Assembly: GCA_016788165.1 (NCBI GenBank)
Contig: JAEUTH010000008.1
Location: 124,001-188,000 of the forward strand
Source of the DNA: Bacteroidia bacterium
GTDB lineage: Bacteria > Bacteroidota > Bacteroidia > AKYH767-A > OLB10
DNA length: 64,000 nt
Direction of reading: 5' to 3'
The notes below the pieces were generated by a model. It made no database searches. It was not told the DNA's origin and saw nothing but the letters and a program-made list of their open reading frames with translations. Shown in pieces: positions 1 through 64,000 of the stretch. The position numbers and the translations under genes were made by a program. Within the stretch, counting starts at the first letter, position 1; each line of letters starts with the position of its first letter.

Positions 1-719
1 GCTTTAATATTATCAGCATCGGTTGCAGGCAACGAATAGTTATCAGTTATTAGTGCCGGATTTTTGCGAAATATGGCTGCATAAAAACAACAAGCAGCAG
101 CATAAGAACCTGCAAGCGATGGATGACTCTCGTCAGCCTGATACAATTCGATAAGCGGAAAATTTTGCCTGATATATTTCCAAACAGCACCCACAGGTGA
201 CACAACGGCTTGATTGCTGTCGGCCATCATGCGGTAACGCAAATTAAGCATGCTATCCATACCGTTATAAGTACATACAATTGGAAATACTGCACAATTA
301 GCAGCATCGCCATTTTTACGGCCCCAAGTCATATAAAACATGGTTTCGGCACAGGGGTTATATTGATTTATTAAACTATCTAATAAACGTGCGTATGGAA
401 AAACTTGCAGCTGTACCTGATTGTTACCAAATGAGGGCAGTTGACTTTGCTCTTGCAGTATTACATTGTCCCAATTGCCCAACATTATTTTACTAAGCGA
501 AGTACTATTGGTTGAATGGCCTTGCAATGTATATCCGCCCGGTGTATTGCTATCAAAAATCAAAGTATCTCCGGTTGATAAGGCAATATCGGCAATCATT
601 TTTGGCAAATTATTTACAGCAGTATAGCTGTTGCCCAAAAAAAGTACTTGCTTTTTTTGAGCATATAAGTGTATTGATGTTAGAAGTATGATTACGGATA
701 TAAGGTTTGATTTTGACAT
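1..719 (-). CDS. SGNH/GDSL-type hydrolase (DUF4886-like), partial at the window edge
   Basis: The reading frame runs from an ATG at 719 leftwards off the window, giving at least 239 residues; the C-terminus is missing. It begins with a signal peptide ending about residue 21 (SIHLYAQ), then block I VLFLGNSYT with Ser31 as candidate nucleophile, a VILQEQSQ segment, a MTWGRKNGD segment and, near residue 200, DESHPSLAGS, which supplies the Asp and His of the catalytic triad. This arrangement is typical of secreted DUF4886-type SGNH hydrolases, which are esterases or deacetylases of uncertain substrate. It is divergent from the PNGase F-like gene, so a role in removing acyl groups from glycans is plausible but is inference. 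Confidence 0.8.
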   Translation of the reverse strand, partial: MSKSNLISVIILLTSIHLYAQKKQVLFLGNSYTAVNNLPKMIADIALSTGDTLIFDSNTPGGYTLQGHSTNSTSLSKIMLGNWDNVILQEQSQLPSFGNNQVQLQVFPYARLLDSLINQYNPCAETMFYMTWGRKNGDAANCAVFPIVCTYNGMDSMLNLRYRMMADSNQAVVSPVGAVWKYIRQNFPLIELYQADESHPSLAGSYAAACCFYAAIFRKNPALITDNYSLPATDADNIK

Positions 720-894
720 TTTATTTTTCGAAATGGTTTATAACAAGCATGAGCTGTTGTTGCTTGTAATTGTAAATTATGTTTAAAATAATTTATGCTT
801 TTATTGGGCTGCAAGTTTAAATCAATAATACACGTTGAAGTATTATAATTTAGTCAATTTTTATGGAAGTAATTTTATAAACGGCTTCGGCTGC

Positions 895-902
895 TAAATT
901 TG
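895..902 (+). promoter_or_regulatory. Candidate -7 box for the PNGase F-like gene
   Basis: TAAATTTG matches the Bacteroidota -7 consensus TAnnTTTG and lies 40 bases before the ATG at 943. No clear -33 TTG is visible at the usual spacing. The rest of the 223-bp divergent gap shows nothing recognisable. Confidence 0.4.
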
Positions 903-942
903 CCGCTACATTGGGAATGTAATTATCAACAACAATAATAAA

Positions 943-3255
943 ATGAAAAAAGTATTACTACTGTTAACTACTTTATTTGCATATCACTTTAGCCTTGGTT
1001 GTGATACAACTGCAATTTCGAAAACACTATGGAGTGTTGCCTTTGTAGATAGTGAGGAATTGACCGGTGAGGGACCAAACAATGGCCATGCAGTACATTG
1101 TATTGATAACGACTCGGCAACTTTTTGGCATACACAATGGCAGGGGGCGGCACCACCATACCCGCATGAAATTCAAATAAACCTGGGTGCAGTGTATCCT
1201 GTAAACGGGTTTAGTTTTTTAACCCGTGCCAATAGTACCAATGGCAGGGTAAAAAGCTTTACATTTTATTTAAGTACCGATGGTATTAATTGGGGTAGTG
1301 CACAAGCAGCCGGTGATTTGGTTTATCCCAACCCAACAAGCAATGCACAGCAAGCAGCAGCCGTTTATTTTGGCGCTGTTAGTGCACAATACATTCGATT
1401 AGTTGCTAATACAAGTTACGCTGGTGTATATGCCATGTGTGCTGAGTTAAATGTGTATCAGGACTCGAGTTGTGGCGCCACCGGTCAAACCAATCAAGTT
1501 ATTACTATCAACCCTATTGCAACACAAACAACCGTATCGGCACCTGTTGTTTTATCAGGTGTTTCTACTTCAGGATTGCCACTTTCGTATAGCGTTGTTT
1601 CGGGGCCGGCAAGCATACAAGGCGACACCTTAACTGTAACAGGTGTTGCCGGTGTTGTTGTTGTTGAAGCTTATCACAATGGCAATACAACCTATTATCC
1701 GGCCGCAGCACAAAATACTTTTACAGTATTAGATTTAACCACTTACTATCCTGATTTAAATTGCAAACTAACCGATTCACTCGATTTGCAAATGCCGCAA
1801 CTCTATCCCTATTTATTACATGCTACGGCTAATATTGTTCATCCTCAGTTCTTGTCAGTGTCATCCGTTACTTACTCTATAAATGGTGTTAACCTAACTG
1901 CTTTAGAAAACAGTGGCGATTACCAAGCCTGGTGGACACCACCGGCTTATGGTAACTACACCATATACGTAACAGCAACTGCCAGCAATGGCAAAACCGA
2001 TGTTGATACCATTAACCTCAATGTGAGTCAAACCATAACAACACAAAATGTACAAACATTTACCGATGCCGTTATTGATTTAGGGACCATAGGTTCGCAG
2101 TGGTACTATGGTACTTACCAACTGCCACAATCGGTTGGCGCTTACGATAGTATTGTGGCAAACCTTCATATTTCATGCCCATCAGTGCCCGGTGCCTGCG
2201 ATGATTGGGACCGTATTGCATGGGTTGAAATTAAAGGCCCCGATGGCAAGTGGATGGAACTTTTCAGATACATTACGCCCTATGGTGTGGCATGTAATCA
2301 TCAAATTGATGTTACCGATTATGCATCGGTACTTCAAGGCAATATCGAGTTTCGGATGTACATTGAAACCTGGGGCACCGGTGGTTGGAAAATTAATCTT
2401 GATTTTGATTACTATGCCGGCACACCCGATTATTTGTATTCTGCAATCGAAAAAATCTGGCATGGCACCTATTCATTTGGCGACCCAAATAAATTGCAGC
2501 CTATGGATACTGTTATGGTTAAGCCTTATCCAAATGTGGGCAAGGCTACTTTCCGTTTGGTAACAACGGGGCATGGGTGGGGTAATAATAATACGGGTAA
2601 TGCGGCCGAGTTTTATCATGCCATTCATAATTTGCAAATAGATAATGTAAACACTTTTGTACAAGATTTATGGACCGATTGTAACCCCAACCCTGATGGT
2701 TGCACCGGACAACAAGGCACCTGGCAATATACACGTGCAGGCTGGTGCCCGGGTACTATACCCAAACCTTATCTATATGACGTTACTCCATTTTTAGGGC
2801 AAGCGCCATTTAATTTTCAATATATTTTTCAAACCTCTTATCAGGATAATTGCCACCCAAATAATCCGGCATGTGTATCGGGTGTTACCTGCCCCGATTG
2901 TAATGCAGGCTATAATCCCCATTATCGTATTAGTGGATATTTAATCAGACATAGTAACTTACCCATTGTACTAAGTACAGGAAATGAAGTGTCATCACCA
3001 GAAACAAATTTAGGTTTTCAGATGTTTCCTAATCCGGCAAACCGTTATATCCATGTTGTGCCCGATAAAATGTTTGGAAATAATATTTGTACTTTTCATA
3101 CCATAACTGGCGAAACTTTGAAAACCTATTTCTTTAATGATGCCCAACAATTAGCTACACAAATGTTCGACATTAGCAGCTTTAGCAAAGGCGTTTATTT
3201 TATAAAAATACAAACCGAAAAAAGTTCAATGGCTAAAAAATTAGTGGTGCAATAA
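943..3255 (+). CDS. PNGase F-like peptide-N-glycosidase with discoidin domain and T9SS tail
   Basis: A secreted 770-aa protein likely to cleave N-linked glycans from glycoprotein asparagines. After a signal peptide (residues 1-19) comes an F5/8 type C (discoidin) carbohydrate-binding-like domain (about 25-175), Ig/cadherin-like stretches (180-360), and the two jelly-roll domains of the PNGase F family (about 370-685). Acidic motifs seen there are CDDWDR (near 420), MYIETWGTGGWK (near 475) and NAAEFYHAIH (near 556); these look like the three catalytic acid regions of PNGase F. The end (FPNPANRYIHV to VVQ) is a T9SS sorting domain. The family's core enzyme is about 314 residues, so the extra N-terminal modules suggest binding to a glycan surface. 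Family call is confident; activity is not proven. Confidence 0.85.
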   Translation: MKKVLLLLTTLFAYHFSLGCDTTAISKTLWSVAFVDSEELTGEGPNNGHAVHCIDNDSATFWHTQWQGAAPPYPHEIQINLGAVYPVNGFSFLTRANSTNGRVKSFTFYLSTDGINWGSAQAAGDLVYPNPTSNAQQAAAVYFGAVSAQYIRLVANTSYAGVYAMCAELNVYQDSSCGATGQTNQVITINPIATQTTVSAPVVLSGVSTSGLPLSYSVVSGPASIQGDTLTVTGVAGVVVVEAYHNGNTTYYPAAAQNTFTVLDLTTYYPDLNCKLTDSLDLQMPQLYPYLLHATANIVHPQFLSVSSVTYSINGVNLTALENSGDYQAWWTPPAYGNYTIYVTATASNGKTDVDTINLNVSQTITTQNVQTFTDAVIDLGTIGSQWYYGTYQLPQSVGAYDSIVANLHISCPSVPGACDDWDRIAWVEIKGPDGKWMELFRYITPYGVACNHQIDVTDYASVLQGNIEFRMYIETWGTGGWKINLDFDYYAGTPDYLYSAIEKIWHGTYSFGDPNKLQPMDTVMVKPYPNVGKATFRLVTTGHGWGNNNTGNAAEFYHAIHNLQIDNVNTFVQDLWTDCNPNPDGCTGQQGTWQYTRAGWCPGTIPKPYLYDVTPFLGQAPFNFQYIFQTSYQDNCHPNNPACVSGVTCPDCNAGYNPHYRISGYLIRHSNLPIVLSTGNEVSSPETNLGFQMFPNPANRYIHVVPDKMFGNNICTFHTITGETLKTYFFNDAQQLATQMFDISSFSKGVYFIKIQTEKSSMAKKLVVQ

Positions 3256-3285
3256 AAACAACACATGTTTTTATTGGTCCGTTTT

Positions 3286-3336
3286 AAGCAATGGGCTGTT
3301 AGTAGCAATTTAATTACTAATAGCCCATTGCTTTTT
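3286..3336. terminator. Bidirectional rho-independent terminator between convergent genes
   Basis: A 19-bp stem with one G-U pair: left arm 3286-3304 (AAGCAATGGGCTGTTAGTA), right arm 3315-3333, followed by a T run on the + strand and preceded by TTTT/AA context for the - strand. It serves the PNGase F-like gene and the porin gene, whose stop lies only a few bases beyond it. Confidence 0.8.
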
Positions 3337-3339
3337 AAT

Positions 3340-4587
3340 TTAAAAATAAGTCGAAAAACCAAACTGAAATGCTGCCGTATTTGCCGGTGGGTTACCTAAT
3401 AAATCAGTTTGTTGTTCGAAACGGTAATTAAAACGCAATACCGTACTGCCAACCGGCCTAAATGCAATTGCGGGTATAATTGCCCATACATGGTCGCCAA
3501 TATTTTTTCCGTTTTCGTTAAATGTGCCTTGATTAAAATCAGCATATTCAATACGTAAACCCGCATTTAATTTGGCATTATCCCAGTCTGATATTTTTCG
3601 TTGTAGTACGGTATAAATGGCATCCAAGTAAATTCCTAATTGTTGCTGGCCATATTGTTGTGTATAGGCATCCGGCACAACAACCCAAACTTTAGCAAGT
3701 TCGCCCATTAATGATAAGCGGTTTTTAAATATTGAGGTATTAAAATCAAAGGCTAAAACCGAAGCATGTCTTTTATTATCTATTTTAATATCATCGAGTT
3801 TCCATTTATTGTAAACACCGGTCATATACGAAATTCCTGCTTCGCCTATCTTCCGGTTGCGAACCGCAAATTTACCTGTAAACATGGGCAAGCCGCTATT
3901 GCTTTCTTCAAAACGCAGCGGGTTTATTTTTCCTGCTGCAAGCGATGTGCGTCCATCTGTGTTCGAAATAATATGGTCATCAAAACCATTGGTTAAATAA
4001 GTTTCATAACCCAATACCCAGTTATTAGCAAAGTGTTTGCCATGTATTCCAAATCCTGCACTGGCAAGTGTAGTAGGAATAATAGCAGTGGCAACAAAGG
4101 GTCTGTCAATAAAATCCCAACGAGGGCCATCATGATTCTGATTAAATGCGCCAATCGGATTCATAATTATGCCGCCTCTGAAATTCAGCATGGGATGAAA
4201 CTCAATGTCCATTGCAGCAAATTCAATGTTTATTTCTTTGGTGCCATCTTCAAACTCTATCTCCGACAGGAATTTTATTTTGCGCGCAATGGTTGACGAC
4301 ATAAATAAAGTAAGCCTTCTGGCTTGAAACGAGAAACCATCAGACACACCATCGGTAACTTGATATTGTGTATTTGCTTCTAAATAACCACCCAGTGCAA
4401 CCGGCAACTTGCCAACAGATAAAAACGGACGGTTATAAACCGCATCCATATTCAGTTTTTGCCTATTACTGTCAATCGCTAAACGTTGTAACGTTTTTGT
4501 TGTATCTGTTTGTGCCCGGGTTGATAACGACAGCATTATACTTAGTATGACAAAAGCAATTTTATAAATGAACATATATGTTTTCAT
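3340..4587 (-). CDS. Outer-membrane porin-like beta-barrel protein
   Basis: A 415-aa protein with a signal peptide (about 1-25, LSLSTRAQ) followed by alternating amphipathic strands (LGGYLEANTQYQVTDG, FSFQARRLTLFMSS, IKFLSEIEFEDG) and a C-terminal FQFGFSTYF ending in Phe, the usual barrel-assembly signal. It resembles phosphate-selective-porin-like barrels; the substrate cannot be read from the sequence. It is the last gene of a three-gene operon behind the di-heme oxidoreductase and the Rieske protein, and its start overlaps the Rieske gene by 26 bp, implying translational coupling. The operon context suggests that it passes the substrate or product of the two redox proteins, which is inference. 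Confidence 0.75.
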   Translation of the reverse strand: MKTYMFIYKIAFVILSIMLSLSTRAQTDTTKTLQRLAIDSNRQKLNMDAVYNRPFLSVGKLPVALGGYLEANTQYQVTDGVSDGFSFQARRLTLFMSSTIARKIKFLSEIEFEDGTKEINIEFAAMDIEFHPMLNFRGGIIMNPIGAFNQNHDGPRWDFIDRPFVATAIIPTTLASAGFGIHGKHFANNWVLGYETYLTNGFDDHIISNTDGRTSLAAGKINPLRFEESNSGLPMFTGKFAVRNRKIGEAGISYMTGVYNKWKLDDIKIDNKRHASVLAFDFNTSIFKNRLSLMGELAKVWVVVPDAYTQQYGQQQLGIYLDAIYTVLQRKISDWDNAKLNAGLRIEYADFNQGTFNENGKNIGDHVWAIIPAIAFRPVGSTVLRFNYRFEQQTDLLGNPPANTAAFQFGFSTYF

Positions 4588-4999
4588 GGTCGGTTGTGGT
4601 TTTGTATGATTTCAGATTGGTTTCGGCAGGTGGATTTAATACCACACCCTTATTAGTAAACTCACTGCCATGGCAAGGACAAGTCAAGTAACTACCCTGA
4701 GGTTGCAACTCGCAACCGTTATGTGTGCATTGTATAAGCAAAGCAGTGTATTCGATATCACTTAGTTTATAGATGATTATTGGAAACCGTAACGACTCTG
4801 ATTTTATAAGAACAAATTTCCGCTCTGATTTTTTAGCATTATCCGCTATCAGAAATTCTGATTTTTTTACAGTTAATTTTTCACCGTCATATATGGTTTT
4901 CGCAAAGTAATTGGTACTGCTGCAACCTTGGAAACCAACCAAGCCTGTTAGGCCAATACAAGCAATGCTACATGTTTTAATAAAATCTTTACGGTTCAT
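4562..4999 (-). CDS. Rieske [2Fe-2S] lipoprotein
   Basis: A 145-aa electron carrier. Rieske box I is CTHNGC (Cys91, His93, Cys96) and box II is CPCHGS (Cys107, Cys109, His110): all four cluster ligands and both cysteines of the stabilising disulfide are present, which fits a high-potential Rieske centre. The N-terminus (MNRKDFIKT followed by a hydrophobic run and GFQGC) looks like a lipoprotein signal with Cys26 as the lipidated residue. It sits 3 bp after the di-heme oxidoreductase and overlaps the porin gene. No cytochrome b or other bc1 subunit is nearby, so it is not a standard respiratory complex; it may pass electrons to or from the di-heme protein. Confidence 0.9.
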   Translation of the reverse strand: MNRKDFIKTCSIACIGLTGLVGFQGCSSTNYFAKTIYDGEKLTVKKSEFLIADNAKKSERKFVLIKSESLRFPIIIYKLSDIEYTALLIQCTHNGCELQPQGSYLTCPCHGSEFTNKGVVLNPPAETNLKSYKTTTDHENIYVHL

Positions 5000-5002
5000 T
5001 TT

Positions 5003-6202
5003 TTAAAGAGATTCTAAAAATTTAATTAATGCAGCTTTCTCATTAGCGGATAAATTTTGATAAAGACTTTTGCTGCTTGCTCCTTCGCCACCATGCAATA
5101 GTATAGCTGCTTCAATGCTGTTAGCACGTCCATCGTGCATTAAAAAATAGTTGCCGCCTTGTGCATCGGGCGATAGGCCCAAACCCCACAATGCAGGTGT
5201 GCGCCACTCATAACTATGTGCACTGCCTTCGGTATAAGCATCATCTAAAGTATGGCCCATATCATGCAATAATAAATCGGTGTAGGGGTAGAATGATTTG
5301 TTAGATAGTACTTCAATGGGCGAATACCCCGATTTTAATTCCGTCTTATGACACGATGCGCATTTTATTTGTATAAACAGTTTTTTACCCGCAATTACTT
5401 CGGCATCATTTTGATTGCGTTGTATGGGAGCTTTTAATGTATGCAGATAAAACACTACATCATGTATCGTTTGATTACTAACTTCAGGGTCTAAATCGTG
5501 CCCGCTAAACACATCCTTGGCATCGAAGGTAGAGGTTATGCCCATATCCTGATTGTAAGCAGTAATGGTTTGTTGCAACAAATTGTACGTAGATGCTTTT
5601 TTACCAAAACGTCCGATGTATTTTCCGTTTTGTGTTATAGCGTTTTGATTAGCAGCAATTGTAAGTGGCAGATCAATCCAGTTTACAGTGCCCGAAATAC
5701 CATCGCCATCAATATCGTTTGGGTCGGTCATGGCTAATAAATCTGCTTCTGAAACGGTAGCTAACAAGCCCAAGCCCGTAACAGCAGGTGCCGTAAATTT
5801 TGAAAAACTGGCGCCTGCCGGAAGTACCTCAGGTGTAAAGCCGGGTAAGGCACGGTTTTGTAATTGTGGACCACCTTGATGCAAATAATGATTGCCCGTA
5901 CTGTCGGTTTGCCCAAAGCGTGTAAGTGTGGTTGTGGGATGGCCTTTGCCATCGCCTGCATGACAACTGATACAACTACTTGCCACAAATACAGACCCTA
6001 AACCGGTTGTGGCCGTAAACGTTTCGCTAAAGGCCGCATCCCCTTTAAAAAACTGATTAAGCTGCATACCACTTAATCCGTCCATTGGGCCATCCAATAT
6101 TTCGTTATCGGCCGTTGCTTGCGGTGTAAGCTTTTCACATGAAAACATAGTTGCCGTTACACCTAATATAGCTGCAGCATACAGGTAATGTAATTTAATC
6201 AT
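5003..6202 (-). CDS. Di-heme c-type oxidoreductase (DUF1111 / thiol oxidoreductase-like)
   Basis: A 399-aa lipoprotein (lipobox MFSC, Cys22) with two heme c sites, CISCH (Cys77-His81) and CASCH (near 281), and the C-terminal pattern WRTPALWGLG...FLMHDGRA typical of the DHOR family, which is related to MauG and bacterial cytochrome c peroxidases. In Bacteroidota, relatives often accompany imelysin-type iron-uptake proteins; none is seen here. It is first in an operon with a Rieske protein and a porin, and is transcribed away from a DtxR-family regulator across a shared operator. An iron-regulated periplasmic redox role is likely; the substrate is unknown. Confidence 0.85.
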   Translation of the reverse strand: MIKLHYLYAAAILGVTATMFSCEKLTPQATADNEILDGPMDGLSGMQLNQFFKGDAAFSETFTATTGLGSVFVASSCISCHAGDGKGHPTTTLTRFGQTDSTGNHYLHQGGPQLQNRALPGFTPEVLPAGASFSKFTAPAVTGLGLLATVSEADLLAMTDPNDIDGDGISGTVNWIDLPLTIAANQNAITQNGKYIGRFGKKASTYNLLQQTITAYNQDMGITSTFDAKDVFSGHDLDPEVSNQTIHDVVFYLHTLKAPIQRNQNDAEVIAGKKLFIQIKCASCHKTELKSGYSPIEVLSNKSFYPYTDLLLHDMGHTLDDAYTEGSAHSYEWRTPALWGLGLSPDAQGGNYFLMHDGRANSIEAAILLHGGEGASSKSLYQNLSANEKAALIKFLESL

Positions 6203-6225
6203 TGCATGTTGGTTTTGGTTAGGGG

Positions 6226-6233
6226 CAAATATA
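6226..6233 (-). promoter_or_regulatory. -7 box for the di-heme/Rieske/porin operon
   Basis: Read on the - strand this is TATATTTG, a full match to TAnnTTTG, 23 bases before the ATG at 6202. The dyad at 6265-6283 lies about 40 bp upstream. Confidence 0.55.
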
Positions 6234-6264
6234 AAATATAATTAGAAAGATAAAATAATATAAA

Positions 6265-6283
6265 TTAGGGTAGTCTAATTATA
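6265..6283. promoter_or_regulatory. Candidate DtxR-family operator between divergent genes
   Basis: TTAGGGTAGTCTAATTATA contains the dyad TTAG-N6-CTAA, extended one or two bases each side (AATTAG...CTAATT). It agrees with most positions of the DtxR/IdeR consensus (TTAGGTTAGSCTAACCTAA), mainly in the left half and core. It lies midway between divergent TATATTTG boxes and over the expected -33 region of the regulator gene, so binding should autoregulate the regulator and could control the di-heme operon. Confidence 0.6.
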
Positions 6284-6301
6284 TATTTTAAAAAACTAAA
6301 A

Positions 6302-6309
6302 TATATTTG
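6302..6309 (+). promoter_or_regulatory. -7 box for the DtxR-family regulator gene
   Basis: TATATTTG, a full match to TAnnTTTG, ends 14 bases before the ATG at 6324, so the leader would be about 10 nt. Confidence 0.55.
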
Positions 6310-6323
6310 CACAAACAAAGTAT

Positions 6324-6977
6324 ATGCAATCATTAACGGAAGAAAACTATCTCAAATCAATTTACGGTTTGGCACAAAAGCCTGCCGAAAAAATCACACC
6401 AACGGCTTTAGCTGCAAGTATGTGTGTTAATGCAGCATCGGTGGTTGATATGATAAAGAAATTGACAGATAAGAAACTGATAAACTATGATAAGCATAAG
6501 GGTGTAAAACTTACAACACTGGGTAGTAAAATAGCTATTGATATTGTGCGCAAACACAGGTTATGGGAAGTATTTTTGGCCGATAAGTTGGGTTACTCAT
6601 GGGATGTAGTACACGATATAGCTGAGCAATTAGAGCATACTAAGCACCAGGAACTGGCAAACCGTTTAGATAAATTTTTAGGATACCCCGAGTTTGATCC
6701 ACATGGCGACCCCATACCCAATGCACATGGGCAACTACCTGCAACAGCAAATGTTTTATTGTCAGAAATTGAAGCGGGTAAAACCTGCCAGGTTACAGCC
6801 GTTAAAGATACTTCTGCCGTTTTTTTGCAATACCTGGAACAGTTATCTGTTGGTATAAGAACCAAGTTGAAAGTAATTGAAAAAATTGCTTTCGATGGTT
6901 CTATGATTATTCAAATAGGTAAGGCTAACAGAACAACTGTATCAAAAAAGTTTGCCGAAAATTTATTTGTAGCATAA
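6324..6977 (+). CDS. DtxR/MntR-family metal-dependent transcriptional regulator
   Basis: A 217-aa cytosolic repressor. The N-terminal winged helix (about 1-60: LTEENYLKSIYGL, ITPTALAASM, VVDMIKKLTDK) is followed by the metal-binding dimerisation helix with RKHRLWEVFLADKLGY and HDIAEQLEH, then a GYPEFDPHGDPIP segment and a C-terminal FeoA/SH3-like domain (about 150-217). Conserved metal ligands of the family (His in RKHRLWE, Glu in EVFL, His in LEHTKH) are present, so Fe(II) or Mn(II) sensing is expected. A dyad resembling DtxR/IdeR operators stands directly upstream. It is divergent from the di-heme/Rieske/porin operon, its most likely target. Confidence 0.9.
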   Translation: MQSLTEENYLKSIYGLAQKPAEKITPTALAASMCVNAASVVDMIKKLTDKKLINYDKHKGVKLTTLGSKIAIDIVRKHRLWEVFLADKLGYSWDVVHDIAEQLEHTKHQELANRLDKFLGYPEFDPHGDPIPNAHGQLPATANVLLSEIEAGKTCQVTAVKDTSAVFLQYLEQLSVGIRTKLKVIEKIAFDGSMIIQIGKANRTTVSKKFAENLFVA

Positions 6978-7060
6978 TCCACCTGGTGTGTACTTACTTT
7001 ATGAAGCTGACAATTTTATTGGCTTAAGTATTGTAAGCTGAAAAAATAATATCCCTGAAA

Positions 7061-8353
7061 TTATTGCCGTTTGGTTTTTAATGGCATGCCATTAAAAACT
7101 ATAGTCAAATCATATTTTTGGGTTTGCGGATTATATTTAAAAACGTATCCATCATTACTGTTTGGATTTTCGAAGAAGGTATTTGCACTATCAGCAAATA
7201 ATTCGGTTTGCTCAGTATCATCAACATTATAAAGTTTATTGCCAATAAATTTGATTGTAATGATTTTTGAAATGTCGGCTTCTAACACATAATTGCCGGC
7301 ATATTTTTGAAGCAATCTTAATGGCACATCTATAGCTTTGCGATTTATGTTTACAGGCATTTCATAAGGTTTACCGGCAAGCATGTTTATTACATCGGTT
7401 GTAATTTTTTGCATGGGTATATCGGAGTAATTGCAGGCGAAAATAAAGGTAGTTTTTGTTTTAGGGTTCAAATAAAAATAAGCGCGGTAGCCGGGTCTGC
7501 CACCGGCCTGAACCAGTAAACTATCACTGCCAAATATTTTTAATGCAAGGTTGTTAGGCAAGTTTTTTTCATTTAAAATTGATTTGCTAAATGCATGCAA
7601 ATCGGAAATTGTGGATAGATAATTTCCGGTTTCGGTTTGATACAAATTTGCTTTTGATGTAGCTGTAATCGTACCATCAACATTATCGAAACCATAAACA
7701 AAAGGCATGTTTGCAGGCAATGCATGTAACTCTGTTGTGTTGTTTAAACCCATGGGTTTAAAAATTGCATCATGCATAAATGCTGCATAACCATCGGATG
7801 CAGTTTTTTCGATTATATAATGCAATAGAAAATAGCCAACATTTGAATATAATGTTTGGGTACCGGGTTCGAACTGCAATTTTTCGGTTTTTGCTATCGC
7901 AATTATTTTAGCGAGGGATAACGTATCAATTTCATGGTTGCCTGATAATTCGCGTGGCAGGCCCGATTGGTGCTTTACTAAATGTTCAATGGTTATTTTT
8001 GATCCATTCGGAAAATCTGGAATATATTTTGAAACAGAATCGGTTAGTTCCAGTTTATTTAATTCAACAAGTTTTAGCAGGGCGTATTTGATAAATATTT
8101 TCGAAACCGATGCAATAATGAATTTGCTGTTGTGATTAACTTTTAGGCTATCAATAGCCGTATCCATATTGTAAGTTTGATTCAGCAATATGTTATCATC
8201 AATTGCTACCAATACATTTCCATTAAATTGTTTTAATGTGGTTAATGTTTTAAAGTAGGCATGGAGTTGTGTTGCCAAGCTGCTGCTATCGGCTTGGCCT
8301 TTTACTTGATTCCAAACTGCTAACAACAAAATAAAAATGTGTTTTGACTTCAT
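7061..8353 (-). CDS. Secreted serine hydrolase, beta-lactamase class C / PBP4* family
   Basis: I start it at the ATG at 8353 because MKSKHIFILLLAVWNQVKGQ is a signal peptide; an upstream in-frame start at 8416 would bury it. The 430-aa product has the SxxK motif SVSK (Ser82, Lys85) with catalytic Ser82, a YSN motif (near 175) and a GGRPGY segment in the place of the third KTG-like motif. These are features of S12-type esterases, D-aminopeptidases and penicillin-binding-like hydrolases, not necessarily lactamases. A C-terminal lipocalin-like domain (about 340-430) is typical of this subgroup. It follows the sialidase gene on the same strand by 73 bp and is probably co-transcribed. Confidence 0.82.
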   Translation of the reverse strand: MKSKHIFILLLAVWNQVKGQADSSSLATQLHAYFKTLTTLKQFNGNVLVAIDDNILLNQTYNMDTAIDSLKVNHNSKFIIASVSKIFIKYALLKLVELNKLELTDSVSKYIPDFPNGSKITIEHLVKHQSGLPRELSGNHEIDTLSLAKIIAIAKTEKLQFEPGTQTLYSNVGYFLLHYIIEKTASDGYAAFMHDAIFKPMGLNNTTELHALPANMPFVYGFDNVDGTITATSKANLYQTETGNYLSTISDLHAFSKSILNEKNLPNNLALKIFGSDSLLVQAGGRPGYRAYFYLNPKTKTTFIFACNYSDIPMQKITTDVINMLAGKPYEMPVNINRKAIDVPLRLLQKYAGNYVLEADISKIITIKFIGNKLYNVDDTEQTELFADSANTFFENPNSNDGYVFKYNPQTQKYDLTIVFNGMPLKTKRQ

Positions 8354-8426
8354 TCGAAATGATGTAGAAAGTTGTTGAAGTATGTTGTCATCTGCTATTT
8401 TTAAAAGCAAAAGCACATGTATAATT

Positions 8427-9524
8427 TTAATTGCTTAACCACTTAAACGGAATGCGTACAAATACATTATCGGTGTAATTATCTTTTTCAAAAAACAATC
8501 CGATATCACCATTTAATAAAATCGTCATTGATACATAAGCTGCATTGCCTTCGTAAATGGATTTACCGTTAGTCCAGGTTTGGCCTTCATCGTATGATAA
8601 GCGCAAGGTTAAGTTTTTGCGTTCTTTCATATCATTTGCATTTACAAACAGCAATATGTTTTTACCTGCTCCATTTTTTGCCGTGCTATATCTGATAATG
8701 CTTGCATTGCAGCCCGGATCAATTAATGCAGAGTCGGGCTTTGATAGCCAGCTTTTACCGGCATCAGCCGAAGTGTGTACATAGCGATATCCAAAATTAT
8801 TTACACGGCTGTTAATCATCCAGGTACCGTCTGCCAGTTCAATAATTTTCGATTCATCTGCAGGTTTAATGGCTGTTTCTATGCGATGCCAGGTTTTTCC
8901 ATCATCGTTGCTGCAAATAACATACAATCCTTTTTGAAGGTTAACAAGGGTATGTATCAATTTTCCATCAGCAGTTTGTATGCCGCTGCCCGAGGTTATA
9001 AACTTAAAATCATGGCGCCAGTTTTCAGGCACAATTTGTTTGGTAATATTAACCGGTTTGCTCCAGGTTTTGCCATTATCAGTGCTTTGTATAAAATAAA
9101 AATAGTAAACATCTTTTTCGGCATTCAAATCCATGTAGTTGTAAAACAAAAACAGTGTGCCTGTTTTTTTGTCAACCAGCATCGAAGGATCGGATGCCGA
9201 TTGCCCCAAAGGATAATCTACTACGGTTTCGATAGCCGACCATGTTTGGCCATTATCACTACTACGTCTGATAACAATATTAATATCGGTGTTGGTTCTT
9301 AAATCGCCACAATCGTGTTTCCGCTCATCAATAGCAGCAATTAAGTTGCCGTTTGGTGCTGTAATCAAAGCCGGTATCCGATAGCATGATATGCCTGGCT
9401 TTATATTCGAACTAAACAAACTCATGTACTCAGATGGCTTGTCGGCAATAGGTGTTTGATTAACCTGAGCATAGCCGGTTAGCAAACCATTTAAAAGCAG
9501 TGTAGTTAGTATTAAATATTTCAT
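8427..9524 (-). CDS. Exo-alpha-sialidase (neuraminidase, GH33-like)
   Basis: A 365-aa secreted enzyme predicted to release terminal sialic acid from glycans. After a signal peptide (about 1-19, GLLTGYAQ) comes the YRIPALI motif carrying the first arginine of the sialic-acid triad, then IDERKHDCGD with the expected catalytic Asp region. Five Asp boxes mark the beta-propeller blades: SSDNGQTW, STDNGKTW, SNDDGKTW, SADAGKSW and SYDEGQTW. There is no T9SS tail or lectin module, so it is a compact single-domain sialidase that may be periplasmic. The serine hydrolase gene lies 73 bp downstream. No sialic-acid catabolic genes are seen in the window. Confidence 0.88.
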   Translation of the reverse strand: MKYLILTTLLLNGLLTGYAQVNQTPIADKPSEYMSLFSSNIKPGISCYRIPALITAPNGNLIAAIDERKHDCGDLRTNTDINIVIRRSSDNGQTWSAIETVVDYPLGQSASDPSMLVDKKTGTLFLFYNYMDLNAEKDVYYFYFIQSTDNGKTWSKPVNITKQIVPENWRHDFKFITSGSGIQTADGKLIHTLVNLQKGLYVICSNDDGKTWHRIETAIKPADESKIIELADGTWMINSRVNNFGYRYVHTSADAGKSWLSKPDSALIDPGCNASIIRYSTAKNGAGKNILLFVNANDMKERKNLTLRLSYDEGQTWTNGKSIYEGNAAYVSMTILLNGDIGLFFEKDNYTDNVFVRIPFKWLSN

Positions 9525-9701
9525 ACAAATTCATTTTTGGATATAAAGTTAAACACGATTAATTAAATAACTATTCAGTGGCTTACACGAAACGAATACG
9601 TATTATAATAATTTTAGTTACTTAAAAACAGGATATAGTTAAGCAAGTAAAACAAATTTGCTTTTGTAGTAATCTGTTTCGCGTTTTAATATAGTTATAT
9701 G

Positions 9702-9709
9702 TACATTCG
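9702..9709 (+). promoter_or_regulatory. Weak candidate -7 box for the repeat-protein gene
   Basis: TACATTCG differs from TAnnTTTG at one base and lies 30 bases before the ATG at 9740. The sequence from 9721 to the ATG is also conserved in the dead copy at 31261, showing that the leader was duplicated with the gene. Confidence 0.3.
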
Positions 9710-9739
9710 CAAAATATCCAAACCAAAAAACTTTAAATA

Positions 9740-12709
9740 ATGAAAAGTAAAAAACTAAATTTTATTGCAAGTGCCATACTTGTAACACTTACCGTACATG
9801 TACAGGCGCAATGGCTGGTTGGCGGCAATGCCTTAGGTGCAGCCGGCAGTATGGGTAGCACAACCAATTACGATGTAAACTTTATTACCAACAACTTAAA
9901 CCGTATGACGCTTACCAAAGCCGGCTTATTAGGCATTGGTACAACTACGCCCGGTTTTTTATTAGATGTGCAGGCAACCGGTAATGCCAGTGCTAATTTT
10001 AAATCGGCTACGGGTACAGCCAATTTAATTATTGACCGTGGCAGTGCTACAGCTACCTCATCAGTTAGTTACCGTACAGCAGGCACGCCAACATGGCAAA
10101 CAGGTACTTTGGGTACTAATAATTTTGCCATACGCAACAGCGCATTGGCACAACCTGCTATGGTTGTACTTGCAACCAATAATTACATAGGCATTGGAAC
10201 AACAACGCCAACGGCACGGTTTCAGGTAAGTGATGATGTAAAGTTTCATGGGGTGCGTGTAGGCTTAGGTGGTGGCGGTGATGCGTATAGTACCGTAGTT
10301 GGTTATGAGACATTGCTAAACAATGCTGGCGGCAGTGGTAATACAGCAATTGGTTACCGTGTTTTAAATTCGAATACAACCGGTAGTAGCAATTCGGCTT
10401 TCGGCCTTGAATCATTAAAATCAAACACTATTGGGCATAATAATAGCGGCATTGGTGCTTATACATTAAATTACAACTCCGAAGGATCAAACAATATCGC
10501 AATAGGTAGCTATGCAATGTATAGCAACACCACGGCAAACAACAATACATCAATTGGTATTTACTCGATGTCGAACAACGTGACAGGTGAAGCAAATGTA
10601 GCTTTAGGACTATATGCATTGAGCTTTAACCAAACCGGAAATGACAATACAGCTATAGGCTCGCGTGCTATCTATTCAAACTCCTCAGGTTATTCAAATG
10701 TAGCCCTGGGCACAAGTTGTTTATATAAGAATGTTACAGGTAGCAACCTGGTAGCCGTAGGCGACTCTGCATTGTACAACTTAAACGGTGGTGTGGGCCA
10801 AAATACGGCCATAGGTAGTAAATCGCAGTATGCTACAACAACAGGTGCTTACAATACCTCACTGGGTTATAATTCATTAATGGCGAATACAACAGGTTCA
10901 TCTAACTCAGCTTTGGGTAGCGCTGCATTAAATTTCAATACTACAGGATATGGAAACGCTGCTATGGGTAGTTATGCATTATTTTTTAACACAACGGGTT
11001 ATAATAATTCAGCAATGGGTTCAGGCGCTTTGTATAGCAATACAACAGGCTATCATAATGCGGCTTTAGGTGTTAGCGCATTGTATTACAACGCAACAGG
11101 CAATGGAAATTCATCTGTTGGTAATTATACATTATATAACAATACAACAGGTAATTATAATTCAGTGTTAGGTTATTTATCAATGAATTCCAATGTTTCT
11201 GGGCATAACAATTCAGCCATTGGATATAGTGCATTATATTACAATACTTCCGGCAGCAATAATGCGGCAGTAGGCTATTATTCATTGACTTTTAATACTA
11301 CCGGTTACTCAAATGTAGCCATGGGCACAAGTTGTTTATATAAAAATGTTACAGGTAGCAACCTGGTAGCCGTAGGCGACTCGGCATTGTACAACTTAAA
11401 CGGAGGTTTTGGCCAAAATACGGCCATAGGTAGTAAATCGCAGTTTGCTACAACAACAGGTGCTTATAATACTTCTGTGGGTTTTGAAACTTTAAGAGAT
11501 AATACACTTGGCTCCAACAATACAGCTATAGGTAGTGCGGCCTTATTTGCCAATACAACAGGCAACTATAATATTGCAACCGGAAGTTTTTCGTTATTCG
11601 CTAACATAAGTGGGTACTATAATACAGCAACCGGTTATGAAGTTTTGTTTCCCAATACTAGTGGATCGTGGAACGCAGGCCATGGATATTTATCATTAAG
11701 AACTAATACTACAGGATATCAAAACGCTGGTTTTGGGGCCTATTCTTTATACAATAACACCACCGGTTTTCGTAATGCAGCACTTGGATATGGTAGCGAT
11801 GTATCGTCAGGTGCATTAAACAATGCAACAGCGCTTGGTTCTCTTGTTATAGTAAATGCCAGTAATAAAGTGCGTGTAGGTAACAGTACGGTTACGGTAA
11901 ACGAAATAAATGCAGGTGTGTGGACAACCAGCGATGGCCGTTTTAAGTATGATGTAAAAGAAGAAGTAAAAGGTTTGGATTTTATAAATGCTTTACGCCC
12001 TGTAGTGTATAATTTTGATGCATGGAAGTTTGAGGAATTTTTACGTCAGAATTACCCTGCCGAAAGAAGAACAGAACAATTAAACGAAATGAAAGACGGA
12101 TTAAAACGTGCCAGCGATATACGCCAAACCGGATTTATAGCACAGGAAGTTGAAGAAGCTGCAAAACGTGTGGGTTATAACTTTAACGGTGTGCACCATC
12201 CCGAAACCCAGGAAGACAATTACAGTGTAGCGTATGATAAGTTTGTAGTGCCATTGGTAAAAGCCGTGCAGGAGTTATCAGTTGATAATAATAAGTTGAA
12301 AGCTGAAAATGAAAAAATTACGATAGAGGGTGAGAAGATGAAAATTGAAATAAAAAGCTTGGAAACAACCGTAGCCGAAATGAAAGCATGTATTGAAACA
12401 CTATGCCAGTCATCGTTACAAAAAACAGTTACACCAATAAATGAAAGCGGAAGTTATTTACGCCAAAACAACCCCAATCCATTTAACACACATACCGTAA
12501 TAAATTATGTTATAGCTGCCAAAGCAACTACGGCTATGCTTAAAATATTTTCAGTAAATGGTATCGAATTAAAATCCTATAAAATCAACACCCAAGGCCC
12601 GGGTCAAATAGAAATTGCAGCACATGCCTTTACACCCGGTGTTTATACCTACATTTTAATTGTTGATGATAAAACCATTGATACCAAACAGATGGTGGTT
12701 ACGCAGTAG
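9740..12709 (+). CDS. Giant surface repeat protein with S74-type chaperone tail and T9SS domain
   Basis: A 989-aa exported protein. A signal peptide (about 1-24, TLTVHVQAQ) is followed by a short head, then roughly residues 190-700 of 17-residue repeats with consensus NTTGxxNxAxGxxALxx, resembling YadA-type adhesin head repeats and predicted to form a left-handed beta-roll. Next comes an intramolecular-chaperone domain of the peptidase S74 type (about 730-845: SDGRFKYDVKEEVKGLDF...TGFIAQEVEEAA), a coiled coil (about 850-890) and a T9SS sorting domain (NNPNPFNTHTVINY to the end). S74 domains normally trimerise tail fibres and may self-cleave. A likely job is a trimeric surface adhesin; that is inference. 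It contains a recent internal duplication. Confidence 0.85.
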   Translation: MKSKKLNFIASAILVTLTVHVQAQWLVGGNALGAAGSMGSTTNYDVNFITNNLNRMTLTKAGLLGIGTTTPGFLLDVQATGNASANFKSATGTANLIIDRGSATATSSVSYRTAGTPTWQTGTLGTNNFAIRNSALAQPAMVVLATNNYIGIGTTTPTARFQVSDDVKFHGVRVGLGGGGDAYSTVVGYETLLNNAGGSGNTAIGYRVLNSNTTGSSNSAFGLESLKSNTIGHNNSGIGAYTLNYNSEGSNNIAIGSYAMYSNTTANNNTSIGIYSMSNNVTGEANVALGLYALSFNQTGNDNTAIGSRAIYSNSSGYSNVALGTSCLYKNVTGSNLVAVGDSALYNLNGGVGQNTAIGSKSQYATTTGAYNTSLGYNSLMANTTGSSNSALGSAALNFNTTGYGNAAMGSYALFFNTTGYNNSAMGSGALYSNTTGYHNAALGVSALYYNATGNGNSSVGNYTLYNNTTGNYNSVLGYLSMNSNVSGHNNSAIGYSALYYNTSGSNNAAVGYYSLTFNTTGYSNVAMGTSCLYKNVTGSNLVAVGDSALYNLNGGFGQNTAIGSKSQFATTTGAYNTSVGFETLRDNTLGSNNTAIGSAALFANTTGNYNIATGSFSLFANISGYYNTATGYEVLFPNTSGSWNAGHGYLSLRTNTTGYQNAGFGAYSLYNNTTGFRNAALGYGSDVSSGALNNATALGSLVIVNASNKVRVGNSTVTVNEINAGVWTTSDGRFKYDVKEEVKGLDFINALRPVVYNFDAWKFEEFLRQNYPAERRTEQLNEMKDGLKRASDIRQTGFIAQEVEEAAKRVGYNFNGVHHPETQEDNYSVAYDKFVVPLVKAVQELSVDNNKLKAENEKITIEGEKMKIEIKSLETTVAEMKACIETLCQSSLQKTVTPINESGSYLRQNNPNPFNTHTVINYVIAAKATTAMLKIFSVNGIELKSYKINTQGPGQIEIAAHAFTPGVYTYILIVDDKTIDTKQMVVTQ
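10688..10860 (+). repeat. Internal long repeat, copy 1
   Basis: This 173-bp stretch is nearly identical to 11303-11475, about ten differences by eye, many of them silent. Spacing is 615 bp, a multiple of three, so the reading frame is kept. It encodes YSNVALGTSCLYKNVTG and onward. Confidence 0.9.
11303..11475 (+). repeat. Internal long repeat, copy 2
   Basis: Partner of 10688-10860. The flanking 17-residue repeats have diverged much more, so this block was copied or homogenised later than the rest of the array. Confidence 0.9.
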
Positions 12710-12733
12710 TAACATTTAGTATAAATACAAAAT

Positions 12734-12775
12734 AAAACGCCTCTTCGGAAAACTTTCGAAGGGGCGTTTTGTTTT
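12734..12775. terminator. Rho-independent terminator after the repeat-protein gene
   Basis: Stem AAAACGCCTCTTCG (12734-12747) with CGAAGGGGCGTTTT (12757-12770), one mismatch, followed by GTTTT. The remainder of the 312-bp gap up to 13021 holds only the dyad at 12941 and a promoter. Confidence 0.8.
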
Positions 12776-12940
12776 GCCGCAATAAGCGTTAATAAGCACT
12801 TGTTGCAGCACACATTTTAAAAAATTATAATAGGTTGTTTAAACTATTGCAATGCTGAATACAGCAAATAAATTTTAAAAAGGTATTTTACAATGCCATG
12901 ATATAATGTATTGTTAAGTGGCGTACTGCATTGTTTAAAG

Positions 12941-12952
12941 TGATTTAAATCA
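12941..12952. promoter_or_regulatory. Crp/Fnr-like dyad upstream of the 604-aa gene
   Basis: TGATTTAAATCA is a perfect TGAT-N4-ATCA palindrome, the core of Crp/Fnr-family sites. Its centre is 36.5 bp before the last G of a TTTG element (12980-12983), placing it near -41.5, the class II activator position. The same arrangement occurs at 18275-18286. Confidence 0.5.
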
Positions 12953-13021
12953 TGTTTTGTAGCTTAATAAATGGAGTGCTTTGCTGCATTATTTAGTATA
13001 TAAACTCAAACGATTGATATT

Positions 13022-14836
13022 ATGCACACGGCACCTTTACATTCATTCCACATACCTGTTATGGGTTTAGGCTTTACTATTGACACACCTATAAAAGTAG
13101 CACGTTATGGTATTTCATCGGTTATTTCAATTATTGAGGATGAATTGGTAGAACAGATGCGCAAGTTTCACAGTAAAGAGGCGGGCGAAATTTTTGTGCC
13201 GGTTTCTAATACCGAAGACGACTTCAGAGCCAAACGATTTACAGCATATTTAAATCTGATTAATCGCATGGTAAGTAAACAAATGGAAATTATACGCAAG
13301 CTGCCATTTGAACCCGGAAACGACCTTTCAAAGTATTTTGAATTATTACCTGATAACGCACTATTGCGCAAGCTGTATCGTCAAATGATGGATGAAAATG
13401 ATGTGACCAAAAAACATGCTATGCAACAACAACTGCGAAACCAAATACAAGCCGGTGCCATTGATGCCAATATTATGTCGAAGGTTGATAAAACCAACTT
13501 TAATAAAAGCGATGAAGCGTTGGCCAACGAGTATTCAGATGCATTGGCATCGTTACGTGGTTTTGCCAATAGCGATTTGCATGCTTCGGTAATTTTTTCG
13601 GCAGGATACAATCCGCGTTTATATGCATACATCGAATCGTTTCCGGATTTTTATCCCGATGCAACCGGTTATCTGAAAAAGAAAATTGTTTTAAAAGTAA
13701 GCGACTACCGTTCGGCTATTATTCAAGGAAAGATTTTAGCTAAAAAAGGTATTTGGATTTCGGAGTTCCGAATTGAATCGGGACTAAATTGTGGAGGCCA
13801 TGCATTTGCAACCGATGGTATTTTACTAGGTCCCATATTGGAAGAGTTTAAAGAAAAACGAAACACCATTGCAAACGAGTTATTTGATTTATGCAATCAG
13901 GCACTTGCAATAAAAGGTTACAATACATTTAAAGCAATGCCGCAACTTCGTATAACGGTGCAGGGTGGAATAGGTACAGCAGCTGAAAACAAGTTTTTAT
14001 TTGAGCATTATCAGATTGATGGCACAGGATGGGGTAGTCCGTTTCTATTAGTACCCGAAGCTACCAATGTTGATGCCGATACACTGCAGCAGTTGGCACA
14101 GGCGCGCAAGGAAGATTATTACATGAGTTATGCATCGCCTTTAGGTATTCCGTTTAATAATTTCAGAAAAAGTACTTCGGAACAACAACGTTTAAAACGC
14201 ATCCAAAAAGGAAGACCGGGCAGCCCTTGTTACAAAAAATTTTTAGTTACCAACACAGAGTTTACCGAACGACCCATATGTACGGCTTCGCGTCAATATC
14301 AACATTTAAAAATTAAACAATTAGAAAGTTTGAATTTAGATGCTGAAGTACTGCAAGCCGAAATTGATAATGTAACTGCAAAAGATTGTTTATGCGAAGG
14401 CTTGGGTGCTTCGGCATTAATAAATGAAGGCATACATCCGGCTCATGGTTTAACTGCTGTAGCAATATGTCCGGGGCCTAACCTGGCTTATTTTTCAAAC
14501 ACCTTTACATTAAGTCAAATGGTAGATCATATATACGGACGTATAAATATTTTAAATCAGCAAAAGCGCCCAAATATGTTTGTAAACGAGCTAAGTTTGT
14601 ATGTTGATTACCTTAAAAAGGAAATTGAAAAATGCGCCAAAACAATTTCTGAAAAACAGCTTAAATATTTTAATGTTTTCAGAAACAATTTATTAAGTGG
14701 TATTGATTATTATGTAAACTTAATACCTGCGCTTAAACTCGAATCAACAACTTATACGGTGCAGTTAAAACAGGATTTGATGGATGCACGTACAAAACTT
14801 AATGCAATGGTTATTGCACCGCTGGTTGCATTATAA
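13022..14836 (+). CDS. Uncharacterised 604-aa protein, possibly an FMN-type TIM-barrel enzyme with a Cys cluster
   Basis: No signal peptide. The start VMGLGFTIDTPIKVARYGIS and the segment VQGGIGTAAENKFLFEHYQ followed by DGTGWGSPFLLVPEAT resemble the phosphate-binding end of FMN-dependent TIM barrels of the nitronate monooxygenase/glutamate synthase kind. ESGLNCGGHAFATDG carries a conserved-looking Cys-Gly-Gly-His. A later cysteine set (GSPCYKKF, PICTASRQY, KDCLCEGLG) could bind an Fe-S cluster. An alpha-helical insert lies at about 60-180. I do not recognise a named family with certainty. It is a single-gene unit convergent with the MbnPH operon and carries the same Crp/Fnr-like dyad at the same distance from its promoter, suggesting shared redox or anaerobic control. 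Confidence 0.6.
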   Translation: MHTAPLHSFHIPVMGLGFTIDTPIKVARYGISSVISIIEDELVEQMRKFHSKEAGEIFVPVSNTEDDFRAKRFTAYLNLINRMVSKQMEIIRKLPFEPGNDLSKYFELLPDNALLRKLYRQMMDENDVTKKHAMQQQLRNQIQAGAIDANIMSKVDKTNFNKSDEALANEYSDALASLRGFANSDLHASVIFSAGYNPRLYAYIESFPDFYPDATGYLKKKIVLKVSDYRSAIIQGKILAKKGIWISEFRIESGLNCGGHAFATDGILLGPILEEFKEKRNTIANELFDLCNQALAIKGYNTFKAMPQLRITVQGGIGTAAENKFLFEHYQIDGTGWGSPFLLVPEATNVDADTLQQLAQARKEDYYMSYASPLGIPFNNFRKSTSEQQRLKRIQKGRPGSPCYKKFLVTNTEFTERPICTASRQYQHLKIKQLESLNLDAEVLQAEIDNVTAKDCLCEGLGASALINEGIHPAHGLTAVAICPGPNLAYFSNTFTLSQMVDHIYGRINILNQQKRPNMFVNELSLYVDYLKKEIEKCAKTISEKQLKYFNVFRNNLLSGIDYYVNLIPALKLESTTYTVQLKQDLMDARTKLNAMVIAPLVAL

Positions 14837-14889
14837 ACAGGTGCCATATACGTAATTTGTAATTAAAAGTATTTAATGCTAACTGCCTG

Positions 14890-15804
14890 TTAAAACGCAA
14901 ACCGGTTTTTAAATGTTAGCAGTTCGGTTTTGAAATGGGTTTCAGGTATTGAAATAAACTTGTTTAGTTTTCCGTTTAATGTTACTTGAATTTGAGGCAT
15001 AGCGATATGTTGGTTTAAAAACTGAAACTCCATGCCAGGATAAATGTCTTGTAAGGTTTCTACCACCGTATTAATATCTAAATTCTTGTCAACTAAGTTG
15101 TAAATGCCTGATTCGATATGGGTTGTACAAAGCTTGGTTAATACTTGCGTTACTTTATCAATATGAATAAATGAGCGATACTGGGCACCGTTACCATTTA
15201 TTTGGATGCGCTTAAAAAAATTCGCATCAAACATTAATTTATTAATTACAGCATCAAATCGCATGTTGGTACTATAACCATACACATTACTGCAACGTAG
15301 TATGATGGTATGCATGTTATCAAACAAACGCATTACATGTCCTTCGGCACGTAATTTACTTATGCCGTAAAAGCCCATTGGATTGGTTGGCGTAAGCTCA
15401 TCAACCATTTCGGCCGAATGGCCATAAACAGCCGATGAACTGATAAAAACAAATTTTTTTATATCGTTTTCTTCCAGTGCATACACTAAATCAGCAGTGC
15501 CCCAATGATTTATTTGTTCAAACTGACTGGCATCCAGGTTCGAAAACGGTGTAGTAACTTTAGCTGCAAGATGATATACTACATCAACATCTTTTAATGC
15601 TTTACGTAAACTGCGATTGTCTAAAATATCAGCCTGTATAAATTGTAGTTTGTTTTTAAAAACGGCTTCTCCAAAAAACAAATTGTAGTTGGCGCGACTT
15701 AAATTATCATACACAATTATTTGTGTAACTTCTTTTTGTGCAGCTAACGATTTCGAAAGTTCAGCACCAATGTATCCTGCACCACCGGTTATTAATATTT
15801 TCAT
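14890..15804 (-). CDS. NAD-dependent epimerase/dehydratase (extended SDR)
   Basis: A 304-aa nucleotide-sugar-type enzyme. The Rossmann motif GGAGYIG is at residues 7-13, the catalytic serine region is FISSSAVYG and the YxxxK motif is YGISK. Such enzymes epimerise, dehydrate or rearrange NDP-sugars. It is the last gene of the MbnP-MbnH-CysH-epimerase series and starts 3 bp after the CysH stop, so the two are probably translationally coupled. A sulfite-using sugar enzyme akin to UDP-sulfoquinovose synthase would explain the pairing with an APS reductase, but the protein is shorter than known SQD1 enzymes, and that idea is inference. Confidence 0.8.
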   Translation of the reverse strand: MKILITGGAGYIGAELSKSLAAQKEVTQIIVYDNLSRANYNLFFGEAVFKNKLQFIQADILDNRSLRKALKDVDVVYHLAAKVTTPFSNLDASQFEQINHWGTADLVYALEENDIKKFVFISSSAVYGHSAEMVDELTPTNPMGFYGISKLRAEGHVMRLFDNMHTIILRCSNVYGYSTNMRFDAVINKLMFDANFFKRIQINGNGAQYRSFIHIDKVTQVLTKLCTTHIESGIYNLVDKNLDINTVVETLQDIYPGMEFQFLNQHIAMPQIQVTLNGKLNKFISIPETHFKTELLTFKNRFAF

Positions 15805-15807
15805 AAG

Positions 15808-16464
15808 TTATTTTTTGTCGGCTATTAAATCTGTATTTAAACCACACTCGGTTTTTTTTAAACCATACCACCGTCCGCCACGTGAACTGATTTCAAATTT
15901 ATGCGTACAGGGTTCGCAACCGATGCTGAAAAATCCTTTTTCTTCTAACGGATGTTTGGGTAAATTATGGGTTTTTGCATAATCGTAAATCATTTTTGGT
16001 GTCCAGTCTAACATGGGATGAAACCTAATGGCATGGTGTGGTGTAGGCTCCTCTGTTTTAAAATTTTTACGTGTACTGCTTTGGTCGGCACGTACGCCAT
16101 TTATCCACACATCGTACATGTGCAGCAAGCCATTAACGGGCATGGTTTTGTTTATATAACAGCAATGGTCGGCATCGGATGCAAATAAAAATTGGTTGTT
16201 CATATCCTTTTGCAAACTCTTGGGTACGTGACTCGACAAGCTTTTGACATTAATTTTCAGCAGTGCAGCTATTTGATTTTTATACGCTATGGTCTCGGTA
16301 AAATGAAAACCTGTATTTATAAAATAAACGGTTATGTTTTTGTCAATGGTTGTAAGTATGTGCAGTAGCACAATGCTATGTGATTGAAACGAACAGGTAG
16401 TAAAAAGTGAAAGTCCGCGCTTTTTATAATTTTCTATTTGCCTGCCAATTTCAGATACTGTCAT
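15808..16464 (-). CDS. cysH: Adenylyl-sulfate (APS) reductase, [4Fe-4S] CysH type
   Basis: A 218-aa sulfonucleotide reductase that makes sulfite from activated sulfate using thioredoxin. The paired cysteines Cys101-Cys102 (DADHCCYINK) and Cys183/Cys186 (GCEPC) are the four ligands of the [4Fe-4S] cluster that separates APS reductases from cluster-free PAPS reductases. The C-terminal KKTECGLN carries catalytic Cys207. The usual RGGRW segment is also present. Its start is 25 bp beyond the MbnH stop and its stop is 3 bp before the epimerase. No ATP sulfurylase (cysDN) or sulfite reductase is in the window, so sulfite may go elsewhere or those genes lie outside. Confidence 0.85.
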   Translation of the reverse strand: MTVSEIGRQIENYKKRGLSLFTTCSFQSHSIVLLHILTTIDKNITVYFINTGFHFTETIAYKNQIAALLKINVKSLSSHVPKSLQKDMNNQFLFASDADHCCYINKTMPVNGLLHMYDVWINGVRADQSSTRKNFKTEEPTPHHAIRFHPMLDWTPKMIYDYAKTHNLPKHPLEEKGFFSIGCEPCTHKFEISSRGGRWYGLKKTECGLNTDLIADKK

Positions 16465-16489
16465 ATTTCAAAAAATTTATCGTTTGTGT

Positions 16490-17497
16490 TTAGAACGGAC
16501 TGGCAAATGCTGTATCAGATAAATAAACAGTATCGGTGAGAGTAAGCAGAAATGCTTTTAGTTTTTCTTTTTCGCTATTGGTTAAATTTAAACCATACGC
16601 TTTGCCGGGTTTGGTAAGCACAGGGTCGAGCGATGCCGAATTTTTAACCTTGCTATTGTAATGTTCAATTACTTCGTCCAGTTTGGTGTAACGTCCATCG
16701 TGCATAAATGATGTGCGGATACCGCAGTTGCGAAGTGAAGGTGTTTTAAATTTACCCAGATCGGCCGGATTGGCAGTAACATTATAATAGCCGGCATTTA
16801 CTCCGTTAAAAATAGAGTCTAAGCCAATGTTATGCCTGTTTCCATCGCCCATTAGTGATAGCGAATGACAATGAAAACAATCGCCTCGCTCGCTAAAAAA
16901 TATGGTAAGCCCGGTTAGCTCATCGGCTGTTAATGTAAGCTCATGACGCAGATATTTATCGAATTTAGAATTGCCCGAAACCAAGGTTCTTAAAAATTGC
17001 GCCAATGCATAAGCACATTTTTTCGAATCAATTTCTGTGCTTCCAAACGCTTTGTAAAACAGCAATGGATAGGTATCATCGTTTTGTAGCTTGCTGATGT
17101 TGGTTTTAAAAAAGTCTTCAACTTCGAAAATCATCGCATCTTCAAGTGTGCCTTCTATTTCGCCATTCCACAAAAACTTATTGCCATATCCCAAATTAAT
17201 ATGTGGTAAAATATTGGTACCCTTTTTTGTAAAACCTTCCGATTGTAAATGACAACTGGCACATGCCATGCTTCCGTTAGGGTGCATAATTTTATCATAG
17301 TATAACATGCGGCCCAATGCCACCCCTTCAACTGTGGTGGGGTTGCTGGCTGGTATATTCATAACCGGCAAATTTCCGGGTAGTTTTATAGTTAATGGTG
17401 TGGGGTTAAAAGGCGGTAACGTATCACCCTCTTTTTTACAGGCATTTACTACTACAATTATGAGCGTTATGATTATGATTACCAGCAGTTTTTTCAT
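16490..17497 (-). CDS. MbnH-like di-heme c-type enzyme (MauG / cytochrome c peroxidase family)
   Basis: A 335-aa lipoprotein (lipobox VVNAC, Cys20) with heme sites CASCH (Cys79-His83) and CFHCH (near 211), the LGRMLYYD and GSMACASCH context of bacterial di-heme peroxidases, and the C-terminal TPSLRN...FMHDGR pattern. It begins 10 bp after a MbnP-like gene. Characterised MbnH enzymes oxidise a tryptophan of their MbnP partner to kynurenine, which creates a copper site; a general cytochrome c peroxidase is the alternative, but the partner gene makes MbnH the better name. It acts in the periplasm or at the outer membrane. Confidence 0.85.
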   Translation of the reverse strand: MKKLLVIIIITLIIVVVNACKKEGDTLPPFNPTPLTIKLPGNLPVMNIPASNPTTVEGVALGRMLYYDKIMHPNGSMACASCHLQSEGFTKKGTNILPHINLGYGNKFLWNGEIEGTLEDAMIFEVEDFFKTNISKLQNDDTYPLLFYKAFGSTEIDSKKCAYALAQFLRTLVSGNSKFDKYLRHELTLTADELTGLTIFFSERGDCFHCHSLSLMGDGNRHNIGLDSIFNGVNAGYYNVTANPADLGKFKTPSLRNCGIRTSFMHDGRYTKLDEVIEHYNSKVKNSASLDPVLTKPGKAYGLNLTNSEKEKLKAFLLTLTDTVYLSDTAFASPF

Positions 17498-17507
17498 TTC
17501 TTTTTGC

Positions 17508-18230
17508 TTAGTTTATTGTAAACACATCCGATCCGTTTTGCTTTATTTTTGCCATGGCAGCACTGTCAGACATGGTAAAATTGCCGTCAATATTCAAATC
17601 ATATATATGCGGATTCTTAAACCATTCATTAATATTCATGCTAAGATTAATGCGGTTCATTTCGGGCTTAAGCGAAATGTTTTGTGTAATATTTATTACT
17701 ACACAATTTTGGTTACGCCCCAAATGTATGGCCATACCAAACATTTGATTTTGGTCCATAAACTTGCCTTCTAATTTTATAAAGTGATAACCACCACCCA
17801 TTGCCGGTGGCCAGGCCATATTGTTGTTTTCTATCGTATTGGGTAATGCATTGCTAAGGTTGTGTAAACTGTCAAGACCAATTAAAAACGTAACTCGCTT
17901 ATAAGTGCCGGCCGGTAAATCAGTAAAACTTAAGTTTAAATTATTTTTGTTTTTTACATCAACCAGATACACATCATTAAATTTATAAATCTGGCCTGTT
18001 GTGTTTTCGAATTCAAATGCCGATAAATAAAATATCAGGTTCGAAATACTGTAGTTGTTGCCTGCAGCATTGTAATATCCCAGTGTGTCAAATTTTAGTA
18101 TTTCATTTTCAACAGTAAACTGTAATGCAATTTGTGTAGGCGTTACCGGTTGTGATGCTGTTTCGGTTTTTTTGCATCGTACCTGAAATAATGCAGATGC
18201 AATTACGCAGCCAATGAAAATTATACGCAT
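17508..18230 (-). CDS. MbnP-family copper-binding lipoprotein
   Basis: A 240-aa lipoprotein (lipobox FQVRC, Cys19). The family pattern is visible: IALQFTVENEILKFDT, YSISNLIFYLSAFEF, LVDVKN, AGTYKRVTFLIGLDS, MAWPPAMGGGYHFIKLEG and GMAIHLGRNQN. MbnP proteins bind copper after a partner MbnH enzyme converts a conserved tryptophan to kynurenine; Trp140 in the MAWPP segment is the best candidate here. First gene of the series with MbnH 10 bp downstream. A Crp/Fnr-like dyad lies upstream. No methanobactin precursor or TonB receptor is nearby, as is usual for MbnPH pairs outside methanotrophs. Confidence 0.82.
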   Translation of the reverse strand: MRIIFIGCVIASALFQVRCKKTETASQPVTPTQIALQFTVENEILKFDTLGYYNAAGNNYSISNLIFYLSAFEFENTTGQIYKFNDVYLVDVKNKNNLNLSFTDLPAGTYKRVTFLIGLDSLHNLSNALPNTIENNNMAWPPAMGGGYHFIKLEGKFMDQNQMFGMAIHLGRNQNCVVINITQNISLKPEMNRINLSMNINEWFKNPHIYDLNIDGNFTMSDSAAMAKIKQNGSDVFTIN

Positions 18231-18243
18231 GACTAATTTTTAG

Positions 18244-18251
18244 CAAGGCTA
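18244..18251 (-). promoter_or_regulatory. Candidate -7 box for the MbnP operon
   Basis: Read on the - strand it is TAGCCTTG, one base off TAnnTTTG, 13 bases before the ATG at 18230. A weak box fits an activator-dependent promoter. Confidence 0.4.
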
Positions 18252-18271
18252 CGTTTATTGTATGCATTAAA

Positions 18272-18289
18272 AAATGATGCAAATCATTT
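18272..18289. promoter_or_regulatory. Crp/Fnr-like dyad upstream of the MbnP operon
   Basis: AAATGATGCAAATCATTT is an 18-bp palindrome with 7-bp arms around GCAA and contains TGAT-N4-ATCA at 18275-18286. Its centre is 36.5 bp from the last G of the -7 box, the same spacing as at 12941, and near -41.5 from the expected start of transcription. Confidence 0.55.
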
Positions 18290-18368
18290 CGGACAGAATG
18301 AAAATGCAAACATGTAATTGTTTGATAAAATAATGCTTGGTGTAGCAATTGAATCCTATACATGTAGT

Positions 18369-18402
18369 AAAAAATCCGGGATGTTTATTCCGGATTTTTT
18401 TT
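18369..18402. terminator. Orphan rho-independent terminator-like hairpin
   Basis: AAAAAATCCGG (18369-18379) pairs with CCGGATTTTTT (18390-18400), followed by more T residues. No gene ends nearby in either direction: MbnP reads away leftwards and the kinase starts at 18610. It may end a small unannotated transcript. The rest of the 379-bp gap shows nothing I can name. Confidence 0.55.
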
Positions 18403-18609
18403 GGGAGGGCTCTGAATAACCATGATAAATTGCAGGTAACAGATTGTTGTTTGTAATGGTTGGTGCTACCCAAAATGTTTCGAAAAAGATAGGCAGCTAA
18501 AGAAAGAATTTGCCGAACTGCTTTAACAACTATTAGCCAAGCGTTTATGAATCAGCCATAAAAAGTTGTATTCAAATTGTTTTCTTTAATGGTTTGAAAA
18601 TATATCTGA

Positions 18610-21600
18610 ATGCGATTTGAATTAACGCTTTTACTTTTTGGTATAGTAGTACAATTTGGCTTTGCTCAAAACAAAACAGTTTTATTAAAACACTATACGG
18701 CACAACAAGGCTTGTCCGACAATCAGGTTACCTGCATGTTGCGCGATAAGCAAGGGTTTATGTGGATTGGTACAAAAGACGGGTTAAATCGTTTTGATGG
18801 CCGCGAATTTTATGTATTCAGACATGATGTAAACAATCCGTCATCCATTGGGGCCAACTATATAACCTCACTTGCCTGTGATAACGATTCTGTGTTATGG
18901 GTTGGAACTGCATCAGCAGGTTTTTGTGCATTCGATTTCAGAACTCAAAAATTTACTACTTACAATAAACAACATGCCGGTATCAAAAGCAACAATATCA
19001 ATGTAATTCGGTTCGATAAGTTGCGCAACCTTATTTGGATTGGTTACAACAATGGTGGCATGCAGTTGTTTGATGTGCGAACAAGAAAACTTAACGGACT
19101 TTATAACGTATCGGGCAATAGTACCTACGATATTTTTTTATCAGATACTATGGCTTATGTAGCCACTATTGTTAACTCATTAAAAAAAGTAAGCAGCCCC
19201 AATGCATTTAAAAAGCACAAGGATATAACCCAAGCTGCCATTACAATAAACTGCATTGTTAATGCAAGCAATGGCCGCCTTTATTGCGGTGCCTGGGATA
19301 ATGCCTTGCATGAGTTTGATTATAATACCAAACTAATTAAAAGCTACATATTTGATGGGAAGGATACTTTGAATTTTTCTGCCGATGAAATTATCTCAAT
19401 AGCTGAAGATGAAAACGGAATATTATGGTGCGGTACTAAAAACGCAGGCGTACTTTTTTTCGATTTAAAAACAAAAACATTTACCGGTACCTATAAATAT
19501 GTTTACAATATAACAACACGCGTTAACTGTATTTACCGCGATGATTATAACCGTATGTGGATTGGAAGCCAGCAAGGTATTTTTGTGTATGACAGGTTGA
19601 TGAATCAGTTTGAGCAAACCTATTTCTATAACAACATTGATAAAATAAATTGCAAAGTGCATCAACGTTTATTAGTAACTGGTGGTACTGAATATGTGGT
19701 GGCTGACTGTGGTTTATTTTATAAAAAAGTAAACGAAGTTGATTACACATTTAAAAATTTCAGATACGAGCATGATGACTTACAGTTAACAAGTATCTAT
19801 TGCGATAATGCAGGCACAATATTTATTGGAAGCAATAAAACCATTTTTACTTTGGATACATTGAAAATGGAATTGTCTATAATACCTGTTGCAAAGCAAA
19901 GTGTAACGCAAGGTTTTTTATCGGCTTATGCTTCGCGTATAAATTCGATTACAGGTTTGCAATTAGATAATAAAAATTATGTGATAAATTCCTTTTATGG
20001 GCACTTTGTTAGCATCGTAGATTTAGAACGGAAAAACTATTTCATGCTTAAGCGCACAAAACCAAACAACATCGAGAACCTGGTACGCAAAATTTATATT
20101 GACTCAAAAAATCGTATTTGGATTTGTGGCGCCTCAAAAGGTTTGTCGCAATTTTATTTGCCTGTTGATTTTCATCCCGATTCGTTTCCGGTGTGTGATA
20201 CGTTGAAACATCCGGTAATTATTACTTCACAAACATGGGAAAATGAGAAAAGCAAAACACCCTTTGCCATTAATAACGTATATGATATACTCGAAAATAA
20301 AGATGGCAGCTTTTGGTTGACTTCGCAAGGTAATGGCCTGTTTAAATTTTATCCCGATAATAAATCGGTCCCGTTTATACCCATTAATGGCGATTACAAA
20401 TCGTTGCAGGGCATTGCCAGGGGTAATGCCAATACCGTTTGGATAATAACATCTAAGGGTGTGTTAAGTTACAATACACAAACAGCGCAATACAAATTGT
20501 ATGATGCAGCACATGGAATACCTGAAAGTACTGCAGGCTATTTTTTTAATGAAAACGACAGTACACTTTGTGCAGGTTTTAATGGTGGTTTTATTTCATT
20601 TAATCCCCGAAAAATTTTAGAGGATACAGAGAAACCAAGGGTAAATCTTACACGTCTTTGGGTTATGGATGTTCCATCGGACTCATTACTTACCCAACCG
20701 CTGAATTTAAAATATAAAAGTAATTTTTTGAAGTTTTACCTTTCGTCTAATTGCTTTTCAGATAACCAACAGGTAACATACATGTACCGGTTAACAGGCA
20801 TTGACAATAAATGGCGAAGCAATGATTTTAGTCCTTATATAACTTATACCAATTTGCCGCATGGTAAATATGAATTGCATTACAAAGCTATAAACAGCGA
20901 TGGATGCGAGAGTACTGTAGGCATATTATCTATTGTGATTACGCCACCTTTTTATCGCACGGTTTGGTTTTATTCTATAGTGCTATTAACCTTGGTTGTT
21001 TGTTTGTATATGCTCTATCGTTATCGTATCAAGCAGATTTTTAAATTGCAGGAAGTGCGCAATAAAATAGCGCGCGACCTGCATGACGATATTGGTTCCA
21101 CTCTGGGGAGTATTCACTTGTATAGCCAAATTGCAAACTCAAAATTAAATGCAAGCAAGGCTGTTGATGTGAAATCTATACTTGAAAAAATCGAAAACGC
21201 TTCGGCTGAGATTATTGATAAAACCGGAGATGTGGTGTGGGCAGCAAAAGCAAGTAACGATACCTTGAAAAGCCTTGTAATTCGTATGGAAGGTTTTGCG
21301 ACATCGGTTTTAGGTGCAGCCGAAATTTCATTCCATATTGAATACGACTCAAAATTGGATGACATGAAATTAGAGATGACGCAACGTAAAAACATATTTC
21401 TGATTTATAAAGAAGCAATTCACAACAGCATCAAATATGCATCGTGCAGTGAGGTTATAATTAAAATAAGCAAGCAAGGAGAACATTTAATTTTTGCCAT
21501 AACAGATAACGGTAAAGGATTTAATGTAAATGGTGTACATCCGTACAATGGCAATGGAATTAAAAATATGAAATTGCGGGCTGATGAAATTAAAGGCCGT

Positions 21601-21654
21601 TTCAATATTTTTTCGGCACCGGGTATGGGTACTACTATTGAGATAAATATTTAA
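18610..21654 (+). CDS. Two-component sensor histidine kinase with two-component-regulator propellers
   Basis: A 1014-aa membrane sensor. A signal peptide (about 1-19, FGIVVQFGFAQ) leads into the periplasmic propeller (about 25-710) of Reg_prop repeats such as FMWIGTKDGLNRFDG, LIWIGYNNGGMQLFD and ILWCGTKNAGVLFFD. A Y_Y_Y domain follows (about 715-780), then one transmembrane helix (about 785-805), a HisKA_3 dimerisation domain with phospho-accepting His in RDLHDDIGS (near 827) and an HATPase domain ending with NGNGIKNMKLRA and GMGTTIEI. It lacks the fused regulator and AraC domain of Bacteroides hybrid sensors; its partner is the LuxR-type regulator 52 bp downstream. The ligand is likely a periplasmic glycan or other nutrient, by family analogy. 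Confidence 0.9.
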   Translation: MRFELTLLLFGIVVQFGFAQNKTVLLKHYTAQQGLSDNQVTCMLRDKQGFMWIGTKDGLNRFDGREFYVFRHDVNNPSSIGANYITSLACDNDSVLWVGTASAGFCAFDFRTQKFTTYNKQHAGIKSNNINVIRFDKLRNLIWIGYNNGGMQLFDVRTRKLNGLYNVSGNSTYDIFLSDTMAYVATIVNSLKKVSSPNAFKKHKDITQAAITINCIVNASNGRLYCGAWDNALHEFDYNTKLIKSYIFDGKDTLNFSADEIISIAEDENGILWCGTKNAGVLFFDLKTKTFTGTYKYVYNITTRVNCIYRDDYNRMWIGSQQGIFVYDRLMNQFEQTYFYNNIDKINCKVHQRLLVTGGTEYVVADCGLFYKKVNEVDYTFKNFRYEHDDLQLTSIYCDNAGTIFIGSNKTIFTLDTLKMELSIIPVAKQSVTQGFLSAYASRINSITGLQLDNKNYVINSFYGHFVSIVDLERKNYFMLKRTKPNNIENLVRKIYIDSKNRIWICGASKGLSQFYLPVDFHPDSFPVCDTLKHPVIITSQTWENEKSKTPFAINNVYDILENKDGSFWLTSQGNGLFKFYPDNKSVPFIPINGDYKSLQGIARGNANTVWIITSKGVLSYNTQTAQYKLYDAAHGIPESTAGYFFNENDSTLCAGFNGGFISFNPRKILEDTEKPRVNLTRLWVMDVPSDSLLTQPLNLKYKSNFLKFYLSSNCFSDNQQVTYMYRLTGIDNKWRSNDFSPYITYTNLPHGKYELHYKAINSDGCESTVGILSIVITPPFYRTVWFYSIVLLTLVVCLYMLYRYRIKQIFKLQEVRNKIARDLHDDIGSTLGSIHLYSQIANSKLNASKAVDVKSILEKIENASAEIIDKTGDVVWAAKASNDTLKSLVIRMEGFATSVLGAAEISFHIEYDSKLDDMKLEMTQRKNIFLIYKEAIHNSIKYASCSEVIIKISKQGEHLIFAITDNGKGFNVNGVHPYNGNGIKNMKLRADEIKGRFNIFSAPGMGTTIEINI

Positions 21655-21712
21655 ATATGCTTTCACCATATTTGGCTATTTTCAGAGTCATTTAATAGTT
21701 TGAAAATTGTAC

Positions 21713-22384
21713 ATGAAAAAAATGGACAACAAAACACTTCGTATTATCATTTTTGATGACAATGCAAATGTGCGCGAATCTATTGCAATGCTTTTATCCA
21801 CTACAGATAATATGATACTTGCTGCTTCCTATGATTCATGCAAAAATCTGATTGCCGATATTGAAAGTGTAAAACCTGATATTGTTTTGATGGACATTGA
21901 TATGCCACAGATGACCGGTATTGATGCTGTTAAGTTATTGCGAACTAAATTTGCATCATTGCCTGTTTTAATGCTTACCGGTTTTGAAGATGATGATAAA
22001 GTTTTTGCTTCGCTTTGTGCAGGTGCCAACGGTTATGTTTTGAAAAATGCAAACATGCAATATCTCATTCAGTATATTGATGAAGTGTATCATGGCGGAG
22101 CGCCCATGACGCCTGTTATTGCACGCAAGGTTTTAAATCAGTTTACCAAATTACAACCCACACAACAACCAAACGAAAACTATAACCTGAGTATTCGAGA
22201 AAAAGAAGTGTTGCAGCTTTTAACCAAAGGAAAATCTTATAAAATGATTGGCAATGAAATGCATATTAGTTACGAAACCGTTCATTCGCATATCCGTAAA
22301 ATTTATCAAAAGCTACAGGTAAACTCAGTTGGCGAGGCAGTTTCTAAAACCATTTCAAAAAATATTCTAAAAACTTTACTATAG
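21713..22384 (+). CDS. LuxR/NarL-type response regulator
   Basis: I start at the ATG at 21713 rather than the TTG six bases earlier. The 223-aa protein has a receiver domain (about 8-125) with acidic pocket FDDN, phospho-acceptor Asp in VLMDIDMPQM, switch Thr in VLMLTGFED and Lys in GYVLKNA, and a GerE/LuxR helix-turn-helix (about 155-215: LSIREKEVLQLL...MHISYETVHSHIRKIYQKL). It lies 58 bp after the histidine kinase and is surely its partner. The next gene, an Ig-like T9SS protein, is the nearest candidate target. Confidence 0.92.
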   Translation: MKKMDNKTLRIIIFDDNANVRESIAMLLSTTDNMILAASYDSCKNLIADIESVKPDIVLMDIDMPQMTGIDAVKLLRTKFASLPVLMLTGFEDDDKVFASLCAGANGYVLKNANMQYLIQYIDEVYHGGAPMTPVIARKVLNQFTKLQPTQQPNENYNLSIREKEVLQLLTKGKSYKMIGNEMHISYETVHSHIRKIYQKLQVNSVGEAVSKTISKNILKTLL

Positions 22385-22537
22385 TAAACGATGCAATTTT
22401 CACCATAATTGGTGATAGGGTAATACATACTATTATATGAGTTTTGTACACGGATTTTTACCGGCTTGAAATGAACCCAAAATTAAATCACATGCAATAA
22501 GCAGTAACCAATAACAACCATTTTAAATAAAATAGAA

Positions 22538-24646
22538 ATGAAAAAAATCAAACAACTATTATTTACGGTTCTTGTAACAACCTTCATATTCGGATACTAC
22601 CAAAGTAAAGCACAAATTGTATTCGATTTCGAAAATCGCGACATTTCACTTTGGGGTATTGAGGGCGATGGTTCTATCTTGATAGATACCATTAACGGAA
22701 ATCCCGGCAGTGTATTACGTGTAGAAGAACCGGCAACAGGTGCATCAAACTTTGTAATCGTGCATCCGGCAGCAAATGGCAATTGGTCGCTTGCCGACAG
22801 TACCGATTTTATATCGTGGGATTTGTTGGTACACAAAAATGCCGGCACTATGTTCTCGGCCAATAACGATTTAATTGAGTTAAGCGGCCCGGGAGGTTAT
22901 GCTAAGTTTACGGGTATTTACTCCATGCTTCAGGATACTTTTATACACAGAACAGTGGCACTCAATCCGGCTCTTTGGACTATGGTTAGCGGAACATGGA
23001 CAGCATTAATGCAGTCGGTAGATTTAATCAGAGTCAGAACCGAATTTGTTGATGGCGATGAGTATGACTTGCTGGACAATGTGGCGCTATCGTTTACGCC
23101 CATAATCAATGAACCAGAGGGATATGTGTGTTCTCCTTTCGACTCATTGGATGGTTTTGATGGATGGAATTTTGTCAATACAGCTTCTATTGCCTCTGTT
23201 AATACATTTGGTAATCCGCCAAATGCAATTAAAATTAACGACAAATCAAATGTATTGTCATACGGCTATGCACCACCTAAGTTCAGAGGCAACTTTCATA
23301 CATTGAATGATACGGGTACAATTTCATTTGATGTACGCGTTAATACATCGCTTACAACTTTATCCTTGCCACCACATTTTATTCGGTTGGCTGGCCCGGG
23401 CGGGCAAGCAACTTTTCCGATAACTGCTGCCGATGCTGCTGCAATGAAAAATGTTTGGCATTCGTTTTCAATTCCGGTTGTTGATAGTTTGTGGACCATC
23501 ACTTCGGGCACATGGAACGCTTTGCTTAACAATGTTACAGTTATAGAAATTGCTTTAGAGTATTACAACGGAACATCAGAAACTGTTTATTTTGATAACT
23601 TCTGCATAGGCAGTTTTACACCACCTTGCCATGCCGAAGGCGGCAACATAACGCCTGCCACTGCAACCTTTTGTGCACAGCAAACTTATGTAATGACTGC
23701 TACCGGAGCTTCATCGCATCCCGACAATATTTATCAATGGCAGCGTGCAACTGTATCGGGAGGCCCATACACTAATGTTACCGGAGGCAGTGGTGCAAAT
23801 ACAACTTCTTTTACCACGGGCAAGTTAATTGCCGGCACATACTATTATGTTTTAAAAGTTACCTGCCCTGATGGTTTAACTGATTATTCAAACGAATTAA
23901 CGGTAAATGTAAAAGCATTACCAACTGCAAGCATTACTGCTGAAAGCGATACCATATTTTGTTCTGGAGGCAGTGTTGTATTAAATGCACCAGTATCGGC
24001 AAACAGGGCTTACCAATGGTTGCGCAGCGGAAACATTATCAGCGGAGCTAATACTGCAAGTTATACTGCTACAACATCAGGTACGTATAAGGTAGAGGTT
24101 ACAAATACAATCTCCGGTTGCACCAAATCATCTTATGGTATAAAAGTAACAACTAACCCTTTGCCAACAGCAACCGTTACACCGGCTGGCCCACTTACTT
24201 TTTGTGCAGGCGATAGTGTTGTATTGCAAGCTAATGCAGGTGCAGGTTTTATTTATCAATGGAAAAAGGAAGCCGGCTATATTACCGGGGCAACACAACA
24301 AAACTATACTGCAAGTACTGGTGGTAAATATAAAATTCAGATAACAGACAGCAATGGTTGTACGCGCACATCCGATCCGGTTACTGTTACAGTAAATTGC
24401 CGGAACGGTATAGCAATTAGTACCAATGCTGTATCAGTTTACCCTAATCCTGCCACTGATAATATGGTTATAGAAAACATACCGGCATCCGATTATATAA
24501 TTGAAGTTATAAATGTTTTAGGCGAAGTGGTTTTAAAAAATACCAATAGCCAGATGTTTAATGTTTCAACTTTACAAACGGGTGTTTATCAGATTAAAAT
24601 AACTACGGCCGATGAGTTGATTTACCATAAGTTTATTAAAGAGTAA
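22538..24646 (+). CDS. T9SS-secreted protein with two N-terminal sandwich modules and Ig-like repeats
   Basis: A 702-aa exported protein: signal peptide (about 1-27, QSKAQ); two related beta-sandwich modules (about 28-190 and 195-370) that share IELSGPGGYAKF / IRLAGPGGQATF and a W...SGTWxAL ending, as in carbohydrate-binding-like anchors; three Ig/PKD-like modules (about 375-625), each with a YQW segment and paired cysteines; and a C-terminal T9SS domain (SVYPNPATDNMVIENI to FIKE). No catalytic motif is seen, so it is a binding or structural surface protein. It lies 153 bp downstream of the response regulator. Confidence 0.8.
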   Translation: MKKIKQLLFTVLVTTFIFGYYQSKAQIVFDFENRDISLWGIEGDGSILIDTINGNPGSVLRVEEPATGASNFVIVHPAANGNWSLADSTDFISWDLLVHKNAGTMFSANNDLIELSGPGGYAKFTGIYSMLQDTFIHRTVALNPALWTMVSGTWTALMQSVDLIRVRTEFVDGDEYDLLDNVALSFTPIINEPEGYVCSPFDSLDGFDGWNFVNTASIASVNTFGNPPNAIKINDKSNVLSYGYAPPKFRGNFHTLNDTGTISFDVRVNTSLTTLSLPPHFIRLAGPGGQATFPITAADAAAMKNVWHSFSIPVVDSLWTITSGTWNALLNNVTVIEIALEYYNGTSETVYFDNFCIGSFTPPCHAEGGNITPATATFCAQQTYVMTATGASSHPDNIYQWQRATVSGGPYTNVTGGSGANTTSFTTGKLIAGTYYYVLKVTCPDGLTDYSNELTVNVKALPTASITAESDTIFCSGGSVVLNAPVSANRAYQWLRSGNIISGANTASYTATTSGTYKVEVTNTISGCTKSSYGIKVTTNPLPTATVTPAGPLTFCAGDSVVLQANAGAGFIYQWKKEAGYITGATQQNYTASTGGKYKIQITDSNGCTRTSDPVTVTVNCRNGIAISTNAVSVYPNPATDNMVIENIPASDYIIEVINVLGEVVLKNTNSQMFNVSTLQTGVYQIKITTADELIYHKFIKE

Positions 24647-24802
24647 AATATTTATGCTTGTTCATTTTACCCGTTACTACTTCACTAAACTATGTATGGT
24701 GCCCGGTATTGTTGTGCAAGGGTGTTACATATATGGTTTAATACTTGTTTGTAATTACATTGACAAGTGGTATATGACACTAACCCAACCATAGATATAA
24801 CA

Positions 24803-24850
24803 ACAAAAAAAAACGCCACTGCAAAACATTGTTGCAGTGGCGTTTTTTTT
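24803..24850. terminator. Strong bidirectional terminator
   Basis: AAAACGCCACTGCAA (ending 24823) pairs with TTGCAGTGGCGTTTT (24832-24846) with A and T runs at both ends. It separates the Ig-like T9SS gene from the convergent RND efflux operon. The rest of the 311-bp gap shows nothing else. Confidence 0.85.
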
Positions 24851-24957
24851 AAGTAATGCTAATTTTATAGATACAATTTTAAAATGAGTGTGCTGTTTTT
24901 TATTGTAATTGAAAATGTATATCAAGCATGGAGGTTGACTTTTGATGTGTCATAGAA

Positions 24958-26262
24958 TTAATGTGCATGCGCCTGACCTTCATTGGTCATTTTTGCCAAT
25001 ATAAAAAATGCACCTTTAGTTACAACCCGGGCATGAGCCGGAATTTCTTTTAATAAAACTATTTCAGTATAACCAATATCGCTGGTTCCTTTTTTAATGG
25101 GAATTTTTTCGAAAGTTGTTTCCCCGTTTTTTACTGCATTACTTTCTGCATCATGTGTATGGCTATGCTCCTGGTGGTTGGCATGTTCATGTTCATGGTT
25201 TTCATTGTCTTCTTTATGCTTATGTACTGCATCACTATCTGCAATTTTTGTTTTATCTGTTACTATAAATACATAATCCAAGCCTTGATAGTTAACTATA
25301 GCATCGTTAGGAACAGCATTTAACAATGCATTTTCTAAGCTTACAATGGCTGTAATATTCATTCCATCAATTAAACCTTGTTTGTTTCCTTCAACGGTTG
25401 CATGTACGGCAACCGCTTTGGTGTTTTGTTCAAATGTATTTGACACGGCATAAATTTTTGCATCGTATTCTTTACCGGGATTGTTGGTTAATGTAAAGTG
25501 TATGGTTTGCCCTTTATCTAACTTATTCAAATCTTTTTCATACACATATAAATCGAGGTGTAATTGGCTGTTGTCCACAATTTCGGCAATGGGATTGTTG
25601 GCGGCTACATAGCTTCCTATGTTTACCTGTACATTGCTCGCAGTGCCTGATATGGGACTTGTAACATTTATTGTACTTTGTATATTATCAGCTGTAAGTT
25701 GTTTGGTATTTATACCCAGAAGCATGAGCTGTTTTTGCAAACTGTTTTTTTTAACCTGCAAGGTTTTGTAATCGGTTTCGGCTTGCTGAAATATTTTCTG
25801 AGAAACGGCATTACCATTTATTAATGCTTGCTGCCTTTCGAAATCGGCTTTAGCCCAATCGTATTTTGCTAAGGTGCTTAAATACTCTTCCTGCATGGCA
25901 ATAAAGCTGTTGTTGGTTAGGGTGGCTATTACCTGCCCTTTGGTTACAATGTTGCCGGTTTGAATAAGAATTGTGTTTATAACGCCACCCATAAGCGATG
26001 TAACATTTGCACGATTTTGATTCGGTACTTTTAAAATGCCATTCGCTTTTAATGATGCTGTAAGTTGCTTTTTTTCAATATAACCTGTAGTTATTCCAAT
26101 GGCTTTAATCTGATCGGCTGTAAGCGTTGCCGCTGTAATATTTTCGTTTGCTGGTTGTGCTTGGTTATGGTCATGGTCGTGCCCGGTTTCATCATGGCTG
26201 TGGCAACCAACAAATAGTAGGATTGCAATAAATGTGATGCTGATTTTATAAATGTGATACAT
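24958..26262 (-). CDS. czcB: Heavy-metal efflux RND periplasmic adaptor (CzcB/CusB type), His-rich
   Basis: A 434-aa membrane-fusion lipoprotein (lipobox LFVGC, about Cys20) that links the inner-membrane pump to the outer-membrane channel. Seen are the lipoyl halves (RANVTSLMGGVINTILIQTG and SPISGTASNVQVNIGSYV), a helical hairpin (about 130-185) and beta-barrel and membrane-proximal regions. Two His-rich patches are striking: one just after the lipid anchor (HSHDETGHDHDH) and one at about 345-375 (HEHEHANHQEHSHTH), likely to bind Zn, Co, Ni or Cu in the periplasm. It lies 10 bp after the pump gene in the same operon. Confidence 0.9.
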   Translation of the reverse strand: MYHIYKISITFIAILLFVGCHSHDETGHDHDHNQAQPANENITAATLTADQIKAIGITTGYIEKKQLTASLKANGILKVPNQNRANVTSLMGGVINTILIQTGNIVTKGQVIATLTNNSFIAMQEEYLSTLAKYDWAKADFERQQALINGNAVSQKIFQQAETDYKTLQVKKNSLQKQLMLLGINTKQLTADNIQSTINVTSPISGTASNVQVNIGSYVAANNPIAEIVDNSQLHLDLYVYEKDLNKLDKGQTIHFTLTNNPGKEYDAKIYAVSNTFEQNTKAVAVHATVEGNKQGLIDGMNITAIVSLENALLNAVPNDAIVNYQGLDYVFIVTDKTKIADSDAVHKHKEDNENHEHEHANHQEHSHTHDAESNAVKNGETTFEKIPIKKGTSDIGYTEIVLLKEIPAHARVVTKGAFFILAKMTNEGQAHAH

Positions 26263-26272
26263 GTGTTTTCTT

Positions 26273-29200
26273 TTATTGGTTAATTAGGTAATGAATGCTT
26301 AAAACATTTTGATTGATTTGATTAATGCCTTTCAGATAGTTTAATTTTATATCGGAAGCATTTTCTAAAGCCTGCAAGTATTCAACATATCCAATATTGC
26401 CGTTACTATAATTTGTGTATGCAGTGTTACTAATTGCATGTGCCTGTTGTAATGTATTTTTATAAAAGTCAAATGCTATTAAGGCTTGATGGTATTGTAA
26501 CTGAGCATTTTTTAATTGTGTTTGAAGCAGCAGTTTGTTTTGGTCGGCTTCAGTTTGCAAAGCATTGTACTGCAATGCAAGTGATTTTACCTTTTGTTTA
26601 TTGCTAATAAAAGTAAGTGGCAGTGCAATGCCTGCATTAAATCCGGTAAAACGTTGATTGCTGTTGTAGTATATATCGCTGCCATTTACGTTTTGATATC
26701 CGATAAGTGTTTGATTGAGGTACCCTATTTTAAAATCAGGCAATGTTTGTACGGTTTCTATTTTTTTGTTTGCTGCTGCAATACTTGCTTGTTGATATGG
26801 TAATTTTATCAGTGGACTTTTCGAAAGCGCATTTGTATCAATTATATCAGCAATTATCAGCGGTTCGAATGCGATTGATGTATCAACTAAAAATGAATCG
26901 TTGTAATTTAAAAGTGATTTAAGCGATGTGTATGCCATTGCAATTTCGGCTTCGTTTTGTTGCAACTGCAATAACATTTGTCCGTGTTTTATAGTTGCCG
27001 TTGTTTGCTCTAATGCATCTGTTTGTCCGGCTTTAAATTTTAGCGCTGCAATCTTTGAAAATCCTTCGTACTTCAACAATATATATTTCAACTCACCATG
27101 TACTTGATTTAAGTAAAGCAACTGATAATACAATGATTTAACTTGTGTGGTTACATCATTAATGGTAACCTGCTGTTGCAATTGTGTTTCGGCAATGTGT
27201 GTCTTATATAAATCTGATTTAGCCTTATAGTAGGATGGGAATGGAATTAATTGCTGAATGCTAAACCCGTTATCTTTTTGAATACTGTTGTATTGGCCGT
27301 ATTGAAAGTTAATTTCGGTTTTAGGTAATTCGAAACACGACTTTTTTTGTGCCATTGCAGCTTGCATATACTGCTGTTTTGCCTGTAACTGCAAATTGTT
27401 TTTTAGTGCGGTATCGAGCGCTTGTTGTAATGTTAATGTATTTTGTGCATTTACATGTTGCGGTAACAGATTGCCAAAAAGAAAGCATAGTACAAACAGT
27501 GTAACTAAATTTGACCGGGCAGATTTTATTTGTTTTTTAGTTGAAAACAGCATGTAAAGTAATGGCAGCACAAACAAGGTAAGTAAAGTAGCTGAGGCAA
27601 TACCACCAATAACAACCGTAGCAAGTGGTTTCTGCACTTCAGCTCCGGCACCATGAGAAAGTGCCATGGGTAAAAAACCCAATGAAGCTACAGTAGCAGT
27701 CATTAGTACAGCCCGCAATCTGCTGTTTGTACCTTGTTTAATTCTTTCGGTTATATCTGTAACACCTGATTTTTCTAATTGATTAAACATGCCTATTAAT
27801 ACAATTCCGTTTAATACAGCTACCCCAAATAATGCAATAAATCCTACACCGGCACTTATACTAAATGGCATGTCGCGTATAAGCAATGCAACCACACCAC
27901 CAATAGCACTCATGGGTATAGCAGTAAAAATAAGTAATGCCTGTCTGGTTGATTTAAAAGTAAAATACAGCAGTATGAAAATAAGTGCAAGTGCAACCGG
28001 TATTGCAACCATCAAACGTTTAGATGCAGCCTGTAAATTTTCAAACGTACCACCATAGGTATAATAGTACCCTTCGGGTAATTTTATTTTGGCATTTAAA
28101 TTATTTTCAATTTCATTAATTACGCTGGCAACATCCCTGTTGTTTACATTAAAGCCGATTACAATTCTTCGCTTACCATCTTCACGACTGATTTGTGCCG
28201 GCCCCAATTCCATTTTAATTTCGGCTAATTGCGATAGCGGAATTTGTGTGCCATTATTAACCGGTATGTAAAGATTATTTATATCATCAAAATCGTTTTT
28301 AAAAGCCGAGTCTAATCGTACAACCAAATCAAAGCGTCTTTCGTTTTCAAAAACTACTCCGGCTTTGCCACCGGCAAAAGCTGTACTAACAATATGATTT
28401 ACATCTTCAATATTCAAACCATAGCTTGCAATTTGGGCTCTATTGTATTTGACACTAATTTGTGGCAAGCCTTCAACACGCTCTACATTGGGTGCTGTTG
28501 TACCTTTTACATTCTGAATTTCGGCAGCAACTTTGTTGGCATATAATAATAATGTATCCATTTGCTCACCAAAAATTTTAACGGCAATATCTTGTCTGAT
28601 GCCTGTCATCAGTTCATTAAATCGCATCTGAATGGGTTGACTTTTTTCGAAAAACACACCCGGAACAACTGTAAGTTTAGCTGCAATTTCATCGGCCAAG
28701 GCATCGTAAGATATATTACGTTTCCATTGGTCAGGATGTTTTAAAATTACCATGATATCGGTAGCTTCGGGTGGCATTGGGTCGGTGGGTACTTCGGCAC
28801 TTCCGGTTTTACCTACTACCATTTTTACCTCATCAAATTCTTTAATTATACGCGAAACCTGCATGCTGGTTTCTAAACTTTGTGATAGAGATGTGCCTTG
28901 GGGTAAAATACAATGAAAAGCAAAATCACCTTCTTGTAATGTGGGTATAAACTCGCCACCAAGTTTTAAAAAAGCAATAATCGAAATTAAAAATAAGGCA
29001 AGGCTTATTGCAATAACTGTTTTTTTAATTCGAATAACTTTTTCGAGTAACGTGGCATATATACGTTCGAAGCGCTGCATCATCCTGCTGCTAAAAGATG
29101 TATTGGTAACCGTAGTTTTTGGCAATAACCAAGCGCACATCATGGGTATGTAGGTTAATGATAAAATTAAAGCACCTATTATGGCAAAGCCTACCGTTTG

Positions 29201-30634
29201 TGCCATAGGCCTGAACATCTTGCCTTCAATACCCACCAACGTAAGTATAGGCAGATAAACAATTAAGATAATAATCTCGCCAAATGCTGCACTGTTTCTG
29301 ATAGCCGATGCCGATTTAAAAACCTCTCCATCCATTTCGCTCTGTGTAAGTTTTACTGTTGATTTACGTAAACCCAAATGATGCATGGTTGCTTCAACAA
29401 TAATTACCGAGCCATCAACTATCAACCCAAAATCAATGGCACCTAAACTCATCAGGTTGGCGCTTACATTAAACAACTGCATCATACCTAATGCAAATAA
29501 CATCGAAAGCGGAATTGCACTGGCAACAATAAACCCGGCTCTGAAATTCCCAAGAAAAAGAACCAGTACAAAAATTACAATTAAAGCACCTTCTATTAAG
29601 TTTTTTTCTACGGTGCTTATCGCGCGCTGTACCAAATCAGTTCGGTCTAAAAATGGTTCGATCATTACATCAGGTGGCAACGATGCTTGTATGGTTTTCA
29701 TTTTTTCCTTAACTCGATTTACCAGCTCGGCACTGTTATATCCTTTCAACATCATCACGATGCCTCCTACGGCATCTTTCTCACCATTATACGTGATTGC
29801 ACCATATCTTACCGCACTGCCAAAGCGCACCTCAGCAACATCTTTTATAAGTATAGGGATACCGTTAGCATTGGTTTTAACTGCAATATTTTTTATGTCA
29901 TCAAATGAGCCAATTAATCCTACACCTCGTATAAAATACGCATTGGGCTTTTTATCAATATAGGCACCTCCGGTATTTTCATTATTCTTTTCCAATGCAT
30001 TAAAAATTTCCGGTATTGTTACCTGCATGGCCAGTAAGCGATTTGGGTTTACAGCTACTTCGTATTGTTTTAACTCGCCACCAAATGAATTAACTTCGGC
30101 AATGCCCGGTGTGCCGTAAAGTTGGCGTGCTACAATCCAATCTTGCATAGTACGTAAATCCATTGCAGTGTATTTATTTTCGCTGCCTTTTTTTGGATGT
30201 ATGATGTATTGATACACTTCACCCAAACCGGTACTTACCGGTGCAAGTTCGGGTTTGCCGCTTCCTGGTGGGATGTGTTCTTCGGCTTCTTTTAGTTTTT
30301 CATTTATTAGCTGACGGGCATAATAAATATCTACGGCATCGTTAAACACAACGGTTATTACCGACAAACCAAAACGCGAAACACTGCGCAACTCTTCTAA
30401 TTGTGGTAAGTTGGCAATGCTTTGTTCGATGGGGTAGGTTATCAATTGCTCTACTTCCTGGCCTGCAAGTGTTGGGCAAGAAGTAATTATTTGTACCTGA
30501 TTATTGGTAATGTCGGGTACGGCATCAATTGGTATTTGTTGTGCACTCCACAAACCCCATGTTATAAGTGCAACAGTCATCATACCGATGATGAATTTAT
30601 TTTTTATGCTAAAAGCAATGATGTTGTCTAACAT
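26273..30634 (-). CDS. czcA: CzcA-type heavy-metal RND pump fused to a CzcC/TolC-type outer-membrane channel
   Basis: A 1453-aa fusion. Residues 1 to about 1040 are a complete HME-RND pump: N-terminal TM1 with QIPIDAVPDITNNQVQ, the TM4 signature DFGLIVDGSVIIVEA with the proton/cation-relay acids of CzcA-type (divalent Zn/Co/Cd) pumps, and two periplasmic loops. Residues about 1040-1061 form a hydrophobic stretch ending VNAQN that looks like a signal peptide inside the chain, and about 1062-1453 are a TolC-family outer-membrane efflux protein (TLQQALDTALKNNLQLQ). No Met or stop lies at the junction, so the fusion is real at sequence level. Such fusions recur in Bacteroidota. It is followed by the adaptor czcB. 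Confidence 0.92.
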   Translation of the reverse strand: MLDNIIAFSIKNKFIIGMMTVALITWGLWSAQQIPIDAVPDITNNQVQIITSCPTLAGQEVEQLITYPIEQSIANLPQLEELRSVSRFGLSVITVVFNDAVDIYYARQLINEKLKEAEEHIPPGSGKPELAPVSTGLGEVYQYIIHPKKGSENKYTAMDLRTMQDWIVARQLYGTPGIAEVNSFGGELKQYEVAVNPNRLLAMQVTIPEIFNALEKNNENTGGAYIDKKPNAYFIRGVGLIGSFDDIKNIAVKTNANGIPILIKDVAEVRFGSAVRYGAITYNGEKDAVGGIVMMLKGYNSAELVNRVKEKMKTIQASLPPDVMIEPFLDRTDLVQRAISTVEKNLIEGALIVIFVLVLFLGNFRAGFIVASAIPLSMLFALGMMQLFNVSANLMSLGAIDFGLIVDGSVIIVEATMHHLGLRKSTVKLTQSEMDGEVFKSASAIRNSAAFGEIIILIVYLPILTLVGIEGKMFRPMAQTVGFAIIGALILSLTYIPMMCAWLLPKTTVTNTSFSSRMMQRFERIYATLLEKVIRIKKTVIAISLALFLISIIAFLKLGGEFIPTLQEGDFAFHCILPQGTSLSQSLETSMQVSRIIKEFDEVKMVVGKTGSAEVPTDPMPPEATDIMVILKHPDQWKRNISYDALADEIAAKLTVVPGVFFEKSQPIQMRFNELMTGIRQDIAVKIFGEQMDTLLLYANKVAAEIQNVKGTTAPNVERVEGLPQISVKYNRAQIASYGLNIEDVNHIVSTAFAGGKAGVVFENERRFDLVVRLDSAFKNDFDDINNLYIPVNNGTQIPLSQLAEIKMELGPAQISREDGKRRIVIGFNVNNRDVASVINEIENNLNAKIKLPEGYYYTYGGTFENLQAASKRLMVAIPVALALIFILLYFTFKSTRQALLIFTAIPMSAIGGVVALLIRDMPFSISAGVGFIALFGVAVLNGIVLIGMFNQLEKSGVTDITERIKQGTNSRLRAVLMTATVASLGFLPMALSHGAGAEVQKPLATVVIGGIASATLLTLFVLPLLYMLFSTKKQIKSARSNLVTLFVLCFLFGNLLPQHVNAQNTLTLQQALDTALKNNLQLQAKQQYMQAAMAQKKSCFELPKTEINFQYGQYNSIQKDNGFSIQQLIPFPSYYKAKSDLYKTHIAETQLQQQVTINDVTTQVKSLYYQLLYLNQVHGELKYILLKYEGFSKIAALKFKAGQTDALEQTTATIKHGQMLLQLQQNEAEIAMAYTSLKSLLNYNDSFLVDTSIAFEPLIIADIIDTNALSKSPLIKLPYQQASIAAANKKIETVQTLPDFKIGYLNQTLIGYQNVNGSDIYYNSNQRFTGFNAGIALPLTFISNKQKVKSLALQYNALQTEADQNKLLLQTQLKNAQLQYHQALIAFDFYKNTLQQAHAISNTAYTNYSNGNIGYVEYLQALENASDIKLNYLKGINQINQNVLSIHYLINQ

Positions 30635-30657
30635 TGATTTTAATGTTACTTTTTTTT

Positions 30658-30694
30658 AAAATATAGTTTAAGTATGCTTAGGGCACTATATTTT
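30658..30694. promoter_or_regulatory. Inverted repeat in front of the RND operon
   Basis: AAAATATAGT (30658-30667) and ACTATATTTT (30685-30694) are 10-bp inverted arms 17 bp apart. The left arm includes a TATATTTT -7-like box on the - strand (30665 to 30658) 23 bases before the pump ATG. It could be the binding site of a metal-responsive regulator not encoded in the window. Confidence 0.4.
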
Positions 30695-30764
30695 ATAGGC
30701 CTAAACAAATAGTTGGTATGCTGTAAACCGCAACCGGTTACGATACATTTAGAAAAGTGAAACT

Positions 30765-31085
30765 TTAAGCTAATTTGGGTGGTTGCCAAATAGGATCGTT
30801 AATCGCACTATAAAAAACCGATTTTAATATTGAAAAAATTCCTTTGTGGCTTGGCACTAAGAATACAAGATTTGTATTAGCAGTAATGATTACAGTTGTA
30901 GCACAACACGTACAATAACACAAAGGGCTGCATTGGTCAGATTCCTGATGGTGGTGTTCTTGCGCAGTTGCAAAATTATCAGGTGTAATGTGCACACTTG
31001 CATGGCAATTATCACTGCAAGGCATACAAAGCAATGCTATAAAGTATAAAGCCAAAAAACCCGATATGTAATTTTTTAAAAGCAC
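30765..31085 (-). CDS. Small Cys/His-rich exported protein upstream of the metal efflux operon
   Basis: A 106-aa protein read from GTG at 31085. An N-terminal hydrophobic signal (about 1-24) is followed by a CMPCSDNCHA motif, a His patch (QEHHHQESDQ) and the cluster CSPLCYCTCCA, then a short tail. Proteins of this shape (DUF6660-like) commonly precede czc/cus-type operons in Bacteroidota, and a periplasmic metal sink or sensor is a fair inference. The GTG start lies exactly 4 bases after a perfect TATATTTG box, so the mRNA would be leaderless. The pump gene follows after 130 bp. Confidence 0.7.
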   Translation of the reverse strand: MLLKNYISGFLALYFIALLCMPCSDNCHASVHITPDNFATAQEHHHQESDQCSPLCYCTCCATTVIITANTNLVFLVPSHKGIFSILKSVFYSAINDPIWQPPKLA

Positions 31086-31089
31086 GAAG

Positions 31090-31097
31090 CAAATATA
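31090..31097 (-). promoter_or_regulatory. -7 box giving a leaderless Cys/His-rich gene
   Basis: Reads TATATTTG on the - strand, then CTTC, then GTG. With the box G at about -5 transcription would begin at the start codon. Confidence 0.5.
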
Positions 31098-31257
31098 ACG
31101 TTTTCGGAACCAAATTATAATTTGTTACTAAAGCCTCTTACTATTATAATATGCCCACTGCAATAATATTTTTTATTGTAAGCAAGTATTTGCCGGAAGT
31201 TATTATGGCAAAACATTTTGTGTTAAAAAGAAAAACGATTGAACATTCACAGCATAT

Positions 31258-31400
31258 ACAAACCAAAAAACTTAAAACTATAAAAAGTAAGAAATTATTT
31301 TTTGTTGAAAGTGCCCTGTTTGTAACACTTACCGTACATGTACAGGCACAATGGCAGGTTGGCGAATAGGTTTTAGATGCAGGCGGATTTATAATTGAAA
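31258..31400 (+). pseudogene. Decayed 5' fragment of a paralogue of the repeat-protein gene at 9740
   Basis: From 31261 the sequence aligns without gaps to 9721 onward (offset 21540): the leader AACCAAAAAACTT, the signal-peptide codons and the block GTAACACTTACCGTACATGT are shared. The start codon is changed to ATA (31280-31282), and the frame stops after QWQVGE at about 31369. Similarity fades near 31395 and no repeat region follows. It is therefore a dead remnant. The remainder of the gap 31086-31465 shows nothing else. Confidence 0.8.
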
Positions 31401-31465
31401 CCAATTTATTTTAAAGCAGATATTTAAAAAATCCGATTTGTTTACTGCACGTGTAGCAAAGCATT

Positions 31466-32137
31466 TTAATTTATACGGCCAAGTTCTTTTTTAATTTGTT
31501 CTACTAACGATTGTTGTGCTTCAATTTCAGCTTTCTTTTTTATTTGGTTGTTTTCATTGGTCATTATATCATCCTGTGCTTTACTAATTTTAGATTTGTA
31601 GTTTTCAATATCAGTTACAAAATTTTTATTTTCTTTCTCCAAGTCGCGTTGCCCTTCATGCAGTTTATCCAAAAGCTTTTCGGCCAGTTTTAATTTTTCA
31701 TTTATGGCTTCGCTCGTAGATTTTAATGCAAAATCTTTCAGCATTTTTTCGGCCAGTGCATATTTAGCAATATCGTTTGTTGAGCTTAAATAGGCTCCAC
31801 CTAAATTAAAAGCTGCAATAACCTTAACCGATGTATCGCTTTTGTTTTCTTCGAAAATGGTATAAATATCTATGGGATTATTACCCCAGTCCTTCAATAC
31901 AATATTATCGCCAAACAACTCATTGCCATTCATTTTAATTTTTTCATGCTTAAAATTTTTAAGGTAGCTTTTCCATTGATTGATTACATCATCTTTTTTA
32001 CTTTGATAAATGGTTGTTGATAATGCATTTTGCGCACCAACCGATAAGTTGGCAATTTGCTCGCTTATACTAATAGTTTGTGCCTTTAAGGTAGTAGTCG
32101 CAATAAGTGCAATAACACATAAAATTTGTTTTTTCAT
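31466..32137 (-). CDS. Exported coiled-coil protein of unknown function
   Basis: A 223-aa protein with a clear signal peptide (about 1-19, TTTLKAQ), a globular N-terminal part (about 20-120, containing WKSYLKNF and FGDNIVLKDW) and a long C-terminal coiled coil (about 130-223) rich in Lys, Glu and Gln (AEKLLDKLHEGQRDLEKENK, KKKAEIEAQQ). No cysteine outside the signal, no lipobox and no catalytic motif. I do not recognise the family. It lies 178 bp downstream of the GH2 gene on the same strand and may or may not be co-transcribed. A periplasmic structural role is possible. Confidence 0.65.
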   Translation of the reverse strand: MKKQILCVIALIATTTLKAQTISISEQIANLSVGAQNALSTTIYQSKKDDVINQWKSYLKNFKHEKIKMNGNELFGDNIVLKDWGNNPIDIYTIFEENKSDTSVKVIAAFNLGGAYLSSTNDIAKYALAEKMLKDFALKSTSEAINEKLKLAEKLLDKLHEGQRDLEKENKNFVTDIENYKSKISKAQDDIMTNENNQIKKKAEIEAQQSLVEQIKKELGRIN

Positions 32138-32315
32138 AATCTGAATTTTTTATAAATACGTTAACGTGATTACAATAGTTATTGCAACAACTGTTCCACG
32201 CTGTTTTGTTTAAGAGTTGTCTAATAAATGTTCCGTTTGTTTGGTAGTAAGTAATTAATTTGAAATAACATTAATATCAATTTCTTAATGTTATAAATTC
32301 AAATTTTAATTATCT

Positions 32316-34337
32316 CTAATCAAATATTTTTTGAGATGTAATAAATCCATTAGGCCTTACAATGGTTATATAAGTTTGTTTGCTGTTTATTTCATCAACT
32401 TCAAAATTAATACGTTGGCCCGGCATTATATCAGGCAATGGATATGCCTTTGTTGCTGCATAGTTTTGTGCTTCAGATGAAACATATAGGTTATAACCTT
32501 TTGCTGCATGTTGGGGCAAACCCATACTGCCAAACAGCAATAAATTTAATTTATCTTTTTGCCAATGCCTTACGTTTTGAATTTCTATAGGAGCTGAAAG
32601 TTCGCGTAATATTTTCATGGATGGTTTGGGCTGGCCATACATATCATAAACACCATGTATACGTCTGCGGTACTTTGTTGTATCGTTGGTGCCGGGATAA
32701 TGTGTGCGGTAATCAGTTAAGTCAAAATATATGGCACCGGAAATGTATGGTTTGGTTTCGTAAATGCCCATGTGGTAAATTAAGTCTTCTATTCTGCGCT
32801 CGTCACCACCTTTAAAATTGGGTTCGCATAAACCAAATTCAGAAATAAAAAAAGGTAACTTGGGATACGTTGCATGCACACTGTCTAAGTAAGCATGTAT
32901 ATTACCTGTTGGTATATCCCACCAACTGCCACCATATTCATTCATCATCAGGTAATCGCCATCGGCAGCTGCATCGGGCACAAATGATGGGCTGTTATAA
33001 AAACCCTGAGTAAGCGAATTGCTAACATAGGCTGTAAACCTTGTCGAATCTATATTACGTGCATGCTGTAATAGCCCTTTAATCATCGCCTTCATATCGG
33101 CATCGCGTGCTCTCAGTTCATTACCTACACCCCAAGAGAAAACGGATACATGATTGTACATGTTACGTATCATACTTTGAAGTTGTTTGTGCGCAATGTT
33201 ACTTATGGTATCGTTAGCGGGCGTTTCATAACCCCATAATGGTACTTCTTGCTGCACAAGCATACCAAAGCGATCGCAACATGCATAAAACAAGTCGTCT
33301 TGTTGAAAGTGTTGGCGGGTAAAAATGGCATTCACATTTTTCATAAGTTTGCATTGACTGACAATTACCGAATCTGATTCAGCAAAACCGTAATCCGGAT
33401 TACTGCCTGCAGTCCATTCAATGCCCATCAGTTTTATATTTTCGCCATTTAGAAAAACATTGCCTTTTTCAAATTTTAACTCGCGGAATCCTACCGTAGT
33501 CGAAATTTTATCGGTAGTTTTTTTTCCATCCATTACCGTAACATCAACTTTGTATAAGTTCGGAAAATCGAAATGCCAGGGGTTTACCTGTGGGATATTA
33601 ATACGTACAAAGGCTTCGTTATTTAGCCATTGTGGTGTTATGGTTGCAGAATAAACTAAATTTTTTGTTGGTTGATTTTCTTCTGAAATGCTGATGTTGA
33701 ATTTTAGATTACTATTGACTTTATTATCAAATCCTAAATTAATTTGTAGTTGGCCTTGATTGTTTACAGGATTAAGTTTTGGTGTAGCATGTATATAATT
33801 TGCAGCAGGCTTATTGCTGATTATTATGCACGCTTTTCGAATAATGCCGCCATCGTTAGGCCAATCGAACGAACTGCCAAATGGTACTTTGTTGTTACCA
33901 AAATCATTATTAACAGCTACTGTAAATACATTTTCTTTACCATAGCTGAGTGTGCCATTTAAGTTGATATAAAATTTATTAAAGCCATCGCCTATATGCT
34001 CGTTTATTTTTACTCCGTTTAAATAAATTATGGCTGTATGGTTAATTGCTCCAAACTGTAGTACTACATTTTTGTTTTGCCAATTTGAAGGCACGTTAAT
34101 TTTTTTTTGATACCATCCCCATCCATAGTGATTTTGGTTTTCGGTTTCAATATTCCATGTATGTGGCAGCGTAACATTTTTTGCTGATGCCAATGGTTTG
34201 TTAAACCAATTTTGTTGCATACCGATGGCTTCTTTATCAATTGCAAATTGCCAATTGGCATTTATTGGTAAAGTATCTCTTTGCGCATAAACGTTAATTG
34301 TGCAAAATAAAATAGCTGCATATAAAAGTTTTTTCAT
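32316..34337 (-). CDS. Glycoside hydrolase family 2 enzyme (beta-galactosidase-like)
   Basis: A 673-aa secreted enzyme (signal peptide about 1-18, TINVYAQ). The N-terminal sugar-binding jelly roll (about 30-165: LPHTWNIETENQ, YGWGWYQKKINVP), the Ig-like middle domain (170-280) and the TIM barrel (about 285-600) of GH2 are in order. The acid/base Glu lies in SWGVGNELRARD and the nucleophile Glu in PFFISEFGL. The exact sugar (beta-galactoside, glucuronide or mannoside) cannot be fixed from motifs; pairing with a GH35 gene 5 bp upstream favours galactosides. No T9SS tail, so it is probably periplasmic and acts on imported oligosaccharides. Confidence 0.88.
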   Translation of the reverse strand: MKKLLYAAILFCTINVYAQRDTLPINANWQFAIDKEAIGMQQNWFNKPLASAKNVTLPHTWNIETENQNHYGWGWYQKKINVPSNWQNKNVVLQFGAINHTAIIYLNGVKINEHIGDGFNKFYINLNGTLSYGKENVFTVAVNNDFGNNKVPFGSSFDWPNDGGIIRKACIIISNKPAANYIHATPKLNPVNNQGQLQINLGFDNKVNSNLKFNISISEENQPTKNLVYSATITPQWLNNEAFVRINIPQVNPWHFDFPNLYKVDVTVMDGKKTTDKISTTVGFRELKFEKGNVFLNGENIKLMGIEWTAGSNPDYGFAESDSVIVSQCKLMKNVNAIFTRQHFQQDDLFYACCDRFGMLVQQEVPLWGYETPANDTISNIAHKQLQSMIRNMYNHVSVFSWGVGNELRARDADMKAMIKGLLQHARNIDSTRFTAYVSNSLTQGFYNSPSFVPDAAADGDYLMMNEYGGSWWDIPTGNIHAYLDSVHATYPKLPFFISEFGLCEPNFKGGDERRIEDLIYHMGIYETKPYISGAIYFDLTDYRTHYPGTNDTTKYRRRIHGVYDMYGQPKPSMKILRELSAPIEIQNVRHWQKDKLNLLLFGSMGLPQHAAKGYNLYVSSEAQNYAATKAYPLPDIMPGQRINFEVDEINSKQTYITIVRPNGFITSQKIFD

Positions 34338-34342
34338 AAAGA

Positions 34343-36151
34343 TTATTCCATGGTTTTAAAGCCTGCAATGTTTGCAGGAGTTTGTTGATGAAAATCAAAA
34401 ACAATAATTTCGTTTACGCCTCTTTTTAGCCAGGATGCCGGGCAGTATAACCTTTGTTGCGGGCCAATATTCCAAAAGCGCCCTAAATTGTGTCCATTAA
34501 CGTATAACATACCTTTTGTGTAGTTGCGCAAATCAAAATATGTATCGCCAGTTTGGTTTAATGTAAATGTGCCTTTAAAAAATTTACATGGTTTATCATC
34601 CATATTGGTTGTTGAAAAATTGCTTTTAGTATCATTTATAAAGGTTTCATCCATAGGCAATAAATAAGTTTCCCATTGCATTAAAGTCATGCCGTTTAAT
34701 GTTACTCTATCTGTTATTCCTTTACGGTCAATTAAAAATTGTGCGAAATTTATATGCCCCATACCTTCTACTAATATATCAAGTACAGGGTCTTTTACAT
34801 CTGTTTTGGGCAGGTCCACATCCCATTTGCCACCATCGCGAAATACTGTATCAATAAAAACACCGTTTAAAAATACCAAAGCATAATCGTGTGGCTCCCA
34901 AATTTTTAGCTTGCCGCTTTTATGACCAATCAACTTGGTGCGATATAATATGAGTCCCTGATTTTGATCGAATGCTTCTAAAGGTTTTGGTTGTGGCGTG
35001 TATATAGCTTTGGGTAAGTGTTGCCATAAGCTGCCTGTATATTTTAATTCAATATCGGGTGTTTCAATCATTTTTATAGCTGCGGGTATGGCTGACGGTT
35101 TTTTACCGGTATAGGTTGTTATTAAATTACGCAACATGTAATATTTGGCAGTAGGTGCACCATGTTCGTTAATGGGGGCATCGTAATCGTAACTGGTTAA
35201 ATCGGGTTGGTATTGTGTGGGCGATGCGGCATTAGCGCCTGCAGTAAAACCAAAATTGGTACCTCCATGTATAACATAAAAATTAAACGACTTTTTATTT
35301 TGCAGCAAAAAGGCAACTTCGTTTTTTAAAGCTGTAGTATCGGGCCGTGCCCATTTTTCGCCCCAATGCGTTAACCAGCCCGGATAGGTTTCTGAGCTGA
35401 ATACAGGAACTGAATTGTTTTGCACCTTGGCTTGATTAAAATCTTTTTCATCGCTGCCGCTATCTAAACCTATGGCAGCACCGGGTAAACTACCGGTTTC
35501 GAGCATGTAAGCTGTGGGGCCATCGGCTGTGTAAAACGGTACCGTTATGCCGTTTTGTTTCCACAATTGGCGTATGGTGTCCATATATACACGATCATTA
35601 CCATAGCTGCCATATTCGTTTTCGGCTTGCACCATTAGTATAGGGCCTCCGTTAGTACATTGTAATGAAACTACTTCAGTAGCCAGGTGCTTTATATATT
35701 CGCTTACGGCATCCATATAACGTGTATCCATGCACCGTACTTTTATGTCGGGTATTTTTAAAAGATAGGGAGGTAGTCCGCCAAAATCCCACTCAGCACA
35801 TACATAAGGACCAGGTCGTAGCAAAACCCACACACCCTCTTGCTGACAAATTTTAATAAAAGCAGCAATGTTTTTATTGCCTGTAGTAAAGTCAAATGTA
35901 CCTTGTTTAACTTCGTGATAATTCCAAAAAATGTATGCTGCCACAGTGTTGCAGCCCATGGCTTTAATCATTTGTACCCTGTGTTGCCAATATGCAGCCG
36001 GTATGCGTGCCGGATGTATTTCGCCACTGATTATTTGATAAGGTTTACCATCTAATAAAAAGTCTTCTTTTCCTAAATCAAATTGATGTTTTGTTTGTGC
36101 AAAACATAATACAGGGAAAAAATTTATAAGTAGTATCAGTATTTTTTTCAT
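34343..36151 (-). CDS. Glycoside hydrolase family 35 beta-galactosidase
   Basis: A 602-aa secreted enzyme (signal peptide about 1-18, FPVLCFAQ). The GH35 barrel opens with FLLDGKPYQIISGEIHPARI, the acid/base Glu is in ILMVQAENEYGSYG, and the nucleophile Glu in PVFSSETYPGWLTHWGE. C-terminal jelly-roll domains (about 390-600) include KGMLYVNGHNLGRFW and INEIIVFD-like segments typical of GH35. It removes terminal beta-linked galactose. First gene of a two-gene operon; GH2 follows after 5 bp. The 232-bp gap upstream (36152-36383) shows no clear promoter box. Confidence 0.92.
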   Translation of the reverse strand: MKKILILLINFFPVLCFAQTKHQFDLGKEDFLLDGKPYQIISGEIHPARIPAAYWQHRVQMIKAMGCNTVAAYIFWNYHEVKQGTFDFTTGNKNIAAFIKICQQEGVWVLLRPGPYVCAEWDFGGLPPYLLKIPDIKVRCMDTRYMDAVSEYIKHLATEVVSLQCTNGGPILMVQAENEYGSYGNDRVYMDTIRQLWKQNGITVPFYTADGPTAYMLETGSLPGAAIGLDSGSDEKDFNQAKVQNNSVPVFSSETYPGWLTHWGEKWARPDTTALKNEVAFLLQNKKSFNFYVIHGGTNFGFTAGANAASPTQYQPDLTSYDYDAPINEHGAPTAKYYMLRNLITTYTGKKPSAIPAAIKMIETPDIELKYTGSLWQHLPKAIYTPQPKPLEAFDQNQGLILYRTKLIGHKSGKLKIWEPHDYALVFLNGVFIDTVFRDGGKWDVDLPKTDVKDPVLDILVEGMGHINFAQFLIDRKGITDRVTLNGMTLMQWETYLLPMDETFINDTKSNFSTTNMDDKPCKFFKGTFTLNQTGDTYFDLRNYTKGMLYVNGHNLGRFWNIGPQQRLYCPASWLKRGVNEIIVFDFHQQTPANIAGFKTME

Positions 36152-36383
36152 TACGCAAAATTTTTAATTCTGAGTGATTGATTAAATGATTTCTGTTTTG
36201 ATGTTAGTTAAGCTTGATTAATAACTAAAATGAATTGTTTTTTAATTAAAGCATAATGGCAAACTTAAAGTTAGTTTTAAGCAAAGTACATTAATGTATT
36301 GTTTTGGAATATTAAATTTTGGGTTACATTATTTTAACTTTAAAACTATACATTACTTAACTACAAACACTTGTAGTATATAA

Positions 36384-37277
36384 CTATCTATAATTGAACC
36401 TTAGTAAAGTTGGTTTGTTTTTTTGTGCTTCGTTAGTTATCAGCATGTCGCCATTGTTTAAAAAAGTAATGCCTTCGGCTTTATTAAAAATTTCGGGATC
36501 TAACGGTTCAATATGTACAATGTTTCCGTTTAAATTAAATACAAAAAAAATATAATCAGCGGCCGAGAGCAAGTACAGGTTTTTTGTAAGCGGATGTATG
36601 GCTATGGCAGAAGTCATTAATTTTACAATGGGCTCGGTTGCTTTATTTTTTTTATTGTTTTTTGTTGGCAGATTAATGTTGTGAGTAATAACAAACTGCT
36701 TGATATTTTGCACATCAAATTCAAGCACAGGCTCTGCCGAAAGTGTTTTTGTAACTAAATCAAATCCATAAATTACTCTTTTGTTTTTAAACTGCCGGCC
36801 TTTTGCAACTTTACCTTTACTGGCAATTAACAACCTGTTATTTTCAGCGTCATAACAAAGGCCTTCGTTGTTATGGGCTGTAATACCTGTTGTATAAGAA
36901 GTGATTTCATAATCGGGCAATTGGTAGTTTTTTATTTCAAACAAAGTTCCATCGCTTCTTAAAACATATATTGTGTTATGCACACGGGTAATACCTTCAT
37001 AATCTCCATCAATATCAAAGCTGTATTGTTTTTCGATTTTATTATTCAGGATGTTGTATATAAATAAAATTCCATTTTCATCTTGTATGCAGGCAATGGT
37101 AACGCTGTCAATTTCCGTCAGTCCTGATACTTCGTTAAGTATGTCAGGTAAAATATTGGTAGCATCGGGTTTGTTTAAGGTGTAGTCAGTAGTTTTTTCG
37201 CTACTGTTATTTACGGTGGCACAGCCCCATTGGAACAATGCCAAAACGCAAAATAATTTTATAGAGATTTGTTTCAT
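36384..37277 (-). CDS. SdiA-regulated-domain / phytase-like propeller lipoprotein
   Basis: A 297-aa lipoprotein (lipobox FQWGC, Cys19). The SdiA-regulated family pattern is visible: ILNEVSGLTEIDSVTIACIQ, GDYEGITRVHNTIYVLRSDG, NNEGLCYDAENNRLLIASK and KAEGITFLNNGDMLITNEA, blades of a six-bladed propeller with acidic Ca-site-like residues. The biochemical role of the family is unsettled; related proteins bind calcium or phosphate esters. It stands as a single gene with a terminator-free 200-bp gap on its left side towards the heme oxygenase region. Confidence 0.75.
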   Translation of the reverse strand: MKQISIKLFCVLALFQWGCATVNNSSEKTTDYTLNKPDATNILPDILNEVSGLTEIDSVTIACIQDENGILFIYNILNNKIEKQYSFDIDGDYEGITRVHNTIYVLRSDGTLFEIKNYQLPDYEITSYTTGITAHNNEGLCYDAENNRLLIASKGKVAKGRQFKNKRVIYGFDLVTKTLSAEPVLEFDVQNIKQFVITHNINLPTKNNKKNKATEPIVKLMTSAIAIHPLTKNLYLLSAADYIFFVFNLNGNIVHIEPLDPEIFNKAEGITFLNNGDMLITNEAQKNKPTLLRFNYR

Positions 37278-37414
37278 TTACTTAAATTAAAATGGGCTTA
37301 GTTTATCGAGACCGGTAAATTTTTGTAAGGTGCCTTTTAACGCAATAAAACAGATAATTGTTGCCGATTTATTTATAACTACAAAAAGTACATGCTGTTT
37401 ATAGTTATAGATTA

Positions 37415-37455
37415 TTACAAAATAAAAATGCAGTAATGTTATACTACTGCATTTT
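37415..37455 (-). terminator. Terminator after the heme oxygenase region
   Basis: On the - strand the stem is AAAATGCAGTA (37455 to 37445) with TACTGCATTTT (37435 to 37425), followed by TATTTTG. It lies about 30 bp past the stop of the small membrane protein. Confidence 0.7.
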
Positions 37456-37483
37456 AAAAAAAATATTGTTTGTTTTTGAAGTA

Positions 37484-37654
37484 CTATTTTGATTCGGGCT
37501 TTCGTTTAAAAATATTAATTTTTGATTTGATCTGCTTTATGCGTTCTTCTTTTATAACACCAAAATAAATTAGTGCAAATAACACCAGCCATAATATACC
37601 TTTAATTAAAAAAAACATAAAGCCTGCAATACCTATTGATTTTAAAAACTCCAT
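37484..37654 (-). CDS. Small single-pass membrane protein
   Basis: A 56-aa protein started at the ATG at 37654; an upstream start at 37714 would add a hydrophilic, non-membrane extension overlapping the heme oxygenase gene. One transmembrane helix (about 9-33: IAGFMFFLIKGILWLVLFAL) is followed by a basic tail with KEERIKQIKSK and NIFKRK. Its stop and a terminator are close by, and the heme oxygenase gene ends 13 bp upstream, so it forms an operon with it. Function unknown. Confidence 0.6.
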   Translation of the reverse strand: MEFLKSIGIAGFMFFLIKGILWLVLFALIYFGVIKEERIKQIKSKINIFKRKPESK

Positions 37655-37667
37655 ACTTGTTTTTGTT

Positions 37668-38210
37668 TTAAGCCGATGGTGCTGTTTTATCCTGAAGTTC
37701 CCTAAATATTTCAATCAGAAAATCAAAGCCTGAATTAGCTTCATCGGCCCATTCGTCTTTTTGTACGGCTCTGATGGATGCTACCGCTTCATGCATATTA
37801 TCAAAATCATACATTTTACCGGCAGAGGGCACTTTTTTCCGTATCATCTGACCACCAAAAACAATTGCCAGATAGTTTAAATATACATGTGGCAAAACAG
37901 TTTCGGGGTTTAAGTTTTCAAGGTGTGTTGCATATTTTTTGGTGCTTGAAAGTATCTCTGCGTTTTTAATTCCCTCAGCTTCAATCTCAGCTATATCGGC
38001 TAAAACTGGCGTACAGCGGTTTAAGCTTATATGGGGTACCCCTTTATCTTCAATAGCTTTAAAAATTGCATACTGTTGATGCAAGTAAAGTAGGTAATCA
38101 GCTTTGCTTAACTCGCCTTTAAACATTCTAACATTAAATGGCATGCGTTCGGCCATTTTATGTTTTTCGGCAGTGGCATCTTTTAATGGCACCTGATTGA
38201 CGGTATTCAT
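37668..38210 (-). CDS. Biliverdin-producing heme oxygenase
   Basis: A 180-aa cytosolic enzyme that opens heme to biliverdin, CO and Fe(II). I start it at the ATG at 38210 (MNTVNQVPLKDATAEKH) instead of 38240. The proximal-ligand helix DATAEKHKMAERMPF places His near residue 16 where HO-1 has its axial His, and the FKGELSKADYLLYLHQQYAIF helix is family-typical. The distal helix glycines are less clear (FGGQMIRKKVPS). A perfect TACTTTTG -7 box lies 27 bases upstream. The AraC-type regulator directly upstream on the same strand suggests control by iron or heme status. Confidence 0.8.
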   Translation of the reverse strand: MNTVNQVPLKDATAEKHKMAERMPFNVRMFKGELSKADYLLYLHQQYAIFKAIEDKGVPHISLNRCTPVLADIAEIEAEGIKNAEILSSTKKYATHLENLNPETVLPHVYLNYLAIVFGGQMIRKKVPSAGKMYDFDNMHEAVASIRAVQKDEWADEANSGFDFLIEIFRELQDKTAPSA

Positions 38211-38237
38211 AATTTCGTGTTTTTTACAATTTACTTG

Positions 38238-38245
38238 CAAAAGTA
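38238..38245 (-). promoter_or_regulatory. -7 box for the heme oxygenase gene
   Basis: Reads TACTTTTG on the - strand, matching TAnnTTTG, 27 bases before the chosen ATG. It also supports the start at 38210, because 38240 would lie inside the box. Confidence 0.55.
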
Positions 38246-38288
38246 CCGATAATGAATTTATTAGATTTTAGTTTATGGAAGAAATGTT

Positions 38289-39026
38289 TTAGTAAAGCGG
38301 AATGATTTGTTTGCGCTCAGTGCTGGGTGTAATGCCAAAGTAGTTTTTATACGACTGACTAAAACTACTTATAGAAGCATAACCTACCATTATCGAAATT
38401 TCAAGTATGGTGTAGTTTGAAGTATGCAATAAATGTTTGGCTTTGGTTAACCTGTTATCTTGCAAAAACTCAAAAATGGTTTGTCCGGTTACTTCTTTGA
38501 AACCTTTTTTTAAATAACATTGATTGGTGCCTACAAAGTTTGCCACCGTTGCTATGGTAATATTTTGATCGAGGTTGTTTACTATAAATGTTTTGGCTTT
38601 TTTAATTTTATCCGTATCAATTGGTTTGTTTAAAAACGTACAGGTATCACAATTTAATTGAAAAATCAGATTGTTTTTTTGTACCTGAAAAAGCAGGTAT
38701 AACACCATACTTTCTAAATAAATATTACGTGCTATTCCTTTAATGCCACAATTTATAAGTTCGTAAAGTTTTGATTGTGTATTACAACAAATTTGTTGCT
38801 TTTCGGATACGATTTCAAATGGCGTATCGTACTTTTCAAAATAGGCTTTACTTATTTTAAGCTCAACTTTGTTTGCAATTGGCGCGAAGCTAAAAAGGCA
38901 ATCGTTGCTGCTTAGATGGTAAGTCAGATATAGGTTCGAATTATCTTGTTGTGCAACACAAGTTGCGTTAGGCATTGTTTCTCCTGCCGCCACGCTTAAG
39001 TAGATAAACTCATTAATCATTTCCAT
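38289..39026 (-). CDS. AraC-family transcriptional regulator
   Basis: A 245-aa regulator from ATG 39026 (MEMINEFIYLSV); an upstream in-frame start at 39086 is also open. The N-terminal half (about 1-150) is a sensing domain resembling PchR-type siderophore/heme regulators, with paired cysteines. The C-terminal half holds the two AraC helix-turn-helices (NITIATVANFVGTNQCYLKK and YTILEISIMVGYASISSFSQ) and the closing YFGITPS. A TACCATTG box (one mismatch) ends 4 bases before ATG 39026, so the transcript may be leaderless. The neighbouring heme oxygenase gene, 78 bp downstream, is the likely target. Confidence 0.82.
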   Translation of the reverse strand: MEMINEFIYLSVAAGETMPNATCVAQQDNSNLYLTYHLSSNDCLFSFAPIANKVELKISKAYFEKYDTPFEIVSEKQQICCNTQSKLYELINCGIKGIARNIYLESMVLYLLFQVQKNNLIFQLNCDTCTFLNKPIDTDKIKKAKTFIVNNLDQNITIATVANFVGTNQCYLKKGFKEVTGQTIFEFLQDNRLTKAKHLLHTSNYTILEISIMVGYASISSFSQSYKNYFGITPSTERKQIIPLY

Positions 39027-39288
39027 TTTACAATGGTACCTAATTATTATAGTTGCATTGGTATTTTTAAAGTACGGCAACAACAAAATAACATTTGCAA
39101 ATTTTTGAAAACCTTTGTAGTAATTTAAAATAAAGCCAATAAAAGCACTGTTGTACTATGTGGTATTCAAATTAGATGGACGTGGTTTAAAAGGTACTTT
39201 ATTTTGATTTTTAACTGGTAACGAATTTTTAATAACAACTTGTTGAGAAGTATGAAACAGCCTTGATATGAATGATTGTTTGGGTTGC

Positions 39289-39296
39289 TATTTTTG
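39289..39296 (+). promoter_or_regulatory. -7 box for the OmpA lipoprotein gene
   Basis: TATTTTTG matches TAnnTTTG, 22 bases before the ATG at 39319, with a TTG about 23 bp upstream (39263-39265). Confidence 0.5.
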
Positions 39297-39318
39297 CTGC
39301 AATTAAAAATTAAAATAT

Positions 39319-40161
39319 ATGAAAAGATTCGTAATTTGTTTATTAGCTATTGCTGTAATTCAATTACCTGCCTGCGTAAGTAAAAAGAAGTTTAATGCAC
39401 AGGTAGCTAAGTATGATAGCTTAAAGATTGACAATGAAAAAAACAAAACATTATTGGCCTCTTGTTTAAATGACAAGGAAAATCAAAGCAAGCGCGTTAC
39501 CAGTTTAGAAACCGAACTTGCCGATGCAAAAGCAAAGGGTGGTGCCATGTTAAGTCAGCTTAGCGATTTGTCGGTTATAAGTAAGGAGCAAGCCGAGAGC
39601 ATTAAACGTTCGTTAGAAAACATCAGTGGTAAAGATGCATACATTAAAGATTTGCAAACAGCCATGGCACGTAAAGATTCATTAAACATGGCCCTGGTAA
39701 TGAATTTAAAGGGCTCGCTAAAAGATGTAAATGACGAAGATGTAAATGTAAGAGTTGAAGGCAGTGCCGTGTTTATAAATATAAGCGATAAGATGTTATT
39801 TAAAAGTGGCAGCTATGAAATTTCGAGTAATGCCAGCCAGGTTTTAGGTAAGGTAGCCCAAGTATTAAACGGCCAGCCTGATATGCAGTTTATGGTTGAA
39901 GGTCATACAGATAATAAGCCTATCAAAACGCCAGTAATTAAGGATAACTGGGATTTAAGTGCTATGCGAGCCAGTGCTGTTGTCCGTGTATTACAAAAGA
40001 ACTATAAGATAGATCCAAGTCGTATGATTGCTGCAGCTCGTAGCGAGTATGTACCCATAGCAGCAAATAATACTATTGAGGGTCGCACAACCAATCGCAG
40101 AATACGTATTGTAATACTACCACAGTTAGATCAGTTTTTTAAATTGATGGAAAAGAAATAA
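39319..40161 (+). CDS. OmpA-family peptidoglycan-binding lipoprotein
   Basis: A 280-aa protein. Lipobox QLPAC (Cys19), a coiled coil (about 25-125) and an OmpA-like domain (about 150-275) with MVEGHTDNKPI, NWDLSAMRASAVVRVL and the NRRIRIVI ending; these carry the Asp and Arg that bind diaminopimelate of peptidoglycan. It tethers the outer membrane to the cell wall. Single-gene unit with its own promoter and terminator. Confidence 0.88.
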   Translation: MKRFVICLLAIAVIQLPACVSKKKFNAQVAKYDSLKIDNEKNKTLLASCLNDKENQSKRVTSLETELADAKAKGGAMLSQLSDLSVISKEQAESIKRSLENISGKDAYIKDLQTAMARKDSLNMALVMNLKGSLKDVNDEDVNVRVEGSAVFINISDKMLFKSGSYEISSNASQVLGKVAQVLNGQPDMQFMVEGHTDNKPIKTPVIKDNWDLSAMRASAVVRVLQKNYKIDPSRMIAAARSEYVPIAANNTIEGRTTNRRIRIVILPQLDQFFKLMEKK

Positions 40162-40176
40162 GCAAGTTGCATTAAT

Positions 40177-40214
40177 AAAAAAGGCTGCATTCATACTATG
40201 GATGCAGCCTTTTT
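40177..40214 (+). terminator. Terminator after the OmpA lipoprotein gene
   Basis: AAAAAAGGCTGCAT (40177-40190) pairs with ATGCAGCCTTTTT (40202-40214). Confidence 0.8.
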
Positions 40215-40276
40215 ATTGCAGATAAGTGTTGTGAAAGCTATGGCTAATGCAAATATGTTTTAAGGTGCTTTAAATG

Positions 40277-40492
40277 TTACTGAGCTATAAGGCTGCTTTT
40301 TTGAAATTTATTGAAAATACTGTCTGATACTTTTTCGGCTTGCATGCGTAATTCGTTTATGGCAGTACTTTCCCATAAAACGCATTTTTTATTGCTGCCT
40401 ATTGTGTATATACGGTTAAGCGTTTTGCCGTTAACAGATATTAACTCAAAAGTGTTTGTTAGGATATTTTTTACATTAGAAATTAATAAAGT
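40277..40492 (-). pseudogene. Possible gene remnant without a start codon
   Basis: On the - strand, 71 codons are open between stops at 40493 and 40277, with coding-like composition: FELISVNGKTLNRIYTIGS, KKCVLWESTAINELR, KVSDSIFNKF. There is no ATG before an internal Met near codon 48 and no family I recognise. It may be the end of a broken gene. The rest of the 578-bp gap between 40162 and 40739 holds only the two terminators. Confidence 0.3.
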
Positions 40493-40702
40493 CTATTAAA
40501 CCGGTAGATTATTAATTTGTTATTTTAACAGCTATAACAATTAGGTAAATCAATACCAGAATTAGCAGTGCCCGGTTTTCTGTTCTAAAACTACTGCTTG
40601 TTGATTAGCCACCTTATAATTAAAAAGTTTGTGGGTTTATTAAAAAGCTAAAAACAAGAAAACAAATTGATAAGAACTTGGAAATTGCTCAAAAGAAAAG
40701 GC

Positions 40703-40730
40703 AAAAAAAAACCTCTGCTAAAAGCAGAGG
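40703..40730 (-). terminator. Terminator downstream of tRNA-Asp
   Basis: On the - strand the stem CCTCTGC-TTTTA-GCAGAGG (40730 to 40712) is followed by a run of nine U. It starts 9 bases after the tRNA CCA end. Confidence 0.85.
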
Positions 40731-40739
40731 AAAAATTTT

Positions 40740-40816
40740 TGGCGGTCCGGACGGGACTCGAACCCGCGACCCCATGCGTGACAGGCATGTATTCTAACCA
40801 GCTGAACTACCGAACC
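40740..40816 (-). tRNA. tRNA-Asp (GTC)
   Basis: A 77-nt cloverleaf including the encoded CCA. Acceptor GGTTCGG pairs with CCGGACC (one G-U), discriminator G; the anticodon stem CATGC/GCATG encloses CTGTCAC with anticodon GTC; the T arm GCGGG-TTCGAGT-CCCGT is standard. Confidence 0.95.
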
Positions 40817-40914
40817 AATTTTGTTTAAGAACAGATGTTTTTTAAACGGTGCGCAAAAGTATAATTATAAATATATCTAGCAAAATTATTTTTAGCAGAA
40901 TTAAGGACCTGCTC

Positions 40915-41835
40915 CTAATTCATTTTACCTCTTTTAATCAAATAGGGCATAAGTACCTGATGATAGCCTTTTGCTATGTCGGCTTCTACAAAGTCAATAC
41001 GGTATTGTGCACACTTTAACTTCAGTTCGGTTTCAAATTGTGCCACTGCTTTTTTGTATGAAGCGCTAACCAGATTACTATGCAGTTTTATGCTTTGTCC
41101 GGTTTCAAGGTCAATAAATTCATAAGGGCGGTTTTCGAAATTGAAATCAATTTCAGTTGATTTATCAACTGTATGAAAAAGAATAACTTCATGCTTATTG
41201 TATTTCAAATGTTGCAAAGCATTGTAAAGCAGGTTTGGTTGTTCGCTTATTTCAAACATATCGCTAAATACAATTACCAACGAACGTTTGTGAATGCTTT
41301 CGGCAATTTGATGCAGTGCTGTTGTTGCCTGGGTTTTTTTTGCTGCTGTGCGTTGCAGCATGGCATTTTCAAGGTAGTTGTATAAAAGTTTATGGTGTAC
41401 TGATGTTGATTTGGCCGGAGTTGTAACAGTAACTGTTTCATCAAAAAAGCTTAACCCTACTGCATCGCGTTGCATTTTTAATAGTTGTATCAATGCCGCT
41501 GCACAATGTGCAGCAAAACCAATTTTATTGAGTTGCTTGCCTTTATTGTCAGCAGTGGGGTAGTGCATGCTTGACGAGTTATCTACCACTATATGACATC
41601 TGAGGTTTGTTTCTTCTTCAAAACGTTTTACAAACATCTTGTCGGTACGGCCATATAGTTTCCAATCAATAAAACGTGTGCTTTCGCCTGCATTATATAG
41701 GCGGTGCTCGGCAAACTCAACACTAAAACCATGGAATGGTGATTTATGCAAGCCGGTAATAAAACCCTCAACTACTTGCTTGGCAATAAACTCTAAATGA
41801 CTAAATTGTTGTATTTCGCTTTGATTGATGGGCAT
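40915..41835 (-). CDS. DUF58 (von Willebrand A-like) protein
   Basis: A 306-aa cytosolic protein. The DUF58 signature GESTRFIDWKLYGRTDKMFVK is present, with a vWA-like fold carrying the metal-site-like IVVDNSSSM and VIVFSDMFE. Such proteins usually act with MoxR AAA ATPases and membrane vWA proteins in a chaperone-like Bat system; none of these is adjacent, so the gene is separated from its usual partners. It lies 89 bp downstream of the thioredoxin gene, beyond a terminator. Confidence 0.85.
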   Translation of the reverse strand: MPINQSEIQQFSHLEFIAKQVVEGFITGLHKSPFHGFSVEFAEHRLYNAGESTRFIDWKLYGRTDKMFVKRFEEETNLRCHIVVDNSSSMHYPTADNKGKQLNKIGFAAHCAAALIQLLKMQRDAVGLSFFDETVTVTTPAKSTSVHHKLLYNYLENAMLQRTAAKKTQATTALHQIAESIHKRSLVIVFSDMFEISEQPNLLYNALQHLKYNKHEVILFHTVDKSTEIDFNFENRPYEFIDLETGQSIKLHSNLVSASYKKAVAQFETELKLKCAQYRIDFVEADIAKGYHQVLMPYLIKRGKMN

Positions 41836-41876
41836 TGGTTTAAATTATTTTTGGTGAAAGTAACGTTGGATTAAAT

Positions 41877-41905
41877 AAAAAATGCAGGACATGCCTGCAT
41901 TTTTT
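41877..41905 (-). terminator. Terminator after trxA
   Basis: AAAAAATGCAGG (41877-41888) pairs with CCTGCATTTTTT (41894-41905), with U runs in both directions. Confidence 0.8.
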
Positions 41906-41924
41906 ATTTCGATTTGGAAGTTGA

Positions 41925-42245
41925 TTAGGCCAACTGTGCATCTAACTTGCCTGCCAACACCGATTTTGGCGCTGCGCCAACTTGTTTATCAACCACTTTG
42001 CCATCTTTAAAATAAAGCAATGCAGGTATGTTTCTGATACCAAATTGCATGCTTATGCCGGGGTTGTTATCTACATTAACTTTTCCTACAATGGCTTTGC
42101 CATCATACTCTGTTGCTATTTCATCCACAAATGGACCAACCATGCGGCAGGGGCCGCACCACTCAGCCCAAAAATCTACTAATACGGGTTTGTCTGATTT
42201 AATTACCAACTCGTCAAAGTTGGCGTCTGTTAATTCTAATGCCAT
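41925..42245 (-). CDS. trxA: Thioredoxin
   Basis: A 106-aa cytosolic disulfide reductant with active site WAEWCGPCRM (Cys30, Cys33), buried Asp in VLVDFWAEW, and the cis-Pro segment IRNIPALLYFKDG. Length matches canonical thioredoxin 1. It could supply electrons to the APS reductase encoded at 15.8 kb, which needs thioredoxin, although there is no genetic linkage. Downstream of dnaE on the same strand with a 134-bp gap and its own terminator. Confidence 0.95.
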   Translation of the reverse strand: MALELTDANFDELVIKSDKPVLVDFWAEWCGPCRMVGPFVDEIATEYDGKAIVGKVNVDNNPGISMQFGIRNIPALLYFKDGKVVDKQVGAAPKSVLAGKLDAQLA

Positions 42246-42379
42246 TTTAATTGGGTTTTAATTGCTTTAAACTGCGTTATAATTTTTTGTAAAACTAATA
42301 AGATTGTATAGTTAAATGCTATACGAAGTTGGCTTACAAAAATATTACCATATCGGGCAATCTGCCAATGTGGCTAATT

Positions 42380-45300
42380 TTAATTCATGTTTTTTATAAG
42401 CGATATTTTATCACCAGTTAAACTTCTCAGATCTTCAAACATTTGGGTATTAAAAACCAACTTGGCTTTTTTGGGTAATGCTTCTACGTGTAATTTAAGA
42501 TCATTGTCAACAATATTTAATTTTAATGGTATGGTGCCTGTGTTTGCTTTTATTAATGCATCAAATTTTTGAATAAATGCATCATCAATTTGGCTGCTAC
42601 TTACTTGTGTAATTATTTGTTTGGTTTGTTGATTGCCTATATCACTTAACAATGAAATATTTTGTATGGATAGTTCAAAATCATCATCACGTTGAAATTT
42701 GTTTTGCACCGTAGCTTTAATAAAAACAAACATATCGGCTTTCAGATATCGCTCAATTTCTAAGTATTTTTTTTCATTAAATACGGCAATCTCTATTGTA
42801 CCTTTTAAGTCTTCTAAAGTAAAAATACCAAAGCGTTTACCGGTTTTACCAATGCGGTGATTGGCTGTAGTAATTATGCCAGCTAAATAAATTTCGCGCT
42901 TCAGATAGAGGCTCATGTCTTCAAGGTCGGCAGTGGTTACGGAACTAAAATGTTGTATCTCATATTTAAACAAATCCAGCGGATGGCCTGATAAATAAAA
43001 GCCAATAACTTCTTTTTCGTGATGTAATTTTTCTAAAACACTCCAGGGTTCGCTGTCAGGTAGTTTTGGCAGTGGCATTTCTGTTTCAGCAACTTCTCCA
43101 AATAAATCAACCTGTGCATTGTTGACCTGCTGTTGTTTGGATAATCCATATTTAACGGCTTTATCTAAACCGGTAAGTCCGTCTTTATCCGGTTTGAGGT
43201 ATTGGGCGCGGTGTATGTTTTCGAACGAATCGAAAGCACCGGCATAAACACAGGCCTCGAGTGTACGTTTGTTTAAATTTCGCAGGTTAACTCTGGTGGT
43301 AAAGTCGAAAATGTTTTTGTAGGGGCCGTTTAAATTGCGTTCATCAATAAGCGCAAGTATGGCGTTTTCGCCAACGCCTTTAACAGCACCCAAACCAAAG
43401 CGTAAGTCGCCATTTTTATTTACACTAAACATGTAGTTGCTTTCATTTACATCGGGCCCTAATACATGCATTTGCATTTTGCGGCATTCTTCCATGTAAA
43501 AAGTTACTTTATCAATATTACCTAAGTTACTGGTTAATACGGCAGCCATGTACTCGCTGGGATAATGCGCTTTGAGGTAAGCTGTTTGAAAAGCTACTAA
43601 GGCATAGCAGGTTGAGTGTGACTTGTTAAATGCATAGCTGGCAAATGCTTCCCAATCGGTCCATATTTTTTCTAAAACCTCGGCAGGATGGCCTTTGGCC
43701 GTGGCACCTTGTAAAAACGTGCCCTTCATTTTATTAAGGGTTTCGATTTGTTTTTTACCCATAGCCTTACGTAAGTTATCGGCATCGCCTTTTGTAAAGC
43801 CTGCTAATTTTTGTGATAGTAACATTACCTGCTCTTGGTAAACGGTTATGCCATAAGTTTCGGCAAGGTATTCTTCCATATCGGGTAAATCGAAGGTAAC
43901 GGGTTCGCGGCCATGTTTGCGGGCAATAAAATTGGGTATGTATTCTATTGGGCCCGGCCTGTAAAGCGCATTCATGGCAATAAGGTCTTCAAACTTATCA
44001 GGTTTTAGTTCTTTCAAATATTTTTGCATGCCCACACTTTCGAATTGGAATGTGCCATTGGTTTCGCCTCTGGCATATAGTTCCAATGTCTTAACATCGT
44101 CAAGTGGTATGGTATCAATATCAATGTTTATTTGATGATTTTGTTTTATAAGTTTTAAGGCATCGCGTATAACGGTAAGCGTTTTTAAGCCTAAAAAATC
44201 CATTTTAATGACACCGGCATTTTCAATAATTTTTCCTTCAAACTGTGTTATCAGTAAATTGGTTTCTTTTGATTTTGATACGGGTATAATTTCGGTTAAA
44301 TCTTTCGGGGCGATGATAATACCGGCAGCATGTATGCCTGTACCTCTTACCGAACCTTCTAATACCAAGGCTTCGCGTATAACTTCAGCTTTTAAGTCGT
44401 TACCGGCTTTAAACTCGCGTATTTTTTTTACGTTTTCAATATCATCAGATTGCAGGTTGTATTTTTCCTGAAGGCTACCTGTGCCATCTAACTTTTGATT
44501 GATAACATCGTTTAAACTGATGCCGGGTTTTTCGGGTACCAACTTGGCTAATGCATTACTATCGGCTAAGGGCAAGTCTAAAACGCGTGCCACATCTTTC
44601 AGGCTGCTTTTGGCTGCCATGGTGCCATAGGTAATGATTTGCGCTACCTGGTTTTTGCCATATTTTTCAACAACATAATCAATAACTTTTTGCCGGCCTT
44701 CGTCATCAAAATCAGTATCAATATCGGGCATTGATTTACGGTCGGGATTTAAAAATCTTTCGAACAGCAAATTGTATTTTAATGGGTCGATGTTGGTTAT
44801 GCCCAGGCAATAAGCCACTGCCGAGCCTGCAGCCGAACCGCGCCCGGGGCCTATAAGCACACCAATATCCCGGCCGGCCTTTATAAAGTCGGCAACAATT
44901 AAGAAGTAGCCGGCAAAGCCCATGGTTTTAATTGTAAGAAGTTCGAAACGCAGTCGTTCATCTACCTCAGCGGTAATTTCTTTATACCGGTTTTTTGCGC
45001 CTTCGTAACTCAGGTGTTCCAAATACGTAAACTGATCATAAAAGCCCGGTGGTACTTGGTAATTAGGTAATAAAATATCTTGCTCTAAACGTAAGTGCGC
45101 TACCTTATCAACAATTTCATTGGTATTATCCAAAGCCTGTGGCAAATCGCTAAACAGGGCTTGCATTTCGGCTTTAGTTTTAAAATAAAACTCATCGTTA
45201 TAAAAAGCAAAACGCCTGCCTTTTATAAATACATCATCATCAGCAAAATCTTTCATTTTTTCAGTAGCCTGCTTTTCGCCTGTGTTTATGCACAGTAGAA

Positions 45301-45976
45301 TATCGTGGGCATTGGCATCTTGCTTATCCGTATAATGCGAATCGTTGCTGCAAATAATTTTTACTTGGTGTTTGGCAGCAAAGCGCAACAGTACTTCGTT
45401 TACTTTTTCCTGATCGGGTATTTGATGTCGTTGTAATTCAACATAATAATCATCACCAAATAAATTAAGCCACCAGCAAAAAAGTTTTTCGGCTTCGGTT
45501 TCGCCTTTTCGCAAAATTGCTTGTGGTACTTCGGCACCCAAACAGCATGTGGTTGCTATTAAGCCTTTGTGATATTTTAAAATCAGTTCTTTGTCAATTC
45601 GCGGATATTTGCCGTACAAACCTTCCATATAACCAAGCGAACATAATTTTACCAGGTTCTTATATCCTTCGGCATCTTTTGCTAAAAATAATTGATGCCT
45701 GCGCTGGTCTTTATCATCTTTGGTAAAAGTGGTGCGATGGCGGTTTTCGACTAAATAAAATTCGCAACCGATAATGGGTTTAATAGCGGGCTGGCCATCC
45801 TTTTTATGTCGCGCAGCTTCGGCAACAAAATTAAAAACACCAAACATGTTGCCATGGTCGGTAATGGCTATGGCCGGTTGTTTATCGGCTACTGCTTTTT
45901 TATATAACGAGCTGATGCTTGCAGCGCCATCGAGTAACGAAAATTGGGTATGTACATGCAGATGCGAAAACGACAT
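42380..45976 (-). CDS. dnaE: DNA polymerase III subunit alpha
   Basis: A 1198-aa replicative polymerase. N-terminal PHP domain (HLHVHTQFSLLDGAAS, residues about 5-20), the palm with GPGRGSAAGSAVAYCLGI and the catalytic PDIDTDFDDEGR, the fingers and helix-hairpin-helix (LGAVKGVGENA), and a C-terminal OB fold (EIYLAGIITTANHRIGKTGK). Length agrees with Bacteroidota DnaE1. Standalone unit; trxA follows. No oddity seen. Confidence 0.96.
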   Translation of the reverse strand: MSFSHLHVHTQFSLLDGAASISSLYKKAVADKQPAIAITDHGNMFGVFNFVAEAARHKKDGQPAIKPIIGCEFYLVENRHRTTFTKDDKDQRRHQLFLAKDAEGYKNLVKLCSLGYMEGLYGKYPRIDKELILKYHKGLIATTCCLGAEVPQAILRKGETEAEKLFCWWLNLFGDDYYVELQRHQIPDQEKVNEVLLRFAAKHQVKIICSNDSHYTDKQDANAHDILLCINTGEKQATEKMKDFADDDVFIKGRRFAFYNDEFYFKTKAEMQALFSDLPQALDNTNEIVDKVAHLRLEQDILLPNYQVPPGFYDQFTYLEHLSYEGAKNRYKEITAEVDERLRFELLTIKTMGFAGYFLIVADFIKAGRDIGVLIGPGRGSAAGSAVAYCLGITNIDPLKYNLLFERFLNPDRKSMPDIDTDFDDEGRQKVIDYVVEKYGKNQVAQIITYGTMAAKSSLKDVARVLDLPLADSNALAKLVPEKPGISLNDVINQKLDGTGSLQEKYNLQSDDIENVKKIREFKAGNDLKAEVIREALVLEGSVRGTGIHAAGIIIAPKDLTEIIPVSKSKETNLLITQFEGKIIENAGVIKMDFLGLKTLTVIRDALKLIKQNHQINIDIDTIPLDDVKTLELYARGETNGTFQFESVGMQKYLKELKPDKFEDLIAMNALYRPGPIEYIPNFIARKHGREPVTFDLPDMEEYLAETYGITVYQEQVMLLSQKLAGFTKGDADNLRKAMGKKQIETLNKMKGTFLQGATAKGHPAEVLEKIWTDWEAFASYAFNKSHSTCYALVAFQTAYLKAHYPSEYMAAVLTSNLGNIDKVTFYMEECRKMQMHVLGPDVNESNYMFSVNKNGDLRFGLGAVKGVGENAILALIDERNLNGPYKNIFDFTTRVNLRNLNKRTLEACVYAGAFDSFENIHRAQYLKPDKDGLTGLDKAVKYGLSKQQQVNNAQVDLFGEVAETEMPLPKLPDSEPWSVLEKLHHEKEVIGFYLSGHPLDLFKYEIQHFSSVTTADLEDMSLYLKREIYLAGIITTANHRIGKTGKRFGIFTLEDLKGTIEIAVFNEKKYLEIERYLKADMFVFIKATVQNKFQRDDDFELSIQNISLLSDIGNQQTKQIITQVSSSQIDDAFIQKFDALIKANTGTIPLKLNIVDNDLKLHVEALPKKAKLVFNTQMFEDLRSLTGDKISLIKNMN

Positions 45977-46134
45977 GGAGTTTTATTGCTTTTGAATTTT
46001 TTATGGTGTTGATTTTTTAACTCAAAATAAAAAATCGAGGCTGTAAACTTATCTACATTGTGGTGGATACCATTACTGGTTTATAAAAAATGCCGCTTTT
46101 GTTGATAAATGTAAATGGACGAATTTAATTGTTG

Positions 46135-46800
46135 TTAAAAATGTTTCAAGGCCTCGCGTTTGCTTAAAGCCGGCAATGTTTCGGCCTGGCAAAATTGTAT
46201 AACAGCTTGCGCATTGGTAGTTGCATATTGCCGTAAAGCCCATCCGATGGCTTTTTGGATAAAAAATTCTTTACGTTGCAAATGGGGTATAATGTGTGCA
46301 AATAATAAATCTTTATTGGTTTTATCTTTTTGCAGATTTTGAAAAATAATGCTGGTCCGAATAAGCCACATATTATCACTTTTATTCCATTGCTGTACAG
46401 TTGGTAAAAGCTGTGGCATTTGTGTAACTGCAAAACATACACTATGTGTGGCTAAAAAATCAACGGTATCCCACCACGATTTATTTGTAAGCATAAAGTG
46501 CAACAGTTTCATTGTTTCCGGTGTCCAATGTTTGCGGTGTTTATGCACATGTTCCATAGCAAAGTATTGCCATTCGCGCTGTGGTTGGCTAAATGCCCAG
46601 GTTGCAATTTCAACAAGATTGGCAGTACTATCAACCCCATTTTCACGATAAAAATTTTTAATTAATTGCCTGCGTGTTGCACTGTCGAATCCATAAAAAA
46701 CGAAGTTATTTTTAAAATACTTTGCAGTAGCTTGCGCACGTTGCATATTGGCATTGTCGTTAAAAAGTTTTGCCAGTGGTTGCAGATAATTTTGACTCAT
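46135..46800 (-). CDS. DNA alkylation repair protein, AlkD-like HEAT fold
   Basis: A 221-aa base-excision-type repair protein. The family's HEAT-like helices are seen with NNFVFYGFDSATRRQLIKNF, LLHFMLTNKSWWDTVDFLAT, NMWLIRTSIIFQNLQK and EFFIQKAIGWALRQYA, carrying the Trp, Asp and Arg residues that form the AlkD lesion pocket (WDTVD and WLIRTS). Its start codon is only 12 bp from the start codon of the divergent gene at 46813; a TATATTTG box for it (46820-46827) lies inside that gene. Confidence 0.85.
   Translation of the reverse strand: MSQNYLQPLAKLFNDNANMQRAQATAKYFKNNFVFYGFDSATRRQLIKNFYRENGVDSTANLVEIATWAFSQPQREWQYFAMEHVHKHRKHWTPETMKLLHFMLTNKSWWDTVDFLATHSVCFAVTQMPQLLPTVQQWNKSDNMWLIRTSIIFQNLQKDKTNKDLLFAHIIPHLQRKEFFIQKAIGWALRQYATTNAQAVIQFCQAETLPALSKREALKHF
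46787..46794 (+). promoter_or_regulatory. -7 box for the 169-aa gene, inside the AlkD-like gene
   Basis: TAATTTTG matches TAnnTTTG, 18 bases before the ATG at 46813, and lies within the first codons of the divergent AlkD-like gene. Confidence 0.45.
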
Positions 46801-46812
46801 AAATTTAAATTG

Positions 46813-47322
46813 ATGAAAGCAAATATAATAACCGGTTTACTTTTAATGTTGATGCATTGGCAATGTAAAGCCATTAAAACAACGGTATTGGTTAAGGGCC
46901 AGGTAACACAAACGGGTGTTTATTGTGGCGGTGCCAGGCCTACGCAAGCTATGTTGGATGAAATAGGCAGACCTAAACCATTGCCTTTTATCAAATTATT
47001 TATTCTTAATGGAAGTAGCAATACAGGCCAGGCAATTATTAAAACTATTGAAACTGATGCGCATGGTAATTTTTATGTTCAGTTGCAACCGGGTTCGTAC
47101 TGTTTTGTTGATTCGACACATATAGGCGCATATCAATTTCCGGCCGGAGATAGTGCTGCAGATTATAATTTGGAATGTATAAAACAACTGCAACAACAAT
47201 GCTTGTATAATTTAACGGTTGATAAAAACAGCGATGAAGTTTTAATCAATTACAACACGTATTGCCCGTGGAATATGCCATGCCTCCAAAACCGTAAGCC
47301 TTTACCACCCGTTAGAAATTAG
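46813..47322 (+). CDS. Exported protein of unknown function, carboxypeptidase-regulatory-like
   Basis: I start at the ATG at 46813 (MKANIITGLLLMLMHWQC), which gives a lipoprotein-like signal with Cys18, rather than at 46666 inside the opposite gene. The 169-aa product has a beta-sandwich look (TVLVKGQVTQTGVYCGGA, IKTIETDAHGNFYVQLQPGS) as in carboxypeptidase regulatory or transthyretin-like folds, and five further cysteines ending in NTYCPWNMPCLQN. No named function. Its start faces the AlkD-like gene head to head. Confidence 0.65.
   Translation: MKANIITGLLLMLMHWQCKAIKTTVLVKGQVTQTGVYCGGARPTQAMLDEIGRPKPLPFIKLFILNGSSNTGQAIIKTIETDAHGNFYVQLQPGSYCFVDSTHIGAYQFPAGDSAADYNLECIKQLQQQCLYNLTVDKNSDEVLINYNTYCPWNMPCLQNRKPLPPVRN
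46820..46827 (-). promoter_or_regulatory. -7 box for the AlkD-like gene, inside the divergent gene
   Basis: Reads TATATTTG on the - strand, 19 bases before the ATG at 46800, and overlaps codons 3-5 of the + strand gene. Confidence 0.5.
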
Positions 47323-47395
47323 TGAGCTTTTGAGGTTTTTAAGCTTGAGTTATTTATTACATGGTTGATTAATTTTAAAAAGCAATTTTTCACTG

Positions 47396-48517
47396 ATGCA
47401 CGTTTTATTTATAACCAGGTGGTACCCGCATGCTGCAAATTTACAATTGGGTGTTTTTATACAAAAACATGCATGGGCAGTAAGCAGGTACGCACAAGTA
47501 AGTGTATTACATGTATTACAACAAAATCAAACTGATACCTATATAGTAAATGTAACAGATGGTATGGTAAAGGAAATTACCGTCAGCTTTAAACCATCGA
47601 AATGGAGAATTATAAATGGTTACCGAAATTTAAAATCACATATAATTGGATGGAATTATGCAGCAAAATCAGGCAGGCCTAACTTGTTGCATAGCCATGT
47701 TTTATATGGAACCTGTATGGCTACCTGGCTGCTTCATTTGACCAAAAGGTTGCCATATATTTATAGTGAACACTGGCATGGGTTTACCGATGGTCAATTT
47801 TCAGAACTGCCTGTTTTAAAACAATGGCTATTTAAAATTACGGCAAGGTATGCATGTGCAGTTACAGCTGTTTCGCCCTTTTTAAGTAATGCTATGGTTA
47901 CATGTGGATTAAGAAGGCGGGTTGAAGTTATTGGCAATGTGGTGTGTAAGTCGGATAACAAAGCGCCTGTATCTTCTGATAAAATTAATATTTTAAGTGT
48001 AGCTGATTTAATACCACTTAAGAACATTGGTGGCATTATTGAAGCCATTGCAAAAGCGCAAACAAACCATCCTCAAATTGTTTATCAAATAGTTGGCGAT
48101 GGTCCTCAAATGAAAATGTTGCAACAAAAAGCGCTTACATTATTACCTGAAAATTCTTTTATTTTTTATGGCATGTTGCCAAATGATAAAGTATTAGAAT
48201 TAATTAATGCAAGCAGTTTTATAGTGATTAACAGTACGGTTGAAACCTTTAGTGTGGTAGCTGCCGAAGCCCTACTTTGTGGTAAACCCTTGGTAACAAC
48301 TCGATGCGGTGGTAACGACTTTGTGGATAATGAATGTGGCATACTTATATCACCGGCAAATCAAGCAGAGCTCGAAAATGCAATAATTAATATGACGGAA
48401 ACCTATAAAAGTTATATGCCTGAAAATTTAAATGCCAAAGTAAAAAACAAATTTACAGCCGAAGTTATTGGCAAGCAGTTTTTTGCTTTGTATAACCACG
48501 CTATAAAACAAATATGA
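47396..48517 (+). CDS. Glycosyltransferase family 4
   Basis: A 373-aa cytosolic GT-B enzyme. The N-terminal opening MHVLFITRWYPHAANLQLG is typical of GT4, followed by LLHSHVLYG and SEHWHGFT acceptor-side segments. The C-terminal donor domain has NILSVADLIPLKN, IVGDGPQMKML and the E-x7-E motif ETFSVVAAEALLCGKP that binds the nucleotide-sugar. It adds a sugar during polysaccharide or lipopolysaccharide assembly. It overlaps the flippase gene by 4 bp (ATGA), so translation is coupled. Confidence 0.9.
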   Translation: MHVLFITRWYPHAANLQLGVFIQKHAWAVSRYAQVSVLHVLQQNQTDTYIVNVTDGMVKEITVSFKPSKWRIINGYRNLKSHIIGWNYAAKSGRPNLLHSHVLYGTCMATWLLHLTKRLPYIYSEHWHGFTDGQFSELPVLKQWLFKITARYACAVTAVSPFLSNAMVTCGLRRRVEVIGNVVCKSDNKAPVSSDKINILSVADLIPLKNIGGIIEAIAKAQTNHPQIVYQIVGDGPQMKMLQQKALTLLPENSFIFYGMLPNDKVLELINASSFIVINSTVETFSVVAAEALLCGKPLVTTRCGGNDFVDNECGILISPANQAELENAIINMTETYKSYMPENLNAKVKNKFTAEVIGKQFFALYNHAIKQI

Positions 48518-49788
48518 ACGCACCGGTACTATTTACTTTTATCCAGCGCATTGGCATTAGTTTGTTTAACTTCTTATTGGTTATAATAACAGCAAAGTTT
48601 ATGGGTGCAACAGTGCGTGGCGAAATTTCGCTTGTAATGTTGGCAATCACATTTGTGCAATTGGTGCATCAGTTTTTTGGTGGCAATCCGCTAATTTATT
48701 TTAGTCGTAAAACCGCACTTTTAAATTTATTAATACCTGCTTATGCATGGGGCATTGTTTCTACTTTATTAATTGTTTTTGCTGTAAATGAATTTAATCA
48801 GTTGCCACCGCATACTTTTTATTGGGCAATGGTGCTTGCATTACTTCAATCTATAATCAGTACACATACAACCATGCTATTGGCTGCCGAGTTAGTAGTA
48901 AAGCAAAACCTGGTTTTAATGATTCAATCATTTGCAACTCTGTTGTTTTTACTTATTGCTTTTGTTTATAATGATAAATTATTGTTGCACCATTATCTGT
49001 ATGCATTATTGGGTGCTTATTTACTGGCTACCATACTTAGCACAAGTTTTATGATAAGACATAAGTGGTTGCATCTTAATGAATATAGTTTGGGGTGGCA
49101 ATTAATTAAAGGTGTATTAAGTTATGGTATTGTTATGCAGAGTACCAATATTTGCCAGTTTTTAAATTACAGACTCAGTTTTTATTTGTTGCATGCACAG
49201 GCAGGGAAAGCTGCATTGGGTGTGTTTAGTACAGCCATAGCACTTGGCGAGACCTCCTGGTTGTTAAGCAAAAGTTTAACCAATGTACAATACCCAAAAG
49301 TGGTGCATGAAACAAATCATCAATTTAAATTATTGCTCACAAACGATTATGCTAAGAAGGCTTTTACAGGCACATTTTGTTTGCTGTTACCATTACTTTT
49401 AATTCCTAAACAAGGTTACTGCCTGCTTTTTGGTAATGAGTTTGCCGATGTTAAGTATATTGTAAGCTGTTTGAGTTTGGGGTTGTTACTTATGGGTTTT
49501 ACAGCGCCTGTTTCGCATTATTTTTCAGGTGTTTCAAAAAACAGAATTAATTTATACGCTACGCTAACCGGGTTAATTGTAACTGTTTTTTTAGGTTCGG
49601 TTTTAATATTAATTTTTCACATGCAAGGAGCCATACTTACCATGCTAATAGCTTATGTGGCCATTGCTGTTGTACTTTTGTTTACATATTGCAATCAAAC
49701 CAATACATCATTAACTGTACTTATCCCAAAACCGTCAGATATTAAAGGCTATATAAATAACTTGTTTAAATTGTCAACATTTAAATAA
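48514..49788 (+). CDS. Polysaccharide flippase (MOP/Wzx-like)
   Basis: A 424-aa integral membrane protein with about twelve hydrophobic helices and no signal peptide cleavage site. The first helix ITAKFMGATVRGEISLVMLA and the repeated segment FMIRHKWLHLN/SYGIVMQSTNICQFLNYRLS are typical of oligosaccharide transporters of the MOP superfamily, which flip undecaprenyl-linked glycans across the inner membrane. Its start overlaps the glycosyltransferase stop. The two genes form a minimal exopolysaccharide unit; no polymerase or initiating transferase is next to them. Confidence 0.82.
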   Translation: MNAPVLFTFIQRIGISLFNFLLVIITAKFMGATVRGEISLVMLAITFVQLVHQFFGGNPLIYFSRKTALLNLLIPAYAWGIVSTLLIVFAVNEFNQLPPHTFYWAMVLALLQSIISTHTTMLLAAELVVKQNLVLMIQSFATLLFLLIAFVYNDKLLLHHYLYALLGAYLLATILSTSFMIRHKWLHLNEYSLGWQLIKGVLSYGIVMQSTNICQFLNYRLSFYLLHAQAGKAALGVFSTAIALGETSWLLSKSLTNVQYPKVVHETNHQFKLLLTNDYAKKAFTGTFCLLLPLLLIPKQGYCLLFGNEFADVKYIVSCLSLGLLLMGFTAPVSHYFSGVSKNRINLYATLTGLIVTVFLGSVLILIFHMQGAILTMLIAYVAIAVVLLFTYCNQTNTSLTVLIPKPSDIKGYINNLFKLSTFK

Positions 49789-49848
49789 CCGGTTAATTCA
49801 AGTTTAAGTTCATTTATAGTAACTGTAACACACTATTAAATAAAAAAT

Positions 49849-50517
49849 ATGAAAAACGACATTGTAAATATGATACACCTGAAAGGTGGTGTTGCTATTG
49901 ATGTGTTTAATAAATCGAAAGATGCGTTTGATATGTTTCGTGCAGTACTGCAGCAATTAGAACAACAATATCGCGAAGCAGTATTAAAATTAGATTCACG
50001 TATTGCAATTAGTTATGATGATAAAGGTAAGCTGGAAGTTCATTTTCAGGCTGCTAATGATGTGCTGGTGTTTATCATGCAAACGCATGTTTTTAATTTC
50101 GATCCATCGCATAGTATCCATCGTTCATCCTATACTAAAGATGACCCGCTTCGCTCACATTGCGGTATGATTTGTATTTATAATTTTTTAACCGATTCGT
50201 TAAAATACAAACGCTTAAGCGATAACGGTATTATGATAGGTCGTGTTTTTATAAACAAGGATGGACATTATTTTGTTGAGGGTAAAAAACAATTGGGCAT
50301 TTTGTTTAACAACTTCGAAACTGAAGAAATTACGTTAGATGCTGTTGCAAAAATTATAAATTCGGCTATGTCTTACGCTTTGGAGTCTGATGCCAATGTA
50401 CCCGGGTTCGATATGATGCAGGTAACCAATCTGCAAGCGTTAAGTGAACGCTCAGGAATTGGTTTTGACTCAGGTAAATCATTTGGTTTTCAAATGATGC
50501 ACAATGAAAATAAATAA
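49849..50517 (+). CDS. Conserved-looking cytosolic protein of unknown function
   Basis: A 222-aa soluble protein without signal peptide or membrane helix. It alternates helices and strands (AFDMFRAVLQQLEQQYREA, RIAISYDDKGKLEVHFQAA, VLVFIMQTHVFNFDPSH, MICIYNFLTDSLKYKRLSDN, IMIGRVFINKDGHYFVEGK) and has one Cys. I do not recognise the family. It lies 60 bp after the flippase on the same strand and may be read with it. No catalytic motif can be named. Confidence 0.6.
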   Translation: MKNDIVNMIHLKGGVAIDVFNKSKDAFDMFRAVLQQLEQQYREAVLKLDSRIAISYDDKGKLEVHFQAANDVLVFIMQTHVFNFDPSHSIHRSSYTKDDPLRSHCGMICIYNFLTDSLKYKRLSDNGIMIGRVFINKDGHYFVEGKKQLGILFNNFETEEITLDAVAKIINSAMSYALESDANVPGFDMMQVTNLQALSERSGIGFDSGKSFGFQMMHNENK

Positions 50518-50576
50518 AAACAACTGCATTTATTTTTGACCATGTTTTAATTATATTACCTTGGTTACCACATTAA

Positions 50577-51989
50577 CTAATTGTCAAACTGTAGCACCCA
50601 TGCATGGCTGTTAGGCTTTATATAATTTGCCGGCAACTTAACATAAGTATGGTTGTTTTTAATTGTATAGGTTGCTTTGCCACAGCCCAAAATTTTTAAT
50701 GTGGCATTTTTACGTGGTACAAAATTTTTAATTTCTATTTGTTCGGGCAATGGCTCGTTTTCTTTTGCCAGATAAATGGCAAAAATATGTTTGCTGTTTT
50801 TGGTAAAACAAATATTGTCTGATTTATAGGGCGGTGAAACAGTGGTACTGTAAATACAACTTTGGTTTTGTTGCATCCAGTTGCCAATTTCTTTTAAACG
50901 CATGTATGCATCATTATGCCATTGCCCTTTTTCATCTGGTCCGATATTTAGAAGCAAGTTGCCGCCTTTGGCCACAATATCAACCAATGTATGTATCAGT
51001 TGATGCGTACTTTTATACGTATCATTAGCAACGTAACTCCAACTGGTTGCCATGGTTAAACAAGTTTCCCAAGGATAATTTAATGGCGCATCCGGAATTT
51101 GTTGCTCGGGGGTTAAATAGTTTTGGTAATAGCCATAAACCGACCTGTCGACCATTAAAATGCCCGGTTGATTTTTACGTGCCATTGCAGCTATGCGGTG
51201 CATGTTTATTTCCTGCGGATAAGGTACCTTTATCCAAGGTCGTTCTTCTTCAGTTACTGTTGAATCGGGCCGAACCTGACCACCATCTAACCATAAAATA
51301 TCAACCTTACCATATTGTGTTGTTAACTCATTTAATTGATTGTAAGTAAAGTCTTCAAAGGCCTGCCATTTGCCCGCATACTTTTTTGTGTCATAATTAC
51401 TGCAACGATTAGGCGTGGCAAATTTAGGCCACCAATAATCGTGGTTATGCCAATCGGGTTTCGAAAAATATGCACCCGTTTTAAAACCTTTTGTCCGAAA
51501 CGACTTAAAAATTTCGGCAGTAACATTTGCCTTCGTATTATAATAAAAGGGGCATGATGTATCCGTAATTTTATAGTTTGTAAATTTTGTATCGAACATG
51601 CAAAAACCATCATGGTGTTTGGTAGTAAAAATCACATACTTCATGCCTGCATAGGCAGCAGCTTCGGCCCATTTATCAGGGTCAAATTTTGTTGGGTTAA
51701 ACGTATGTTGCAGTTGTTCGTAGCTTTTTTTATAGGCTTCGTAATCATTGGCAAATGGACCACGCCTTACACACCAATCCTCATCTTCGCTGCATATACT
51801 CCAACTTTCAACCACACCCCATTGGCTATATGGCCCCCAATGCATTAACAAGCCAAACTTTAATTGCTGCCATTGATTTAAACTTTCAACTACGGCCGAA
51901 TCGGTTGGGTAATAGTATTTTTGAATTTGGGCTTTTGTTTGGTTGAAAAGTGCAACTATTAATGCAATAATTATTTTTTTTCTGCTCAT
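50577..51989 (-). CDS. Alpha-L-fucosidase, GH29
   Basis: A 470-aa secreted enzyme (signal peptide about 1-20, FNQTKAQ). GH29 hallmarks: KFGLLMHWGPYSQWGVVESW near the start, KYVIFTTKHHDGFCMFDTKF with the substrate-binding His pair, and the nucleophile Asp in VDILWLDGGQ (near 237). The C-terminal beta-sandwich (about 390-470) is present. It removes alpha-fucose from glycans. It has no T9SS tail. Single-gene unit convergent with the gene at 49849. Confidence 0.93.
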   Translation of the reverse strand: MSRKKIIIALIVALFNQTKAQIQKYYYPTDSAVVESLNQWQQLKFGLLMHWGPYSQWGVVESWSICSEDEDWCVRRGPFANDYEAYKKSYEQLQHTFNPTKFDPDKWAEAAAYAGMKYVIFTTKHHDGFCMFDTKFTNYKITDTSCPFYYNTKANVTAEIFKSFRTKGFKTGAYFSKPDWHNHDYWWPKFATPNRCSNYDTKKYAGKWQAFEDFTYNQLNELTTQYGKVDILWLDGGQVRPDSTVTEEERPWIKVPYPQEINMHRIAAMARKNQPGILMVDRSVYGYYQNYLTPEQQIPDAPLNYPWETCLTMATSWSYVANDTYKSTHQLIHTLVDIVAKGGNLLLNIGPDEKGQWHNDAYMRLKEIGNWMQQNQSCIYSTTVSPPYKSDNICFTKNSKHIFAIYLAKENEPLPEQIEIKNFVPRKNATLKILGCGKATYTIKNNHTYVKLPANYIKPNSHAWVLQFDN

Positions 51990-52133
51990 GTTAATTTACG
52001 TTTTGTGTAATAATGATAAATAAAATCAAGTGGAATATTTTAAAAGTAAACCATATTTAATAGCAAGAAATTGCCAATGAAAAGAAGCTTTAAAATTTTA
52101 CCAAATACTTCACAATTGCTATTAATATACTAA

Positions 52134-52141
52134 TACATTTG
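52134..52141 (+). promoter_or_regulatory. -7 box for the T9SS protein gene
   Basis: TACATTTG matches TAnnTTTG, with a TTG at 52116-52118 as a possible -33 element and the ATG 31 bases downstream. Confidence 0.45.
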
Positions 52142-52172
52142 CGTTTTAATACTTTAAACAAATTTATCGAAA

Positions 52173-53912
52173 ATGAAAAAATTTACATTATTAAGTTTCG
52201 CAGCATTGTTAAGCACGGGCTTGATGGCGCAAAGCGATTCAAAAGTTGCAGGCAAAGTACCTGTAATGCGCAACAATTTTAACCAAAACACAGTTGCTAA
52301 CAAAGGTGGTTCATCGGTGTTTGCAACTATTTACACGCAAGATTTTGCTAGCGGTGTACCGGCTGGTTGGGCAATTACCGACAGCTCGGGTGGTGGTAAA
52401 ATTTGGACGTATGATACCGATGGCCCATCAGGTGCATCAGGTTCACCGGCAGATGCCATTTTATCGCCAACAGCATCAAACGGTTTCATGATTATGGACG
52501 ATGATAATTATGGACAAGGTACCGGTGCTACCCGTACCGATTTAATTACAACTGCTATAAACTGCGCAGCTTTTCCCGCAGTTAAAATTAAGTTTGTTGA
52601 TTTTTATCGTCACTATGTTCCTGCAGCATCAGAAGCCGTACTTTATGTAAGTAATGACAGTGTTAACTGGACTGATATGTACCATGCCGAAACGGGTTTA
52701 GCTAACAACGCTGCAACAACTAACCCACATAATGTTGAGCTTGATTTAACATCGGTTGCCGGTGGTCAGAGTACTGTTTACTTAATGTTTACTTACCGGG
52801 GCGATTGGGGTTACTATTGGGAAATTGATGATATCGAATTGTTTGAACCATCGGCTGTTGACGCTGGAGTAGCAGCTACTGCTTTTCCTTTCACAGGTTG
52901 TAGCTTAAGCAGCACATCTCCGGTTTCAATTTCTGTATTTAACTCAGGTGCAACGGCAATATCTAATGTGCCGGTTTCATATTCGGTTAACGGTGGTACA
53001 GCAGTAAACGAAACAATAAGTAATACCATTGCGCCTAACGATACATTTCTTTACACCTTTACACAAACTGCCGATTTATCAGCAGGAGGTGTGCATGCAA
53101 TTAGTTTAAGTGCAACATTAACGGGCGATGGCAATGCTGCAAATGATACTACTACAGCTTATGCTTTATCAGTTGCCTCAATCAGTGTGCAAACCAATGC
53201 ATACACTATGGGCTTCGAAACAACTGATGATTACTCAGGTTATACAGTTGAAGATGTGGATGGTGATGGAACCAGTTTTGATATAATAAACACTTTAACC
53301 CACACTGGTGGTTTTTGTTTACGCAAACCAGGTAGCGGTATTCCTGATAATAACTGGATATTTACAACCTGTTTCGACTTTGACGCTGCAACACCTTACT
53401 CATTAACTTTTTGGTATAAAAACTTTGAATTAGCTACACCTTGCGAAATTGCTGCACATTTAGCTACTTCAAATACCAACACAGCAACTACAACTAATAT
53501 TGTTACTTGTCCTATTCCGGCTGATACAACTTATCAATTCAGCAATAATACTTTTACTGTACCAACAACAGGCAAATACTATATTGGTTTTAATTTCTTT
53601 GCACAAGGTGCTACCAGTTCATTACGTTTAGATGATATCGTTGTAAGTGTGGTTTCTGCAATTGGAGATAACGAAGCAACTTCGATTACTGCTTATCCTA
53701 ATCCTTCGAATGGTTTAGTAGCCTTAAAAGGATTAAGTGGAAACGGTGTGGTTTCTGTTGTAAATCAAATGGGTCAGGTTGTTGTAACCAAGTCATTCAG
53801 CAATCAAACTTCATTAGGTTTAGATTTAACTGCTCAACCTGCAGGTTTATATCATGTTAAAGTTCAAAATGGTAACACCATTAGTAATTTAACAATTAAT
53901 GTAAATCGCTAA
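52173..53912 (+). CDS. T9SS-secreted protein with choice-of-anchor-type domains
   Basis: A 579-aa exported protein: signal peptide (about 1-19, LLSTGLMAQ); a jelly-roll anchor domain (about 45-225: FASGVPAGWAITDSSGGG, TDLITTAINCAAFPAVKI, WEIDDIELF); an Ig/CARDB-like module (about 230-335, VPVSYSVNGGTAVNE); a second jelly roll (about 345-485); and a T9SS sorting domain (AYPNPSNGLVALKGLSG to NVNR). No enzyme motif is seen. Probably a surface or matrix protein; low-complexity Thr/Ala/Ser-rich composition is normal for such proteins. Confidence 0.8.
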   Translation: MKKFTLLSFAALLSTGLMAQSDSKVAGKVPVMRNNFNQNTVANKGGSSVFATIYTQDFASGVPAGWAITDSSGGGKIWTYDTDGPSGASGSPADAILSPTASNGFMIMDDDNYGQGTGATRTDLITTAINCAAFPAVKIKFVDFYRHYVPAASEAVLYVSNDSVNWTDMYHAETGLANNAATTNPHNVELDLTSVAGGQSTVYLMFTYRGDWGYYWEIDDIELFEPSAVDAGVAATAFPFTGCSLSSTSPVSISVFNSGATAISNVPVSYSVNGGTAVNETISNTIAPNDTFLYTFTQTADLSAGGVHAISLSATLTGDGNAANDTTTAYALSVASISVQTNAYTMGFETTDDYSGYTVEDVDGDGTSFDIINTLTHTGGFCLRKPGSGIPDNNWIFTTCFDFDAATPYSLTFWYKNFELATPCEIAAHLATSNTNTATTTNIVTCPIPADTTYQFSNNTFTVPTTGKYYIGFNFFAQGATSSLRLDDIVVSVVSAIGDNEATSITAYPNPSNGLVALKGLSGNGVVSVVNQMGQVVVTKSFSNQTSLGLDLTAQPAGLYHVKVQNGNTISNLTINVNR

Positions 53913-53936
53913 AACTTAGGTTTACTTAATCAGGAA

Positions 53937-53969
53937 AGAGGTCTTGCATTTTTGCAAGGCCTCTTTTTG
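53937..53969 (+). terminator. Terminator after the T9SS protein gene
   Basis: AGAGGTCTTGCA (53937-53948) pairs with TGCAAGGCCTCT (53953-53964) with one G-U, followed by TTTT. The rest of the 352-bp gap to 54264 shows nothing I can name. Confidence 0.85.
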
Positions 53970-54264
53970 TTTGGTGCTTAAGCAGATAATTTATACATAT
54001 AAAAAAATTCCAAAATAATCAGGCCTGATTGGCTATTAAAATAATAGTGCAGGCTTTTCAGGTATGAATTTTTATAGCCGTAGCTTTTTAAAGATATAGA
54101 TATAGTTAAATGGAAATTATATTTAAATCTCATTGTTTTACTAAATGTTTCAATACAAGTTAACAATACCTAAATACCGTTTAAGCAAGTAATAATGCTA
54201 ATTCATGTAGCTGTTTTTAATTGGATCTTACTACGTGAAGTAAAATAAAATGGACAGGCTTAAA

Positions 54265-56172
54265 TTATTTAGCACCCGCTTGTGCTGCCATATCAAAATA
54301 CATTTTAGCATTGTATTGGTCGCCTTTGTTTTGATAGGTAATACCTAAAAATTTTAAAGCCATCACATTATTAGGGTCGCATTTTACGGCAGTTAAAAAA
54401 TTTTGAATGGCTGCATCTAACTGACCCAATGTACCATAAGCACTACCCAGGTTACACCATGCTTCGCTGTAGTTAGCATCAAATTGTGTGGCTTTGCTAA
54501 ATGCGGTAATGGCTTCGTTATACTTACCGGTTTCGAAATAAACGGTGCCAATATTGTTATGTACTGTAGCTAAATATGGAGCAACAGCCAATGCTTTGTT
54601 GTAAAAATACATGGCACTGTCTAAATCTTTTTTCTTATAAAATGCAACGCCTAATTGTGCCCATGGCTCACTAAAAGCAGGGTATATTTCGGCCGATTTT
54701 TTTAATTCACTGATACCGCGTGCAATTATTTTTTCTTGTTCGGGTTTAGGAAATTTTTCATAGTAATCGGGTTTACAAATTGCATTACCCAAATAAAAGT
54801 GTGTACGCGTACTTAATGGTGCATTTACCACTCCGCTTTCATAAAGCGTAATATTGTCTTTCCAAACCCTGCTGTAGGAAAAAGTTTTAAGACTGTATAA
54901 CAGCGCCACTAAACAAACAGTTGCAGTAAGCATGTATCGAGCTTTGAAAAATGCAGTAATGCTTTCAACTTTTATTGTGGGTTTACTTATAAATGCATCC
55001 AACAAAAAAGCAACACCCATACAATAAGCCAATGCCGGTGTGTACATTAATCGTTCGGCCATATTGGTACCAATTACCATTAAAAAGTTAGATGATACTG
55101 ACGATACAATAAAGAAGAAAATTACAACCATTGCATATGGGTTCTTTTTAGCAAACCCTTTTATAGCAATTATAAGTAATGCAGCATACAAAATAAATGC
55201 TAGTAAAAACCGCCAATCAGATACGCTGCTAAGTGGTATTTGATTAAACGAATAATCAAAAACTAATGGATGCGGAAAAATTAAAAGCATTGCATACATA
55301 CCCATAATTACAACAGCTGTACACTTTTGAATTAAAAAGTTAGGTGCTGCCATTAATGAATTATCGGCTATGGATGGAGGGCCGGCATTATTGTCTTTTA
55401 AAATATTATATCGGATAATTAAAAACAAAATAGCAGGTATCCAAAAAACCCAGGTTTTGCTTAACGATTGTGTAACAGTGTGGTTTGTAAAGAAGTAAAC
55501 AAACAATGGAAACACCAGAACAAAAGTTATAGACGACTCTTTGCTTAGCAAAGCCAAAAAGAAACTTAAGCAGGAAAGTAGTACTGTACTTGTTTGTGGT
55601 TTTTGAATGTTGCGATGCAGTAAATTTAATGCGATGATAAAAAACAGAAAGCCTAAAATTTCGTCTAAACTTTTAATGTTGGCAACTACTTCAACGTGTA
55701 TGGGGTGGGTTATAAATAATAAACTCGCAATAAACGATACGTATATATTGGCTGTAAATCGTTGTAGCGTAATAAATAATAAATATCCGGTTAAGGCATA
55801 CATTACTAAATTAAGTAAATGGAAAGGAAATGCATTGTTTGGAGCCCATTGCCATAGTACAGCAAAAGCAGCCTTGCTTAATGGGCGATAAAGTTCATCA
55901 CCTTGAATATTGTAGCCGAAACGGTAACTGCTTTTAAAAATTTCGCCTAAAGCAGCTATACCTTGTTTGGTTTGTCGGTTTTCGATTATTGCGCTGTAAT
56001 CGTCTAAGGCAAATCCAAAACCTAATGTTTGTGCATAAATGATGCATCCAATAAAACCGACAAATAATGCCAGCGAATTAGAAAGTGGATGCGCCCACTT
56101 GGGTGCTTCTATATTTTTTGCCAACCCTGATTTTGTTTTTATGGGTTGAGGCTTAATTTTTTTAAGTTGCAT
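54265..56172 (-). CDS. Multi-pass membrane protein with C-terminal TPRs (TMTC / GT39-like)
   Basis: A 635-aa protein. About ten transmembrane helices (45-430) carry a periplasmic-loop acidic pair FALDDYSAI and a YRPLSKAAFAVLW segment, as in the TMTC/O-mannosyltransferase-like GT-C family, then at least three TPRs (about 480-620: AWAQLGVAFYKKKDLDSAMY, VHNNIGTVYFETGKYNEAIT, AWCNLGSAYGTLGQLDAAIQ). A lipid-linked-sugar-dependent protein O-glycosyltransferase is plausible; Bacteroidota do carry general O-glycosylation, but this link is inference. Last gene of an operon after a TPR lipoprotein (20-bp gap) and an SDR enzyme. Confidence 0.75.
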   Translation of the reverse strand: MQLKKIKPQPIKTKSGLAKNIEAPKWAHPLSNSLALFVGFIGCIIYAQTLGFGFALDDYSAIIENRQTKQGIAALGEIFKSSYRFGYNIQGDELYRPLSKAAFAVLWQWAPNNAFPFHLLNLVMYALTGYLLFITLQRFTANIYVSFIASLLFITHPIHVEVVANIKSLDEILGFLFFIIALNLLHRNIQKPQTSTVLLSCLSFFLALLSKESSITFVLVFPLFVYFFTNHTVTQSLSKTWVFWIPAILFLIIRYNILKDNNAGPPSIADNSLMAAPNFLIQKCTAVVIMGMYAMLLIFPHPLVFDYSFNQIPLSSVSDWRFLLAFILYAALLIIAIKGFAKKNPYAMVVIFFFIVSSVSSNFLMVIGTNMAERLMYTPALAYCMGVAFLLDAFISKPTIKVESITAFFKARYMLTATVCLVALLYSLKTFSYSRVWKDNITLYESGVVNAPLSTRTHFYLGNAICKPDYYEKFPKPEQEKIIARGISELKKSAEIYPAFSEPWAQLGVAFYKKKDLDSAMYFYNKALAVAPYLATVHNNIGTVYFETGKYNEAITAFSKATQFDANYSEAWCNLGSAYGTLGQLDAAIQNFLTAVKCDPNNVMALKFLGITYQNKGDQYNAKMYFDMAAQAGAK

Positions 56173-56192
56173 AGTAGGGTGGTATGTTGGTT

Positions 56193-56723
56193 TTACTGTA
56201 TGGAGTCGTTCTGCTTTCCTATTAATTCGTGTGCAATTTCTAAATCAGTTTTATACATGTTTTGTAATAACCACCTTACGGATTCTGCCTGATGATAGTT
56301 TGGAAACTTTACCAGCAGTTGTTGGTAGGCTTCGCTGGCTTTTACTTTATCGTATTGCACATTGTCAAGCAAGAAGGCTTTAAAAAAATAAGCATCAGCT
56401 ACCCCATTATACTTTGGGAAATTAATAATCACACTGTCATAAAGGTTTAAGGCCAACTGTGGCTGATGTGCATGGGCAGCAACATCTGCAGCTTTAAATA
56501 AGTAATAAGCACTTATTGTATCAACCGGGTTGAGCCGGGCATAGCTGATGTATAGGTCAATCATTTGTTGGGCTTTCGCATAATTAACTACACCTGTGGT
56601 GTCATTTTTTAACTCCGACTCTTTTTGAGCTATTTCTTTTTGTAATTTACTATTTTCATTACAACCTGCTACTATGATTATACCAACACTAATTGCAAAT
56701 AAGCGAACTTTATTAAAAATCAT
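56193..56723 (-). CDS. Small TPR-like lipoprotein
   Basis: A 176-aa lipoprotein (lipobox IVAGC, Cys21) with helical TPR-like repeats (STAYYLFKAADVAAHAHQ-type, ALNLYDSVIINFPKYNGVAD, ASEAYQQLLVKFPNYHQAES), reminiscent of YbgF/BamD-type outer-membrane assembly TPRs. Middle gene of the SDR-TPR-TMTC operon; 39 bp after the SDR stop and 20 bp before the TMTC start. Role unknown. Confidence 0.7.
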   Translation of the reverse strand: MIFNKVRLFAISVGIIIVAGCNENSKLQKEIAQKESELKNDTTGVVNYAKAQQMIDLYISYARLNPVDTISAYYLFKAADVAAHAHQPQLALNLYDSVIINFPKYNGVADAYFFKAFLLDNVQYDKVKASEAYQQLLVKFPNYHQAESVRWLLQNMYKTDLEIAHELIGKQNDSIQ

Positions 56724-56762
56724 ATATTAAAGTTTAAAGTGAAAATTTTTTTGCAGTTAAAT

Positions 56763-57560
56763 TTAAAGCGGTGCATTTTTTTCTTTTCTCATTTCGTTGT
56801 AAACAATATTGTCTAACAAGCGAGGAAAAAACTTACTTAAAAATACGGCCAGTTTGCCTTGCAGCGTTAGTGTAATACTACGCTTACGTTTATGTACTGC
56901 AGCTATTATATGTTTGGCTACTATTTCAGCAGGCATCATTTTACTTTCGTCACGCGATGATTGATTGTGCATTTTGCCCGTGGCATTTAATGCAGCATAC
57001 CTTATGTTACTGGCTGTAAAACCGGGTCTTGCTATCAATACATGCAAACCTGTTTTTAAGTTTTCGGCCCGAAGCGTTTCCATAAATCCTTCTAATGCAA
57101 ATTTAGATGCACTGTAACCGGTGCGAGCCGGTAATCCTTGTTTTCCGGCAATTGATGAAATGGCCACAACGCTACCTTTGTTTATTAAAAGCGATGGTAA
57201 AGCATATTTGGTACAATATACAGCACCCCAAAAATTAGTGTTCATTAACTTTTGTAAAACATCTAAATCAACATCTATAAACAATGCACGCATACTAATG
57301 CCAGCGTTACATATTAGTATATCTATTCTGCTATATAATTTTAATGTTTCTTGAATCAGATTTTTACAGTCAGCCTCTATGGTTACATCACATACAAATG
57401 CTTTTGAGCGTCCACCAAATTTATTTATTTCTGTTTCAGTTTCAAGAAGCACATTTTTATTACGCCCTGCAATTACTACGGTAAAGTTTTGTGTGGCATA
57501 CTGTATTGCCAAGGCTTTGCCTATTCCTGATGTGGCTCCTGTTATTATTACTACTTGCAT
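56763..57560 (-). CDS. Short-chain dehydrogenase/reductase
   Basis: A 265-aa NAD(P)-dependent oxidoreductase. I start it at the ATG at 57560 (MQVVIITGATSGIG) because this puts the Rossmann motif TGATSGIG at the usual distance; upstream starts at 57587 and 57575 are also in frame. The NAG motif is CNAGIS, catalytic Ser lies in VVAISSIAGK and YxxxK is YSASK. Substrate unknown; the family includes lipid and sterol reductases. First gene of the SDR-TPR-TMTC operon. Confidence 0.9.
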   Translation of the reverse strand: MQVVIITGATSGIGKALAIQYATQNFTVVIAGRNKNVLLETETEINKFGGRSKAFVCDVTIEADCKNLIQETLKLYSRIDILICNAGISMRALFIDVDLDVLQKLMNTNFWGAVYCTKYALPSLLINKGSVVAISSIAGKQGLPARTGYSASKFALEGFMETLRAENLKTGLHVLIARPGFTASNIRYAALNATGKMHNQSSRDESKMMPAEIVAKHIIAAVHKRKRSITLTLQGKLAVFLSKFFPRLLDNIVYNEMRKEKNAPL

Positions 57561-57712
57561 ATAATCTTTCAGCATAAAGCGCAACAAAGGAAAGATATTT
57601 TTAGGCAGTGTATCATAGCGACTTTTGATTTATTCTGAAACTTAGTTTGTAAAAAAATTAATTTCAGTTGATTTTTAAACAAAATATAAAATGTAAATAT
57701 GCTTTTAGGTAT

Positions 57713-58144
57713 ATGAAAAGTGCAAATCCAATACATTTAATTTGGTTGATTGTTTCATGCATAGGTCTCTTTTTTGGTGGTAGTCATATTTCCAAGCTGG
57801 TTCATTTGTATGTTGAAGCCTTACATGCACAAAATGTTACGGCAGTTGTTAAGTCAAAAATACTTTCCGAAAAAAGTGAAGCGTTTAAAACGGCTTACGT
57901 ACTTAATTTTAATATTACAAACCTCAATCAGTTATATAATGGTAAGATATTTTATTCGCTCAACGACAAGCTAAACACAGGCGATTCGGTAGCTATAATA
58001 CATTGTAGTCAAATAAAGTATAGTACATTTAGTGGATTTTCGAACCGATATGCAAGCTCACTTTTTTATGCAGTGATTTTCTTGATTCTGGGTTCAGCTT
58101 TTGGTTTGGTTTGGTACAAATCAGTATTTAAAAATGTCGGTTAA
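57713..58144 (+). CDS. Two-helix membrane protein (DUF3592-like)
   Basis: A 143-aa protein from the ATG at 57713. One helix near the N-terminus (IHLIWLIVSCIGLFFGG), a soluble beta-rich middle (about 35-100, TAVVKSKILSEKSEAFKTAY, LNTGDSVAIIHC), and a second helix (LFYAVIFLILGSAFGLVWY). This topology matches DUF3592 proteins of unknown role. Standalone. Confidence 0.6.
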   Translation: MKSANPIHLIWLIVSCIGLFFGGSHISKLVHLYVEALHAQNVTAVVKSKILSEKSEAFKTAYVLNFNITNLNQLYNGKIFYSLNDKLNTGDSVAIIHCSQIKYSTFSGFSNRYASSLFYAVIFLILGSAFGLVWYKSVFKNVG

Positions 58145-58169
58145 TACATGTTATATCCAATAACCATAA

Positions 58170-58177
58170 TATATTTG
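58170..58177 (+). promoter_or_regulatory. -7 box giving a leaderless 37-aa gene
   Basis: TATATTTG matches TAnnTTTG fully, then TAGC, then ATG at 58182; transcription would start at the ATG. Confidence 0.5.
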
Positions 58178-58181
58178 TAGC

Positions 58182-58295
58182 ATGCTTCAATACATCATTA
58201 TCGCATTGCTTTTTGTCTTGTCGGTAATTTATTTAATCGTAAGAATATTCCCTAAAAAGAACAGCAAAAGTTGTTCTGCTTGCCAAAAGCATTAG
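58182..58295 (+). CDS. FeoB-associated-type Cys-rich membrane peptide
   Basis: A 37-aa ORF: one transmembrane helix (about 3-21, QYIIIALLFVLSVIYLIVR), basic residues PKKNSK and a CSAC motif before the end (SCSACQKH). This is the shape of FeoB-associated Cys-rich membrane proteins, which sit by feoB and may handle Fe(II) or its redox state. No feoA or feoB is in the window, so it is an orphan, unless FeoB lies elsewhere. A full -7 box stands 4 bases upstream of the ATG. Confidence 0.65.
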   Translation: MLQYIIIALLFVLSVIYLIVRIFPKKNSKSCSACQKH

Positions 58296-58417
58296 GTTAT
58301 AGTTGTGCGAAAACGGCATTAAATTTCTAAGGGCGGGTTAATTAACTAATGTTAACGATGCTGTACCAACAACAGGTATATTTTCGGCCTTTATTCATAT
58401 CCATATTTTTATTGAAG

Positions 58418-60466
58418 ATGAAAAAATTCTCGGTATTGCTTTTGGCAATTTCAATGGTGCTAACATACGCCATCTCATCCTGTACAACAACAAACAAAAC
58501 AGCAACTGCATTTGAAGGTGTGAACATGGCTAATTTCGATACAACCATTAATCCTGCTGATGATTTTTATACATACGTAAATGGAGGTTGGCTCAAAAAC
58601 AATCCGGTGCCATCAACAGAAGCCCGTTGGGCATCCTTTAGCGAGGTTACAGAAAATAACCTAAAAGTGCTTTTGCAAGTTTGCCAAGATGCCGCATCTA
58701 ACAAAACGGCAGCACCGGGCAGCAATGAGCAAAAGATTGGCGATTTCTATGCATCGGGTATGGATTCTGTTAAACTCGAAGCAGATGGTATAAAACCTTT
58801 ACAAGACGATTTCGAAAAAATCAATTCCATAAAAACAATAAGTGATGTGGTGAGTTTCATTGCCAAAAGCCAAAGTATGTTTATGGCACCGGCATTTGCT
58901 TTTTATGCAGGTCAGGATGATAAAAACAGCTCTTCAATTGTACCACAATTACATCAGGCAGGTTTGGGTTTGCCCGATAGAGATTATTACACAAATCAGG
59001 ACGCACGCAGTGCAAATATCAGATTGGAATATGCAAATCATATTGCAAAAATGTTTGAATTGGCGGGCAGTAATATGGATGATGCAAAATCGGCAGCAGC
59101 AGCCGTAATTGACATAGAGACACAATTAGCTAAGGTTTCGCTAACGCGCACCGCCATGCGCGACCCCAATTTGATTTATAATAAAAAAACCATTTCCGAA
59201 GTTTCGGTTTTAATGCCCAATCTCAATTTCGAAAACTATCTGACTTTGTTAGGTGTAAATAATGCATCCTATGTAATTATTGACAATCCAATATTTTATC
59301 AAACAGTAGATAAAATGTTGGCATCCATAGCAATTGACAAATGGAAAACATACTTAAAATGGAATGTAATTAATAGTTGGGCAAGTTGCTTGAGTAATGC
59401 AATGGTTATGGCCGATTTTGACTTTAACCAAGGCATACTTAAGGGCACCAAAGAAATTAAACCACGTTATAAACGTGTTATAGAAAGTACTGATCAGTTT
59501 TTAGGCGAAGCCTTGGGCGAGTTATATTGCAACAAAGCATTTACACCCGAAACCAAAGCGCGTGCTTTAGAAATGGTAAACAATTTAGGTGTTGCTTTAC
59601 GCGATAGGATTAATACGCTAACTTGGATGAGTGCCGCAACTAAAACGAAAGCAATTGCAAAGCTCAATAAGTTTGTAAATAAAATCGGATATCCTGACAA
59701 GTGGCGCGATTATTCTAAATTAACCATTGATAAAAGTTCTTATTGCCAAAATGTACAGCGCGCTTCTGCTTTTGAATTTAACCGGATGATTGCCAAAATA
59801 GGACAGCCGGTTGATAAAACAGAATGGGGAATGTCGCCACCTACCGTAAATGCATATTACAATCCCGGTTTTAACGAAATCGTATTTCCGGCAGGTATTT
59901 TACAACCTCCTTTTTTTAATGCCAAAGCCGATGATGCAATAAATTATGGGGGCATAGGTGGCGTAATTGGACATGAAATGACACATGGCTTTGATGATCA
60001 GGGCCGGTTATATGATTTAGATGGAAATCTGAAAAATTGGTGGACAGAAACCGACAGTGCAAACTTTGTTCAAAAGGCAAATGTTTTGGTTAGCCAGTTT
60101 AACAACTACACTGTGCTTGACTCGATGCATGTTAATGGCGAACTTACACTTGGCGAAAACATTGCCGACTTAGGCGGGTTAACCATTGCTTATGAGGCTT
60201 TTAAAAAGACAAAGCAGTTTAAAGATCAGCAAAAAATAGATGGTTTTACACCCAATCAACGGTTTTTTATAGGCTGGGCAACAGTATGGCGTCAAAATGT
60301 ACGCGAACAAGAACAAATGCGCAGGTTAATAGTTGACCCCCATAGTCCGGGCAAATTAAGGTGCAATGGCCCGCTTAGTAATATGCCTCAATTTTATGAA
60401 GCATTTGGAGTTAAGCAAAACAACGGCATGTGGCGTAATGAAAACGAACAAGCCAAAATCTGGTAA
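58418..60466 (+). CDS. M13-family zinc metallopeptidase (neprilysin/PepO-like)
   Basis: I start at the ATG at 58418, which gives a lipoprotein signal (MKKFSVLLLAISMVLTYAIS, lipobox ISSC); an upstream start at 58349 would bury it. The 682-aa product has the zinc site VIGHEMTHGFDDQG (two His and Glu), the third ligand Glu in GENIADLGGL, and the substrate-binding NAYYNP segment; the C-terminus ends in the family's Trp. It cleaves oligopeptides at the cell surface. Length agrees with full-length bacterial M13 enzymes. Single gene. Confidence 0.93.
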   Translation: MKKFSVLLLAISMVLTYAISSCTTTNKTATAFEGVNMANFDTTINPADDFYTYVNGGWLKNNPVPSTEARWASFSEVTENNLKVLLQVCQDAASNKTAAPGSNEQKIGDFYASGMDSVKLEADGIKPLQDDFEKINSIKTISDVVSFIAKSQSMFMAPAFAFYAGQDDKNSSSIVPQLHQAGLGLPDRDYYTNQDARSANIRLEYANHIAKMFELAGSNMDDAKSAAAAVIDIETQLAKVSLTRTAMRDPNLIYNKKTISEVSVLMPNLNFENYLTLLGVNNASYVIIDNPIFYQTVDKMLASIAIDKWKTYLKWNVINSWASCLSNAMVMADFDFNQGILKGTKEIKPRYKRVIESTDQFLGEALGELYCNKAFTPETKARALEMVNNLGVALRDRINTLTWMSAATKTKAIAKLNKFVNKIGYPDKWRDYSKLTIDKSSYCQNVQRASAFEFNRMIAKIGQPVDKTEWGMSPPTVNAYYNPGFNEIVFPAGILQPPFFNAKADDAINYGGIGGVIGHEMTHGFDDQGRLYDLDGNLKNWWTETDSANFVQKANVLVSQFNNYTVLDSMHVNGELTLGENIADLGGLTIAYEAFKKTKQFKDQQKIDGFTPNQRFFIGWATVWRQNVREQEQMRRLIVDPHSPGKLRCNGPLSNMPQFYEAFGVKQNNGMWRNENEQAKIW

Positions 60467-60829
60467 AAAAGAATCACCCAACAATTTTTTTATTCTATTG
60501 GGTAATACATTCTTAAGTACATTTTAGCGTATCAATTGTTTTGTTGTAAATTTTGCTTCTAAAAACGGATGTAAACTAGAACCTGTTTGTCTAACTCAAA
60601 CTTTTAAATGAGACACTCAAATTCGTATTAATGGTGCAGCACTTTGGTTGATACCGGAAATCGCTTTTCACAATTTTAAGTTATTTGAATAAAAAATTAC
60701 TAACAAAATAGCTACTCGGTTTAGAGCGTAAAACCATAATAGCAAAGGCTTATAAGGCGTATCGAAGTCGGTTTTTGTATTGTTAATATCTGTTTAGAAT
60801 GAAGTCTGAAAATATTTTTCAGTATGGCC

Positions 60830-60859
60830 TTGTTAATATAGAAATTGTCAATACTTTTG
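60830..60859 (+). promoter_or_regulatory. Promoter of the str operon
   Basis: TTG at 60830-60832 and TACTTTTG at 60852-60859, separated by 19 bp, match the -33/-7 elements of Bacteroidota. The leader to the rpsL ATG is about 40 nt and holds the compact palindrome GGGGTAACCCC (60876-60886). The upstream part of the 437-bp gap (60467-60829) contains nothing I can identify. Confidence 0.65.
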
Positions 60860-60903
60860 CGTTCCATTTTTTTAAGGGGTAACCCCAAAAATCAGAATAG
60901 CGA

Positions 60904-61317
60904 ATGCCAACAATACAACAATTAGTGCGTAAAGGCCGTGTAGCCTTAATAGACAAGAGTAAGTCGCCTGCATTAGACTCATGTCCGCAACGCAGAGGTG
61001 TATGTACCCGTGTATATACTACTACACCCAAAAAACCAAACTCAGCTATGCGTAAAGTAGCCCGCGTAAGGTTAACCAATAAATTTGAAGTAACTGCCTA
61101 CATACCTGGCGAAGGTCATAACCTACAGGAGCACAGCATTGTGTTAATACGTGGTGGTAGGGTTAAAGACTTACCAGGTGTTCGTTATCATATTGTACGC
61201 GGTGCATTAGATACCTCAGGTGTTGATGGACGTACACAGCAACGCTCAAAATACGGAACAAAACGACCTAAAGCAGGTGCAGCACCGGCAGCAGCAGCAA
61301 AAGGCAAAAAGAAATAA
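60904..61317 (+). CDS. rpsL: 30S ribosomal protein S12
   Basis: A 137-aa ribosomal protein of the decoding centre. [11 protein letters not shown] at the start and the signature [18 protein letters not shown] are intact; the lysines whose change gives streptomycin resistance (PKKPNS and RVKDLPG) are wild type. First gene of rpsL-rpsG-fusA, with rpsG 35 bp downstream. The C-terminal Ala/Lys extension ([14 protein letters not shown]) is a common variable tail. Confidence 0.97.
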
Positions 61318-61352
61318 CAAACAGTCAAGCATAAATAATTCAGCAGTCAATC

Positions 61353-61820
61353 ATGAGAAAGACCAAGCCCAAAAAAAGATTGTTACTACCCGACCCACGT
61401 TTTAATGATGTGTTGGTTACACGCTTTGTAAACAACTTAATGTATAGCGGTAAAAAAAATACGGCATTCGATATTTTTTATGATGCCGTTGCTAAAGTTG
61501 AAGACAAAACCAAAGAAAATGGTTTAGAAACATTCAAAAAAGCACTTAACAACATTATGCCAGCTGTCGAAGTACGCAGTCGTAGGGTAGGTGGTGCAAC
61601 TTTTCAAATTCCATCAGAAGTAAGGCCTGAACGCAAAATTGCTGTGGGCATTAAATGGTTAATTACCTATTCGCGCAAACGAAATGAAAAGACAATGGCA
61701 GATAAGTTGGCAGGCGAAATTATTGCTGCTGCTAAAGGTGAAGGAGCAGCTGTGAAAAAGAAAGACGATACACATCGTATGGCCGAGGCTAACAAAGCCT
61801 TTGCTCATTTTAAATCATAA
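61353..61820 (+). CDS. rpsG: 30S ribosomal protein S7
   Basis: A 155-aa 16S rRNA-binding assembly protein with the [19 protein letters not shown] signature and the [10 protein letters not shown] segment. In enteric bacteria S7 represses its operon by binding the rpsL-rpsG spacer; the 35-bp spacer here looks too short for that structure. fusA follows after 32 bp. Confidence 0.97.
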
Positions 61821-61852
61821 TCAATTTAGCTAAAGCTAAACAACAATATAAA

Positions 61853-64000
61853 ATGGCTCAAGACTTAAAATATACACGTAATATTGGTATCTCAGCACAT
61901 ATTGATGCTGGAAAAACAACCACTACTGAACGTATATTGTACTATACAGGCAAAGTTCACAAAATAGGCGAAGTGCACGAAGGTGCTGCAACCATGGATT
62001 GGATGGTACAGGAACAAGAACGTGGTATCACCATCACTTCGGCAGCAACTACCTGTTATTGGAACTACCCAACCGACAATGGAAAGGTTTCACCAGCAAC
62101 CAAAAAGTATCGTATGAATATTATAGATACGCCCGGTCACGTTGATTTTACGGTAGAAGTTGAACGGTCATTACGCGTATTAGACGGTGCAGTTGCGCTT
62201 TTTTGTGCAGTTGGCGGTGTTGAGCCACAGTCAGAAACCGTATGGCGCCAAATGAATAAATACAATGTGCCGCGCATTGGCTTTGTAAACAAAATGGACC
62301 GTGCAGGTGCCGATTTTTTCAATGTAGTACAACAAGTAAAAGACCGTTTATCAGGTAATCCAATTCCATTACAAGTTCCTATTGGAGCCGAAGAAACTTT
62401 TAAAGGCGTAGTTGACTTAATTACAAACAAAGCAATTGTTTGGGACGAAGCCACACAAGGGATGACATATACAGAAATTCCAATTCCCGATGATTTGAAA
62501 GAAGAAGTGGCAGAATGGCGCGCAAAATTGGTTGAAAATGTAGCCGAGTTTGACGATACTTTAATGGAGAAGTTTTTTGAAGATCCAAACTCTATTACCG
62601 TTGAAGAACTTCAAAACGCAATCCGTTTAGCCGTATGTGCTATGAAAATTACACCCATGATGTGTGGTTCTTCATTTAAGAATAAAGGTGTACAAACCAT
62701 GCTTGACGCTGTAATGTGTTTCTTGCCAAGTCCACTAGATATTGCAGCAGTTGAAGGTACAAACCCGAATACAGGTGAAAAAGAAGAGCGCAAGCCTAGT
62801 ACTGATGACAAGTTTGCAGCCCTTGCTTTTAAAATAGCAACCGATCCGTTTGTGGGCCGTTTAGCATTTATGCGAGCCTATTCAGGTAAATTAGATTCGG
62901 GTTCTTATGTGTTAAATACACGCTCAGGCAATAAAGAACGCATCTCGCGCATTTTCCAAATGCATGCTAATAAACAAAATCAAATTGAAACCTTAGAAGC
63001 GGGTGATATCGGTGCAGCAGTTGGTTTTAAAGATATACGTACAGGCGATACATTGTGTGATGAGAAACACCCAATTGTGCTTGAGGCAATGAGTTTCCCT
63101 GAACCTGTAATTGGTTTAGCAATTGAACCAAAAACGCAAGCAGATTTGGATAAGTTAGGAGTTGCTTTAAATAAACTGGCCGAAGAGGATCCAACATTCC
63201 GCGTACATACCGACCAAGATACCGGCCAAACCGTAATAAGTGGTATGGGCGAGTTGCATCTTGAAATTATAGTTGACCGTTTAAAACGTGAGTTCAAAGT
63301 TGAATGTAATCAAGGAGCACCGCAAGTTTCTTATAAAGAAAACTTAACGAGCAATGCAACACACCGCGAGGTTTACAAAAAACAAACCGGTGGTAGAGGT
63401 AAGTTTGCTGATATTCAATTTGAAATTGCCCCTGCAGATTCAGAGTGGTTAGAAGCTAATCCAAAAGGTGGATTACAATTCCTGAACGAAATTACCGGTG
63501 GTAATATTCCACGTGAGTTTATTCCTTCAGTTCAGAAGGGATTTGAGCAAGCTATGAAAAACGGTGTACTAGCAGGTTATGGCATGGATAGTATGAAAAT
63601 CAGATTGTTTGATGGTTCATATCATGCGGTTGACTCTGATGCATTAAGCTTTGAAATTTGTGCCAAAGTAGGGTATCGTGAATCAGCTCGTAAAGCTAAA
63701 CCGGTATTAATGGAGCCTATTATGAAATTAGAGGTGGTAACCCCAGAAGAAAATATGGGTGATGTTATTGGCGATATTAATAAAAGACGTGGTCAGTTAG
63801 AAGGTATGGACGCTCGTGCCGGTGCGCAAGTTATACGTGCTAAAGTACCATTATCTGAGATGTTTGGTTATGTTACAGCTATCCGAACTTTAAGCTCAGG
63901 ACGTGCTTCTTCATCAATGGAGTTTTCGCACTATGCCGAAGCCCCACGCAACGTTGCAGATGATGTAATTGCTAAAGCAAAGGGTAAATTAAAGGAAATA
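61853..64000 (+). CDS. fusA: Elongation factor G, 3' end cut by the window
   Basis: 716 codons are seen with no stop; typical length is 700-720, so only the last few residues are missing. The G domain has [17 protein letters not shown] (P-loop), [11 protein letters not shown] (switch I), DTPGHVDF and NKMDRAG; domains II to V follow, with the domain IV tip near LAGYGMDS. It drives ribosomal translocation. Third gene of the str operon. Confidence 0.97.

Follow-up and report, generated by a model that had tools for sequence, protein, structure and literature searches.

Two convergent transcription units lie between positions 12941 and 18289 of the window, by which we mean the whole 64,000-nucleotide stretch that was analysed. 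One carries the gene for a 604-aa protein; the other is an mbnP-mbnH-cysH-epimerase operon, whose epimerase gene converges on the 604-aa gene. The features of the locus are as follows.

12941-12952, plus strand: dyad TGATTTAAATCA, putative FNR-type site, centre 12946.5, predicted position -41.5, upstream of the 604-aa gene
12976-12983, plus strand: weak -7-like element GTGCTTTG; final G at 12983, predicted -5; predicted start near 12988
13022-14836, plus strand: 604-aa flavoprotein-like enzyme, an orphan; predicted NMO/FabX/PfaD-type TIM barrel
14890-15804, minus strand: NAD-dependent sugar epimerase/dehydratase (Pfam Epimerase, 7.3e-40), 3 bp after cysH
15808-16464, minus strand: cysH, (P)APS reductase (PRK02090, above cut-off; CC and CxxC motifs), 25 bp after mbnH
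16490-17497, minus strand: MbnH/MauG-like di-heme enzyme (CCP_MauG; TIGR04039, 1.7e-56, below cut-off)
17508-18230, minus strand: MbnP-like copper-binding protein (Pfam MbnP, 9.2e-31)
18251-18244, minus strand: -7-like element TAGCCTTG; final G at 18244, predicted -5; predicted start near 18239
18275-18286, minus strand: dyad TGATGCAAATCA, which reads TGATTTGCATCA on the minus strand, putative FNR-type site upstream of the operon

Both TGAT-N4-ATCA dyads reported in the initial annotation are confirmed in the sequence, the second enclosed by the arms AAATGAT/ATCATTT (18272-18289). They are the only intergenic examples among the four TGATN4ATCA matches in the window, against 1.14 expected from shuffles, with four matches reached in 2 of 100 shuffles. 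The distance from the dyad centre to the final G of the -7 element is exactly 36.5 bp at both promoters, as had been claimed; the element of the mbnP operon has the TA of TAnnTTTG and that of the 604-aa gene lacks it. Since the final G of TAnnTTTG occupies position -5 in flavobacteria (PMC9723704), the dyad centres are predicted to fall at -41.5, and the class II position proposed earlier is supported by the dominance of the same distance in orthologous promoters.

The enzyme family of the 604-aa protein has more than 590 relatives. No credible match to the protein emerged when its sequence was searched against Pfam, NCBIfam and the PDB. The top fold matches of its predicted model are FabX (Z 22.8 over 336-337 residues) and PfaD (Z 20.5). 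Its cysteines are at positions 257, 291, 403, 420, 456, 458, 483 and 538; C257, C403, C420, C456, C458 and C483 are invariant, as is H260, which falls in a segment (256-261) where the predicted model is of low confidence.

In the operon, a Pfam MbnP gene stands next to a CCP_MauG gene, as expected of an MbnP/MbnH pair, and both proteins score below their NCBIfam cut-offs (TIGR04052, 30.7 of 140 bits; TIGR04039, 191.7 of 362.85 bits). No methanobactin genes were noticed among the neighbouring genes examined, and we rejected a link to methanobactin. We also rejected cysH and the epimerase as conserved members of the regulon: in the first set of orthologous loci, 1.5-kb flanks of MbnH and of the 604-aa gene contain no relatives of either. 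The suggestion that the 5-kb convergent cluster forms one regulon is supported for both operon promoters, but the operon is all that connects cysH and the epimerase to it, since they are not found beside mbnPH in relatives.

The dyads are retained in orthologous promoters, where their absence would have counted against the initial proposal. TGAY-N4-RTCA occurs within 200 bp of 23 of 25 orthologs of the 604-aa gene and 19 of 25 MbnP orthologs (shuffle control: mean 0.45, maximum 4), and N4 is the only spacing that gives a peak. Among 47 sites in these promoters, TTTG/TTCG stands at exactly +36.5 in 20, the next most frequent distance having 6. A and T prevail in their flanks, with A in 24 and T in 5 sites at position 0, and T in 35 and A in 5 at position 13; we therefore rejected the canonical FNR motif with TTGAT flanks, of which the TGA/TCA core is kept. 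In a second, largely separate set of 78 further promoters from species genomes, the dyad was found in 53, with distance peaks at 36.5 (26 sites) and 58.5 (14 sites) and no other distance above 6. About one third of the 604-aa promoters in this set, including several from Pontibacter and those tested from Ignavibacteria and Omnitrophota, have no dyad within 200 bp. In either set 36.5 bp is the commonest distance by far, and the same predicted signal recurs at the same promoter distance across a whole bacterial class.

Genome-wide, TGATN4ATCA occurs 113 times, against 42 matches to the reversed pattern and approximately 60 extrapolated from the window shuffles. The dyad-N27-TTTG pattern is no more frequent in this genome than its controls (4 vs 4), so it is the relatives, rather than the window or this genome alone, that establish the geometry. 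Across 61 genomes the pattern has 693 matches with N27, 565 with N49 and 189 with N24, and the N27 count exceeds the N24 count in 56 of them.

The likely cognate regulator is an FNR-type protein encoded 14 kb upstream of the window (G000:C3:109179-109889), where its gene adjoins a clade II nosZ operon. No other HTH_Crp_2 protein of the genome exceeds the cut-off, and the regulator has a cNMP-binding fold (PF00027, 2.2e-21) and a Crp-type helix-turn-helix (PF13545, 3.3e-15). Its top NCBIfam model is Fnr; against the curated Fnr model PRK11161 it scores 106 bits with a cut-off of 228, which makes it FNR-type and not an equivalog of E. coli Fnr. Across 15 orthologs C10, C13 and C112 are invariant and C22 is present in at least 90%, with an N-terminal spacing, C-x2-C-x8-C, unlike that of E. 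coli. The family named at the outset, Crp/Fnr, can be narrowed to an FNR-type protein with conserved cysteines beside nosZ. In relatives, which have several paralogs of the Crp/Fnr family, any cognate protein is putative; the 604-aa gene adjoins a Crp/Fnr gene in three of them (G015, G018, G041), and in G053 mbnPH and an FNR-like gene each lie within approximately 13 kb of it.

Among approximately 50 of the 113 TGATN4ATCA sites that were listed, giving a partial regulon, dyads precede ccoN, a copper ATPase gene, cytochrome c-nosZ and tryptophanase, as well as two dioxygenase genes (HmgA-like and Trp 2,3-dioxygenase). A dyad within nosZ near the regulator (L076:7536) was dropped as coding. The regulon of relatives adds RIC, Usp and Fnr itself. 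In species genomes the neighbours of the 604-aa gene include hemN, nos, nor-like, cco and RIC genes, and its occurrence correlates with that of nosZ (Fisher p = 0.004). The -41.5 geometry first proposed applies to both window promoters but not throughout: at ccoN, the copper ATPase, cytochrome c-nosZ and tryptophanase the site lies 22 bp further upstream, at a predicted, class I-like -63.5.

We interpret the two dyads as putative sites of the genome's FNR-type regulator, and the two operons as members of an O2-responsive FNR regulon, with a probability of roughly 0.85. As oxygen falls, a putative oxygen-labile [4Fe-4S] cluster held by the four cysteines would permit the regulator to dimerise and to bind (a)TGAY-N4-RTCA(t). 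Its position at the two window promoters, -41.5, would overlap the -33 region, and from there it would activate in class II fashion a sigma-A RNA polymerase that could not use the poor -7 element alone; from -63.5 it would act at the other regulon promoters in a class I-like manner. The window would thereby hold two operons of a microaerobic or N2O-respiration regulon, one for the FabX-like 604-aa enzyme and one in which cysH and the epimerase are carried with mbnP-mbnH. The FNR-type sites very probably tie the 604-aa orphan family to anoxic life.

The signal could instead be NO, with a sensor of the DNR/NnrR/HcpR type reading the sites of a nitrosative or denitrification regulon. The nos operon in the regulon, the RIC repair proteins and many Crp/Fnr paralogs of relatives, and the association of the 604-aa gene with nosZ would all fit, and yet we consider an NO sensor improbable. 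The ccoN and copper ATPase genes are typical targets of an O2 response and point to oxygen here. Moreover, the genome's only canonical Crp/Fnr protein carries a four-cysteine signature that is absent from HcpR and DNR, and the Bacteroides HcpR2 motif, GTAACn4GTTAC, differs from the dyads found here (PMC1274295).

It is less probable still that the regulator is a repressor that closes these operons at low O2. Activation is itself a prediction, and members that appear to use O2, the Trp 2,3-dioxygenase and HmgA-like dioxygenase, would suit repression; however, a site at -41.5 with a poor -7 element is the classical layout of activation, and FNR-type proteins in other bacteria activate ccoN and nosZ. 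Chance palindromes in AT-rich intergenic DNA, with a coincidental 36.5 bp, would accord with the merely mild excess in the window (4 sites vs 1.1 expected) and with the unenriched geometry of this one genome, but are ruled out for practical purposes by dyads conserved in orthologous promoters across families and by the sharp distance peak.

Under the favoured reading of an O2-responsive FNR regulon, a class-wide site and spacing rule would allow the oxygen/N2O response to be predicted from sequence in many uncultured Bacteroidota, and would place both the orphan 604-aa family and MbnPH in that response, where they become testable. A broader and speculative proposal is that a large FNR regulon is common to the Bacteroidia, with ATGAY-N4-RTCAT as its particular operator and a fixed grammar on TAnnTTTG promoters (-41.5, -63.5, or both in tandem exactly 22 bp apart). 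A conserved FabX/PfaD-like flavoenzyme, until now without a place, would be a core member of it; once oxygen is exhausted, the enzyme would take over from an O2-dependent desaturase by a step that needs no oxygen, perhaps in the synthesis of unsaturated fatty acids.

The predicted fold and a glycine-rich GGH with the invariant histidine, H260 being the candidate for the catalytic histidine of an NMO-type barrel, suggest a likeness of the 604-aa protein to Helicobacter pylori FabX and to PfaD/FabK/NMO flavoenzymes. It differs from FabX in length (604 vs 363 aa), in showing no match at the sequence level and in its cysteines, which lack the CX3CX3CX11C spacing of the FabX [4Fe-4S] ligands C300/C304/C308/C320 (PMC8626469). 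The methanotroph MbnP-MbnH pair likewise joins a copper-binding-type protein to an adjoining di-heme MauG-like enzyme; the window pair differs in falling below both NCBIfam cut-offs and in having FNR-type sites upstream. HcpR of Bacteroides and Porphyromonas is also a Bacteroidota regulator of the Crp/Fnr family, but is without the FNR cysteines, has a GTAACn4GTTAC site in most species and mainly controls hcp (PMC1274295). The Crp/Fnr proteins so far described from Bacteroidota (HcpR, PgRsp and CrpPg) seem to belong to different types, and in the literature searched we did not find an FNR operator described for Bacteroidota. With FNR-homologue regulons the present one shares kinds of target, cbb3 oxidase and denitrification genes. 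Class II FNR promoters of E. coli share the N4-spaced dyad, the TGA core, the centre at -41.5 and a cysteine-bearing FNR protein; they differ in the flanks of the site (TTGAT-N4-ATCAA, against ATGAY-N4-RTCAT here) and in the recognition helix (VETISR, against TETTIR), while the promoters described here are of the Bacteroidota TAnnTTTG type, where sites also form a second class at -63.5 and occur in tandem at a 22-bp offset.

Two converging operons in the window (C3:124001-188000 of the genome) are each preceded by a TGAT-N4-ATCA dyad, a predicted FNR-type site. Both dyads of the initial annotation were confirmed by a sequence check, and at both promoters a -7-like element has its final G exactly 36.5 bp from the dyad centre:

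12941-12952, + strand: dyad before the 604-aa gene (13022-14836)
ending at 12983, + strand: -7-like element GTGCTTTG, 36.5 bp from the dyad centre
18275-18286, - strand: dyad before the mbnP-mbnH-cysH-epimerase operon
ending at 18244, - strand: -7-like element TAGCCTTG, 36.5 bp from the dyad centre

TGATN4ATCA occurs four times in the window (1.14 expected), with only these two dyads intergenic, and 113 times in the 3.34 Mb genome, compared with 42 for the reversed pattern. Pattern counts in the source genome alone showed dyads with TTTG at 36.5 bp to be no commoner than controls, and by themselves the window and genome counts are at most suggestive. The wider result is a predicted class-wide FNR promoter grammar that takes in an orphan enzyme.

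Relatives were searched for orthologs of the 604-aa gene and of MbnH, and 200 bp upstream were scanned. The wider form TGAY-N4-RTCA is kept in 23/25 promoters of 604-aa orthologs and 19/25 MbnP promoters (dinucleotide-shuffle control: mean 0.45, maximum 4), against three promoters at most for each alternative spacer length from 0 to 9. The dyad was also present in 53 of 78 promoters in a second set, taken from species genomes and largely separate from the first, with which it shares at least one genome. TTTG or TTCG places its G exactly at +36.5 in 20 of 47 sites (6 sites at the runner-up distance), and TTYG distances in the second set peak at 36.5 (26 sites) and 58.5 bp (14 sites), with all others at 6 or fewer. 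Across 61 genomes, dyad-N27-TTTG gave 693 matches and N49 gave 565, compared with 189 for the N24 control; the N27 count exceeded the N24 count in 56 genomes. The promoter geometry first noted at the two sites is thus also the dominant one in relatives. Since flavobacterial TAnnTTTG occupies -12 to -5 (PMC9723704), the peaks put the predicted dyad centres at -41.5 (class II) and -63.5 (class I-like).

Dyads of the form TGAYN4RTCA also recur in tandem at a distance of exactly 22 bp: the loci examined (for example L110, L203, L250 and L268) contain 35 non-redundant pairs of this kind, with at most two at any other spacing. Because many of these loci were chosen for carrying one such site, 35 is no unbiased rate. 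A second palindrome, TCGGATA-N4-TATCCGA-like, lies before 604-aa orthologs in loci L031 and L033 (-69 and -44), where it overlaps the promoter region on the dyad's downstream side, and is perhaps a repressor site.

The source genome has dyads at the 58.5-bp distance in front of ccoN, cytochrome c-nosZ and the genes for a copper ATPase, tryptophanase and an HmgA-like protein, and one at 36.5 bp in front of a tryptophan 2,3-dioxygenase gene. Relatives have sites in front of genes for RIC repair proteins and universal stress proteins, of ccoN-like genes and of fnr itself. The dyads before the tryptophanase, HmgA-like dioxygenase and tryptophan 2,3-dioxygenase genes (G000:C7:220332 and 221793 in locus L085; G000:C13:7698 in L097) tie aromatic amino acid breakdown to the regulon; in L199, too, a site is followed by an HmgA-like start. 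In species genomes the 604-aa gene has hemN, nos, nor-like, cco and RIC genes among its neighbours (named from sequence starts), and it tends to occur together with nosZ (20/6/13/22, Fisher p = 0.004, uncorrected for relatedness).

Searches of Pfam, NCBIfam and PDB returned no sequence relatives of the 604-aa protein. It has more than 590 relatives, and the 80 listed are mostly from Bacteroidota, with some from Ignavibacteria and Omnitrophota; 24 sequences with 49-65% identity to the protein of the window share well over 100 invariant residues, including six cysteines. The predicted model (pLDDT 84.7) is closest in fold to Helicobacter pylori FabX (Z 22.8), followed by FAS enoyl reductase domains and PfaD. 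FabX, a dehydrogenase/isomerase of the NMO family, carries its [4Fe-4S] cluster on C300, C304, C308 and C320 (PMC8626469), a spacing not found in the 604-aa protein. FabX itself requires O2 as acceptor, so that an anaerobic role would require another acceptor. The 604-aa protein may act in oxygen-independent fatty acid modification; the source genome encodes O2-dependent-type desaturases (PF00487). Elsewhere in the window, 9740-12709 encodes a protein of 989 aa that contains many repeated 'TAIG/SAMG' units and has a Peptidase_S74 chaperone domain at its C-terminus.

Beside the observed sites, conservation, distance, regulator features and regulon content, we infer regulator binding, the sign of regulation and O2 as the signal: most likely, an FNR dimer carrying its cluster would form at low O2, bind at -41.5 and activate both converging operons. 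Judged by position, cysH and the epimerase gene (preceded by gaps of 25 and 3 bp) are probably co-transcribed with mbnPH. The initial proposal that the 5-kb stretch may be one Crp/Fnr regulon is largely supported, with cysH and the epimerase gene belonging to it through the operon alone: neither lies beside mbnPH in the relatives' loci inspected.

A single protein in the genome, the likely regulator, scores above the HTH_Crp_2 cut-off. Its gene, 14 kb upstream of the window, adjoins a clade II nos operon (cytochrome c, NosZ [TIGR04246, 942 bits], NosL, NosD, ABC ATPase, permease). The Crp/Fnr family was correctly anticipated: the top NCBIfam model is Fnr, with a score below that model's cut-off, and cysteines 10, 13 and 112 do not vary among 15 orthologs, while cysteine 22 hardly does. 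The 604-aa gene adjoins a Crp/Fnr gene in three relatives' genomes, and in a fourth lies within ~13 kb of mbnPH and an FNR-like gene. A gene for a protein of 136 aa that has a cNMP-binding fold but lacks a DNA-binding domain (L076:8650-9060, equal to G000:C3:108650-109060) sits between the FNR gene and cytochrome c-nosZ and has dyads on either side. Most relatives also encode a Crp-like protein with a reading frame of ~355 aa (e.g., G001:C32, G016:C2, G033:C2), which is resembled by a 604-aa gene neighbour (L285:9044-10073) that starts like a response-regulator receiver.

The regulator carries the FNR cysteine signature, which is missing from HcpR and DNR (PMC1274295). Its predicted site consensus, ATGAY...RTCAT, keeps the TGA core with altered flanks. 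The recognition helix of the regulator is TETTIR, whereas that of Escherichia coli FNR is VETISR, a difference that would be consistent with the kept core and altered flanks.
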